From: Bryoerythrophyllum caledonicum
Lineage: Eukaryota > Streptophyta > Bryopsida > Pottiales > Pottiaceae
Reading direction: 5' to 3'
NCBI GenBank assembly: GCA_963971425.1
Contig: OZ020515.1
Location: forward strand, 17,624,291-17,688,290
Length of the DNA: 64,000 bases
The notes below the pieces were generated by a model. It searched no databases, had not been told where the DNA came from, and saw only the letters and a list, made by a program, of their open reading frames with translations. This document shows, piece by piece, positions 1-64,000 of the stretch (positions are counted from its first letter, which is position 1; each line of letters starts with the position of its first letter). A program made the translations under genes and the position numbers.

Positions 1-34
1 ATTCACTTTCGGTTGTCTGTGGTTGTGGTGCTAG

Positions 35-2835
35 GATTTTTGAGGCTGGACTGCGGCGCTTCCGGACCGCACGTCGACAAGAACGGCGTCTCCTGGGTGC
101 CGGACGACACTTACATGTCTAGCGGCGCGACAGCAGCCTCACTCGACAGTCTCGCAACCTTCCGCTACTTCCCTGATGCCACAAGGACGCGGTACTGCTA
201 CTCCCTGCCCACCACGATAGGCCAGAGCTACTTCATCAGGGCCTCGCATTGTTTCCACAGCAACCCCGGAGTGATCAAGTTTGATGTCGCTCTCGACGTC
301 TACTCCACAAAAGCAACAGTTGCTTCAAACGCGAGCACATTCGAGTATTTCTTTCGAGCGTACAAAGGCTCCACGCAGTACTGCCTGTTTCGGTTGCCGG
401 CATCAGGCGACCCTTTCATCTCTTCTCTCGAGCTTCACCCCGGCTCGGACCTGAGCACTTTGTTTGCGCTGGTGGCGGGTGGTTCAGCGCTCCTGTCGCG
501 AATCCGTTTCAGCTTCAGCAACACCAGAATCCATTGGTTAGTGCATCATAACCTGTTCTCCCCTTTCCCGGCTAACTAGACGCTAACCGTGTGGGTTGAC
601 AGGAGCGACGACGAAGTGCATGCCAAGACGTGGTTTCTCAGAGACGTCACTGCGTCTGTGAACATCGTCAATTCAACGACTGTAGTGGACACAGACTTTG
701 CAGTTATGAAGACAGCCAGCAGCGGTGGATACACTGCCTATTACGGCTCCCCCATGTTCCACGAGAATCCCTTCATAATCAATGTCTATCTCGCCGAGTT
801 GGATGTAAGAAAGCTCTTTCTCTTCACTTGATTCCACAGCTGGCTGCTCTGATTGTCTGGACTGTGTTTGTGTTCAGGCTCTTCTTGGCCCGAGCAGAGC
901 GTTTGACATTCTCATCAACGATGAGGCGGTGTCTCCCAACGCTGTCGGTATATACTCAGTACACGCTGGGCTGACGTTTGCTAAGCGCATAGAGTGGGTT
1001 TGCGACGGTTCCACGCGATGGCAGGTGCAGTTGAACGTCACGCTTGCCCCAACGTCACGCTCAGGCTCTCTGGAGTTTCTCTCCGTCCACGAAAAGCTAC
1101 CCGGGACTGTTGCTGCTGATGGTATTTCTCGCTCTGGAACCTGAGAGATAGAAACGACAACGTGCATCTAGTTTACTTATACGTGACCTGTTGACACCCC
1201 TTCAGTGGACGCCATTGAAGATGTGAAGAAGGCTTTTGGACTGGGAGCGATGTGGACTGGAGACCCTTGCGTACCGAAACCATATGACTGGTTGCTCTGC
1301 AGCGCAGATAGTTCTCCAAGAATAACTGCTGTGTATGTATCACCCAGGCAAACATTTCAAATGACGTTGTTGTATGCCATCGCTGAAGTTGTAGAAGTAG
1401 AATACTCCGGCTTTGACAGTGAATGTTGATCCAGGAATCTTTCTAGCGCCAACTTGTCCGGGCAAATTCCAGATATGCGAGCTTTGACCAGCCTTACCGC
1501 TTTGTAAGCTCCACTGTTACATAGTGAATATGTTGGAAGCATCTCTGCCGTTTTCTGCTGACCTTTTTGTGTCTGGGATTGAATGCAGGTATTTGGACAA
1601 CAACCAGCTCACAGGGCCGGTGCCTGACTGGTTGACATCTTTGCCGAACCTGAAAGAGTTGTAAGCTGGTCTTCTTTCCTGCTCCCTACCATCACAAACA
1701 ACCAACTTGAAGGAGCCTGGCGTGAGTGTTGTGAGTTAGAGCTTCAACATGTGTAAACAATGTATATGAATGTTTAATTCCTCCATGTGCACACAATCAT
1801 GCAGGCATTTGCAACACAACGCCTTCACCGGAAGTGTGCCGAAGGCGCTTCACAACCTTACCCGGAAGTTTGCTTATGGCCCTTCTCGACCAGCTTTGAG
1901 GTGAGTGGTATTTTCATACAATTGAATGGTTTGTGTGTTTAGTGTAAACTCTGAATAGGCAGGTGAGTCCTTTTTAGTTGTACTGCAACACACCTGCTGC
2001 AAGTTTAACCTTTAAACGTCAGTCAGGAACATGGATAGTGTACAAAGAATGTTTGCCAAGCACCTTTGGATTGAAGATTCTTCAACTAACATCTTTCATT
2101 TGGAGGTCATTTCTATCGATCTAAACCTTATCATGTTTAAACACGACACCATACATGTAGAATATTGTGGCCACCTTCTGATGGTGAAAGGTAGAGGGCA
2201 TCCACTCAATGAGCTCACGCACAATGTCATGTGTGCCGATGAGCCTGCGTTGGGCCCCAACGATTGGTGGGGGACCCCATTCAATAAAAGATAAATTTGG
2301 ACAAAATTTTATCAGTGTAAATGTGTTGGGAACTCTTTAGGGAATGGAGGAATGCGTTGGGAATAGGGGGAATGCATTTGGAAACACAGTGGGGAACTCT
2401 AGGGAACATTATGGGAACTCGTCGAGGATACAATGGAAACATTGTGGTAGTAATATGGTTAAAAAGGTAAATGAGAAGAGAATAACCAAATGGTTTGGTT
2501 GAGAACCATATCAGATCTTACCATCAAACTCGTGTGGGTATGAGGTAACCAAACCGGACTTGTAGGGACCATATTTGGGAGATGAAGCCTCATATGATCG
2601 TCATGTGTGATAATTTCATGACATGTGCTATTGATGATGTTGGTTCGTCAGAGTGGAAGGAAACCCTGGCCTTTGCGAGGATGTGCCATGTCCATTAAAC
2701 GAGAAGAAGTCAAATTTGGGGACCAAGGTGGGGGTGGTAGTTGGAGTACTGGTGGTAGTTACGGTTGTTGTGATGTTGTGTTGCCGTCGGCGCCACCCTG
2801 CTCGTCGGAGGTGCAGAGATCCACACAAGTTTTAA
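35..2835 (+). CDS. Malectin-like/LRR receptor, kinase-less, 5' partial
   Basis: Eight exons splice in frame: 35-536, 603-804, 878-1121, 1206-1332, 1435-1503, 1589-1660, 1805-1900, 2652-2835. The window begins in the preceding intron, so the signal peptide is missing. About 497 residues are seen. First comes a malectin-like domain (LDCGA, YCYSLP, PFISSLELHP), which in this family is extracellular and may bind wall glycans. Next is a linker with GDPCVPKPYDWLLC, then short LRRs in phase-2 exons (NLSGQIP, NQLTGPVPDW, NAFTGSVP). The last exon has GNPGLC, one hydrophobic helix and a basic stop-transfer run (CCRRRHPARRR), then TAA. This is the order of At1g67720-type LRR-RLKs, but the kinase is absent and no kinase motif follows. 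It is either a kinase-less receptor-like protein or a 3'-truncated gene. The last intron holds a TTAA-type MITE fragment. Domain calls are confident; whether it is functional is not known. Confidence 0.82.
2005..2200 (+). repeat. TTAAaccTTTAAACG-family MITE fragment in receptor intron
   Basis: It begins TTAACCTTTAAACGTCAG and shares its interior (ttggattgaagattcttcaa) with fragments near 30223 and 40694. A complete relative lies at 20058-20296. The right end is not clear. It sits in the last intron of the malectin-like/LRR gene. Confidence 0.55.
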
Positions 2836-2983
2836 GAGTTTGCACAGTAGGCAGCGATGAAATATTGGTAAAGCTATTTGCAAATTACTTCAAAATGACC
2901 ACTCATGGGCTTGTCGTCCTTAATGGGTTCATGGCTGGTGAAATAGGTTATACATAATAGAAAAGAGTTCCGGCAATCAGGTA

Positions 2984-3335
2984 AGGTAAGCCTCCCCATA
3001 ACCAACAAAAACCCATAGCCAACGCCTATAAAATTGGGGTATATCCAACCCTCTTCCATCCCTTTACCACCAACTGAGCTCCAAATGGAGGTTTGTTATT
3101 AGTCAAGACCCTTACTTTTGGTCGTTGGTTAGGGGGGTACCTACTGCTGGCCACCCACTAAACATGGCTGCACAGTTTGAAAATTCATAATTAATTCAGT
3201 TTTCATTGAAAAAATATGAAACCACTTAGGTTGGAATTGCAATTCTATTGGCTATCATTGAAAAATAATAGTATAATTATCTCCTCTCTCCTTATATGCA
3301 CATTCCTTAACTTGTCGGTTTTAAGGGGCTTACCT
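2984..3335 (+). mobile_element. 352-bp TIR MITE, copy 1 (TA target site)
   Basis: The ends are inverted repeats AGGTAAGCCTCCCC and, on the other strand, AGGTAAGCCCCTTAA. TA flanks both sides (2982-2983 and 3336-3337). A second copy lies inverted at 46225-46578 with nearly the same interior. There is no coding capacity. A TA target duplication fits Tc1/mariner- or PIF-type elements; the superfamily is inferred only. Confidence 0.7.
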
Positions 3336-3546
3336 TAACTTAAGTTAGGGTCCCCGAGGTTGAAGTGTTAGTATTTACATGCTTTTCAGCATGACTCTTG
3401 TGCTTTACCTCTGAGAGTCTCATTGGATGAGAATGGAGCATATGTTCGTGAATGTTGTAAGCAAATGGCATGAATTGATTGATACCCTCCTTCCTTGTGA
3501 GTTTTGCATTTTTTTTGTATGGAATTGTGTTGATGATGCACTCACC

Positions 3547-3581
3547 ATGAACACGCAATTAAGCAATTATGCACTTGGCCA
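3547..3581 (+). repeat. Left terminal inverted repeat of giant element
   Basis: These 35 bp match the reverse complement of 17151-17185 with one mismatch. An AAGTGCACTT palindrome follows shortly inside. Confidence 0.75.
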
Positions 3582-4118
3582 TTTAAAAGTGCACTTGGGT
3601 ACAACGGCGGCCATTGCGAACAAAAGTGGCAAAATTGAAAAAAAAAATAAATAAAAAAAAAAAAATGTTTTCCAAAGAAAAAAAAATTGAGCTTCTGCAA
3701 CAATATTACGTACAATCATGGTTGTTTATATTGGAAGCGATTTTTTGGCATTTTCAACTAATTTGTGGTGGCCCCTCGTTAATACTAGATAAATGTGTAT
3801 TTAATATAGTTTCACAATATTTCAAAGATAGATTTGAAGGATTGTAGTATATAAACAAGAGTAATCCAAAAAACCATACTTTATGCAAGGGTTGGCAATT
3901 GATTAAAAGATATTCTACGTACTACATAATGCATACAATGGTGAAAACTAAATATAGATGCTTCAACAATTGGACTTAGCACCAATATTAAACACAATTT
4001 TATTCTAAAGGATTAATGATATAACGTCTTAGATCACCCTTAGAATATACTACTCTTACACATACACTATATATTAATTACCATACACAACTAGTACACC
4101 CTAAAAAAGGCACACTAT

Positions 4119-7100
4119 CTACTCCATAGAATTTAGGGTTGCTTGCAAACGGTCGTCATCGATAGCTTCGGTTTGCATTGCAATATATTGTAGGATGTGA
4201 GCCTTTGCCGATTGAAGAATACGAATCCTGCTTTCAACCTGCACTCCAAATACATTGCGCTTTTTCCACCCGCTGGCCCCGGACATGGTTCTTTCCAATG
4301 TGTCTACCCATGAAAAAATGCATGCATCTTTGACTACCCAACTATGGCTCTCCCCAGATGGCTCCCAGAATGAATCCATGCAATTTGCATACCGTTGTGC
4401 AGAAGACCCATGTCCATCAGCAACCCCCCTTTGGATGATGGGCCAATACCAACAAACCTTAATCTTAAGTCTCCATCGGTTTTTTCTTTCCTCAATCACA
4501 TTCCCCACATAGAATGGAACACCGCCTTCTATCTCTGCTCGATCAACACTCAAGGCTACAAACTGTCCACAACGGATATCAGATTGTGGATTAAATGGTG
4601 GAAATGGGTCGTGATTACCTTCATACATTGCTCCTTCTTCGGCGCGTTCCTCAACATAGTTGCGCTCTGTTTGTTGTGCCCTACGCACTGCTTGATTAGA
4701 GGGTCTTCCTCTACGAGGACCAAAGTATCCTCGAGCCTCGGCATTTGGAAGCATGGCCACTACCTGCTCTACGACATCTACCTCGCGATTTTCTTCACTT
4801 GCACCATCCATTACATCCAAAGATGCGCTCCCTGTAGGTCCGGTATTGGAGAACTCTGAAGGCCAAAACGGTGAGGTACGATGCTCATTGCTACGATCTT
4901 TGTGGGGAAATTCAGCTAAATAGAGTTTCAATCTTTCAGCCTCTACTTTTGCCTCACGATTCTTGTCCTCATGCTGCAACCTTTGAATGCACCTTTGTTT
5001 ATATGCAATGAAGTCATCCAACGCCTTCAACTCCCGTTCGTCCGCTGCAAATACTTCCGCAAACGATGGTCGTTCATCTCTATTTGGCAACGACCTCAAA
5101 GTTTTCGTCCCTGCCTCCGGTCCCCATGGATCCTTGCAATAACGCTTGTGTTGTACTCGAACCTCACGAGTCCCTGCTCGATTGTCCATATAGAATCGCA
5201 TGTGGTGCGGAAATGTTATGCCCACCAATGAATCCTGACCTGTCAGTAAGTGAGGAGTTATGAACAATTTCCAATCCCATACATTCTCTAACAGCCGGGC
5301 GCTAACAAATGCCTCCGTAGGTGAGGTTCCTCGTTCTATAAGACTAATCATTTCCTTCAACGAGTCGACGTCCGACCTCTTCAACGTATTTGATATACAA
5401 CTGAAGCGTTGATCAATATCTTCGTGGGTATGGCCCACTATAAGAAAAGATAGTTCCACCTCCTGAAAAAACCCCAATCCCACCAATGTAGCACATAGAG
5501 CAAACATATAAATGTTTTTGTTCTCACGCGGGCAGTTGTCGGCCTGAATTCGCAGTGTTGGTGGCAAAAAGCCCCTCTTCCGCAGCACATCTCCAATCAC
5601 GTACAACAATGTACTCACGACTTGATTGCTATCGTGTTTGTAATGAGCCCCAAACCACACGTCGCAATATAAACCAATCCCATGTACAAGAGCACCACAC
5701 AGATGGGTCTTCACAAACCGATGTTCAATGTTCTTCAGAGTCTGACGCATCCTCGGTACCATGGTCGTGTTTTGGTCCATGCCATCCACTATGATGCACA
5801 TGTACAACTCAGGGCTAATATAACACGACCTCTTGAATATCCAATAATGCCTACGTTCTTCCATCTGGTTGCGCAGATGCAACATAAACAACTCCTTTAT
5901 CTTTATCTTTGCATCCGCATTGGTGGTTCCCTCCATGGCACATTTATACTCCCAACAATGATAACACTTTGAGAATCTCGAGAACGGAGGTACCTGAACG
6001 TGGGGATACTTGATGCGCCACATCCTACGGAACGAACTCATAGAAATGGTTTCTCCATTACAAATTCTCTTGACCTCCTCGTTCACGTAATTGAATACAT
6101 CAAATTTGGTTGTATTCATAGGAAGGAGAATGAGAGGCACCACTTCGTTGTCACTCTTACGGCGAATACAACGATGAGGTTGAGGACAACCAGCTTCATC
6201 GACAAACGATTTAAAGCAAGCCTCTGCTGCAGACATTCTAGTACTCTCTCTTATCGGATCTGAAAGCGTATTGCCGTGAATCGATGTCACTCTTCCATAT
6301 ATTAGACAGTCCTTCTTCAATTGCTTAAAGCGCCTCTGTGAATATCCAACCCCAAGAGCGTAGCAAGCATTGCAAACTTCTTTCCCATCTAACTTTGTTA
6401 CAAACTTGTCTCGACGAGTTCCTTCCGTCCTTGTGTAAAAAGAAACCAGCATCTGTCTCATCCATGTACTTCGAACTGAAAACTCACTACCCCATGCATT
6501 ATATCGCATGTCCAATAGATACCTTGCTGGAACGTCCCTCAAACAATTGCGTTTGCATCCTCCTTGTGCCATTGCAATTTGCACGCTTCTAAGCGATACC
6601 GTAGATGGTGCAGCTTCTGTCAATGATGGCTCCCTTGAATATCTCCTTCTCCTATTTTGCATAGAATATGGACGACGTGCTGGTCTAACATAAGCAAATC
6701 CATCTACATGGGGCAAATCTCGGATATTTGAGGGAGCAGATTGGGAAAACGGCGAATTTTCATCTATGGCGTTTGAAGCATGACTACTGCGTCGAGACCT
6801 CTGGGTGGATCCTGGTGTGTTGATGAACTCAGGAAAATCAAATTCTGGGGCCATCACTTCTGCAGGTGCTATCTGTGATCCAATGTCACCATGGCCACCT
6901 GTGATATCAGGTTCTACAGCCACTACACGTAGCAAAGATCGATGCCAACGAATGATCAAGCCCACACACATGCCAAGGCGTTCTCCTACAATCTCTCCGG
7001 TCCAATGCAATGCATCATCTACTCTAATGATATGCACCGCCACCTCGAATGGGAACAACTTTGATCCATTCAATTCCATGCCATTTTTGAATGCATGCTC

Positions 7101-7349
7101 CCTAGTTGCTAAGCCCACCACATCTCCTCTTTCTGAAAGCAATTCTACTACCCTTTCCAATTCAGAAGTCATGATCCCAACAGATCTCTGTTGAATTTGC
7201 CTTGCACGTGCTGCTCGTACTAATCGGGCCCCCACAGAGCTATTAGAAGGCATATTGTCCCTTTCGATGTGTGGCCGTATCAAAGGAGTCTGAATTGTGC
7301 GGCTCTCCATTATCACTATTGAAAAAATAGGAACATTATGGCTGCACAT
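4119..7349 (-). CDS. DUF7869-like DDE-type transposase candidate
   Basis: An intact ORF of 1076 codons; the more likely start is Met14 (7310), because a polypyrimidine-AG acceptor lies just before it. Visible parts, numbered from 7349: cysteine pairs at 265/269, 326/329 and 463/466/470 (possible zinc sites). Then comes an RNase H-like core with VDGMDQ (D522, D525), QADNCPRE (D604) and GHTHEDIDQ (H640, E643, D644, D646). A coiled basic stretch at about 770-810 follows, then an AT-hook-like GPRRGRPS near 877-884. Last is a chromo/BAH-like segment (VPFYVGNVIEERKNRWRLK) near 944-962. This core matches the DUF7869 family of repeat-associated proteins as I recall it. The role in DNA cutting and joining is inferred from the acidic triad. 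The stop is TAG. No frameshift is seen, suggesting recent activity or constraint. Confidence 0.72.
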   Translation of the reverse strand: MCSHNVPIFSIVIMESRTIQTPLIRPHIERDNMPSNSSVGARLVRAARARQIQQRSVGIMTSELERVVELLSERGDVVGLATREHAFKNGMELNGSKLFPFEVAVHIIRVDDALHWTGEIVGERLGMCVGLIIRWHRSLLRVVAVEPDITGGHGDIGSQIAPAEVMAPEFDFPEFINTPGSTQRSRRSSHASNAIDENSPFSQSAPSNIRDLPHVDGFAYVRPARRPYSMQNRRRRYSREPSLTEAAPSTVSLRSVQIAMAQGGCKRNCLRDVPARYLLDMRYNAWGSEFSVRSTWMRQMLVSFYTRTEGTRRDKFVTKLDGKEVCNACYALGVGYSQRRFKQLKKDCLIYGRVTSIHGNTLSDPIRESTRMSAAEACFKSFVDEAGCPQPHRCIRRKSDNEVVPLILLPMNTTKFDVFNYVNEEVKRICNGETISMSSFRRMWRIKYPHVQVPPFSRFSKCYHCWEYKCAMEGTTNADAKIKIKELFMLHLRNQMEERRHYWIFKRSCYISPELYMCIIVDGMDQNTTMVPRMRQTLKNIEHRFVKTHLCGALVHGIGLYCDVWFGAHYKHDSNQVVSTLLYVIGDVLRKRGFLPPTLRIQADNCPRENKNIYMFALCATLVGLGFFQEVELSFLIVGHTHEDIDQRFSCISNTLKRSDVDSLKEMISLIERGTSPTEAFVSARLLENVWDWKLFITPHLLTGQDSLVGITFPHHMRFYMDNRAGTREVRVQHKRYCKDPWGPEAGTKTLRSLPNRDERPSFAEVFAADERELKALDDFIAYKQRCIQRLQHEDKNREAKVEAERLKLYLAEFPHKDRSNEHRTSPFWPSEFSNTGPTGSASLDVMDGASEENREVDVVEQVVAMLPNAEARGYFGPRRGRPSNQAVRRAQQTERNYVEERAEEGAMYEGNHDPFPPFNPQSDIRCGQFVALSVDRAEIEGGVPFYVGNVIEERKNRWRLKIKVCWYWPIIQRGVADGHGSSAQRYANCMDSFWEPSGESHSWVVKDACIFSWVDTLERTMSGASGWKKRNVFGVQVESRIRILQSAKAHILQYIAMQTEAIDDDRLQATLNSME

Positions 7350-7527
7350 TAGTCAAAATACATGTACAAATTGTTAACCTTCAAAGCACCATTCATGTGA
7401 TAAAAGGTATGTTTCTAAACACATATTTACTGTTCAATATATGATGATGATATTGGACCTTTTAATAAAACTGCTTTGAAATGAGAAAATTAAGAATTTT
7501 TAGAACATGAACTCCTTGCACGGAGCC

Positions 7528-8477
7528 TTTACCCCTGAAGGTACAATGATAGTGTTACACCAAAAACACTTCTAAATTGTTGGATTCCAGTGCAACGAAC
7601 ACAAAAGGAAACAAAAACTTTTATTTCTAGTTTTGACCGTAGATTCTCAATTACGACTTATTAATTAATAATTAAAAAAACATTCATAAACTTTGACCGC
7701 ACGGATTGAAAGATTATAGTGTTTGAAGTGAAGCTTATGGTTCATTTACTTCCCTACGTGTAGTGGATCAGCACACTTTGACTTCACTTCGTGTCAATTT
7801 TTTTTTTATAGAAGGTCTAAATCCTTAACCATCTTGTTAAGCATGATGTTAGTTCCTTGTATACCAATTTTTAGAGGGAGAAAAAAGGTGTAGCATATTC
7901 AAAACAACTGTGCAAAGAGTCGAAGTTCGGAATTTGTTAATTCACACTGTAATTTTTTGTGAACTTAATATGTTTTAGATTGGTAATTGAAATGGTCAAT
8001 AAGAAGGTTTACACCACATATTGTTGTGGAAAAAAAAAGTGAAAAAATAAAAAGATATCTAGGTTTTATTTGGAAAACAAGAAGTTTTTTTGGTACCTTG
8101 CCCATCTCTGACTGACAATGTGTGAAAATGTTTGATTTGGGTTGGTATGCTATTTTTCAATAAAGACAAGAACTTATTTTGACAACATCAAGGGAAATAA
8201 TTTTACTTTTGAATACAGAAAATCTCACAATCAACTGAGTGTCCTAGCAAAAGTTTTTGGAGGTGCCCAACTTGTTTGCTCGGTCCATTTTAAATTTATA
8301 ACCCTATAATTTTTTGATCAAATGTCCAATTTAAGTAAAAATTGTTTTCCCACTAAGGTTTTGGTAATGCCTTTCTAAAGTAAAATTTACAAAGAGGAAT
8401 GTTGGACATTGACACCATAGAAACCTGACCAAACATTCAACAAGCCAATTTTTGACACTTGATCCATTAGGGGTTAA
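7528..8477 (+). mobile_element. TTAA-type MITE, about 950 bp
   Basis: The left end is decayed (TTTACCCCTGAAGG) and the right end is ccattaggggTTAA. The interior (accgcacggattgaaag) is shared with copies at 8768, 27290, 42052 and 44492. It lies inside the giant element and so inserted after it. Confidence 0.75.
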
Positions 8478-8767
8478 ATATGCTACACCTCTTTTGCATT
8501 CCTAAACATTGGTGAATAATGGAACTAATCATTCTTCACATGATGATAATGAACCTAGATCATGTGTGATGCAATCTTTTGAATCCAAGTGAACTGAAAC
8601 GAAGGGAATTCACTGAACCTAGGGAAGAAAATGAACCATGTTGTCTACTTGCTATGATTGACACCATTGGAACTTGTTACAATCGCTAATTAAATAATGG
8701 ATTTGTATGTCCACATAAAGGTTATTATACAAACAACATAGTACAAAAGATCAATCAAGAATCAATC

Positions 8768-9519
8768 TTAACCCCTAAGGTATCGTGACAGTTTTACACC
8801 AAAACCACTTCAAACTAAATGGATTCTAGTGCAACGAATAAAGAAGGAAATCAAAACTTTGATTTTTAGTTCTGACCGTAGGATCTCAATAAAGGCTTAT
8901 TAAGTAATACATGTACAAAATTTCAAAAACTTTGTCCCCACGGTTTAAAAAATTATAGTGTTTGAAGTCAACCAAATGGTTCATTTTCTTCCCTGCGTTT
9001 AGTGGATCAACAGACCTTGACTTCTGTTGGTGTCAAAAAAATTCACTACAAAAGGTCTAAATCTATTACCATCTTGTTAAGCATGATGTTAGCTCCTTAC
9101 ACACCATTTTTTAGAGGTAGAGACCGGGTGTAGCATATTCAAAACAAGTGTGCAAGGAGTGGAGGCTTGAAATTTGTTAATTCACAGTTTCACTAATTTT
9201 AACTTAATATGTTTTTGATTGACAATCCGAATGGTTAATATGAAGGTTTACATTACATATTGATGTGGAAAAAATAAAAAGTGAAAAATATGAAAATATC
9301 TAGGTTTTATTTGGAAAACAAGAAGTTTTTTTGGTACCTTGCTCGACAATGAGTGACAATGTGTGAAAATGTTTGACTTGGGTTGGTATGTTATTTTTCA
9401 TGTTGATAATGTCTTTTTATTGTAAAAATTTCAAAGAAGAATGTTGGAAATTGACACGATAGGAACCTGACCGAACTTTCAAAAAGCCCTTTTTGGACAC
9501 TTGGTACCTTAGGGGTTAA
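8768..9519 (+). mobile_element. TTAA-type MITE, 752 bp
   Basis: It starts TTAACCCCTAAGGTA and ends taccttaggggTTAA, giving TIRs of about 15 bp that begin with C after TTAA. It is shorter than the 947-bp copy at 27290 through an internal deletion near the right end. Confidence 0.82.
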
Positions 9520-10339
9520 ACTTGTATAAAAACAAATGTTTACCTCAAGATACGTTGTAGGTGTTAGCGGTACACGCACTGATGCTTTATGGCGTTCAAC
9601 ATTATATCACTATTCCGTCGTTGTTGTTGGACATGTTTCTCAACCCTTCCCCCTTTACCTGCAACACATGCATAAAGTTTATATGGTAAACTATGTGATA
9701 AAAAATCCTATATGTATCTTCGTATTACATATAGCCCGAAATTTTAATATAATATATTGAAAAAATTAACATATGGAGAAACAAAGCAAAAGGTCCAAAG
9801 TTCTTAAAGTCAAATTTTTATTAGTAAGCTTGAGGCACAAGGTTCCAACATGGATAAAAGGTTTCTATGCAAACCTAGAGGTCATTTCTCTTCGCAGTTT
9901 CTAAGGTGGGCACTCTTACAATCAAAACCTCAAGGCTATGTGCATTTTTACTTCATTCACTAATTTCTGTCAAATTTGTATACTGTGTAGATTGGAGGAA
10001 ATTTGCACATCGAGGAGATTTTCGCGATCTTGGTAAGTTTCTAACTTCGTTTCAATTCTGAATCTGAGGAACTCTAGGGTTGTGTTCATGATGATTGAAG
10101 TTCAGACAAAATTAGGTTAGTGGTAGGTGAGTACCAATGTTTAAATACACAAATGAGAACACCAACTGGAGAATGTACAAAAATTGCAATTTCAAAAAGA
10201 AAACATGATAGCAGTCAACAACTAGAGAGTGCAAGCATTGTTATACTGAAAATATGACACCAAAACCTCATAAAGTGAGTCAAAAGAGCAACTCGTAGTA
10301 TTGCACAAAATCCTCAATATGGCACATCAGCGCACTACT

Positions 10340-10515
10340 TGAAACCCTAGCCTCTACACACAAGAACCCAAACCGTAGTTCCAAAACCCTAGCCGCTATC
10401 ACCAAATCCTAGCCACCACCACCAAACCCTAGCCATCGCCGCCAAAACCTAGCCGCCGCCATCAAACTCTAGCCGCCGCCACCAAACCCTAGCCGCCACA
10501 ACCACAAATCCAAAC
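10340..10515 (+). repeat. Telobox-containing minisatellite
   Basis: About nine imperfect units of roughly 18-21 bp of the type aaaccctagccgccgccacc. Each carries an AAACCCTA-like telobox. It lies between the two large ORFs of the giant element, upstream of the 1321-codon ORF. Confidence 0.75.
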
Positions 10516-10583
10516 CCTAGTCAACGTATTTGCGTGACGTGGAAATCGCGTGACGCCTCGCAAAGTAACCTTGGAGCTAGAGC

Positions 10584-11274
10584 TGTGCGCGCGCACACCC
10601 CCTACTGCTGGTGCTCCTCCACCAAGCTAATCCAAACACAAGGAGGCGAAAATCAAAACAATAGCTTCCTCCAAGATCAAGTGTGGCAGTCAACCTCCTT
10701 GTTGCGCGGCTTTGCAGGTGCGACATCTCCTTCCCTTTTCATTGCCGCGGCCTCCTATCNNNNNNNNNNNNNNNNNNNNNNNNNNNNNNNNNNNNNNNNN
10801 NNNNNNNNNNNNNNNNNNNNNNNNNNNNNNNNNNNNNNNNNNNNNNNNNNNNNNNNNNNNNNNNNNNNNNNNNNNNNNNNNNNNNNNNNNNNNNNNNNNN
10901 NNNNNNNNNNNNNNNNNNNNNNNNNNNNNNNNNNNNNNNNNNNNNNNNNNNNNNNNNNNCCAAGCCCTGCCGGCACAGGCCCTGGCCGTGCGTAGGCGTG
11001 AGAATTTTTTTTTTTCCTCTTTCTTCCCCCCACTCACCCACACACAATTTCCCTCACCCACTCTCTCCTTCTCTCTCCTAAACCCTTGCCGCCCACAACT
11101 TCACTCACACCTCCCCACGACTTCACTCCCCTCCCTCACACCTTCCCCGCCCACATAAACCCATCTCTCCCACACATCTCCTCACACCTCCCACACATTG
11201 TCTCTCTCCTTCTAACCCTACCCTCTCACTCACAGCCTCATCACAACTTCTACCAGGGGTGTGCGCGCGCACAC
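10584..11274. mobile_element. Possible TIR element with TGTGCGCGCGCACA ends, spanning a gap
   Basis: The left end is TGTGCGCGCGCACACCCCCT. The right end, read on the other strand, is TGTGCGCGCGCACACCCCTG. Between them are C-rich sequence and 200 undetermined bases. No target duplication was recognised, so the element is only a suggestion. Confidence 0.35.
10760..10959. other. Assembly gap, 200 N
   Basis: A run of exactly 200 undetermined bases, probably a gap of arbitrary size. Reading frames crossing it are meaningless. Confidence 0.99.
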
Positions 11275-11278
11275 CCCT
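11255..11278. repeat. 24-bp perfect palindrome
   Basis: The half-site AGGGGTGTGCGC is followed by its exact reverse complement with no spacer. A 14-bp core (TGTGCGCGCGCACA) recurs at 10584. Confidence 0.9.
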
Positions 11279-11528
11279 CCTTGGGCTACCCACTTGAGCA
11301 AAGGATTGATGTCCTTATTGATACCCGGAAATCCAAACCCTAATCCAAACCCTAATTTGATACACCGGTTGATAACCGCTTGTGGTACCAAGGACCTCAT
11401 ACCCTGGTCGTCATACCCTAGATATTGATACCCCAAATACCTTGGTCCATAAATAATGTAGAGAATATCTAACCCAAATATTGTTAAAATTGCTTGTTTT
11501 TGTGAAATTAGAAAGCCTCTACAATTAA

Positions 11529-12560
11529 TGTTTTTTTTTAGTTTTAACCGTAGGATCTGAATGATGACTTATTAAGTAATATGCTCACAAAATTTCATAA
11601 AGTTTCACCGCACGGATTGAAAGATTATAATGTTTGAAGTAGTGAAAATGCTCATTTTCTTCCCTGCGTTTTCTGGATCAGCAGTCTTTGATTTCAATTG
11701 GTGTCACATTTTTGCACTATAAAAGGTCTCAATTAATTACCATAATGTTAAGCATGATGTTAGTTTGCTACATACCGATTTTTAGAGTTAGAAAAGGGGT
11801 GTAGCATATTCAAAAAAATTGTGCAATGAGTGGGGGTTCAAAAATTCACCATTCACGTTATGTTTTTTTGTGAACTTGATATCGTTTGAAATGAGAATCC
11901 AAATGGTCAATACGAAGGTTTACATCACATAATGCCGTAGAAAAAATCAAAAGTGAATCATACAAAGATCTTAAAGTTTTATGTGGAAAGGTAGAAGTTT
12001 TTTCGTACTCTCCTCGAAAATGTGTGACAATGTGTGAAAATAATTGACTTGGATTACTATGCTTTTTCACCAAAGAACTAACAACATGGTTAACACGATG
12101 GTATTGGATTTAGATCTCGTGTAGTGCAACAATTTTTAGGGGTAGACAAGGGGTGTAGCATATTTTTTTTAAATGTGCAATGAGTGGAGGTTCAGAAATT
12201 CACAATTAACATTATGTTTTTTTGTGAACTCGATATTGTTTTAAATGAGAATCCAAATGGTAAATAAGAAGTTTTACATCACATAATGCTGTAGGCATAA
12301 TCAAAAGTGAATCGTACGAAGTTCTCGTAGTTTTATGTGGAAAGGTAGAAGTTTTCTGGTATTCTCCCCGAAAATGTGTGACAATGTGTGAAAATAATTG
12401 ACTTGGATGAATATGCTATTTCACCAAAGAACTAACAACATGGTTAACACGATGGTATTGGATTTAGATCTTGTGTAGTGCAAAAGTTTTTAGAGGTAGA
12501 CAAGGGGTGTTGCATGTTCAAAAATATTGTGCAATGGGTGGTGGTTCAAAAATTCTTATT
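11529..12560 (+). repeat. TTAA-MITE remnant with 354-bp tandem duplication
   Basis: The interior matches the forward TTAA-type MITE (accgtaggatctgaatga, ccgcacggattgaaag) but the left end is lost. From 11779 a 354-bp unit repeats: 11779-12132, 12133-12486, then a partial third unit from 12487. It ends about 60 bp before the start codon of the 1321-codon ORF. Confidence 0.75.
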
Positions 12561-12599
12561 CCATACTAATAGTGACTATTGTTTTGTAACGATATACAG

Positions 12600-12618
12600 G
12601 TTTTTTGAGTGTTGCGTT
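12600..12618 (+). promoter_or_regulatory. Likely 3' splice site and 5' leader of the large ORF
   Basis: A branch-point-like tactaat, a T-rich tract and cag|G at 12597-12600 precede the ATG at 12619. A matching strong donor (TTG|GTAAGT) lies near 10032. This suggests a 5'-UTR intron, which would place the tandem array and the gap inside an intron. Confidence 0.4.
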
Positions 12619-15600
12619 ATGGCACCACCAAATATTGATAGAATCTGGGAGAGCCACGGCTGGTGGATTGCAGAAGTGGATGAGTCGAGCGCCTTCTTAT
12701 GGGTGACGGATTATCCCTTTGAGCTGGGAAAGCGTACATCGGCGTTGGGGAAGAGTTTTGGCAAAATCCAAGCAATCACTCTTCGACGTGATGATATGGT
12801 ATACGTTACTTGCGCAGTGGGTCCAGGTCAATCGGAAGTGAAGACTTCTCTTTCGAAGAAGTTGTTTTTGGCACCTGTCCCTTTGAATCTTCTTCAAAAT
12901 CCAGGTCAGGTGAAATTCCTCAAATCATTGCAGACGTTTTAGTTAAACATCTCTCTTGCGGTACGTACTGCTAGACACAACAACGTCTTATCCTGTTTAG
13001 CGTTATCACCGGAGATGGTGCTGAAGGCTAAGAAGATTATGGAGGAACATATTAGATATGAAGCATTTCGAAAGAGGGACCCATCACGTGCGACAACTCA
13101 AGCCCCACCAGCAGAACCAGAAGAAACAGAAGTTTATCGAGTTCTTGCTGAGCCGTTGCAACTGGATTGGCGACCACTGGAGGGGGGGAGGGGAAGTGGA
13201 GGCCAACATCCCAGCACAACTTCTGAGGTACAGACATTACCGAATCCTCCATTAACGAGTAGACGTCCTACGAAGAGGCCACGGCGTGTTGACAGTGATG
13301 TAGCTTCTGGTTCAAGAGAAAGCCCATCAAGTTTGGATCCAAGCGGGAGGAGGTTGATTGGCAGAAGTGCAAGATCGGGTGGCAGGATTCCTAGGTCGGG
13401 GCCCAGGACGTCTAATGGTCATCGTAGGGCCCCTACATCTACACCGGGAGATGTAGCTGATTTGTCAGCCGTGGCCCCGGAGGGAGAAGATTTTCACAAC
13501 CTTCCAGATAGTATACCAGAGGATTTTGAAGACAATGCGGAGATACCACAGAATGTTCCAACTCCTATGAATTTAAAAGCACCAGTGCCTACAACGGAGG
13601 AGATTGCGAAAGGATCAGTGTGGGGGAATTTTGTGTTTAAGGCACACATAGACCGCATTGTCTGTGTGGAGAACCCGGAAACGAACCACCGGGTTTTATC
13701 ACAGAAGAGGGTCAGAGAAGTATTTAACCGCTTAAGAGACCCAGAATCTGCGAGTCGGGTGAGTAGATTGGTACTTCAACCGATCAGATACATCGTACGT
13801 ACTACCACCGATGATAGTGTCATTGAGAAGGAGGAGCTGCCACTTCCGTTGGTAGGAACCGCACGAGAGTTTGAGCGCATGTTCATTGCACACGGGAGTG
13901 CTTCTGCACAGGGTGCGATGGGATCCCAGTATTCTTGGCTTCAAGATCATATCATTTGGGAACCGGTGGATGGGCAACACATAGTAGCAGCTTGTAAGTT
14001 TGCACAGCAGTAGTGGAGAGATGGTACTATGCCTTTAAATGAGTACCTGGACACGTTCGAGCGGCGGGAGGCCTCTTTTGTGGTGTATGATGATCGTCGC
14101 TTTTACATTGAGAAGTCTGCGCGGATCAACGTGGCAGAGTTCCAGAGATAGTCATATTCTACCATGGAGGAGGATTTTAGGAAGATCCGTCAGATTTGGA
14201 ATCTATATGGGAGGCCTGATAGCACACTATGTGCGGACGATGCACGCAGGGCTGTTGCTTTGGTGAGTGCGGCAAGTGCAGTACATAAGTTGTCCAAGGG
14301 GGATGGAGTTGTCACGGTGAAGAGATTGGCCAAAAACATGGAGGATCTTACCAATCATGCATGGAATCCGAGCAATGACTGCTTCGAAGCTATCATTCAA
14401 GTATGCAAGGACTACGAAGACGGCATTCTCTTTTACAGCAAGGAGGAAGAGGACAAGTGGAAGGACATGGCGAGGAAGAAAGAGTTGGATCCAAATGTGG
14501 ACGTACGACCAACAAGAAAGGAGATGACGCAGAATTGGTTGAGGCCGTTAGGTAGGGTTCCGAATCCATATTATCTTCGGTTGGCTAAGTCTGCTGCAGC
14601 GAAGCCGGTGGGGGAGGATGGAGTAAGACCACGTCAAGCATATTACTTCGACGGTGTAAAAGACAAGAATCCACATCCTCGTACTATTGCCGGTGTGGTT
14701 GACCGATATCAGAGACGAGAAGCTGTGATGAATTCCATCCGTTGGTTGATGGTAGAGAACAAGGAAAGTACACCTGATTCCATGGAGGATTTCTTTCGTA
14801 TCCGTGTAGGGAAGTATTTTCCGAGGAGTAACGCACAACTTGATACATTTGGGAAGCTTTTGAATGCTGCCACGAAAAAAGCTTGGACAGCTCCTGTGCG
14901 GGGGAAGGTGTCTAAACTGGAAGACATAGGCTACCTCATCCCTCCTTCCATCAGGTTTCATTATGGTGACATTGCAGCAGGGGGGCGTGGATACATTGGA
15001 CTGTTCGTGGATGTGGGAGGACATGCTACTGCTAATTGGGAATGGCAGATGGAAGTGAAGAGGCCAGGCCAGAGCGACACAGAGAATCTTCTTCCGGTTC
15101 GGTGTAGAAGAGGGTTATTCCGCACCGACTACATAGAGTTGGGGAAACCATGTTTGTGGGTGATTGATTGTCGACGTGGCGGTGGGAGGCATGGAGATGG
15201 TCATTGGGGAGACGCCCAGTTATCCGCAGTTTTTGCACAGCTGGCATTATGGATGGCAAATATTGAACGATGGAACGTGATCTTCTTGTTACTAGCGGCC
15301 GTGTATGCCAACGAAGATTTTTTCACGAAGGTGAAGCTTCCAGAGGGATGTACTATGCGACGTGGATGCTGGGCATTTGATCCCAACTCGGTTAATCCCT
15401 ATGCTCTTGATTTTACAGAGAATGGGCGTCTGGAGCAAGTAGTACAACCGATTGGCGATGTTGTGATTTGTATGCAGCACCCTCTGGGTACATCTCCTGG
15501 CCCGAACTATGTTTCTGGAGACGTTCCACTTCCACTTGTTTTCTTGGATCACTGGAGTGAGGCACGCCAACCCTGTGAAGTTGATTCACTTGAGAGATCT

Positions 15601-16584
15601 CCATCAGAGCTGGCAAGACTAGTGGGCTCATACTTGCCCCGTAGTTGGGGTTTAGTGGCGTGTAACATATCTACGGCCATTCCCACGATCCTTGAAGGAG
15701 ATTTCCAGGGATTTGAGGTTTTCATCGTTGACGATTGTACGGACAGAGTTTCATTTTTGTACAACGAGTTGTCCGACAATTTCCAAGGACAACTATTGGT
15801 CAGGACTGGTGGAACAAGTACTGGTTGCAACATCGTACCTGAGACCGAAGAGGCGGTTGGTGGAGTGAGGAATGAAGATGACAATGAGGATGGAGGTGGT
15901 TTAAATGAGAGATTGCCACGTTCAGGTACCACTGAAGATTTCTCATCTCGTAGTGGTTCAGACGCCGATGAAGATAGAGTGAACCAGTCTCCTCCAAGAG
16001 ATAGGATTCCATCAACGCAGCGGGCGGTGGGAGATACTTCAGGGCAGACATCTGCAACACCTACAGAGAGGATGCAAGATACCGGTGTAGTGGATGTTGG
16101 TTTGGCGGCAGGGTCAGGAGGGGGGCGTACATTTGATGGTCCTAGGCTGGAGATGGAGGAAGAAGAATTGGATTCATTGGAATTTTTTTCGGTGCAGAGG
16201 AGGATTCGACAGCCTTCGATGGCTTTTCAATCAGAGCCTGTATCGGAGACAGAAGAGACGTTCGGAGGTACTCAGAGTGATACCGGACTAGGTTTGCCTT
16301 CCGTTCCAAGATCTAGCGTATCCGAGGACATCATTGCATTTCAGGGGGCCTTCTCGTTAGAGCGAGAGATGTCCTTCAATCCAGAGGATGGCTTTTTCTA
16401 CAATGATGATAGGGTAAGGCGTACGCGGGAGGGTGTTCCTGGCGATTACCGATATGTTGAGTGTGCGTCCATTGGCATCGAAGGTGTGGGAGATCGTCCA
16501 GTGCAGGATCATGAACTGTCCGCTATGGTAGGTAGCGCCATTGGACACGTGGAGGGAGTCGTTCCGCCAGAAGATGAGCTGTGA
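12619..16584 (+). pseudogene. Large ORF of giant element, three in-frame TAG codons
   Basis: One frame of 1321 codons from ATG 12619 to TGA 16582, interrupted only by TAG at codons 108 (12940), 465 (14011) and 511 (14149). No TAA, TGA or frameshift is seen. I do not recognise the protein. The N-terminus has WWIAEVDESSAFLW. Residues about 130-310 are low-complexity and basic. Residues about 330-510 resemble a ParB/sulfiredoxin domain (IDRIVCVENPETNHRVL, then VDGQHIVAAC with D451-H454). Downstream come FVDVGGHATANWEW, VIDCRRGGGRHGDGHWGDAQ (around D850) and an acidic C-terminal tail. Read strictly, it is a broken gene. TAG readthrough or recent C-to-T decay of CAG would both explain the pattern. 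Other genes in the window end with TAG, so the code itself is standard. Confidence 0.65.
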
Positions 16585-17150
16585 GTCGTGGAGCTATATA
16601 CTATTGTAGAACATGCACGCAGTTTAGGTGACCAGTACGTTAGTATAATGTAGTTTGAGATGTGTCTATCGTTCGGTGGGTGGTATATATTTATATATTG
16701 GGTGGTCTATATGATATGTTTGATTTTAGAATTCCTCGGCAATAGTGTGGAATTGCTTGATTATGTATGTTTTTGCATTATAAAATACAGTGAGGTACTT
16801 TACACTGTCTTAGGAAATTGCATATATATTTTTGTATCTCTTACACATTGTATTTGTAGTGCACTACTCTAAAATCCTATAATAACTCATAACAAATTTA
16901 TAATCTCTTTGGGCACATGATTATAATTTTGTAGCAGGATTTGTAAACTAGATTAGAAATCATATATTTTCTAAAAAAAGGTAGAAAATGTAAAAATTAT
17001 ATTACTGATATGAACATGAAGATGCCAAGGTATGACACAACAAACACCAAAAATTTTTGACAAAAAACATACTAAACTTTTGCCAAATTTTGATTTAAAA
17101 AAAAGTTATGAGCAAATAACTTGCGGCTTTCTACCAGCAAGCAGTGCACT
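16585..17150. other. AT-rich subterminal region, no gene seen
   Basis: This lies between the large ORF and the right inverted repeat. It is AT-rich with no supported coding sequence and presumably holds the 3' end of the large ORF's transcript. Confidence 0.5.
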
Positions 17151-17185
17151 TGGCTAAGTGCATAATTGCTTAATTGCGTGTTCAT
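17151..17185 (-). repeat. Right terminal inverted repeat of giant element
   Basis: Reverse complement of 3547-3581 with a single G/A difference. AGTGCACT lies directly inside it, as on the left. Confidence 0.75.
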
Positions 17186-18337
17186 GTTGTTTATGCAGCT
17201 GAGAAAGTATTCTCTCTGCAAGTTCCATATCATGCCCACACATACCTTAGATTATATTGCCATCATAATCAAAAAGGCCACATCACCAAACTGGAAAGAA
17301 CTTACCACAACTTGAATAGTAGCAAAATGGCCATGGCCCGTAATCGCCCAAGGTATGCATTGACCGCAAATCCACGAAGGAAAGGGCTCAATGGTCATAG
17401 ATAAGCTTGCGGCCATGGACTTAGCTTTACCGGACAGAGTGTATTTTATCATATAGATAGAAAATTGTGAGATTTTTTACACAACTAACTTCACTTCCTT
17501 TGCAGCTTTATTATAGAAAAGCTTTTGATAGTGCAGAAATTTCATACCAAGAGGTTTGAAAGTTTCTTCCACTAATAACTAGGCACAAAACTCAAGTTTT
17601 TGTACCTTATTTTCCTACTTGATGAAAATAGAGTACTAATCCATATTTTCACCGTCTGAGTTTACTGCTAGTTCCTTGTCTGGTGGGCATGGTCTTAGAA
17701 GTGGAGCAAACAGACACTTTATTCACGCCAGTCTCCTTCGAGGATCGGCGTTCTTCTTCTTCATCGTGTGAGTTAAGAAAAACATAATGTATTTTTTGTG
17801 GTTTTTTACCCTTTCTTGTTGTAAGGTTGTTTTAGATATGCTATACACCTATAACATACCTTTAACATATTTTGAACAATAGTCTATCGTCCACAAGGGG
17901 AAGTAGTTTTATACGACTATCAATGTCATATGAACATAGATTTAAAGGTAGAAGGGCAAACAATTTATTCATGTCAACCTCTTTCAAAGACTTGAGTTCA
18001 TCTTTAGAATCTGTATCTTGAATAAGTACCTTACATCATATAGATTGTGATGGCAAAGAGTTGCAACTTTGCATAGTGTAGAGAATTTCATTTATATGAA
18101 TAACTTAGATTGTCAATCTTCTAAAATCAAGGTGCATGAAAACCACATTTTCAAGTAGAATTTTGCACTTTCAGTTGTAAGATCTTAAAATAGACTTCTA
18201 TATGAACATACCGCAAATTGTTCCTTACAATCCACCGCACGGATATGAAGATTACAGCATTTGAAGTGCAAGAAAAAGTTTATTTCTCCCACTGAGGTTT
18301 TAGTAATGTCCTTCTATAGTCAAAATTTCAGAGGTAT

Positions 18338-18555
18338 GCTATCTTGTGAGCGGTGAACAATGAGCGGTGAGCGGTGAATAAAAAAATAGAAGAAAAATAT
18401 TTATTTTGTTCTTTTCTTTGAAAAATATGAAAGTGATACCTTCTACTACACCATGAAACCTAAAATATACACCCTAAACCCTAAATCCTTAATCCTAAAC
18501 CCTAAATTTGATTGCTCAATGCTCGCCGCTCACCATTTACCGCTCACAAGATAGC
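18338..18555. mobile_element. 218-bp MITE with GCTATCTTGTGAGCGG ends
   Basis: The two ends are inverted copies of GCTATCTTGTGAGCGGT. GAGCGGTGA is repeated near each end. The interior has several telomere-like ctaaaccctaaa motifs. It is inserted in a decayed TTAA-type MITE remnant. Confidence 0.65.
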
Positions 18556-19309
18556 AATCCTCTTGGATCTTTAAGGATTAAATGCTATAATCTTTCAATC
18601 CATGCAATCAAAAAATATTCAAAAAAAATAGATACATTCTTCTGGTACCACATAACAAGATCCTACAGTTTGAAGCGGAGTCAGATCATTGTTTGGAATT
18701 TTTATATGTTGGCACTATGAACACCAAACGATAGTTTTGAAGTTCTATTTTCCAAATCTTATAATAGATTCTATCTCTTTTGAATTGGCCATTTCATGAA
18801 AAAAGTTAGGCTACTCAAAATATATTTTTTGAGAATCTTAGTACTACTCAAAAACTTTAAGTGGGCCCATTTGTAACCTTTAGAATTTTATAAAAGATTA
18901 ACAAATATACCTATATTAAGTGCAAAAATTAAAGAGAAGTCACTTTTTGAGCATTTTGCAAAAAAATCTATTGGTCCTTGAAATTTGTACACAAAAATTC
19001 AGAACAAAATCATTTCATTTTCCTTTCTTTTTTTAGATATTTATTAAAAGCATATAATGTGGATTAAGATTTATAGGAAATTAATATCACAAAAATGGTT
19101 TGTAAGATTTGGACTGGACCCCTTTTCCTTACAAAATTGTTAGAATATGCTAAACACTTATTCCATATCTTACAGGTGGTGGAAAAGTACCATGCGTTAT
19201 ATGGAAAAATTATAGCAAATTGTGAAGATTGTTTATAATAGTCCATTGATTTTTAATTCTTATTTTTTATTTTATTTTCACAAGAAAAGGATACCTCTAC
19301 TCCAAGAAA

Positions 19310-19735
19310 GGCAAAAACAGGGCAAACCCCCCAGGACCGGCGAGGGCAGGCAAAGCCTGTGCGAAGTTAGTTGTTGGTCAAAGAATGGTGGTTAGTGTTA
19401 CTTCTACTTCTATATTAGTATAACTTCCAATGCGATCTTTCATCAACCCAAGAAGCGAGAATTTGATTGCAGCACCATTGCGCTTTGAAACGTACAGTGA
19501 TCTCCTTACTATCCAACAAAGCCTTCTCACACTTGATTCTAGTCTTGGCCAACGCGTTCCTCCCACAGTCCACCAACCCAAGCCACACCTTGGCATGCAA
19601 TTTTCCTTAGGCCACCTAGTATTGTTGAAAGTCACATCATTCCTTTCACACCGTAAGCACCACAAGATAATTCCACGAAGGAGAAGCCAAAATTTACTTA
19701 CCGTTTTAAATCTTCTCGGAATCCAATGAGCAAAA
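19310..19735 (-). pseudogene. LINE-like reverse transcriptase C-terminal remnant
   Basis: On the minus strand, CERNDVTFNNTRWPKEN continues in a neighbouring frame as AKVWLGLVDCGRNALAKTR. This resembles the zf-RVT end of plant LINE ORF2, with a frameshift between the two parts. No catalytic RT motif is present in the fragment. Confidence 0.4.
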
Positions 19736-20057
19736 ATCTCATGTTTCTACGAAAGAGTTTGATTGAGAATAGTGTTGTTACTATCATGCACGTTAGGATC
19801 TCTACTGTCCCCAGTGCTCTCAACACTAGTCTCATTGGCCTCGGAGCCCCCTGCGATTTGACTGCCTCACCCTCCTCCGCGTCCGCTTGCAGTTGTTATG
19901 GATAGACTGCAAGCTAATGAGCATCTTCATGCCCCAGCTCTATGCTTCCATAGTCAAAGGTCACTTCTAGAATCTGCGGAGGACAGTTTCTCTAGCACCG
20001 CTACTACACATGGGACATTGTTCATCTAGAGTGTCTTGCACATGTCCTCTCTAGACA

Positions 20058-20296
20058 TTAACCCTTAAACGTCAGAGCCAGCCCGAGGGGCTTGGTTTTT
20101 CCATTTTTCAACTCACTTTGACCATGATTTTCTAATGATGGATATTCATTTTAATGATTTTTCTTTTTCAAAATTCTTTGAATGTATAATAAAAATCATG
20201 TGATATAATTAGAATATAAATGGTAGCTAAATATGGGTGTTAAAATTCAAAGATTCTATAAAATTTCTATAGAAAGATTTGTCGTTTAAGGGTTAA
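20058..20296. mobile_element. 239-bp MITE, TTAACCCTTAAACG ends
   Basis: It starts TTAACCCTTAAACGTCAG and ends cgtttaagggTTAA, with TIRs of 14 bp or more. Related fragments occur at 2005, 30223 and 40694. Confidence 0.8.
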
Positions 20297-20634
20297 TGGC
20301 CACGGCCTTGTGCCATATCAACCACATAAGTCCAGCTTCTTTTCTAACTTTGTCCGGGTCCCATACGTTTAACTACCTCAATTTGTAGTCAACACGGAGT
20401 ATTCCGTTCCATTTTCTCAAGACAACAGAAGGAACCTTTTGTTTATCACGCAGAATGGTATGACCCAATTTCGACGTGAATTGCATAAAGGGTATGTCAC
20501 CCTGCCACTTATATTGTTTGGGGTTCCCTTGGAATTGATCGCACCTACCATAATACAAGTGGATGACATTTTTCTTCGGTACACGCATAACTTCAGTGAC
20601 TCATACCCTCCTGATGAAGGCATATTTATCCTAG

Positions 20635-20890
20635 TCGAGCATTGTACCAAGCCTCAGCCTTGGGTGGCTCCATTTTTCTGGCCTTTTAACTTTTGGGGCT
20701 CTAGAGGCTTTTTTTGAATTTTTTTGCCAAACTCGGGGCATGCCGTCCCAAATTACCTTCGGAGGCCCCCCTTTAACCAAATAGGGACCCCCTCCAACAT
20801 ATAAATAGAGGCCGGTTTTGTCCCTATCCTCCCCCACCCTCCCAAGCCTGAGGCTTGATGCAACGCTCGACGGAGGTATTTAGGCAAATC
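20635..20890 (+). repeat. Dispersed repeat family, copy 1
   Basis: Runs from gcattgtaccaagcctcagc to ggaggtatttaggcaaatc. An inverted copy is at 29580-29832, and a diverged copy with TAGACGGATG inverted ends is at about 21880-22112. No coding sequence. Confidence 0.6.
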
Positions 20891-20926
20891 CCCGATGAAG
20901 CCCATGGAAATTGATACGAGCTCTTC

Positions 20927-21318
20927 ACCCATCATCCAACAATCCATTGATTTCATTTGGAAAGGATTCACAGTATGTCGACCATGTAAATTGAGGGTCC
21001 AAAGGTACAATACATCATGTAAATAATAATGGTGAAAAGTGACAATTTGGTAAAGTACAAAAAAATTATTTCATAAAAAATCAAAGGAAGTTGACCATGT
21101 GAATTTAGGATACAAAAAGTTTACCCATCATCCAACAATCCATTGATTTCATTTGGAAAGGATTCACAGTATGTCGACCACGTAAATTGAGGGTCCAAAG
21201 GTACAATACATCATGTAAATAATAATGGTGAAAAGTGACAATGGTAAAGTACAAAAAAATTATTTCATAAAAAATCAAAGGAAGTTGACCATGTGAATTT
21301 AGGATACAAAAAGTTTAC
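20927..21318 (+). repeat. 196-bp tandem duplication
   Basis: Units 20927-21122 and 21123-21318 are almost identical (acccatcatccaacaatcc). A third, diverged relative lies around 22345-22495. Confidence 0.85.
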
Positions 21319-21413
21319 TCATCTTGCTTCAAATGTTTATCCCCGGCAGGACCAAGACATTTTAGAGGAATCTTTACTCCATTGATTAAAAACTTACAAA
21401 TGGGTAAAATTAC

Positions 21414-21414
<1 letters not shown>

Positions 21415-21473
<59 letters not shown>
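21415..21473 (+). repeat. 59-bp poly(A) tract
   Basis: An uninterrupted run of A. It directly precedes the duplicated spacer 21481-21835. It may be a retroposed tail or simple slippage. Confidence 0.9.
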
Positions 21474-21475
<2 letters not shown>

Positions 21476-21480
21476 AGTGT

Positions 21481-21835
21481 TAGTGCAAAAATCAAGAGAA
21501 GTCTGTTTTTGTGCATTTTGCAGAAAAATCTATTGGTCTTTGACATTTGTAAACAAAAATTTAGAACGTAATCATTTCCATTTCCTTTCTTATAAAGATA
21601 TTCATTAAAAGCATATAATGCAGATTAAGATTTATAGGAAATCAATATCACAAAAATGATTTGTGAGATTTCGTTCCGGACCCTTTTTCCTCACAAAATT
21701 GTTAGAATATGCTAAACAGTTATTCCAAATCTTACAGTTGGTGGAAAAGTACCATGCACCATATGAAAAAATTATTGCATGTTGTGAAGATTATTTTTAA
21801 TAGTCCATTGACTTCATTTGGAAAAGAATCACAAG
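21481..21835 (+). repeat. Direct duplicate of 18905-19250
   Basis: Shared sequence includes gattaagatttataggaaat and gttagaatatgctaaac. Both copies are in the same orientation about 2.6 kb apart. Confidence 0.7.
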
Positions 21836-22115
21836 TATGTTGACCACGTAAATTGAGGGTCAAAGGTACGGATATCTTTATTTCATGTAGACGGATGTCA
21901 TGGAGGATAGGCTAAGGATAGGCCTTTTTATAGCTTTTTGAATTTGGGAAGTCCATAAGCATTTTTTGGAAGAAAAAAAATGACAAATTTGGGGCTTGCG
22001 GCCCCAAGTCACCTTCACCAAGCCCGCCTTGGTCTAATTAGGGCCCCCCTCCAACTTAAAAATAGGGACCAGGTTTTGTCCTCACCTCCCTTTGTGTACC
22101 ATCCGTCTATTTGGT

Positions 22116-22338
22116 TTAACCCCTAAAGGACCAGAGTCTCCTTCAGGGGGATTCCTTGATTTTTGGGCAGGTTCCTAAAGTTCGAAAAAAAATCAATTTT
22201 CTCTGAAATTTTTATTCTAGATTGCCTTTGATAAGAGCTTCGTGGACATATTTTTATTTTATTTGTTGGATTTGTGGTTTGAAAGTTAGTACCACTTATA
22301 ATTTTTGAGGGAAATTGTCAAGGAACTTTAGGGGTTAA
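22116..22338. mobile_element. 223-bp TTAACCCCTAAAG MITE
   Basis: It starts TTAACCCCTAAAGGACC and ends aactttaggggTTAA. This is a short derivative of the long TTAA-type family. Confidence 0.82.
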
Positions 22339-22538
22339 AGAGATTCCAAAGGTACAACATATCATGTAAATAGTAATGGTGAAAAGTGACCATTTTGTAT
22401 AGTACAAAAATTTACTTCTTAAAAAAAATCAAAGGAAATCGGCCATGTGAATTTAGGGTACAAAAAGTTTACTCATCTTACTTCAAATGTTTATCCCCTA
22501 AAGGACCAAGACATTTTAGAGGTATTCTTCTCCGTTGA

Positions 22539-22935
22539 TTAAAAATGCAAAGATGGACTTTTGAGAATGCAATCATAGGATCTTCCTCTAAACTTATATG
22601 AGACATTAGACTTTTCATGAAAGAGCGTTCCAAAGGAAAAAGCAAGTACGGCAGTGGTGCCGAACAGGACAAAAACAATTATGCAAGAGAATAGACTTCC
22701 TAAAATCTCATGCTCCCTTTTTCTGCACCGATGAAATGCATGGCAATTGATGCTCTTAAGCCCTACTCCATACAAACTAAACCTCCCCTCTTAGTATCCC
22801 AAGTTTCCAAACAATTGACCGATGATTCCCCCACACCTTTCCCAAGCCAAGTCACAGTGTACATTTGGTCCAAGTTTCTAACATGGGACCCTAAGATTCA
22901 TGGTGACATACGAGGTCACCCTCCTTTACTTTGAG
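22539..22935 (-). pseudogene. Degenerate repeat-derived coding remnant A
   Basis: The minus-strand reading YGVGLKSINCHAFHRCRK matches HGVGPKSINCQAFHWSRK from 26381-26740, so the two are paralogous remnants of one repeated protein. I do not recognise the family; a LINE origin is possible. Confidence 0.35.
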
Positions 22936-23416
22936 AAAAAGAACTCTGTTGTGAACAAGCTTTTGTGAAATTTGACCATCCAGATTGAAAGATAATGCAG
23001 TCAAAGAAAAATATTGCCATCATCAGAGGTTTGTTATTATTTATGATTTTTCCATTTGAACAAGTCTCATGGTTTTTAGAGAAACAGTCCCAAGACTGTA
23101 ATAGAAACTGTATGTAGGAATTTATGATGGTAACACTTGCCAGTTTGACCAGCGTGAATAGAAAGCCTAATAAAAGGGCATAGAGTCAGCATAATTGTGT
23201 AAATGTGGGTCAGCCACACACAAACTGGAATGATCCTCACATGGAATGCGTGTACAAATTGACATACATGGATCACAAAAGTCCAGCATCATAATAATAG
23301 CATCTGTGTTCAGGGCCGCTTCACACCGGGCCAATTCGAGAGTCCGTCAAAAGTTCCGCACAAACTATGGCGAGAGTCCAAACTTTTGGATTTCCAAAAA
23401 CATTAAAATATACATA

Positions 23417-25276
23417 TTAACCCCTAAAGGACCACTTGTCCCCCGGGGTCAAATTGGATTTCAGGCATGTACCTAAAATTCGACAAAAATTCCTTTTGTA
23501 TTGAAAATTTTGCACTAGATTGCCTCTAATAAGAGCCTCGCGGAGGTATTTTTCTTTTTTTTTTTGGATTTCGGTTTTAACGTTAGTACAACTCATAGTC
23601 AAAAATGGGGACTCCGGGCACCTCCAAATTTTTTGACATAAGTTTCTATTGACATTGAGATTTTTCACACATGTAAAGAAAATATCCTTCTTTGAAAATT
23701 TTCAAAAAAAACTCTTGTCTTTAGTGTAAAAAGGCATTTTATTCCAAGTCAAACATTTTCACATATTGTCGGGCAACGTGGGAAAAAAAGTTCATCTTTT
23801 CTACATAAAACCTAGAGATCTTCATATTTTTCACTTTTTATTTTTTCAACAACAATATGTGGTGAAAACCTTCTTATTGACCGTTTGGATTATCATTCAA
23901 ATACATATGTAGTTCACAAGAAAATAAAATGTGAAATGGCAATTTTTGAACCTCCACTCCTTGCACACTTGTTTTGAATATGCTACACCCCTTTTTTACC
24001 TCTAAAAATTGGTGTGTTGGGAAATAACATCATGCTTAAGACAATGGTATAAGATTTAGACCTTGTACAATGCAAAAATTTGATACAAAGTGAAGTCAAA
24101 GTCAGCTGATCTACTCAATGCAGGGAAGAAAATGAACCATTGTTTTGACTTTAAACACTAAAATCTATCAATCCGTGTGGTGGATTGCAACCAAAATTTT
24201 ATGGCATGTTTATATAGAAGTCTTTTTAACCCCTAAAAGACAATTGTCCCAAAACGGGTTTTTTGAGAATTTGGGCAGGTTCCTATGATGTCAATTTTAG
24301 ATATATTTTATTGAAACTTTTTTTGAAGGTGTGGTAATGTTAGAGCTTCATGGGGATCTAATTTATTCATCATTTGGACATTGGAAAAAAAAGATATGAT
24401 GCCCAAAGTAAAAATTCCTACTCGTCGGGCACCTCGGGCAACATAGCAAAAACACTCCATTATTTATGATTTTTTTTTTACAAGAAGCTAATATTATACT
24501 ATTTGGTGATTTTGAAAAAAAAACTACTTTTGGAATTTTTTTCTTTTTTTAAAAGACAATCAAAGATCTCACACCTTTTCGGGCATGGTGCCAAAAAAAA
24601 TTCTTCTTTGCCATATAAAAGATAGAGATTTTGTTTTTTTGTACTTTTAATTTTTTCTTCTTTGAAACGGAGTATGAAACTTCGATTTCACCGTTTGGAT
24701 TTTGAATTTTCGAGATCCACAATTTACAAAAAAATAAAATGCAAATAAGCAAGTTTTAAATCCCTTCTACTTGCAATACTAATTTGAGAATGCTACACAC
24801 TATTATTTCATTTGAAATTTGGGGAAAGTATAGCTTATATGGTCTATTTTTATTTGGTAAAATCTCCTCAAAAGAAAAGATGCAAGAGATATTTTTTCAT
24901 GAGGAAACATAGTGTGCTGATCCTGTTTTGAATGGTCCCAAAATGACTATGTTTTTCATTTCAAATATTATAATCTTCTAATTCATATGGTGAAAAAATT
25001 TGAGAAAATTACCACTTGTTTTTGTCATATTCTAAATTAAGATCTTACGGTTAAAAATAGTAATGGAAGATTTTTTTTACTCTTACCTTCTTGTTTACTA
25101 GAATATGTAGTTTTGAAGTGTTTTTGACAAGGAAATCGCAAAGAATTTTAGGGGTTAAAGATCTTACGGTTGAAAATCCGAAATTCACTTTAAAATGTGA
25201 TTTTCATGTCTCTTTTTGGCAGTGGCAGTTTTGAACTGGTTTTAGAGCGAAAGTGGTCGTGGTCCTTTAGGGGTTT
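23417..25276 (-). mobile_element. TTAA-type MITE interrupted by a second one
   Basis: The left end is TTAACCCCTAAAGGACCAC and the right end cctttaggggTTTAA. Removing the nested element 24226-25158 leaves about 927 bp, close to the 947-bp copy at 27290. Confidence 0.78.
24226..25158 (-). mobile_element. Nested TTAA-type MITE, 933 bp
   Basis: It starts TTAACCCCTAAAAGACAA and ends ttttaggggTTAA. It lies in a TTAA of the outer copy, and TTAA is present on both sides of the insertion. Confidence 0.8.
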
Positions 25277-26370
25277 AAGCCTTTGGGCGGTTGTGGTGTG
25301 AAGCCCCAAAGCCCAAGTCTAAAGTCCAAACCCCATATCATTTGCCAAGATTCCACTCACTTTTTACTACCTGGATGGATTAATTTTTCTGAGATTCTCT
25401 TCTCTCATTCTTTCGCCATGGATTCTAGAAGGGGACGTATTCTTGTTCTACTTTCAATTTTCATGGTAATGAAATATGTTATAGTAGGCATTTTGGCATT
25501 GCAAAAACTTGCAATTTTCCTACATGTCAATTCCTATGCAAAAAACATGAAAAAGATTAGTGAAAATGCTCAAAAATGGCCTTGATAAATCAAATTCAAC
25601 ACACCTTGGGAAGCTCAAACGATAACTGTAATTGCATAAAAGAAGGAGAATGAGACATTAGACATCAAGGAAGGAGATAGGGCTTGGTGGAGAGTGTGTT
25701 GGTTGAATTGGAGGAGCCTAGGGCTCAAATCCCAACGCCGACGGCCTCCATGCCCTCGCAATGGAGGTAAAGGGGGGCCGTGGTGGCCGGCCAAAGGCAA
25801 GGGCCTTTTGGCCTCAAATTGGGCCTCCCGTTGACCTCACAATTATCAAACCTTTCGCAAAATTCAAGGTTTAGGGTTTGAAAATTTTAGACCTAACAAA
25901 AAAAAAATCAAGACCTAACAAATTTAAAAAAAGGAAGACAAACGACCGCTTTCACTCCCTGATAAAAAGAACAGTCATTTTCACTTACGCCAGAAAAAAT
26001 CAGCCAAAAAATTCAGCCTCTTTCATCTAACGGTCCAGATCTTGTCATATTTTGATGATTTAATTGAAAAAATTGATGGACTCTCGAAGGAAGTTTGGAT
26101 CGACTAAAAAGGGCGACTCAAGTTTTACTCTAGAGTCTATTGCCTTGGTGCCAAAACTCTTCCAAAGTACTGCCATGTAGGCACATTGGAAGACGACGAC
26201 CTTTGGACTTTGGCCTTTGGTGTGAAGACTGAGAGGCCGGACTTTGGCCATTCAAGGAATCTCATTGGTGGAAACCGACGAGCTCTTGACCTTGGATTTG
26301 GTGTGAAGCGGCCCTCTAAATATGTAATATCTATTGTACCTACGATATGTCCCAAATGCAATAAGGGAGT
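25277..26370. other. Spacer, no supported gene
   Basis: Short ORFs only. 26130-26340 is GC-richer (ctttggactttggcctttgg) but matches nothing I know. Confidence 0.4.
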
Positions 26371-26380
26371 CGGTAATCAA

Positions 26381-26740
26381 TTAGAAAATAGTGAAGAAGG
26401 ACAAAGGCTCGATAAAAAAACCATTCACTAGAGTTTTTCTAAAAAGTGCTTTCTTAAGAGGTAAGCCAGGAGGAATATGGTGCCAGACCATATGAGATTT
26501 CAAAACGGAAAGATAGAGAGCATGAGGAATTTCATATCCCTTTTTTCTGCTCCAATGAAACGCTTGGCAATTAATGCTCTTGGGCCCTACCCCATGCAAG
26601 CTAAAGGTAATCCATAGTTTCCTAAGTTCTCAAAGAGTTGGCCAATAGTTCCCCCACACCTTTCTCAACCCAAGTCACCATGTGCATGTGGTCCCAGTTA
26701 CTAATATAAGACCCTAACATTCGGGGTGACTATCTAGTTT
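26381..26740 (-). pseudogene. Degenerate repeat-derived coding remnant B
   Basis: Paralogue of the remnant at 22539-22935, read on the minus strand (GVGPKSINCQAFH, then MVWHHIPPGLPLKKALF). Broken and unrecognised. Confidence 0.35.
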
Positions 26741-26802
26741 GTACTGGTGACTTTTAGAAAAACTCTACTCTCAACTCCATCAAATCACTCTTTCTCAACC
26801 CT

Positions 26803-26932
26803 TTAACCCTTTAAGGCCGGGCTAGATATGGCTAATGGTCGAATCTATGAAAGTGAAAGATTTTGCATAATACCATCTACTACACTTGTAGACTTGTCAT
26901 CAACCATAGCCAACCTGACCTTGAAGGGTTAA
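26803..26932. mobile_element. 130-bp MITE, TTAACCCTTTAAGGCC ends
   Basis: It starts TTAACCCTTTAAGGCCGGG and ends ccttgaagggTTAA. TGGCTA and its inverse lie inside each end. It is the shortest complete TTAA-bounded element here and related to the middle element at 62469. Confidence 0.75.
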
Positions 26933-27289
26933 GGACAACACCTACGACCAGGCTTGGGAGATGCCACGAGTGGGTACATTTCATGACGACTGGTCACTAC
27001 AAGCCTCACTATAGTTCACTCGTCAGACTCTAGCACATATCCTCACCACATTCATTAGAAGCGCAAGGATCCAAGGAACTTAAATTAGGTTGCAAATCAA
27101 AGAGGAATGAAGTATCGGTCCACCGATTTGCGAATTAGTGCAAAAGTGACCGCCTATGGGCCTCTTGTCCTTTAAAGGTAAAGAACGAGTAAACTTTAGA
27201 ATATGGGCGAATCTACCAGGGTCATAGATGAAGCAGAAAATCATCAAGGCAATTAATACATTTCATTGTCCGTCCATGGTCACTCGTCC

Positions 27290-28236
27290 TTAACCCCTAA
27301 GGTACCGTGACAGTTTTACACCAAAACCACTTCATAATTGTTGGATTGTAGTGCAATGAACAAAGAAGGAAACAAAAACTTTGATTTCTATTTCTGATCG
27401 TAGGATCTCAATTGAGACTTATTAAGTAATATATCTACAAATTTTCATGAACTTTGACCGCACGGATTGAAAGATTATAGTGTTTGAAGTCAAGCATTTG
27501 GTTCATTTTCTTCCCTGCGTTTAGTGGATCAACATACTTTGACTTCACTTGGTTTCAAATTTTTGCACTACACAAGGTCTAAATCCATTACCATCTTGTT
27601 AAGTATGATGTTAGTTCCTTACACACTAGTTTTTAGAGGTAGAGGACAGGTGTAGCATATTCAAAACACGTGTGCAAGGAGTGGAGGTTCCAAATTTGCC
27701 AATTTCACTTTAATTTTTTTAAACTTAACATTGTTTAGATTGATAATCCAAGTGGTCAATAAGAAGGTTTACACCACATATTGTTGTGGAAAAAATAAAA
27801 AGTGAAAAATATAAAAATATCTAGGTTTTATGTGGAAAAGAAGAAGTTTTTTGGTACCTTGCCCGACAATGAGTGACAATGTGTGAAAATGTTTGACTTG
27901 GGTTGATATGCTATTTTTCACTAAAGACAAGAATTTTTTGACAACATGAAGGGAAACAATATTACTTGCAAGTACTGAAAATCTCACATTCAGTAGAGTG
28001 TCCTAGCAAAAGTTTTTGGAGGTGCCGGAGGTACCCGCTCTCCCCATTTGAAATCCAAAACCCTATAACTTTTTCATCAATTGTCCAATTTAGGAAAAAT
28101 TTGTTTTTCCACAAAGGTTTTGGTAATGCCTTTCTATAGTAAAGATTTCAAAGAGGAATGTTGGAAATTGACACCATAGGAACCTGACCGAACTTTCAAA
28201 AAGCCCATTTTTGACACTTGGTCCTTTAGGGGTTAA
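27290..28236 (+). mobile_element. TTAA-type MITE, 947 bp, near intact
   Basis: It starts TTAACCCCTAAGGTACCG and ends ggtcctttaggggTTAA. This is the best reference copy of the long family. No ORF longer than about 75 codons, so non-autonomous. Confidence 0.85.
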
Positions 28237-31200
28237 ATGGTTGATGTGCTCAAGAGATGATTTACAAGGTGAAAAGAATTATTGGAACAACTCAATCATG
28301 CCACATATCTTCCACCAATATAATGAGAAGGTTTATCTAGCTATTGAATGTTACTTTAATATGCTAAATTACCTTTGCCGTTTGTGCCCAAGTCACCATA
28401 TTTTGGCCACTCACTCTTTAAAATCTCAAATTGATTGCAATCTGTAACAAATTAGATTTGTAACTTTGAAATTTAAATCTCGATGCACATTGCATGCACA
28501 CTTTGCAAAAGTCAAACCATGATTTGGAAATTCAAGAATGCTTGGAATGATTCATAATCAATAATATATACATCAATTTTCTAAAATATAATGGATACCT
28601 AATCATCCAATGCCACATACTATGTGGTATTTTCATACTCATGTAGTGTGATTTTGGTCTACATTGATTGAAGTTTGTCCTTCAAATATTGTTCATTATG
28701 TGATTGTTGGTCTCTCTCATGACATTCACAACTTTTGTTTTGATATGTATAAGCTTTAAAACATCTTTATTTTTAATGAAGTGGGTAGAAATGGAACTAA
28801 CATAATAAATTATGTATTATTCTTTACTGTATATATTGCATGTCAATATGAAACTATTAATTTCTAAAGACCAAAAGTCACAAGGTGGACTTTTGCAATT
28901 GTTGGGCTTGTTCCTACGTTGCAATTTAATTTATGATTCATAAAATTTTGTACAAAGAGATAAGAGTTACATAAGAGCTATATAAATTTCATTCTCATAA
29001 GACCTATAGAATAAAATATTCCATCTTAGAAAATAATTGTCAAAAGTGTGCACTTGGGCAGCTTCAATTTTTTCCCCATGACCCCTCTTAAATACTAGAT
29101 TTCTAGTACAAGAAAGTAACATTAACTGATTGGAGATTGTAAAATCCCTCCGACACTGTAAAACTTTTCAATTTAAGATGAGTCAAGTTTTCTCACCTTT
29201 TCAAAGAAGGTGCACAGTTCTAATTTTAATTCCTCATAAATATTAGGGATCTTCATATTTTCATCATCTGTTTTTTGAAACTTCAAGCATGAACCTTACC
29301 TTTGACACTTGGGATGATCAATCTACAAAAGATGAATTTTAAAATATCAAAATGTGGATTGGTGACTTTTGAACCTTTCTTTATTCCTTAATATTTTGAA
29401 AATGCTTCACTTCTCTGATACCTCAAAAAAATGGTGTACTAAAGAACTAACATCACATACATTACATTGGTTTAAAATCTAGAACTTCTATAATGCAAAT
29501 TTTGAGTCATACCAAGTGAAGTCAAATTCGGTTGACTCCTTTAAGAGTAGAAGAACATCATATGAGTACTGTTACAACAGATTTGCCTAAATACCCCGGT
29601 CAAGCGTTGAACCAAACATCAAGCTCTGGAGGGTGAGGGAGGGTAGGGATAAAACCAACCCCTATTTTTATGTTGGAAGGGGGGCCTATCTGATCAAAGG
29701 GGAGACCTTCAATGGTAAGTTGGGGCCACATGACCCAAATTTGGCAATTTTTTTCCTAAGAAAATCCCCTAGAGCCCCAAAAGTTAGAAGACCATAAAAA
29801 TGGATCCACCCAAGGCTGGGGTAAATAGGGAGAACCGTGTTACAATACTCACGCCAGCCCATGCCCAGCCCACAATAAAAGGACCGTGCTTGCAGCCTTT
29901 ATGACAAGGTATGAACCATCAGTTCCGTGAGTTGTGACCAGCTGTGAAAGTTGAACTTCGGTTTTAAAACTGCAGTTTTTTTAACATGTGGAGCTTTTTC
30001 TGAACAAATTCAGCCAGTTCATCTTCAATCTCACCATACTGTACTGTACACACAACTTGAATGAAATAACTTACAGGACTGTCTGAAGTACAGAGGGCGA
30101 CATGTGTAGTGACAAACTCTACATTGACAACTAATAGTCCTCGGGGTCCAAGTAATAGTTGATGTCATCCGTATACATGTATGACTACCATACGCCACGG
30201 TTATCTGCCTGCTACATTGACCTTAACCCTTAAACGTGAGTATCTACATGCACATATTTTACTGTGTTGGATATGAAAAATGTATTGAAGTTTAGCAAGA
30301 GTTACACCCTTGGATAGAAGATTCTTCAACTAACATATTTCATTTGGAGGTCATTTGAACCTTACCATGATAAAAAACGACACCTTACATGTAGGATACT
30401 ATGACCGCCTTATGATGTTAAAGGGATAATCCACTTCATTGGTTTCTGTCATTTTCAAGTGAACAATCATGACTCCTCAATCTGAGGTAATAGTTGATAT
30501 ACCTACTATCAAATGTAGAGGTTAACCCCTAACGGACTAAGTGTCTCCTCTAAGAGAATTCTTGTCACTTTGATTGCAATTATCTTCAATCCGTACTATC
30601 AAAGTTCACAATTTTTTTACCACATCATCTCATATATTAAGAAGGAGATCCTACCGTTATATTCTAAAAAAGTTCACCCGAGCAATTTTTAATTAATGGA
30701 GTAGTTTTTAATCCACGAGTCACTATCATAATAACGAAGGTATGGAGGGTATGTAAGTAGTGGCACTTTAGCTCTTTGTAAAGTGGTTTAATGCGTACGC
30801 ACGGTTTCCAACTTTTGTAAATCTTGACTTCTTGTCACTATTTTCTATCCTCAAATGTGAAAATATTTCAATTTATCCAATTTCCATAGATATAGGAAAC
30901 CTTCAAGGATGTACAAACCTCCAAGTGCAAACAGACCCTCACATAATTAAGGTAGAGGTTGATATTTCCGTGCAGTTCCAATTGTCGCACTCTACATTCC
31001 AGGGCTGGGTGTCAGAGGCCAACCAGCCTGGCTTCAGAAAGTGTCCAAGCTTGTTCTAATTCCGCCCATGCTTGGGAAAATTGAGAACTTCTGATTGGTT
31101 CGAATTGGTGCACAAGTGCTCTATTTTCAGAATCCAACCTCTCATGAACACCATGACTCTATGAGCGGTTATTGGCCACTCTAGGCCTTCGTTCTTAAAA

Positions 31201-32480
31201 ATTCATAGAAAATTGTAGAAATGCTCAAGAAATGTTTTTTTTTTGGGGATGCCTTTGCAATAGCTTTGCGAAGCATCCAAAAATCATAAATTTTTTCTTT
31301 CACAAGTCTAAATATGCAAACCTGAAATTCGCACGGAAATATCAACCTCTACCTTATGTACTTTGCAAATTGTGTGTAGTACAGATTTATGTACTGTGCA
31401 AATCGTGTACAATACCCTCACAAAGCATAAAGTACGTATACTGTACTGATGTGAGTAGTGTACATAAAACAAGGGTTGAAGAGCTTAGTCCTCTGCTCTT
31501 TTCATGGCTTCTGATCCCTTCTTATCCAAAGTCCTCTGACAGATCTATCAAAACAGGGGAAAAAGCCCCCACACAGTAAAAATACATAAAATATCTGGCA
31601 GCAGCAGAGAAACTCATTGGGCCGACCTAAACCCAACACTCCAAGTAATTTCCCACTTGCCAACAAAAAAAAAACAACCCAAATCAATGAAAACTCTCTG
31701 ACTCAAAACCTTCAACCTTCACAAACCACCCCAAAATCTATCAATATTAATAATAGAATTGGTTTCTGTCCGTGCCGTCAAGCTTACCTACGTGCTCCGA
31801 AGATTTCATGCTTTAACTTTGAGGATTTTATTTTAAATACTTTAACTTTGCAACTTTTATTTAGAACTTTATTTTATGACACTTTTTATCTTAACTTAAG
31901 AAGATTATTACATACTTTACAACACAATGTATTTACCACATCATTCATCTCAGAAAGAGGACAAACACGGATGAGAAGAGGACAAACACGGATGAGAATC
32001 GTCCGAGAGAACGAACGAATATCGGTGAGCTAGAGGACGAACGAATGAATGCCCCGTCGAGTAAAGTCGGAAACAATATTATTTGTGTTCAAAAAAGAGA
32101 AAAGAAAAAGAGGGAAACAAAACAGAGTAAGAAAGAAAAGAAAAGAAGAAGAAGTCGGAAACAATGAGTACAACTCGATGAGAGAGTCAACGCGCTCAAC
32201 AGCTAAACGTGAGTATATGGATGAAAAGACGCAATATTGAACTTCACAATGGATGAGAAAGACGGGTGAATGGATGAAAAGTATGGGTGCGGCTCTCATA
32301 ATGCAGAGGGACCTCGGACGGACGGCGGGGATTGGCTGCGACGCCCAGCTCTCCCAGTTGACTCGCCCGCGCGCGCTCCCGGCCGTCGGATGGGGAGCCC
32401 CACACGAAGTGAGATCCTGGAATTTCGAATCTCATAACGCCCCTGTTTAGCCATAACCCCCCAATCCTTGCGGCTAGTTG
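28237..32480. other. Repeat-rich spacer
   Basis: No gene is supported. About 28860-29580 is an old, diverged minus-strand copy of the long TTAA MITE. 29580-29832 is an inverted copy of the repeat at 20635. 30223-30430 is a TTAACCCTTAAACG fragment. A lone TTAACCCCTAA end sits at 30522. A 21-bp unit (agaggacaaacacggatgag) is doubled near 31957-31998. Confidence 0.5.
32300..32480 (+). promoter_or_regulatory. CpG-rich promoter region of the PMT gene
   Basis: GC content rises sharply here after AT-rich repeats. An inverted CCAAT box (attgg, about 32328) and several CGCGCG runs precede the presumed 5'-UTR exon. No clear TATA box. Confidence 0.4.
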
Positions 32481-32647
32481 TTATTATTTGTAAGCAGTAG
32501 TTCAAAGTTAGTCTCCGACATCTCTCAGGAGCTTCCAGTCGGTTTTTCAGAGCCAGCCTCAGGTGCTTTCTCAGGTGGGTTCCCTGTTCGCTCAATATTC
32601 AGGTCTGTGGAATGTTGCCCTTGCCAGCTTTGTTTGGTCCTAGTGTT

Positions 32648-32756
32648 TTTTTTTTGGAAGCAAAACAAACACCAGGTTTGATTGCAAAAAAGTCACAAGT
32701 ACAGACCGGAGTGCCAGTTCCGGCAACACCAAAAAGCCTCAGGACTCAGAACTAAC
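32648..32756 (-). mobile_element. 109-bp retroposon with 16-bp target duplication
   Basis: The insert is flanked by perfect 16-bp direct repeats gtttggtcctagtgtt (32632-32647 and 32757-32772). It begins with a T run, i.e. a poly(A) tail on the minus strand. This is target-primed retroposition: a SINE or a 5'-truncated LINE end. It sits in the presumed 5'-UTR intron of the PMT gene. Confidence 0.8.
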
Positions 32757-32763
32757 GTTTGGT

Positions 32764-32890
32764 CCTAGTGTTGTTGCAGTTTCTAGTTTTTTTCCTCCCG
32801 GTGCCAGTGTTGCAGTTTCTAGATTTGTCTGGTGCTACTGTTGGAGTTTCTAGTTTGTCTGGTGCTAGTGTTGCGGTTATTAGTTTGCTG
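32764..32890 (+). repeat. Short tandem repeat in 5'-UTR intron
   Basis: Three to four imperfect units of about 36-40 bp carrying ggtgctagtgttg and gtttctagtttg. Confidence 0.6.
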
Positions 32891-33238
32891 CGTTGACTAG
32901 GTTTCTTCAGGTGTGCTGTCGTTGCTTTTAGAGCCTGGGAAGTGGGATACTGTGGAGAGGGGATGGTTTGAGAGTGAGAAGAGAGTCTTGGCCTTTGGGG
33001 TGGGATTTGGTAGAGGAAGCTGAGGACGTGGTAGTTTGCTTCTAGTTATGATCTAGAAGTTTACCGGCATGAATTCATGGTTTGGCATCGCAAGATCTGT
33101 GAGTGTGAGTACATGTCGAACTTTACATTCGGTTCTTAGTTCATGTGATGTTCATGTTCTGGAAACGAGGAACTGTTTGAATGCATCTAACGAGGTGATG
33201 ACGGCGCTGCAGGTGGTGAGCGTTTCGGAGGCGACGCG

Positions 33239-35223
33239 ATGAAGGAGAACACGACCAGGCCGGGCCAGTACGGCATGTTCGGCCTCGGCAAGAACCTGGT
33301 GTCCATGGCGGTCATGGTGCTGGCCCTCTGCGCCGCCTCGTTCTACCTCGGGGGTGCCTACTACGGCATCCCGGACAACAGTGGCGGATTCGACAGAGCC
33401 GGATGCATGCCCTTGCAGAAGGTGGAGGCTTTCCCGGAGTGCAACCTCACTACGCAGGACATGACTCCCTGTACCGACCCTAAGGCAAGCGTCGGAGACG
33501 AGAGAGAGAGAGAAAGAGCGGGGGGGAGAAGAGATCTCTAACTTTGTTGTGGGCTTTCCTTGCAGAGATGGAACCGGTACCCGAAGCAGAGGCTAGCGTT
33601 TCGCGAGCGACATTGTCCTCCTCGCTCTGAGCGGCTGCAGTGCCTGATTCCTCCTCCCGAAGGCTACAAGGCGCCCATCCCGTGGCCCAAGAGCAGAGAC
33701 GAGTGCTGGTACAAGAACGTGCCGTATGAATGGATCAACAGCGTGAAGGCGAACCAGAACTGGTTGAAGAAGAAGGGCGAGAAGTTCATCTTCCCCGGAG
33801 GTGGTACCATGTTCCCCAATGGTGTCAGCGAGTATGTGGATCGCCTCGCAGAGCTCTTGCCAGGCATCAAGGACGGCACCATCCGCACTGCTCTTGACAC
33901 GGGATGCGGGGTACGGTCGCGCGTTCTCAGTGCATCCTTGCGAGAGTTGGTGATGGGTTTCTGGTTGTGAGAGAATTTGATGCAAGAGCCTTTCTCACAG
34001 AGGCGTTGTGTGTTTTGCAGGTTGCTAGTTGGGGAGGCGACTTGCTCGACAGAGGCATCCTTACAATGTCGCTCGCGCCGCGTGACAACCATGAAGCGCA
34101 GGTGCAGTTCGCGCTGGAGCGTGGAGTGCCAGCAATGCTGGGGATTATTTCCACGCAAAGGATGCCGTACCCGTCGAACTCGTTCGACATGGCGCACTGC
34201 TCTCGCTGCCTGATCCCCTGGACGGAGTTCGGCGGCGTGCTTCTGATGGAGATTGACCGCGTGCTGCGCCCGGGGGGCTTCTGGGTGCTGTCCGGCCCGC
34301 CCATCAACTACCAGCAGCACTGGAAGGGGTGGGAATCCTCCGAGGAAGCGGAGAAGACGCTCCTCGACAAGATCGAGAAGCTCCTCGGCGACATGTGCTA
34401 CAAGAAGTACGCCATGAAAGGGGACCTCGCCGTCTGGCAGAAGCCGCAAGACAGCGCCTGCTACGAGGATCGCAACGACGACGTGTACCCGCCGATGTGC
34501 GACGACGCGATCGAGCCGGACGCGGCGTGGTACGTCCCCATGCGCCCCTGCGTGGTGCCTCAGCACGCCGGGATGAAGACGCTCGCTGTGGGCGCCACCC
34601 CGAAATGGCCCGAGCGCCTCCTGACCCCGCCCGACCGCCTGCGTATCACGCACGGCACGAGCGCGGGCCGCTTCAACGACGACACCAAGCTCTGGAAGGG
34701 CCGCGTGAAGCACTACAAGCGCCTGGTGCCAGAACTCGCCCGCTCCGGCGGCGTGATCCGCAACGTGATGGACATGTACACGGCCTTCGGCGGATTCGCC
34801 GCGGCGCTCAACGACGACAAGGTGTGGGTCATGAACGTGAACTCGCCGTACGCACCCAACACGCTCGGCATCGTGTACGACCGCGGGCTCATCGGCACCT
34901 ACAACGACTGGTGCGAGGCGTTCTCCACGTATCCGCGCACCTACGACCTTCTCCACGTCGCGGGCCTGTTCTCTGAGGAGGGCCACCGCTGCGAGATGAA
35001 GGATGTGATGCTGGAGATGGACAGGATTCTGCGCCCGGGCGGAATCGTGATTGTGCGCGACGGGCACGCGTACCTCGAGCAGGCCAATCTGCTCGCGACG
35101 GCCATGCGGTGGAAGTGCACTCGCCATGACACCGATGTCGGCCCTGAGGATAGCGATGGGTTGCTCATCTGCAGGAAATCCTTCTGGCAGAGCAAGGAAG
35201 CCAACAGCGGCGACGAGGAGTGA
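33239..35223 (+). CDS. PMT-type methyltransferase (pectin, Golgi)
   Basis: Three coding exons, 33239-33484, 33566-33910 and 34021-35223, give 597 residues, the usual PMT length. The protein is type II: a short N-terminus, one membrane helix near residues 18-42, then a lumenal domain. The SAM-binding region is DTGCGVASWGGDLLDRG, split by intron 2. PRDNHEAQVQFALERG, HCSRCLIPW and RPGGFWVLSGPP follow. The second half has RNVMDMYTAFGGFAAAL and YDLLHV, as in Arabidopsis PMT2/PMT20-like proteins. Family members act in the Golgi in homogalacturonan methyl-esterification; the exact substrate here is inferred. Intron 1 uses a GC donor (AAG|GCAAGC) with a normal AG. Intron 2 is GT-AG. A further 5'-UTR intron probably ends at cag|GTGG (33213). 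GC-rich third positions create a long antisense shadow ORF. Confidence 0.95.
33485..33565 (+). other. GC-AG intron of the PMT gene
   Basis: The donor AAG|GCAAGC fits the known GC-AG consensus. The reading frame and conserved CTDPK-RW junction require exactly this splice. It contains a short GA microsatellite. Confidence 0.85.
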
Positions 35224-36027
35224 AAACCCTCACCCCCATCTCCGAATCACCTCCACTCTTCCGAGAGACACGAGAATATGCCCACCACAACCGATCAAAG
35301 CCGCCATCACTCCGTCGCCATGATCAGTTAGGGTTTGTACATCTTCGGTAGCAGACCAAGAGCCATAGGACACTCCTTAGTTTCCATTATTTTCTTACAT
35401 TACGACGACGATGAGGAGCTCTCTGTATCCTCGAATTCATATAATCCAATTCCGTCCACGATATCTGTGGATGGCGCACTCAATCCAGTCTCTTGCAATC
35501 TTGGATGGTGTTCAAATCTGGCATTTCGAGAAGGAATCATTCGAAGGCGTCATCCGTTTACTGTTGTATTGGCTTGCTTATTCTTTCCTCACAAATTGTG
35601 AATTGCATTATTACAGAATCTGCTTGAGAATATGCTGCGATGCCACAACATTCTACGATACGTGTTTGCCCCAGTTTCGATTCGCGCCTGAGAATTAGCG
35701 ACTTGAGGAGAATTGTTGACTGGGCTCCTGTGGCGTGCGGCAACCGCTGCACTTGGGTTCACGTAACCTCCGCAGTGGATTGATAGATTTGCAGTAGCCG
35801 AAACGCAGAAGGAGCGTGCTCGATTGATGGTCTAGAGAATAACCTTGCCATGAAACCAGTCTACTTTTGAAGGAATGTACGTCGATCGAGAGGATGATGT
35901 CCAATCCTCGCAAACACATGTTGGGGATGTCTGATTCGGGGACCTTTGGGGTCGAGGTTTCCGATTCTGCGAGATGAGAGTTAGTTTCGTGATTTGAGGG
36001 AGGATTGCGCATCTTTGGGAGGCAGCC

Positions 36028-37787
36028 ATGGCTTGCAATTGGGGCGTTTTCCTCTGTGAGTGGAGCTTTTTGTGAATCGTTGGCTGCATTGGTCTTTTTG
36101 TTGGTGGGTTATGGGTTTGAGGCGTGGTTGCTGAGGGTTTTCGTGGGTTGGGTGATGGACTAGGCGTGATTTTTCTCGTTTGGGTGAGCGGTGCGCATGC
36201 GGCGCGGCGGCATCCGTTGCTGGGAATCAAACAGAAGGTTGGCCGACAGCCGTTGCAGACGCAGCGTCCCTTCAACATTGCACATCGAGGCTCCAATGGC
36301 GAAATCCCGGAGGAGACTGCTGAAGCTTACGTGGTCTGTTGCTTTTGCTAGAGATTATGTTTGCCTTGATCTTTCGTTGCTTTCGGGAATTAGGGTTTAG
36401 TGGCTGTGCGCAGAGGGCGATTGCGGAAGGAGCTGACTTCATTGAGTCGGACATCACGGCCACCAAGGACGGGAAGCTCATCTGTTTCCACGACCTGGTG
36501 TTGGATTACGTGACCGATGTTGCTGATCACGCTGAGTTCGCGGATCGCATTCGCACTTACGAAGCGGAAGGCGAAACCGTCACCGGCTTTTTCTCAGGTA
36601 AATTCGAACACTTGTTATCTCGTTCTGTCCGAGTCTCAATTCGCTGATCCGCTTTGTTTCCTTTCTGTAGTGGACTTCACTCTGGAGGAGATCAAGACGT
36701 TACGAGCTCGTCAGCGCTTCGCTTTCCGTGATAAGTCCTTCAACGGTAAGTCCCGACGCTTCCGTGATCAGTGGAAACCACCAATCTATGGATAGATGTT
36801 TAATAGGTGCTTCGTTGTGTGTGCAGATAAGTTTCAGATCCTGACATTCGAAGAGTTCATCTCCATTGCTTTGAGTTCGGAGCGAATCGTTGGAATCTAT
36901 CCAGAGATCAAGAGCCCTGTTTTTGTGAACAAACACGTGAGTTCATTTCTCACATAGCTGCAGTTTTTTGGGAACTCCTCCTTTTCATTGTTGGATGACA
37001 CGGAGTTCCTTGCAGGTGCGATGGCCAGATGGTAAAACGCACGAGGACACCTTCGTGGAGACTCTTTTGAAGTACGGCTATGGAGGGAAATACCTGTCGA
37101 AAGAGTGGAAAGAGAAGCCCTTGTTCATCCAGTCGTTCGCACCCACTATGCTCATCCGCGCATCCAACCTCACCGACTCACCTCTCATTCTTCTTCTTGA
37201 CAATGCCACTTCCGTCACTCAAGACACCAATCAGGTACTACTCTTTCCTCACTCTGCTTGCAAACAAGCAACATTAGACGCTGAGTTGTGTGCTATTGTC
37301 GTCTGTCTTCAGACTTACGCTGAGATCACGTCCGATGAGTACCTCAAGTTCATCAGCAAGTACGTCGTTGGCTTAGGTCCGTGGAAAGACACGGTGGTGC
37401 CGCCGGATGTGAACAACTACCTGTCTGCTCCAACTGATCTTGTCACCAGGGCTCATGCTCTGAACCTTCAGGTGCTCTCTTGTAGGACTGTTCTCTCAAG
37501 CTTGACTCTCTCCTTGACAACATGTTAGAGGTGATGTTTAGTGGGAGCAAACTTCAGGCAACTTTACAGATAACTAGTCTTTCAAGGTTCGATGGTGATG
37601 ATTTTTGTTGTTGCAGGTGCATCCCTACACATTTCGCAACGAGTTTCAGTTCTTGCATTTCGACTTCCATCAAGACCCTTACCAGGAGTACAGCTACTGG
37701 ATCCACAACGTGAGCGTTGACGGCCTGTTCACTGACTTCGTCGGAACGCTGCACCTCTACCAGCAATGGACCTCTCCCCTCAGTTGA
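36028..37787 (+). CDS. Glycerophosphodiester phosphodiesterase, secreted
   Basis: Eight exons join in frame to 370 residues: 36028-36055, 36164-36330, 36414-36597, 36671-36745, 36827-36936, 37016-37234, 37313-37471, 37617-37787. Exon 1 plus exon 2 give a clean signal peptide (MACNWGVFLC, then VIFLVWVSGAHA). The GDPD TIM-barrel motifs are present: AHRGSNG (H50, R51), FIESDI (E76, D78), and H91 in CFHD. The order and the C-terminal VHPYTFRNEFQFLHFDF match plant GDPD5/GDPD6. The enzyme hydrolyses glycerophosphodiesters to glycerol-3-phosphate and an alcohol, and in plants is tied to phosphate recycling. An extracellular or vacuolar site is inferred from the signal peptide. Start choice: no ATG in the exon-2 frame, and the 108-bp intron restores both frame and signal peptide. 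Confidence 0.93.
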
Positions 37788-38565
37788 AGCAGCAGTCAAG
37801 TTCTACCAGTATCTTCTTGCTTCCTTTTGGTATAGAACGATCGGTAGCATTCCAGGACTTTCTTACAGGAATTTGACGACTGAGTGGGGATACATTTATT
37901 CCTCATGTGCGCACACAATCATGTAACATATTTTATTTCAGGTATTGGAATTTTTAGAAACCATAACCCTCGCTTTACGTTTTTCAATCAAAATTAGGAC
38001 CCCTCATTTTTCTTCTTTCGTCTCCAGCACATACTCATCTTCTATTCGGTCTGCAAAAGATGTGTTCAAATATGCATTCATGACGAGAAAAGTGAGGTCG
38101 CGACCAAGGCACGATGATGCAATGATCTCAAATTTCAAAGTCAAAAGTACGGCGAATGATCTCGACCACTCTAAAGGCGGAAATGGAAACACATTTGCAG
38201 CGGCAGCAACTTGTTGACTCCCACTGCGCTGCTGTGAAGCTGTGAACCACTCGATTGAAGACAGCAATCCGCAGATCGGCTTCTTCAGCTCTCGCAACCT
38301 CAACAAATCGCCCACTTTCCTACTTTCTTCGTCTCTCTCTCCACTTTCTCTTTTCAGTTGACGCCCTTGAATCAATCATCCCAGGCACCTTTCAAATCAT
38401 TGCACTTGAATGTCTTATTAAGACAGGCTCACATCTCTCCGGAATCCACTCACTTCCCACTTCTTTCAAGCCCAGTTGAAAAGTCACTTGCATTTGAGTT
38501 CTGGTAGAGGAATTTGTGGTGTGAACCTCGGCAGCGTTCATCTCTAGATTCGGCGATTGGATAAG

Positions 38566-40970
38566 ATGTCAGGAACAGACATGAAGCCGAAGACTCGGTT
38601 AGTGCTTGATTTCTGAACTGAACGCTCTAGAAGCCATTTGGATAAGATGACATGAAGACACGGTTGCTAGCTCTTGGTTTCCGCGAGTGTTTCGTTGTTT
38701 GAGCATGGTTAGGGCGACTGAGGGCAAGTGGGGGATGGTGCTGCAGGAAAGTGGTGGACCACGCGGTGTTGTTCCGGATGAAGGACGAGTTGACGGAGGA
38801 GCAGGAGCAGGAGATGCTGGACGCGCTCTTCACGCTGCAGTACAAGGCCAAGGGCGTGCTCTACTTGTCCACCGGCATGAAAACAAACCCATCATCTCTT
38901 TTCTCTTGCGAGAGGTGAACTCTTTCCTGAAGAACAACTACCTTGCTGCTGCTGTTGCAGGTCCGGTGTCGGAGAAAACCGCGGACGGTGTCACGCATGC
39001 GCTCTTCGCTCGGTTTGCGAACAAGGACGATGTGGATGCGTACATGCAGCATCCTGGCAGAATGAGCATTGCTCGTGAGCTTGTCATTCCTTACTACAAC
39101 GTATGTCATTAGGGTTTCGCACCTTTTGCATTTTGTCCTTTCGCATCTTCACTGACGGAGAAGCTGGTTTCTGTGCAGGGTTTGGTGATGTTGGATGTCG
39201 AAGACGAAGTAGCCGACGACATGGAAGCCATCTTTGGACGCGAATTTGTAAGTGACCCAAAGTTTCAACCCCTCTTTTTATCTACTCTTTCCTCGCTCTA
39301 AAGCGTAATTAGATCAACAAACTAGTTGTTACTCTTTCCTCAGGGCAAACTAGTTGTGGCCATCATTTGTCTGAGAGATTATTTTGTTCAAAGTTTGGGT
39401 GAGTTTTGCAAACAGCTCTAGTTTCAGGAAGCGGTTTTGATACTGATTTCTTGTTGTAGCCATCTTGGTGTGAGATTAATCCTGATGAGAAAAGAGGGAT
39501 TATCTTGTTCAAATTTTGCAAACAACTCTAATTTTAGGAAGCGGTTTTGATACTCATTTTCTGGTTTGCGTGTGTTTTTAGGCGCAAGCGGGTGGGATTG
39601 ATCACTTTGTGCTGTTCAAAGTGAGGGAGGGCACCGCTCAAGAGTCGGTTGACGCCATGTTGCAATCCTTCCGGGACTTGGCCGCATCGGTGGACCCTTC
39701 CATTCTTTTTCAGCTCACTGCAGGTGAAGAAGATTGGCGGACTTAGTAACACAACAAGAGCTATTTCTAACCTCACCCAAAGTTTCACCTCCTCTTTTTG
39801 ATGCATAATCCTAATCTATCCTCTTATCATATCAATGGTAGTGATTCCTTATCATGTATGGAAGAGCATGGTGATCTTTAATCTCAAGTCAAGCTCTTTG
39901 AAAGCGAAGAAAGAGTATGAACTACTCTTTGCTCACTCTTACTGGCTATTACATCGATGAGAGACTAGTTTTAGCTAAAGGAATCTTCTCTTTTTTGGAG
40001 CTGATTATAGAAACCTAGAGCTATCTAGGGCCGATTTTAGTGATTAAAAAAAGAGAAAAAAGGGGTCAAAACACTCGGTATCGTTGCCTGACTTTACTAA
40101 GAACACTCACCATTCTTTTTTGAATGTGTTTGAAGAGCTAACATTGGGATTGCATGGCTGTCTGTGTGCAGGGGCCAATATCTCTCCAGTTGGGAAGGGT
40201 TACACGCACGGTTTCATTGCACGCATTCCATCAGGTTTGTCATTGAAAGTGGATAACATCTTGTTGTCATAGTAACATGCACTAAACAAACCTTGCCATT
40301 GAAAGTGAGTTTAGTGGATTCTCGTTTGTTGTCATAGTAACATGCACTTAACAAACTTTGCCATTGAAAGTGAATTTAGTGGATTCTTGTTTGTTGTCAT
40401 AGTAACATGCACTAAAACCACTCACACTGCTCGCAGATGGCGCTCTTGACGCTTTCGTCAAGTCGGATGCTTATGTTCAGGTAATACCCTCGGAATTTAG
40501 CTTATGTTTCCCTGTCATTAAATTATGAAAAATCCATTCATGAAGTCACCCAAAGTTTTAATAAGATACCCCTTCTTCTTACCACTAATTCTTCACTCTT
40601 AACTAGTTATTAGATCAATAGTCAAGTCAAAATGATTTAGCCATCTTCAGAGAGTGTGCATGAGATGAGCCCTAAAGAATAGTAGCCACCTTTTTAACCC
40701 TTAAATGTCAGCCGGGAACTGTATATATAGGCATGTATTTTACTCTGTAGAATGTATTCAAGCTTAGCAAGACTTACACCTTTGGATTGAAGATTCTCCA
40801 ACTAGCATCTTTCATTCAAAGGTCATTTTAATATATTGAATACAACTCATACTGACAATTGTGATTTCTTGCAGGCGCTTTCCAAAGAAGCTCTACCTGA
40901 TGGCACTGAGTTCATAACAGCAGACCTACCTTCAGCATTTCGAGGCTCCAGTGTGACCCTTCATGGTTAG
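38566..40970 (+). CDS. Stress-response A/B barrel (Dabb) protein, two domains
   Basis: Eight exons give 237 residues: 38566-38597, 38747-38874, 38961-39100, 39179-39247, 39582-39723, 40172-40234, 40437-40480, 40875-40970. The first Dabb domain starts KVVDHAVLFRMKDELTEEQ and contains GVTHALFARFANKDDVDAYM. The second starts GGIDHFVLFKVREG and contains GYTHGFIARIP. Two tandem Dabb domains are typical of plant UP3-like proteins, whose biochemical role is poorly known. No targeting peptide is evident. Intron 2 appears to use a GC donor (ACCG|GCATGA) to keep the family sequence; that donor is weak, and a GT donor at 38914 with a different reading cannot be excluded. Intron 6 has a 65-bp tandem repeat and intron 7 a TTAA-type MITE fragment. 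The stop is TAG. Confidence 0.88.
40261..40418 (+). repeat. 65-bp tandem repeat in Dabb-gene intron
   Basis: Units start at 40261, 40326 and 40391 (ttgttgtcatagtaacatgc); the last is partial. The array lies just before an acceptor site. Confidence 0.85.
40694..40835 (+). repeat. TTAACCCTTAAA-family MITE fragment in intron
   Basis: It starts TTAACCCTTAAATGTCAG and shares the ttggattgaagattct interior with the fragment at 2005. No right end is seen. Confidence 0.6.
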
Positions 40971-42051
40971 TTGACAACGTGTAAATAATAATAGAGGTAC
41001 AATCATGCTCTACAACAACCCTATTTGTTTGTTTGCTATAAAGAGCGGTTGTTATAGTGGACAAGGTTGGTTATGGTTGGACCCAAGCGGGCTGTTGTAA
41101 TGAAATGGTTGTTGTAACAGATGCTCTTGTAAAGGGGGCTGATTGTATTTAGCAAATAACACACTTGTTGCTGTATATTTCCCCAAGGATGACAAATGAT
41201 GATCATTAGTATTCTAGAAGTGGCATCTTGGGATTTGGGGTCATTGTTGATTAATTTCTTTTCTGATAGATCATGTTTGTTCTTTCGTTGATACACATCT
41301 ATTTCTTTTGGGCATCACAATCAAGGTTGACTTGTATATTCACGTTCACCTCCCATACTACTAACCCATGTCCGATGGACATGGATTAGTGGTGGAACAA
41401 ACAAAGTTCACTTTATTCACGCCGGCCCCTCAAGGACCGGAGTTCTTCTTCTTCTTCACGTTCACCTTTGCAGGTATCGTACGCTACGGTCAGTTTCGGC
41501 AGGCAACTGCCAAAGCATTTATTTTTTTCTGTCACATTGATTTGACACAATGGATATCACATAGGTATTGCATGAGTATCACCTAGATCTTGCACGGGTG
41601 TCACCTTGGTATTACATAGGTATGGCCTTGCCAAATCTCTTGAAATTTCCAAAATTTTGGACAAGTCCCCATTTTGAATTAATTATGTACAAAACTGACC
41701 ATAGCGTAGGGTAATACATTTGTTGCAATATAAATTTCATGGGAATGACAAATGAGCGTTAGTGTTCTAGAACCTTGAATGCTAGGGCAGCCTCCTAGAG
41801 GTTTAAAATCATTGTTAGTTCATCTTTTTTTATAAGCCATGCTCGTTTCTTCGTTGTCACACATCTATTTCTTCTGTGTGATTGTTACTTCATTTTCATT
41901 AGCCTCTTTAAGTTTGGTTTTAAGTTCGTTTAGAAATCATCTTCTTCTAAAATTCTTGAATGGAAGGTTGTTGTGATAGTAGCTCTAGAATGATATGAAT
42001 GTTTGTGGCTTTTTTAAAATATGTTTGGTATGGTCTGCTGTATTTTTCTGC
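40971..42051. other. Spacer with dispersed repeat, no gene
   Basis: 41366-41470 resembles 17664-17770. 41480-41760 (gacacaatggatatcacata, then tccaaaattttggac) is an uninterrupted relative of the sequence on both sides of the copia element at 53501-61252. Confidence 0.5.
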
Positions 42052-42983
42052 TTAACTCCTAAGAGCCCAAGTGTACGTGGGGCATACGTTTTGGATTTTA
42101 GGCAAGTTCCTAAAATTTGAAAAAAATATTTTTAAAAAAAAAAACTCTTACACTAGATTGTCCCTGATAAGAGCTCCATAGAGATTTCTCAATTCTTATT
42201 TTTGGATTCATGGTTTGAAAGTTAGTACCACTCAAAGTTCAAAATGGGGACTTTAGGCAGCTCCAAAATTTTGCTAGAAGTCTCTATTGACATTGAGATT
42301 TTCCATACATGTAGAGAATATTACTTTCTATGAAGATTTCAAAAAACTTCTTGTCTTTAGTGTAAAAAAACATTTTATCTCAAGTCAAACATTTTTACAC
42401 ATTTCGGGCAAGCGGGAAAAAAACTTCATCTTTTCTACATAAAACCTAGAGATCATCATATTTTTCACTTTTTATTTTTTCTACAAAAACATGTGGTGTG
42501 AACCTTGTTGTCGACTGTTTAGATTATCATTCTAAAACATATTAAGTTCTCAAAAAAATAAATTGTCAGTTGACAATTTTTGAACCTCCACTCCTTGCAC
42601 ACTTGTTCCGAATATGCTACACCCCTTCTCTACTTTTAAAAAATTGTTGTATATGGAACTAACATCATGCTCAACACAATGGTAAGAGATTTAGACCTTG
42701 TGTAGTGCAAAAATTCAATACCAAGTGAAGTCAAAGTCTGCTGATCCACTCAACGCAGGGAAGAAAATAAACCATTTTTTTGGCTTCAAACACAATAATC
42801 TTTCAATCTGTGGGGTCTAAGTGTATGAAATTTTGCGAGTATGTTACTTAGTAAGTCTTTATGGAGATCCTATGGTCAAAAGGATAAATATAAGGTTTTA
42901 TTTCCTTCCTTACTCATTGCACTAGAACCAACAATTTTGAAGTGTTTTTGGTGTGAAATTGTCACGGGCTTTTTAGGGGTTAA
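42052..42983 (-). mobile_element. TTAA-type MITE, 932 bp
   Basis: It starts TTAACTCCTAAGAGCCCAAG and ends ctttttaggggTTAA, reverse orientation relative to the 27290 copy. Confidence 0.82.
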
Positions 42984-44491
42984 TCAACTTACTTGGAAGT
43001 TTGTAATAATGAATTCAATTTTTTCATATCTATAATTGCTGCAAAGTGCTTGTAGCCAGTAAATATTAGTAGAGGTTGAAAGTTCGTAGTGGATTTAGTA
43101 GAGGTTTGGGTAACTTTAGCCTAATTGCACCTCCATCTATCCACACTCTTTTGTTCAGCTTATTTGGGCTAGAAACAACGCTCCATTTGGATGGAGGTGA
43201 GCCTTTGATGGGTGTTGAGGAATGAGGAATGCGACAACAACGCCAGTCCCTCGGCTTTGATTATAACCACTGCTTACACATCAACAATGGTTTTAAAATA
43301 GTTTAGGTTAAAGTTATCTAAGGTCATAAGTTAATGACAATATATATTAACAGAGGTATAATTTATAGGAGGGATGAATGTATTTTTATTCAAATTTTAT
43401 TTTTTGAACGTTCCTAAAACTGAGTGTTTTACTACACTTATCATTTTGCACTTATTTCAGATACTATATTGACTATGTTTAATAAAATTGATTATTTTCA
43501 GCCATAAAAATGCACGTTGTTCTTACGATGGAAAAATCTTAGTTCTTAGGTATATTATGTCACTGGTATGAATTTTTAAAATACTAGTCTCTCAAAAAAA
43601 TTAGAGTGTTTTCAACATTTTAACAAAAACTTTGGCGTGCAATGACCTAACATAAGGTAGAACATAGTTCCATAAAATTAATGCAATGTGTTGAGGAAAA
43701 ATGTGCTATTACTCTTAATCAACCCTAATCCTATCCACGCAAGGAAAAACTATTTTTAATCCTTCAAATGCATGTATCTTGCAATCTGCACCGTCATAGT
43801 TTAGAAAAGATTTCGAGTATTTTATAGTACTAAACATTGAGATCCTATAGTTGAAATTAACAAGAATTTTTTTAGATTAATCTTATAATACCACATGTGA
43901 AAGTGGTAGTTTTGGGGTGGTTTTGGTGAAACAAAGTCACGTCTTATGGTCCTTTAGGGATTAGATTAGAGCATCTTTGATATACAAGTCTCTTGTAAGA
44001 AGCATATCTTTCATGATGATTGAACTAATCCATGTTCGATTGTGATAAAACAAACCTTGTACAATTGATGCATTTTATAAAATAGTCACTCCAATCAAGG
44101 GGGTGCATGAAAGGGGCCAAGGACAAATGACCCCCCTTGTTGCTTCCTATGGGGATGGACGGAGATGAATGGAAGGTCATGCTCACCTTGTTCCCCTAAA
44201 ACTAGGCTTTAGAGTTTAGGGTTCATGGATCAAAGTTTAGAATTTAGAGTTTAGTGTTCAAAATTCAAAATTAGGGATTTAGAGCTTATTAGTGATTTTT
44301 AAAGTTTAGGGTTTGATTGGAGTTACGGGAACGGGCAAGAGAACAGGGCTATAGGAATGAGCAATGGAATCGGGAGCGGAATGACCCCATTCATCTCTGT
44401 CCATCCGCTTGACACGCAACGAGGGGGTCACTGATCCCATAATTAGTTTTTGAAAATTAGTAGAAATTCTACAATCTACACTTTGAAGTAA
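42984..44491. other. AT-rich spacer, no gene seen
   Basis: Only short ORFs. 44220-44330 is rich in gtttagggttt-type telomere-like motifs. Confidence 0.4.
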
Positions 44492-45480
44492 TTAACCCCT
44501 AAATTACCAAGAGTCCCCTTAGGAGACTCTTGAAGGTTTGGGCATGTTCCTACTCAGTCAATCTATAACATTCTTTTTTGAAATTTTTACTCTAGATGGA
44601 CATTACTAAAAGCTTCTGTAAGTTTAATTTTTTTCCTAAATCCGACATTTAATGAAACAGTTACAAGGTTTTGAAGTTCAAATGGGGAGAGTGGGCACGT
44701 CAGACAATTCAATTCTTTTTTGCTAGGATACTCTATTAAATGTGAGATTTTTATACTAGCAAGTAATATTATTTTCTTTCATATTGTCTAAAAAAATCTC
44801 TTGTCTTTAATAAAAAAAATAGCATATTAATCCAAGTCAAACAGTTTTGCACATTGTCACACATTGTTGGGCAAAGTACGAAAAACCTTCTTCCTTTCCA
44901 CATAAACTTAGAGATCTCCATATTTTTTACTTTTTATTTTTCCCACAGCATTATGTGGTGTAACCTTCTTATCGGCCATTTGGATTCTCATTCTAAAACA
45001 TATGAATTCCACAAAAAGAATAAAAATGAATTGACAATTTTTAAACCTTGTACAATTCCACTCAATATAATGTGAATTTACAATTCTTACAAGCACTCGT
45101 TGCACAATTTTTTTGAATATGCTATACCCTTTCTTTACTTCTAAAAATTGGTGTACAAGGAATTAATATCATGCTTAACATGATAGTAATGAATTTAGAC
45201 CTTGTGTAGTACAAAATTGAAACACCAAGTGAAGTCAAAGTTTGTTGATCCACTCAACGCAAGGAAGAAAATGTACCATTTTCTCTACTTCAAACACTAT
45301 GATCTTTCAATCTGTGCATTCAAAGTTTATGAAATTTTGTGAGTATATTACTTAATAAGTCTTAATTGAGATCCTACGATGAAAACTAGAAATAAAAGTT
45401 TTATTTTTCTTCCTTACTCATTGCACTAAAATGAGCAGTTTTGAAGTGTTTTTGGTGTGAAATTGTCAAAGTAATTTAGA
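44492..45480 (-). mobile_element. Degenerate TTAA-type MITE, about 990 bp
   Basis: It starts TTAACCCCTAAATTACCAAG. The right end is decayed (gaaattgtcaaagtaattta) and the terminal aggggTTAA is lost. Confidence 0.7.
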
Positions 45481-45893
45481 CAATTTGTCATATTTTTTTC
45501 TAGATTTAGACCATTTATGATAATACCTATGTCATACCTGTGGATATCATCTCCAAAAGGTGGCTAAGTACTTATTATACTCGTCAGCATTCTAGCTAAG
45601 CTCCTTTATTCTTTTGTCATATCTTAACAGTGTACTATTAGCAGCCCAATTGTTCTTGTAGTTTTTCAGCTAATTTTAGCCATTTTAGGAAGGATAATTC
45701 CACCTTGGCCTACAGGAAAGGCACCTTTGCACTCACTTCACTTTTGCACACAATAAAGGTAGAAATTTATCATAAAATATCCTTCATTTATCTTATCGTG
45801 GTCAATGAGACCAGTTTTGAGGAGCCACGGCTGATTGAATTGCTAGATTGATTTGCACTTGCCGGAGCAATTGTGCGCTACGCTCTCCTCCAT

Positions 45894-46226
45894 CTAACCC
45901 ATCTTTCCAATCTCCAATCGGTTGAGGCAATAACAAACTACAATGATTTTTGTGAAAAAATGAACAGCACAATGTACTCACCGTGCAGACGCTGATGTGC
46001 AAAATCTATTAAATCACAATTTTTTTTCTTCAAAGCCCATGCATGGCCTTGTCGTCAATCCTTTAACAACAAGGCCTTGCATGCCGCCTTGAAAATTCTC
46101 ACGACGTAATAGACTCCGCGCAACAAAATCTACACGAGGAGTACATTTTAGTGTTCACTTTTTTCACAAAAATCACTGAAGTTTGTTATTGCCTCAACCG
46201 ATTGGAGATCGGAAAGATGGGTTGAG
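45894..46226. repeat. Long inverted repeat, about 70-bp arms
   Basis: 45894-45966 and 46156-46226 are inverted copies sharing ccaatcggttgaggcaataa and gatttttgtgaaaaaa, with a spacer of roughly 190 bp. The right arm abuts the MITE at 46225. Confidence 0.7.
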
Positions 46227-46578
46227 GTAAGCCCCCCTAAAACCGACAAGTTAAGGAATGAGCATATATGGAGAGAGGAGATAATTATACTATTATTTCT
46301 CAGTGATAGCCAATAGAATTGCAAATCCAACCCAAGTGATTTCATATTTTTTCGATGAAAATTGAATTAGTTATGAATTTTCAAACTGTGCAGCCATGTT
46401 TGGTGGGTGGCCAGCAGGAGGTACCCCCCATAACCAACGACCAAAAGTAAGGGTCTTGACTAACAACAAACCTCCGTTTGGAGCTCAGTTGGTGGTAACG
46501 GGATGGAAGAGGGTTGAACATAGCCCAATTTTACAGGCGTTGGCTATGGGTTTTTGTTGGTTATGGGGAGGCTTACCT
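46225..46578 (-). mobile_element. 354-bp TIR MITE, copy 2
   Basis: Inverted copy of 2984-3335 with the same AGGTAAGCCYCCC ends. The right flank is TA and the left is TG. Interior sequence is highly similar. Confidence 0.75.
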
Positions 46579-46942
46579 TAGATGGAGGAAAGCATAGCAC
46601 ACAACCGCTCCAACAAGTGCAAATCAACCCAAGGGTTAGTAAATCCCCGAAAACTGGTCTCATCGACGACATTCTGGTTCCTTCGTCGTTAAAGGTTTAA
46701 CCACACGCCAAAATCAACAAAAACGTAGATCTTTTTCCCGATATCTACTCCGGAGGTGAAAACCGCATCCCAGATCTACATTTCGTCTCGTCTGATGAAT
46801 ACAGAAACTCTTCTCTGGGATGAATTTTGAGTTGGCGTTGTGAGGGATTTCGGTTTTCGCAGGTGTTCCGGATGGCGATGGCGCCGAAATGCAGCCTGGT
46901 CGTCGTTGACGATGGGTAGTGAAGAAGATCACAGAGCGCAGA

Positions 46943-46966
46943 CGAGAGAGAGAGAGAGAGAGAGAG
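46943..46966 (+). repeat. GA microsatellite upstream of FolD
   Basis: About 12 GA units in the presumed promoter or 5'-UTR of the FolD gene. GA tracts in plant 5' regions can bind GAGA-type factors; no function is shown here. Confidence 0.7.
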
Positions 46967-47320
46967 GGTGGCCTCTGCTTTCTGATCGTCTTTCAATGAT
47001 CCAGGGATGATGTTGTCTTGGTTGTAAGTATCAGGTGGAGAGACTAGAAAGCGAGTTCAAGAGCTGGTGACGTTTGGTGGTTATTCAGAATTAGGTTTAT
47101 TGGTCTCCAGATTGGAAAAGAAAAGGCAGGGGTTTGAGAGAAGTGTTATTGATTTGAGAGGTGTTATTGAGGTTTAGTGGGGAACAGGAGCGAAGCTCAA
47201 GAGTGGTGGTTATTATCAGAGTTGAGAGGGAGAAGAGGGGTTTACGAGAAGTTTTGAAGTGAGGTTGGGTGGGGTTTTTTTGTTTCTGGAAGAATAGGAG
47301 AACCGGGGAGGGTTTTAGAG

Positions 47321-49643
47321 ATGTTCCAGCGGCGTAGCAGGGAGCTACCGCGCGCAGCATTGCGGCTCTACTACTCCACGCACCTGGCGGCGGCACCCGG
47401 CGTGGAGAATTCGCCTTCTATTCAATGTGTGGGCTCTCATCAGTCTGGAGCTAAGTATTCTTCTTCATCGAGCGCTTCAAATGAGCTTCAGAAGATGGTG
47501 AAGACGTCCTCGGTGCTAGGTTGGAACACCATCGACAAGTGGAAGAGCCGCAAGGACTTGCTACCGCCCACGTCCATTCTAAAGAAGGAAGGTAGGTGTT
47601 GTTGTAACTCAATCGAGGATGCGGAGGACGCTGAGTTGTCTGTTGCCTGACTCCTTGCTTGGTTGCTTGCTCTCTGCTGCAGTGCCCGTGTCGTACGCAG
47701 CGGCCAATATCATCGACGGCAAGGCGATTGCGCAGGAGATCAAGCACGAGATTGCCGAGGAGGTGGAGCGGATGAGAGGTGCGACTGGTGGTAAGGTGCC
47801 CGGGCTGGCGGTGGTCCTGGTGGGGTCACGGAAAGACTCGGAGACGTACGTGCGAAGCAAGCAGAAGGCGTGCGAGCAGGTGGGGTTCAACTCTTTCGGC
47901 GCCTCGTTGCCGGAAACCGCCACCGAGGAGGAGGTCCTGGCTACCGTCAGGAAATTCAACTGCGATCCCAACGTCCATGGCGTGCTGGTGCAGCTCCCGC
48001 TCCCTCGCGTAAGTGCTCATCTCTCAGTCTTATCCATATACATGGAATCAGAAAAGCATTCGCTCCTACCTTCACTTTCTAACATTAGAGCTGCGCTATC
48101 CAGATTTTGATCGATCCATAACTGAAATGAATATTCTCTGTTGTAAATGATCCCGCCCTTCGTGAATAGTCGAAGATTAGACGATAATAGAGTTCTTCCT
48201 AAAGTCACTACTCTCTCCTCACTCAAAAGAGTTGACCGTCATGTATTCAACATAGTGGATAACCGTCATGTATTCAACAGAAGTGATTAAAGTGTTGTAT
48301 TTTACTCATCAGCAGTCTCGTGGTGGTCTCATCCTTCAATTCAGTCAATGGTATAGCTTGGTGGTCTTTAGGCAAAGTAGTTTTAGCCATCTATCAACTG
48401 CGATGAGTAGCAGCCGGTTTTGTCTCCTTTGAGCTGATTGAGAGCTATTCAGAGGCGATTTCAATGTGTGAGAATAGAGGGGGTAACCTCTGGATGTCTT
48501 TACAAGTAAATATAATAGGTTATCTGCCTTCAGCCCTGTGAAACGTTTTGGTTTTTAACAATGTAGGGCAACCTGTGAGTGTGCAGCATATTTCCGAGGA
48601 GAGGGTGGTTGGTGCGGTGAGCATAGAGAAGGACGTGGACGGTTTCCATCCAATGAACGTGGGGAGGTTAGCGATGCAAGGCCGGGCTCCACTCTTTGTA
48701 GCGTGCACGCCCAAAGGGTGCATTGAGTTGCTGCTGCGGTCAGGTGTGGAGATGGAAGGCAAACACGCAGTGGTTATTGGTCGCAGCAACGTGGTGGGCA
48801 TGCCAGCTGCCTTGCTTCTACAAGTATGTCGCTCCTTCCTTCAACCATTTGTAAACCTCTAGCATGTGTTGATTGAGGACTGAGATGTCTGACAAGTTCA
48901 TACGTTGGATGCTTCAGCGACAAAACGCTACCGTCACTGTGGTTCATTCACACACTCTGAATCTTCCAGAAGTCACCAGGAACGCTGATATCGTCATTGC
49001 CGCCGCCGGTGTGCCTTACATGGTGCAGGGAAGTTGGTTGAAGCCCGGGGCTGTTGTTATTGATGTTGGCATTAATCACATTGAGGTAATTGATTTGTAG
49101 ACCCTCTCTACCTTGTTGGAACTTGATGGTGTTCTCCAGATCGAAGCTAATAATGTGTTGAGAATTCAATGGCTTTCTTACCAGAAGTCACCCAAAGTCA
49201 CCAGAAGTCACCCAAAGCTTACTCCTCTTTTTACTGCTCTTTCCTCACTCTGATTTGATATTAGATCAATAGAAGAGCTCGGTGGTCTTCAAAACTCAAG
49301 GCAAAGTAGTTTCAGCTGTCTTTGAGAGCGAAGAAAGAGGTTGCATGGGATCGAACACAGAAAACAATTTCAATTCAACGGAGAAAGAGGAGGTGTTTTC
49401 TGCCTAAGATTGTATAAACATTGCTGCTTTTGACGTTGTGGTCTGTGATGCTACCAGGATTCCGAGTCTCAGAATGGCTACCGAGTTGTAGGCGACGTGT
49501 ACTACGCGGAAGCCTGCCAAGTTGCTTCTCGAATCACTCCAGTGCCCGGAGGTGTGGGACCAATGACCATCGCTATGCTGCTTTCCAACACCCTTGATTC
49601 AGCAAAAATTGCCTACGGATTGATTAGTGACGATTCCGAATAG
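47321..49643 (+). CDS. folD: FolD: methylene-THF dehydrogenase/cyclohydrolase, mitochondrial
   Basis: Five exons give 395 residues: 47321-47591, 47683-48008, 48587-48823, 48918-49085, 49458-49643. The first about 90 residues are an Arg/Ser-rich, acid-poor leader ([20 protein letters not shown]), typical of a mitochondrial presequence. The catalytic part follows: YVRSKQK (Y146, K150, K152), where the conserved Tyr and Lys act in the cyclohydrolase step. [13 protein letters not shown], then [15 protein letters not shown] for NADP binding, and [18 protein letters not shown] complete the family signatures. It interconverts 5,10-methylene-, 5,10-methenyl- and 10-formyl-tetrahydrofolate in one-carbon metabolism. 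Length fits organellar plant FolD isoforms. All introns are GT-AG and the stop is TAG. The ATG is the first in frame and starts the leader. A plastid location is possible; sequence favours mitochondria. Confidence 0.94.
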
Positions 49644-50275
49644 ATAAGTCTACCAAACAGAAATTTGTCATTTCTTTTAACCACGGCTGTAGTTGTTCAC
49701 AAATGGAGCGTTAGGACAGATTATATCAGAGCACATTGAATTCTTATCATGGTAACCTGCTGCCAACATCATCATCAGTTTTAAACATATCTTCAATAAA
49801 TTCTCTCTTCGTCGCCATATAAGTTTGTGTTTTTCTCTGAAGTGTTATAATCTGCAATCACCTTCACCGTACGAAACTTTGGATATAATTCGAGAAGATG
49901 TCCAACCTTGTTGAAAGTATGCGTCATCCAAATCTGCTGCAAAGCGTCTACCTCAATAATTCGTAAGAGCCTACAATGCATACAACAAAGAGGCAAAATC
50001 TACACAAAGCTAAGCACACACAATCGAGATCAGTCAACACCAAATAAGTATCATTGAATTTCTTCTAGCAATGAAGAAAATCTATACAGAGGAATAAAAA
50101 GCTACACACACGATCCTCGATCACATGAGCGCGCGCTTCACTTACAGAAAATATCATTCAGTTTCTTCCACTGAAGTTTATACTGGCACCTGTACCGCTA
50201 CAAAGGAGGCGAATCTATACACACACAGACACAGACACAGACACGATCCTCGGTCACACGACGAACGAAACTCCT

Positions 50276-50704
50276 TCAACACGCGCCGCACGCGCCGTCG
50301 CTGCGGGCGCCCTCGGCGCTGCGGAACAGGGCGTGGCCGACGGCGAACCCCACGATGATGGCCACGAACACGCCGCCGTTGAACGACATGGCCGCGAGCA
50401 TGAGCAAGTACCCGAGCGCGGTCTGCAGCCCGTACAGCGCGCCCGCCGCGGCCGCCGCGCTCCGAGAGGACGAGCGGCGCGAGAGGAGGAGCGGCACGCG
50501 GCGCTCGCTCTCAGCCCCCTCCCCCTCGCCCTTCTCCCCCGCGGCGACCTGCAGCGCCGATCGCTGGCCCGACAGCCACTCCGTGAGCGCGGCGGCGAGC
50601 GCGACGACGACGAGCGAGAGGAGGTAGCCCGGCCATGTGCGCACGCGCCAGAAGTCGAAGAGGATCGTCACGTCCTTGCCCCAGTAAAACGTCATGTGCA
50701 TCAT
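50276..50704 (-). CDS. CTR/COPT copper transporter
   Basis: An intronless ORF of 142 residues from the first ATG (50704). Upstream in-frame codons lack ATG. It starts MMHMTFYWGKDVTILFDFW, the conserved lead-in to helix 1 of CTR proteins. Three membrane helices follow: about 24-44, 88-106 and 108-127. Helix 2 has the copper-conducting MxxxM (M102, M106). Helix 3 has the packing GxxxG (G119, G123). The C-terminus ends CGAC, a likely copper-binding pair. The loop between helices 1 and 2 is long, charged and Ala/Ser-rich. The Met-rich extracellular N-terminus found in many COPTs is nearly absent, leaving only M1, M2 and M4. CTR trimers import Cu(I) across the plasma or an internal membrane; location cannot be told from the sequence. 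Confidence 0.9.
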   Translation of the reverse strand: MMHMTFYWGKDVTILFDFWRVRTWPGYLLSLVVVALAAALTEWLSGQRSALQVAAGEKGEGEGAESERRVPLLLSRRSSSRSAAAAAGALYGLQTALGYLLMLAAMSFNGGVFVAIIVGFAVGHALFRSAEGARSDGACGAC

Positions 50705-50759
50705 CTTCACTAACAGCAACAATCGCGACAGACACTTCTCTCACCGACACACAATCCCT

Positions 50760-51060
50760 TGTTTGCGAAGAAGCGTGTAATGTATGCTTGAGAAAATGGA
50801 AGATTGTTTGGGCAAAGATGGGATTTTAAGAAAATGGGGAAGAAGTGTGTGATGCAAGCTTGAGAAAATGGAAGATTGTTTGGGAAGAAGAAGGTGGGAT
50901 TTTGAGAAAATGGGGAAGAAGTGTGTGATGTGAGCTTTGAGAGAATGGAAGATTGTTTGGGAAGAAGAAGGTGGGATTTTTGGAGGAGATGGGGAGGAGT
51001 TGTGTGACGTGAGCTTTGAGAGAATGGGGGAATGTGAGTTTTGAGGGGGTTGGGGGTGGG
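50760..51060 (-). repeat. 76-79 bp minisatellite upstream of COPT
   Basis: Three to four units carrying gaaaatggaagattgtttgg and tggggaagaagtgtgtga, with periods of 76 and 79. It lies about 60 bp 5' of the COPT start codon and so probably in its promoter or leader. Confidence 0.8.
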
Positions 51061-53500
51061 CTATATTGGGGACTTGGTGGTGAGGGAATTGGGAGAATTG
51101 GTGAATGTTGTACTACTAGTTCGGGAGGGATTGTTGTAGTACGACTGTGGCGTTGCGTGTGTTTGTAGTACAAGGGGCTTGGTGTGTGTACAAGGGATTC
51201 TATGGGGCTCAAAACCGTGAGTTTTGACCTCTTTTAAATTAATTTATTTTTTTTAACCCCAGGACGATTCCGGGATTTTAGAGGAATCTCTACTCCACTG
51301 ATTTGTGAAGATTTATCATTAAACTCTTCCTTGTTTAAAAGCTATTAGAGTGACCAAAAAGTAGTATCATACATTGGATTTAGATTATAGAAATTTTTGT
51401 TGGTTTAGAGGAGGTTGTGTGTCTTTTTAGTGTCTAAAATAAAAGGATTTTTTTAATATATTAAGGTAAAAATAACTTCTCTTGAATCTTAAAACCATTC
51501 AAAAAAATGATTTGTACATCAATAATTAAGACAATGAATTGAAACTTTCAAAAAAGGGGTTTATAGAATTGTGTTTGTATTCTTCTATTTGACTTTAAAA
51601 TGTACTAGAGGTATAGAATTGATGGGAAAATGAAACAACAAGAATCTCCCATATAGATACATTTGCAAAAGTTGAACCATGGTAGGTGGCCACACCAAAC
51701 ACGCATTATTTGTTGTACATACAATTGTCTTCCATTACCACTACCACACCTTTGCAGTACAACTACATTGACACTTGGGGCTCGTATTCAATTACCACTG
51801 CTCCGCGTGTGCAGTACAACTACATTGACACTTGGGGCCAGTATTCAATTACCACTACCACACGTCTGCATGCAGTACAAGTGCATTGACACTTGGAGCT
51901 CCACACATTTGCTGCAGGTTGTACTACACTAACACTCCTTGCTCTACACGTTTGGAAGACAACTACGTGACATAAATTTGACGGGTGAGTCAAAGTTCAA
52001 ATGTGTCAATAAAGATCCACTTTATTAAACTCAAGTAAACTCATTTTTGAACTTCACAAATTGAATAGAATATTGATTTGTCTATTTGACTCAAATTATA
52101 TACATTAAGCCTTTAGGCAAAGTTTAAAGCTATTGATTAATAGCATTGTTTGATTTGGGTATTTTACTTAAATCATAAAGAATGGTAATTAATATGTTAA
52201 CTGTTTAACGCCTACGAAGCCCTGGGTGAGTCGATTTTGGTGCTTTTATTGATTTATTCTATCCACAACTGGTGGTTATCTCTTGTCTTTATAGTGCACT
52301 TCCAGCTACTCAGTTGCTTTCCAATGAATCTCTGTGATCTCAAATTGATGCAAGCACTGGCAAACTACAATGATTTCTGTGGAATGGAGTTGCAATGAAA
52401 TGTATCCAACGTGTAGATGATGTCCTACATAATCTATAAAGCTCATAGATTCTCACAAGCCCTCATGGTCCACTGAGGCATTAAAGGCTTAAAAGATTTT
52501 CCTTGTTCAGCATGTTAGTCCCCATTCTTTTGTCATTGACGTAAAGTACATCTAAATGCCTATATATAGACAAACATATAGGTTGTGCAGATGACTTCAT
52601 TGAAATTTCAAGTACTTTTAGGTTGAGTTTATATTCAAGTGGGGCGGCACCTAGAGACATGATTGAACCATGAAAGAAAATAGTCAACATTGATATACCT
52701 TTTCAAAGGAAAGGAATTTCAATCTTGGTCAACTAAAATATGTTGAAAGGTTATCAAAATGGGCATTTGAGATTTAAATAGTTTTGCCAAGTGAAATATT
52801 GGCATTTTGCATTACCTCAACATGTCTTTTTTAGGATTCTCTCATTGTTCATCTTGATCCTTCCTCCATTATTGATAGTATCTTCTTGCATATTTAATTG
52901 CTTACATTATCAAACAAATTATTGCATTTTTTTTTTCATACATAAATTTTTATTTTAAAAAAAAAAATCTAAAAATTTTACCCTTGAACAATGAGAAGTT
53001 CATAATCAAATATTTCTTTTTCATTTTGCACATATTTGCTTTCCAAATTATTCTTTATCAAATGCTAATTCAATTTTAGCATGTTCATCACATTTGATTG
53101 TAAAATGTTTTAACTATCATGTTTTTGCAAAACCATTATTTTTATTGATTTTTTTCTTTAAATTGATTCTCATGAAATATGATGCCTAATTTCAGTATCC
53201 AACGTTACAATCCATGATTTGCATAACAGTGCTGGAGAAGATTTGCATAACATCCAACAATTGATGTAATAGATTAGAGTGTTTAAATTTACCGTATATT
53301 AGTAGTGAAAATTGTGGATTTTGGATATCTAGTGGTTGCTTTCAACATCTCTATGTCAAAAGTATTTTTTTTCTTTGACACATTGATTCGGACACCGTGG
53401 ATATCACCTAATTATTACATGGATATCAATTATGCATTATATGGGTAGCACCTTGACATTACATGGGTAATCATCTAGACCAAAACTTTACATTTATAAA
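51061..53500. other. Spacer with repeats, no gene
   Basis: 51254 carries a decayed TTAACCCC end. 51733-51905 is a minisatellite. 52205-52490 may be a decayed TTAACGCC...GGCTTAA element. The rest is AT-rich with no coding signal. 53370-53500 is the left half of a dispersed repeat split by the copia element. Confidence 0.5.
51733..51905 (+). repeat. 57-61 bp minisatellite
   Basis: Three units starting near 51754, 51811 and 51872 share gcagtacaactacattgaca. Confidence 0.8.
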
Positions 53501-53878
53501 TGTTAAAAGAAGTAAAGAGATGGTTGCACAAGCAAGTGAAAGACATACAAAGTAGTAGAAACAATGCTTAGAATGAAATGTTGCCTTCTTTCAAAGGCCT
53601 TTGCTTGTACTACCACTTAGTGGCGTCTCATGCATCTTGTAAGTGGCTTTTCAAGTAATTTGTAAGTCCCTCTATGCCAACTCATGGCCACCCACTCGTC
53701 CTTGTTTATCCCATGCAAGACATGTGGGTTGGTCCTACTTCATGGACCTTGCGCCATACATGTATCTCTCAAGTTCGTTTCACCTCTCCTCCTTTTCTCC
53801 CCATTTTCCCCCCTCTAAATCTATCTCAATAACTATTTACAATGCCATAGTAACTACGAGCAACTCTTAACTCCAACA
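53501..53878 (-). repeat. 3' LTR of copia element
   Basis: 378 bp, TG...CA. A purine-rich tract lies just inside it on the minus strand (gcaaagtagaag). It is shorter than the other LTR, which carries an internal duplication. Confidence 0.88.
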
Positions 53879-54018
53879 CTTCTACTTTGCAAGTATTTAC
53901 CATCTTGCAATCCCATCGCTATAGCCAACCTTTGATATTGTTATGTCCCAAGTGCTTTTGTCAACACATCGACCACTATGTCTTCTGTTGGGCAATACTT
54001 CAAGCTAATATCGCTGCT

Positions 54019-55460
54019 CTACAACTTCTTGCGAATGAAGTGATGTTGCACATCAATGTGCTTCATGCGTGAGTGGTGTGTTGGGTTCTTTGCAAGGGCT
54101 ATGCACCCTTGGTTGTCACACATGATGGTCGTTGCTCCTTCTTGAACAAATCCCACATCCGCCAAGGGCTTGTGAAGCCAAATGGCCTCCTTCGTACATT
54201 GGCTAGTTGCCATGTACTCCGCCTCCGTCTTTGAGAAGACAATGGTGGGTTGTCTCTTGCAATTCCAAGAGATAGCACCATCTCCAACAAAGAACACATG
54301 CCCCGCTGTTGAACGACGCTCGTTCGCATCTCTAGCCCAATCCGCATCGCAATAGTCCCACAAAGCAATGTCTTTACCGCCAAGCCACAATTTGAGGTCC
54401 TTGGTACCTTGCAAGTACCATATGATACGCTTCACTACAATCCAATGAGATAGACCAGCTCTAGACATGAATAAGCTTACCATGTTCACTACAAAAGTAA
54501 GGTCAGCTCGTGTGGCCACCATGGCATACATCGATGATCCAACTCCACTCTTGTATGGCACGCCTTCCATCTCACCTTGAATGGCTTGAAACACTTCCTC
54601 CAAGATCTCCAACAACCTGACATTCTTATCAAGTGGTGTACTGATGGGCTTGCATTCTTCCATGTTGAAGCGCTTGAGCACCTTCTCAATGTATTTCTTT
54701 TGGCTCATGGTAATGATGCGTGCCTTGCGATCCCTCACAAATTCTACACCAAGACAAAACTTCAACTCGCGAAGATTGATCATGTCAAACACCGCGTCGG
54801 GCTTGCCTTTGAGCCACGTCAACTTCGCCAAAAGGCTAGCCAAGATGATCAAATCATCCACATAGATGAGCACTATCAACAAGTACTCACCCGTTTGCTT
54901 GATGTACAATGAGTGATCCGCTTCACTTCTTGTAAAACCTTCTTTGATGAAAAATGAGCCAATCTGTTGGTATCAAGCCTTTGGTGATTGCCTAAATCTG
55001 TACAACGACTTCTCAAGCTTGCACACAAAATGCTCAAAGTCTCTCTTTTCAAAACCTTGTGGTTGGCTCATGTAAAAAACTTCTTCCAAATCACCATTCA
55101 AAATGCGGTCTTTACATCCATTTGATGGATTTCCAAATCCAACGCGGCTCCAAGTGCAAGAATACACCGAATGGTGTTGAACTTTGCAACAAGAGCAGAG
55201 GTCTCAAGGAAGTCCACTCCTTCAACTTGAGAGTATTCTTTGCCACCAACCGCATCTTGTGGCGCACAACTTGATCCAAAGTGTCATTCTTTGTCCAAAA
55301 CAACCACTTTGCATCCAACGCTCTTGCGACCCTTTAGAAGGGGAGCCAACTCCCAAGTTTCATTTTTCATAAGCGAGTCATATTTGTCTTGCATGGCCGC
55401 CTCTCACTTGCTTGCATCCTCGGATCGCATGGCTTCACACACATTCAATAGATCCCCAAG
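54019..55460 (-). pseudogene. Copia reverse transcriptase and RNase H
   Basis: An open stretch at 54019-54909 (about 296 codons) holds the RT palm motif YVDDLIIL, LGVEFVRD, the RNase H start CDADWARDANERRSTAGH, and the terminal MKHIDVQHHFIRKKL. Upstream sequence (54910-55460: WELAPLLKG, then GDLEEVFYMSQPQGFE) is the RT N-terminal half, with stops and frameshifts. It would copy the element's RNA to DNA if intact. Confidence 0.9.
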
Positions 55461-55511
55461 AGTGGTCAGATTGGCCCACTCCACTTCATGTTGCGTCAAG
55501 ATGTGGTTCAT

Positions 55512-56773
55512 CTACCACTCTCTGGGCGGCGGCTGCTCTCTTATTGAATATCGTGGCTCTTGAGCGCTTTCACTATCCTCATTACCACTTGGTGTTGATG
55601 TAAGTGTTGTTGAAGGCCCCATGGTTGCACCTTTTTCTTCACCATCAACCGTCTTCTCTTTCTTGGGATCACTATCACCCATAGTACTTGGTTTGGAAGA
55701 TCCGTCCACCAAAACCAACGAAGGCGTCTCACTACTCCCACTTGGACTCATCTCCAAACCATGACCAATACTTGAGCTATCTTCAACAAACACCACATCA
55801 CGACTCCAAATGATCTTCTTTGTCCCAACACATATGAGGCGATATGCCTTGGTGCTGTTGCTATAGCCAAGAAATGAACACTTTAAGCCTTCTTGATCGA
55901 ATTTATCCCTCTTTGCATTCGGCACCATTGCATATGCAATGCATCCAAACACACGAATGTGTGCAATGCATGACTTGAGGCCGCTCCAAGTCTCTTGTGG
56001 TGTGATGGTGACAAGCGCCCTTGTTGGGCACCGATTACGGATGTACATTGCATTGGTCACTACTTCCGCCCAAAAAACAAGCTTGAGGTCGTTGAGCATG
56101 GATCATATTCCTCACCATCTCCACAACGGTGCGGTTAGCTTGCTTGGCCACTCCGTTTTGCTCGGGCGTGTACGGTGTTGATGGTTGCCTCTTGATGATG
56201 TGATGCTTCAAGTAGCCTTGAAATGCCTTGGAGATGAAGTCTCCACCATTGTCAGACCGAAACAACTTGATCTTGTGCTCCGATTTCTTCTCTTTAAGCG
56301 CCTTGAACTTCTCAAGGCACTCCTCCTTCGTCTTCAACGTGTACAACCACACCTTGAATGAAAAGACATTAATGAAGGTTACAAAGTACCTTGCACCGCC
56401 AATGGACGTGGTCCTCATAGGGCCGCACACATCCAAATGTACAATTTCCAAAGGCTTTGTGGCACGAGTCCCTCCATCCTTTGGAAATCGTGCCCTATGT
56501 TGCTTGCCTTGTACACACCATTCACAAAATGGCATAGATGACTCATCTTTGCCAAGGGTCATGTCACTTACCATGCTTTGAAAAAAATACACACTTCTTA
56601 CGTTCAAATGACCAGGTGATGATGCCAAAGTTCCATGGCACCATTCTTGCTTGATGATTGTGCCGAATTGGCCGCATTCGCCTCATACACCTTGGTGAAG
56701 GCCACTTGGTACAAATTGTCTTCACGAGGTGCTACCGCAAGTACATCTCCATTTGGTGCCTTCATTGAGCACC
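55512..56773 (-). pseudogene. Copia integrase with pre-integrase zinc site
   Basis: The minus-strand reading has CEWCVQGKQHRARFP, the catalytic D of VHLDVCGPM, the second D of RSDNGGDF and the E of TPEQNGVAKQ. FGCIAYAMVP and KCSFLGYS follow in another frame, so a frameshift lies near 56090. The region N-terminal of the zinc site is disrupted. The 2142-bp insert starts immediately upstream. Confidence 0.88.
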
Positions 56774-58915
56774 TGTAGAGTGTTTTTTCACCACTTCGTC
56801 ATAACACCTAAGTCTACCCACACTTCATAGGATTCGTTACGGGGATGATCATATGTCTAGTTTTAAGTAATTGGAGCTTAATTGTGTAGTTAAAGCTATC
56901 CTCTTGGTTAGTTCTTAAGGTTATCTACGTATCTCTTAGGAAAGTAGGACTGTTAGCATCACTCTTAAGGGGTCCATCCACAAAGTATGACCCCAAAGGA
57001 TCTCTCATGCCTTAAGAAGGAACATTAGTCCTTTTAAGATTGTATTTGTGCTACTAACTTCTAAACATATGCCACGCTGAACTAATGGAAGATTCCATTA
57101 ATTCTCATGGCATGATTTCTTAATTAAACCCTTTAATAATTCAAAGTCTTACCTCATGCAATTCAATCCACTTCTCACGTCCGTCCACTCGGTCCACGTG
57201 ATCACAAGCTTAAGATAAGGGTTAGTCTCAAAAATCACACACACAAGTTAACTTAAGTCTAAATGAATTTACTTCTTAAATTCCAACTTAAGTTCACTCA
57301 TCCATACTTAATCCTCTAAGACAAATGGTATCCTACACTTACACTTATCCTCCTTAAGGCTTAACACTTGGACTTTAAGATATATGACTGTTACTTAAGA
57401 ATTCACTCCTAATAGTCTCTATATTCTTAAGAATACAGCCTCTGGTCTTAAGGTTCTTAAGCACTCACATTCTTGTTTAGGACTGACCCTTTAAGATACA
57501 CACTTTGTCTTAAGTCTTACTGAGTATAGATGCGTCTATTTGTGAAGCACTTAAGGACTTACTGGTTACACTCTCTAAAGTATCTAATTCCTAAAGCCCG
57601 CATCAAGATTCACAAGTCTCACACACTTATGTTGAGTTTTTTAATACGCACAATTTAGATTAAATCAACATTACCTTATTCTAAGGTTCCGACTTAAGTC
57701 TACAAAAATAGGGAGGGAATATCACTTAATGCAAATGATGTCCCATGCTCTCATCCATGCACACCTTTAAGTCATAGTCCTTAAACTTAAGGGTCCTCCT
57801 GGTACTTAAGGTTTTAATCTTCATAAACTTATGTTATCCAATCTTGGATTTAAGATTCTTAAGTTTCTATGCTCATACTTAAGTCTTCCTTAAGTATTTG
57901 TACCTTACTTACTCTCTTATGATAGATTTCTTGAAATGCTCACAAATTAGCCTACCTTAAAGAATCCCTTCCGTTAAGGCTAGACTTAATGCTAATTATA
58001 TGTATGCATATGACACTCTGTGCATGCATCAAGGTATGCCATTCTTGATGTTTATTGCATAAATTGCATTAACATGAATAAAAACTCCACTCTTATTCTT
58101 TAGATTCTCAAGTTATGCTCAGTCACACTTGAGATCCTATTAAGTACTTATGCACCACACTCCTTATGTATTAAGTCACATAATTTTGCATCAACTCAAT
58201 TAAGCCTCACACTTATGATTAATGCTTCAACACACGCACAAGGTCACACACACGACCTTAACAACTAGGATATTTCCCTAATTTATTCTATGAAGAATAA
58301 TTATGCAATGCATTCATGCATAGGGATTTTATCCACAATTAGTACCTAATGCATACAATTGCATTTATCAAACACAATTTCAAATTTATTTAATGAAGGT
58401 CTCATATTATTGCAATTATACATATGGCTCAAGTCACACACAAGACTTTACATATGCAAATTCAATAATAATTATATATATAATTAAATACTCTTACAAC
58501 ATTAAGAGTCATCAACTAGCTTTTTCACCTAAAGCTAGGGCTCACTCCAATCTTCCTCCAAGGAATTGCTATGGTAATGGCCAAGAATGCTAAAAATTCA
58601 AGCTATTCATTCTACTCTACATCCAAGAGGCACACCTCTTGGTAAGAGGTTTTCCCTAGCATTAACCATTAAGATTAATTCCGCTAAATCCTCACATCTA
58701 TCCATATCTATTCATAAAAAGGCACATCCTCTCCAAAGGGTGCGAGTTCAACCTTTTTCCCATTATTTTCTAATTCTTGGATATGAATAGGTACTTTTTA
58801 ATCAACTAACTACTTAGTGTAAACTAAATCATTAATTATTTAATTCTCAATATATCTACAACCCTTTTTACACTTAATTTTCTTTTAAAAGCTATTCTTG
58901 GCATTTTGGCTCTAT
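56774..58915. mobile_element. 2142-bp CTTAAG-rich insert in copia, 6-bp target duplication
   Basis: AGCACC flanks both sides (56768-56773 and 58916-58921). Joining the flanks rejoins copia pol between protease and integrase. The insert starts TGTAGAGTG and ends GGCTCTAT. It has no long ORF. CTTAAG occurs 19 times between 56914 and 57894. The class is unknown. Confidence 0.75.
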
Positions 58916-58921
58916 AGCACC

Positions 58922-59192
58922 AGTCCACATTGAATTGCACCTTCATACAGCTTGACACAAGCTTGCTCACCGAGAGCAAGTTTGCTTACAACTTGGGCAT
59001 AGAGAGGACGTCTTTGATTGTCATCCTCTTCCAACGCCCCCTCACGAGCACTTCGACAACAATGGCACCCACTTCAATGGCATCCACAACACTATCATCG
59101 CCTAAATGCACGTTGCGTGATGGAATTACCTCATACGTTTGAAATTCTGCCCGATGTGGTGTCATATGTTTTGTGGTGCATGAATCCAAAAT
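58922..59192 (-). pseudogene. Copia protease region
   Basis: Reading MDSCTTKHMTPHRAEF, then VHLGDDSVVDAIEVGAI and VLSMPKL. The usual catalytic DSG is DSC here. A TAA follows SMPKL. The reading continues to the insert boundary at 58921. Confidence 0.82.
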
Positions 59193-60038
59193 CTACCTAC
59201 AAATGGACTTAGAATGAGGTCCATCTTGAGTTGCAAATGCGTAGTCATTGTCCTCTTGGCATGGTTGGCATTCTCTTTCTCCTTTACTTGATTGCGTTGT
59301 CCCGCTCTCCTTTCTTCGGCTTGAAGCAATTTTGTGCAAAATGGCCCGATTTGCCACAATTGTAACATATATTGGCTTCGCCATGTGAGGATGAGCTCCC
59401 CCCTTGCTTTGCCTTGATAACAAGACCGCATCATTGCCATGCGCCTCCTTCTCCTTGTGCTTAGACACTTTGTGCATCATCCGTGCAACCACAAACTCTA
59501 TGGTCAGGTCCTTCATGCCCCACGTATCTAAGATGGTGATCAAGTGCTCAAATGAGGGCGGCAAACTCTCAAACAACCTCATCACCACATCTTCATCTTT
59601 AATGGGTACCTCCAAGCAATAGAGTTGATTCGCAAGTACCTTAACTTGGTTGATATGAGTCAATAGGTCATCACCTTCTTGCATCTTGATTGTGAAGAAC
59701 TTGCAACGAATGAAAGGGATGTTGGACAGGCTCTTTGTTTTGAGGATGTTGCACAAAGACTTCCATGCTTCTGTCGGTCCTTTGCAACTCTTGATGTGGG
59801 CAAATTGGTTGTTCACCAAATTGAGCCCAATGACAAACATCGCCTTCTTCACACGCTGATTGTAGTTGTTTCTCTCCTTTGGATCATTGTCGGAGGATGG
59901 AGGTTCCTTGGAGTCTTCAGCAATCTCCCAATGGTCCATGGACTCCAACACCATCTTCATCTTCAACTTCCAAAGGTTGAAGTTGTCCCCCTTGAGCTTG
60001 TCAATGACCCTAATACTCTCATTGTTGATTGTAGCCAT
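59193..60038 (-). pseudogene. Copia gag, frameshifted
   Basis: ATG at 60038 starts MATINNESIRVIDKLKGDNF, the UBN2-type gag of copia. IKMQEGDDLLTHINQVK and LPPSFEHLI are conserved. The zinc knuckle CYNCGKSGHFAQNC is present near 59330-59371 in another frame, so a frameshift lies just before it. Gag would form the virus-like particle that packages the element's RNA. Confidence 0.88.
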
Positions 60039-60050
60039 GATGACACTCAA

Positions 60051-60790
60051 ATGACCAAGATTGGCCCTTCTAAGTTCCTAATGTGCACTAACGCACCTCA
60101 ATCACTGAATTGAACCCCTTTAAGGCTCCCAAATGAACAACTAAACACCTTACACACTCAAATTAGCTCCTTCAAGGCTCTAATGTGCAAGAACAATCAA
60201 ATGAGTCACTTCTAAGCTCAAATGTGCAAAGGTACTACTCTAACACTCAAGTCTTCTCCTAGACTTAAATGTGCACCTTTGCATTTCATTCAAACAAATC
60301 AACCCATTCTTTGCTAATACACGCAAATATGGACTTCAGTGACCTTAATGAGCTTCATGTAGACTCCAATGTGCAACTAAGCACGTGAATCACTCAAATC
60401 AGAACCTTTAGAGAATAAACAAACACATCCACTATGAATGAACACTTACAAGGTTCAATAGCTTAAATAAGCACAACCGCCGCTCTTTGCAACTCCATGT
60501 GCCTTCTCCACTGGCCTTCAATGCTCTAAATGAGCCCTTTTGCACCTCCTAAGCTTTTAATGAACCCTTGTGCACCACCAAAGCTTCAAAGCCTTTCTTG
60601 TGCATCACCGAAGCTTCAAAGTCTTCTTTGTAGAATACCGAAGCTTCAAAAGCCGTCCTTGTGCACGTCCAAAGCTCAAAATCAGCCCTTGTGTACTAAA
60701 ACATTCAAACTCACTCAAGACTTCCTCCAAACAACTTAGCAACAAAACATTACACTTGCAACTCACATGAGTGTGCCTATAACCTATTGA
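60051..60790 (-). other. Copia 5' leader region
   Basis: Untranslated sequence between gag and the 5' LTR. 60530-60720 contains a four- to five-fold repeat of about 33-36 bp (gcttcaaagtcttctttgta-like units ending gcaccaccaaagcttc). Confidence 0.65.
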
Positions 60791-61252
60791 TGTTAAAAGA
60801 AGTAAAGAGATGGTTGCACAAGCAAGTGAAAGACACACAAAGTAGTACAAGCAATACTTAGAATGAAATGTTGTCTTCTTTCAAAGGCCTTTACCTATAC
60901 TACCACTTAGTGGTGTCCCATGCATCTTGTAAGTGGCTTTTTAAGCAACTTGCAAGAGCCTTCTAAAACATCTTGTAAGTGGTTTTTTAAACAACTTGCA
61001 AGAGCCTTCTAAAACATCTTGCAAGTGGCTTTTCGTAAATCCCTCTATGCCAACTCATGGCCACCCACTTGTCCTTGTTTATCCCATGCAAGACATGTAG
61101 GTTGGTCCTACCTCTTTGACCTTGCGCCATACATGTACCTCTCAAGTTCCCTTCACCTCTCCTCATCTTCTCCCCATTTTTTCCCCCTCTAAATCTACCT
61201 CAATAACTATTTACAATGCCGTAATAAGAACGAGCAGCTCTTAACTCCAACA
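60791..61252 (-). repeat. 5' LTR of copia element
   Basis: 462 bp, TG...CA. Compared with the other LTR it has an extra tandem duplication around 60937-61033 (gagccttctaaaacatcttg). Confidence 0.88.
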
Positions 61253-62053
61253 ACATTTTCCAAAATTTTGGACAATTCTCAATTTTGAATGAACTATGTA
61301 CGAAAGCGACCATGGCATAGGATATACCATTTTATCAGTTGATAGATTCTTGCACGGAAAGTTATATCTTGAATGAAAGAGGTTTAGACGTGCACTAGGT
61401 TGATAGCTTTGCATCAACATATCATATGTGAAGTAAATCATTTACATATGATTTTTGCTAAGTTTTTTATTCTTGTCTCCTTGATTGTTTACAAAAAGGT
61501 TTCCAAACTTATACAAATTAAAATGGAAGTTTTGTATGCAATAAGAGAGATTAAAAATCAAAGAATAATGAAGAGTCGCTCAGAGACAAATTTCAATCAA
61601 AGTTGAGACCAAAAATCATTTGCATATGCATGAAATACAACATGGTATGTGACATGATATTTGTAGGTGTTCATTGTATTTTAGTGTATTTGATGTATTC
61701 CTTGCTTTTGCATGAGGTCTACAACTCCAAATTGTAAATTGATTTTTGTAGAGTATACCTCTAATGTGTGCGCAAATCTAAACTTCAAATTTCACAACCT
61801 TGCTCCTCATGGATTTTATTTCAATACAACAAGACCACCTTTGAATCTCCTTGGCACTGAAGAGTTAACTTAAATTGGATAGGGCCTAACACTATGGATT
61901 GCCATTACTACTCATGCATTTCATTGGTTTAAAAAAAAAAACATGAGATTAGTTGATGCTTTATTTCAAGTGTTGGCCTCTCTTACACATTTTGGTTTGA
62001 CTTTCAAGATTACTTTATTAAAAAAAAATTGAATTGGTGAAATAATGATCAGC
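61253..62053. other. Spacer, right half of split repeat
   Basis: 61253-61340 resembles 41640-41720 and continues the repeat interrupted by the copia element. The rest is AT-rich with no gene. Confidence 0.5.
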
Positions 62054-62468
62054 TTAACCCCTAAAGGACCAAGTGTCAAAAATGGGCTTTTAAAAGTTTG
62101 ATCAGGTTCCTACCGTGTCAATTTATAACATTTCTCTTTGAAATTCTTCCTATAAATGGACATTACTAAAACCTTAGTGGGAGAACAATTTTTTTCAAAA
62201 TTAAATATTCCATAAAAAAGTCATAGGATTTTGAATTTCAATCCGGAGAGCAGGGACGTTGGGCACCTCCAAAAACATTTGTTAGAACACTATTGAATGT
62301 GAGATTTTCAATACTAGCAAGTCATATTATTTCCTTTCATATTGTGAAATCAAAGTTTGCTAATCCACTCAATGCATGAAGAAAATGAACCATTTCCTTG
62401 TCTTAAAACACTATAATCTTTCAATTGGTTCATTCAAAGTTAATGAGATTTTGTGAGTACTATGTTAC

Positions 62469-63628
62469 TTAACCTTTAAGGCCGATGAGCTTTTCTAGCT
62501 TGTGGAAATCTACAAGTGTTCTAGATCATGCAGAATGACATCTAGGCATTGAGTACATTTTAGCCCAAAAATCTACGAACTCATTTCATGGAAATCACTG
62601 TAGCTCGCAAATGCTTGGACCGATTGTCGTGGCAATGGTTTCAATAGATGCCAATCTTCCTCCACCTCAAAGACACGGTCTATTTTTTCCTTTGAGGCGG
62701 CCAATAGCGCTTGCTACAATGGTTCTTGTGCCAAAACAACTCATATATGATTGTTTGGCCTAAACCCCTAAAAGACAAAGCCTTGTGCTTCACCAAAACC
62801 ACCCCAAAACTGCCACTTTGAAATGAGATTATTAGACTTATTCAAACAATTTTTTACTGATTTCAACCATTGGATCTCCAAGCTAACTACTAAAATAAAA
62901 CACACAGTTTTTTTTGTAAACTTTGACCGTCGGATTGAAAGATATATGCATTCGAGGACTAAAAATTGTTTTTTTCTACTGTGCCTAGATAGGTTCAAGT
63001 TTTCAACGCACTTTGATTCAAGAAAATGGAAAATTTTTGCACTACACATGGCATAAACTCAATGGACCTATGTTCTACCTTGTGTTAGGTCATCCCACGC
63101 CAAAAATCACAAGTAATGGAGGTGTTTACAATAAGAAAAATGGACCCGCAATGACTAGGGGTATAGATATTGGCTCTTTACTTAGGAAAGCAATTTTACT
63201 TTTTAAATAGAGAAATAATTGTTGGATCTCAAATCCGAACGGTGAATAGAATCATCATGACTTATTCTAACATTTTTCAATATAATCCTTCATTACTATG
63301 TGTTTTAAAGTGTAAACAATGAAGGTTGCCAAGTACTTTCCTTCACTACTACCCGCCTCAATGCAATTGTCAACTCTATAGTAGCACTATTCATCTCAAT
63401 AGTACCCTGCCCAACTGCCAAAAGAGTCGAGCTTTATATGTTTCAAGCACCATAACTTTTTCCCTACAAGTCCAAAAAAAAAAAAAAATCCCCACAAAGA
63501 AAACTTGTATTCCTATTCTCACTAAACGTTTCAAGAAGTTATCTGCAAAAATGAATTTCTAGGAACTTGCCCAAAATCAATTTGTACCCCACAGGTACAA
63601 AATGGTCATTTAGGGGTTAAAGGGTTAA
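62469..63628. mobile_element. Middle element of the nest, TTAACC(C)TTTAAGGCC ends
   Basis: The left end is TTAACCTTTAAGGCC. The right end, once the inner element is removed, is GGCCTTAAAGGGTTAA, its inverted match. About 300 bp of its own. Related to the 130-bp MITE at 26803. Confidence 0.75.
62761..63620 (+). mobile_element. Innermost TTAA-type MITE, 860 bp
   Basis: It starts TAAACCCCTAAAAGACAAAG and ends tcatttaggggTTAA. It lies in the TTAA that is part of the middle element's own terminal repeat. Confidence 0.78.
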
Positions 63629-63742
63629 CAAGTCTTGATTGAGATCCTACAGTCAGAACTAAAAATAAAAGATTATTTTCCTCCCATACTCATTGCACTA
63701 GATTCAACAGTTATGAAGTGTTTTGATGTGATTAGGGGTTGA

Positions 63743-64000
63743 AGACGAAACCTTTTGGGAAGGAGACAAGAATGTGGAATGAAACGAAGTCAGGCTAATG
63801 AAAATTAATTAATGACCAATGTAAGATTGGGGTTGGGTCAACACAAAGAAGTTGTGTCCACCTCCTTCCTGTGCCTAATTAAAATAAGGATCACCAAAGG
63901 ATGATCACTCGTGTGGACAACCTAGTATAACACTCCCATTCTTCTGGGGCGCTGTCAAAATTGCTATCTACTAACTGTGGAGCGTTTGAAGGAGGAAAAC
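63743..64000. other. Unassigned end of window
   Basis: No feature is recognised in the last 258 bases. Confidence 0.4.

Follow-up and report, generated by a model that had tools for sequence, protein, structure and literature searches.

A probable giant transposon of the moss Bryoerythrophyllum caledonicum pairs a DUF7869 gene, its likely transposase, with a large divergent gene

A stretch of 64,000 nucleotides from contig OZ020515.1 of the moss Bryoerythrophyllum caledonicum (hereafter the window) contains two very large genes that point away from a shared centre and are bracketed by an inverted repeat. The locus raises the question of whether these parts constitute a single mobile element, and if so, what each of the two genes contributes to it. 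The evidence assembled below makes it very likely that this 13.6-kb segment is a copy of a giant class II transposon with terminal inverted repeats (TIRs), in which ORF1, a DUF7869 protein, serves as transposase; for ORF2, the role of an accessory gene is proposed more tentatively. Its features, in window coordinates, are as follows.

3546..3549, no strand: left copy of the target site duplication (TSD), CATG, the same as at 17183-17186
3550..3581, + strand: left TIR, 32 bp, beginning AACACGCAATTAAGCAATTATGCACTT
4119..7349, - strand: ORF1, 1076 aa, uninterrupted; probable DDE/D transposase
5139..5720, - strand: DUF7869 domain (PF25273) of ORF1, by Pfam, E 1.8e-50
7350..12618, no strand: centre between the divergent genes, with repeats of ~0.24-0.30 kb and an N gap at 10760-10959
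12619..16584, + strand: ORF2, 1321-codon frame of a putative accessory protein, broken in the window copy
15154..15798, + strand: most highly conserved segment of ORF2, starting at LWVIDCRRGGG; read tentatively as methyltransferase-like
17151..17182, - strand: right TIR, 32 bp, matching the left TIR at 31/32 positions
17183..17186, no strand: right TSD copy, CATG

The element spans 3550-17182, or 13,633 bp, a figure from which its true length may deviate because a 200-N assembly gap (10760-10959) lies in its centre. Dispersed repeats also occur in this central region. Self-comparison of the window revealed an inverted repeat at 3543-3581 and 17151-17189 (39 nt, 95%), whose best 34/35 match compares with 22-24/35 across 12 shuffles. 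The 35-bp repeat described in an initial sequence-only reading is therefore real, but the TIR proper accounts for 32 bp of it and the remainder belongs to the TSD, into which that reading overran because CATG is palindromic. The outer termini of the element read AACACG and are flanked on both sides by an exact 4-bp CATG. The CACTA end motif is the mark of EnSpm/CACTA transposons, and no CACTA termini are present at the ends of the window element (AACACG, TSD of 4 bp).

A search of the 437-Mb genome with a 31-base end pattern, allowing up to 3 mismatches, returned 531 and 510 TIR ends, while the reversed pattern returned 0 and 0; the family thus comprises hundreds of copies with fixed ends, as expected of the single mobile element of about 13.6 kb originally proposed. 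Ten copies were fetched by ORF1 rank alone, leaving out the short contigs C864, C561 and C22. The left TIR was present in all ten, 0.3-0.9 kb beyond ORF1 (in the window, ~540-570 bp from its 3' end), showing that the repeat, though dispersed, is linked to the genes. Eight also carried ORF2 and the right TIR, and two lacked both within the stretch fetched. End-to-end comparison of five copies gave lengths of 12.5-13.9 kb, and five fetched copies were shorter, at 4.4-8.5 kb. The shorter copies would be derivatives that arose by internal loss and probably moved in trans. Two copies are 100% identical over 4,943 bp from the first TIR base onward while their flanks differ, which indicates, on sequence comparison, that the family transposed recently.

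Insertion duplicates a 4-bp target. Identical TSDs were found in all eight ORF1-anchored copies with both ends (CTAC, AGTT, TGTT, ACCA, TCAA, TGTT, GAAA and TATG), so that the constant target duplication once anticipated holds for length, at 4 bp, and fails for sequence, which varies by copy. Matching TSDs flanked 33/33 pairs from a list of ends ranked towards CATG, where re-pairing gave a mean of 5.3 and a maximum of 11 in 1000 trials. In a TSD-neutral list (100 of 811 ends), 13 of 18 pairs matched; some of the other five may be mispaired, since the pattern omitted ends with T at −10. The same 100 ends revealed a target preference at −7/−6/−5 (C 47, A 61, C 50) and TSD positions that are 67-84% A+T at the four sites without being confined to A and T. 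Empty sites were recognized where the element had inserted into a repeat, the other copies of which run uninterrupted through four insertion points. These four informative junctions, from 17 examined, are represented by paralogous, not allelic, sites, with best matches of 68-86% and one diverged 4-mer each at the junction; at one, two of six matches are gapped at the insertion point. Junction C3:8978383 was left out of the count because its spanning match was to its own simple-repeat flank.

ORF1 is the uninterrupted, outward-facing gene that had been described. At least 43 near-full ORF1 places, the window's own among them, occur in the genome at 94-100% identity, and 21 of the 43 listed contain no stop. 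Its dN/dS is 0.21-0.43 in nine of ten pairs, the remaining pair being identical. The key residues, with counting begun at the second residue of the ORF, are D521, D603-N604, H639-T-H641, D643 and D645. In an alignment of 30 sequences that takes in sea urchin, lancelet and mussel, D521 is invariant and D603, N604, D643 and D645 are each kept at 90% or more; one row has N for D603, and other imperfect rows lack D643, D645 or the whole stretch. The D...DN...HxHxDxD core is thus kept across plant and animal relatives. The PF25273 proteins of the three animals share a D ... DN ... GHTHEDIDQ core at 22-24% identity over the whole alignment, in which the mussel row is without the DN stretch. An acidic core, which the initial reading ascribed to DUF7869-like proteins as RNase H-like, is thus seen at the level of conserved residues. 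An RNase H-like fold is suggested by motif order and low-confidence secondary structure, because the AlphaFold model of ORF1 (13 sequences) is poor, with a pLDDT of 43.

Together with a second family, described below, whose diverged DUF7869 and diverged TIR likewise go with 4-bp TSDs, these features make a DDE/D transposase the most likely identity of ORF1, in agreement with the original proposal of a transposase accompanied by a second large protein of unproven role. On this reading, ORF1 would very probably bind the TIRs, cut through an RNase H-like DDE/D triad of D521, D603 and either D643 or D645, and join the ends to target DNA cut 4 bp apart, with a preference for CAC-NNNN-GTG. A single-sequence search of the PDB with ORF1 returned no match, and profile searches with ORF1 and ORF2 returned three matches at E 0.58-3.4. 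In viral contigs, 87 and 37 pattern matches to ORF1 and ORF2 were obtained, none of them upheld by tblastn, so that these contigs gave no link to viruses. The literature searched does not name DUF7869.

The second gene, reported initially as an intronless ORF of 1321 codons, is interrupted in the window copy by three TAG codons in frame (12940, 14011 and 14149). These split it into four, with 332 and 806 aa as the longest remaining ORFs. The frame is open in six relatives (1205-1344 aa), as it is over 1321 aa in 4/8 fetched copies, and a 1348-codon open frame is free of stops over its matched part at 17 of the 56 listed ORF2 places (the window's own included). Introns at the stops were considered and ruled out, the relatives being open and collinear through those positions. 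ORF2 is thus a true single-exon gene of ~1321 aa that is broken at this locus. Its dN/dS is 0.17-0.35 (15 pairs of 6 copies), so that both genes lie well below 1.

The element carries its two genes together, in divergent orientation. Among the matches listed, a divergent ORF2 lies within 15 kb at no fewer than 19 of the 43 best ORF1 places, where ~0.07 would be expected by chance, and at no fewer than 9 of 23 in a second set; no other orientation within 15 kb was found among the same 43 and 23 places. Three more of the 43 proved to have ORF2 in the fetched loci, raising the count to at least 22/43. Both outcomes that the initial reading had named as refuting it, genes that never occur together and a repeat unlinked to them, are contradicted by these data.

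The function of ORF2 is tentatively read as ParB/methyltransferase-like. A stretch resembling ParB, 'PVDGQHIVAA', was recognized by eye only. A DPPY-type motif is the catalytic motif expected in a DNA methyltransferase, and ORF2 has DCRRGGG at the corresponding place. Profile and fold tests gave this reading no support. Pfam, PHROGs and NCBIfam yielded best E values of 0.1-0.3, none significant, and single-sequence queries of the PDB had no match. HHalign scored parts of ORF2 at control level: 15.3 against a YbdM-type ParB profile (reversed control 16.1, decoy PrmA 17.0) and 12.7 against a narrow YhdJ-type methyltransferase profile (three decoys, 10.6-12.0). The first profile was built from 15 sequences, YbdM plus 14 taken from 47 fetched loci, and the second from 7, YhdJ plus 6 taken from 23. 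The AlphaFold model of ORF2 (9 sequences) reached a pLDDT of 34; models of both proteins were too poor, and therefore no fold search was made. A tblastn search of phages with the ORF2 relative P0013 gave no match. Tentatively, ORF2 may be an accessory factor working on the DNA of the element itself, a ParB/methyltransferase-like helper as in giant algal transposons.

The closest precedent, by description, is Sola1-1_Ec32, a Sola-1 giant of 21.5 kb from the brown alga Ectocarpus that carries, on the strand opposite its transposase, an 1104-aa gene for which ParB-like and N4C/N6A methyltransferase domains are reported (PMC12477816). The sequence-only reading knew of no described element with such a pair; giants in which the transposase faces a large accessory gene on the other strand have a precedent (PMC12477816). 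Searches of the literature on Sphagnum and transposons, new superfamilies, Sola2, plant and algal ParB transposons and moss Sola gave no report of the moss element itself among the papers listed. PMC4455052, PMC10045372 and PMC6431247 gave nothing decisive. Both elements are giant DNA transposons with one large accessory gene (1104 versus ~1321 aa), but ParB/methyltransferase domains are not supported in moss ORF2. Giant KDZ and EnSpm algal transposons (PMC12477816) are alike in size class and accessory genes and unlike in transposase family. Slime-mould Sola2 elements have 4-bp TSDs, an 888-aa transposase and a second large gene, Fanzor1 (PMC3627910). They resemble the moss element in these respects, and differ in their TIRs (12-21 bp versus 32 bp) and in that moss ORF2 looks unrelated to Fanzor1.

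These likenesses lend weight to the view that DUF7869 is a Sola (Sola2-like) transposase and the element a giant plant member with an algal-type ParB-methyltransferase accessory gene, a serious contender that falls somewhat short of being probable. The 4-bp TSD is shared with Sola2 (PMC3627910), and the opposite-strand large gene with Sola1-1_Ec32 (PMC12477816). The A+T content of the moss TSD positions is compatible with AT-rich TSDs such as those reported for slime-mould Sola2. The ORF1 pattern 'DNCxxxNKN ... GHTHxxxD' also resembles one in Sola-like animal proteins. Sola1 TSDs are 8 bp, as against 4 bp in the moss element; those of KDZ are likewise 8 bp and those of EnSpm 2-3 bp. In the Sola2 TSDs quoted, every base is A or T (AWWT, ATAT, AAAT, ATTT; PMC3627910), whereas those of the moss include CTAC, AGTT, ACCA and TCAA. 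The relation to Sola is moreover judged from descriptions, Pfam assigns ORF1 to DUF7869 only, and the profile tests give the accessory domains of ORF2 no support. Possible, if more doubtful, is that DUF7869 forms a superfamily of its own in plants and animals, here with TIRs that begin AACA, 4-bp TSDs and CAC-NNNN-GTG targets, in which, in this plant lineage, giants were built around a new 1.3-kaa ORF2 protein by which the DNA of the element is marked or protected.

ORF2 could instead be a captured host gene without a role in transposition, a Pack-type passenger, which we consider unlikely. It has no significant similarity to described families in the libraries searched, and it was not detected in the stretches examined of a second family, in which a diverged DUF7869 accompanies a diverged TIR. 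That family has 4-bp TSDs in 10/13 pairs (3/13 without a match, some perhaps mispaired), and at 3/9 places its TIR follows the ORF1 match at a distance of 711-806 bp; two of its elements, each examined over 10 kb, showed no ORF2, weakly suggesting that not every DUF7869 element requires it. Against a passenger, the divergent pair is kept at no fewer than 22 of the 43 places, and three ORF2 groups have diverged to dS 0.64-1.04 at dN/dS 0.31-0.35, together arguing for long-lasting selection on ORF2. The reverse assignment, with ORF2 as transposase and DUF7869 as passenger, is very improbable: among the matches listed, ORF2 rivals ORF1 in conservation and in number, but DUF7869 adjoins the TIR in the second family, where no ORF2 homologue was seen in the stretches examined, is found in animals and has the acidic core, whereas a protein search with ORF2, which reaches close relatives only, gave 8 proteins, all near kin at 48-68% identity. 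A segmental duplication or dispersed repeat flanking two genes by chance can be dismissed as scarcely credible, for although the TIR is dispersed and the centre holds dispersed repeats, copy identity begins at the first TIR base with differing flanks, the 4-bp duplications vary by copy, and the target repeats are uninterrupted elsewhere.

The reading of the locus as a giant transposon with a DUF7869 transposase extends to a plant the pattern in which a large gene lies opposite the transposase. Intact recent copies, together with a sister family in which ORF2 was not detected, make the accessory role directly testable. DUF7869, a Pfam domain without assigned function, is tied here to transposon termini, to the duplication of a target and to transposition in the recent past, and many uncharacterized DUF7869 proteins may therefore be read as probable transposases.

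The element in the window is a giant transposon bounded by terminal inverted repeats (TIRs), whose transposase family is not assigned in the literature searched. The sequence-only reading had placed a 35-bp inverted repeat around two long, outward-pointing frames; its 34/35 match stands, since shuffled end regions (n=12) reach only 22-24/35, but the true TIR is 32 bp and the remainder runs into the target-site duplication (TSD), the palindromic CATG having made the repeat seem longer than it is. The element and the other genes identified are as follows.

Features of the window
3550-17182: element, 13,633 bp by exact reading of its ends
TIRs of the element: 32 bp, 31/32 identical, starting AACACGCAATTAAGCAATTATGCACTT
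3546-3549 and 17183-17186: TSD, CATG
4119-7349, minus strand: ORF1, the DUF7869 protein, open, 1076 aa
12619-16584: frame of ORF2, the second large protein, with three in-frame TAGs
33904-35223, plus strand: S-adenosylmethionine-dependent methyltransferase gene, 439 aa (PF03141, E 2e-155)
54019-54909 and 59193-60050, minus strand: Copia-type LTR retrotransposon pieces (RVT_2 and gag matches)

Sequences few hundred bases long from the element centre (7529-12555) recur elsewhere in the window, for example at 23-24 kb, 27-28 kb and 42-45 kb, and are also present inside a second, diverged DUF7869 family of the same genome; they are possibly a separate small mobile repeat. The PF03141 and Copia-type genes mark the host as a plant.

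In the 437-Mb, 894-contig host genome, a 31-base end pattern (up to 3 mismatches) matched 531+510 sites, compared with 0+0 for a reversed control. Among the first 100 ends listed, a ranking that favours CATG, all 33 adjacent end pairs carried identical 4-bp flanks, while random re-pairing gave a mean of 5.3 matches and never more than 11 in 1000 trials. A TSD-neutral pattern found 399+412 ends; the first 100 listed include 18 adjacent pairs, of which 13 have exactly 4 bp in common. The best unbiased test of the TSD is a sample of ten places taken by rank from the ORF1 list, leaving out that of the window as well as two short contigs: an exact left TIR lay beside ORF1 in all ten, ORF2 and the right TIR were present in eight (one right TIR with 1 mismatch), and each of these eight had a 4-bp TSD (CTAC, AGTT, TGTT, ACCA, TCAA, TGTT, GAAA, TATG). 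Further copies with the same ends, as predicted, therefore exist, and the duplication is constant in length but differs in sequence from copy to copy. The three bases outside the TSD lean to CAC (C 47, A 61 and C 50 of 100 listed ends); read from both ends, the site therefore tends to CAC-NNNN-GTG, a target preference in which the 4-bp sequence itself is not fixed.

Movement has been recent: starting at the first TIR base and continuing for 4,943 bp, to where the fetched sequence stops, the copy at C4:32007886 shows 100% identity to that at C6:6455058, while their 4-bp flanks differ (CTTG and CTAC, respectively). Joined flanks were compared for 17 insertions, with spanning matches for five in the sequence compared, one of which was discounted as an empty site, its match being a simple repeat. 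At the other four junctions, copies of the same dispersed repeat continue through the insertion point (best matches 68-86% identity), the clearest being an 85.6% match within the window itself at 42052-42502; 2 of that junction's 6 matches are gapped at the insertion point. The empty sites recovered in this way are paralogous, each holding a single, usually diverged, 4-mer.

The two genes travel together. ORF2 lies within 15 kb of ORF1, always divergently, at no fewer than 19 of 43 ORF1 places (chance expectation about 0.07) and at least 9 of 23 in a further set, so that their co-occurrence elsewhere is established; three more of the 43 are paired in fetched DNA only. On contig C4, one further ORF2 lies about 19 kb from an ORF1 and on the same strand; it may belong to a copy whose second half was flipped at an assembly gap. 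In the C4:32007886 copy, inversion of the second half may have occurred at the 200-N gap. Gaps of 200 N interrupt four of the five copies that were compared over their full length, as well as the C4 stretch, that of the window (10760-10959) sitting in a GC-rich part; they may conceal coding or hairpin sequence.

The three in-frame TAGs make the claim of two uninterrupted ORFs wrong for ORF2 in the window copy, though it holds for ORF1. ORF2 is nevertheless a real gene in other copies. Of its eight protein relatives (48-68% identity), five measure 1271-1344 aa and a sixth, which starts late, 1205 aa; the other two are shorter pieces (584 and 493 aa). At least 56 near-full ORF2 places were found in the genome, the window's own counted, and a 1348-codon open frame without a stop in the matched part was seen at 17 of the 56 among the matches listed; a more distant relative, P0019, detected at least 37 near-full places at 53-55% identity, eight of them common to the first list. 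By a simple Nei-Gojobori count, in which pairs are not independent of one another, dN/dS was 0.17-0.35 for ORF2 (six intact copies, 15 pairs, dS up to 1.04) and 0.21-0.43 for ORF1 in nine of ten pairs, the remaining pair being identical.

Shorter copies of 4.4-8.5 kb, five of which were fetched by way of TIR pairs whose TSDs match, retain their ends but are missing internal segments. Five of 33 TIR pairs fall in a size class of 4,426-4,470 bp, which is a distinct derivative family; one 4.4-kb member (C3:8978383-8983416) retains both ends and a diverged ORF1 remnant (65-68%).

Which protein moves the element was addressed through ORF1, whose sole Pfam match is DUF7869 (E 1.8e-50). A conserved acidic core is seen across 30 aligned sequences that range from close relatives to proteins of sea urchin, lancelet and mussel: D521 and H639-T-H641 are present in every row, and D603, N604, D643 and D645 are kept in at least 90%. 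Strand-D, strand-DN, helix, strand and HxHxDxD follow one another in an order that fits an RNase H-like DDE/D core, but the AlphaFold model of ORF1 is weak. Stronger than this fold evidence is the genetic evidence of the second family, which has 31 and 31 exact ends in the genome, a diverged TIR (AACATGGAATTCGCTAAATATGCACTTGGCCA, 7/27 mismatches) that lies past the ORF1 match by 711-806 bp at 3 of the 9 places checked, and a 4-bp TSD in 10 of 13 end pairs. In the opposite 10 kb of one such element (3.7 kb unread), the best ORF2 match covered 45 residues at E 0.037, and stop-free frames were no longer than 161 codons; another 10-kb stretch beside a second-family ORF1, containing a 200-N gap, likewise yielded no ORF2. 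DUF7869 therefore goes with the ends and the TSD, and ORF2 seems optional for DUF7869 elements. Two second-family pairs (C3:28589980-28600820 and C7:2639041-2654460) show the same 10-base flank read outward, that is, inverted rather than direct; the layout is unusual or else produced by the assembly. A further DUF7869 protein (C14:4752041-4754962), 41% identical to the relative P0021 and found once among the matches listed, had no first-family-like TIR found next to it, and no ORF2 turned up in 10 kb (N gap within); this may be a copy of older date or a gene that has been domesticated.

DUF7869 is not named in any paper within the literature searched. Sola2 elements are described as having a 4-bp TSD (PMC3627910), a likeness to our element in the TSD. 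The accessory gene arrangement has one clear precedent, Sola1-1_Ec32 of a brown alga, with a ParB-methyltransferase gene opposite the transposase (PMC12477816).

By eye, one ORF2 stretch (VLSQKRV...VSKLVLRPI...IIWEPVDGQHIVAAC) resembles a ParB/DGQHR domain and another (LWVIDCRRGGG...GWGLVACSISTAIPTIL...GSEIIVIDD..ER) a rearranged methyltransferase without the usual catalytic motif. Tests with Pfam, PHROGs, NCBIfam, PDB, AlphaFold and HHalign gave no confirmation; the brown-alga precedent lifts the assignment to a fair guess, somewhat less likely than not, rather than a result. If it is true, the role of ORF2 would be to bind to the element and place a mark on its DNA.
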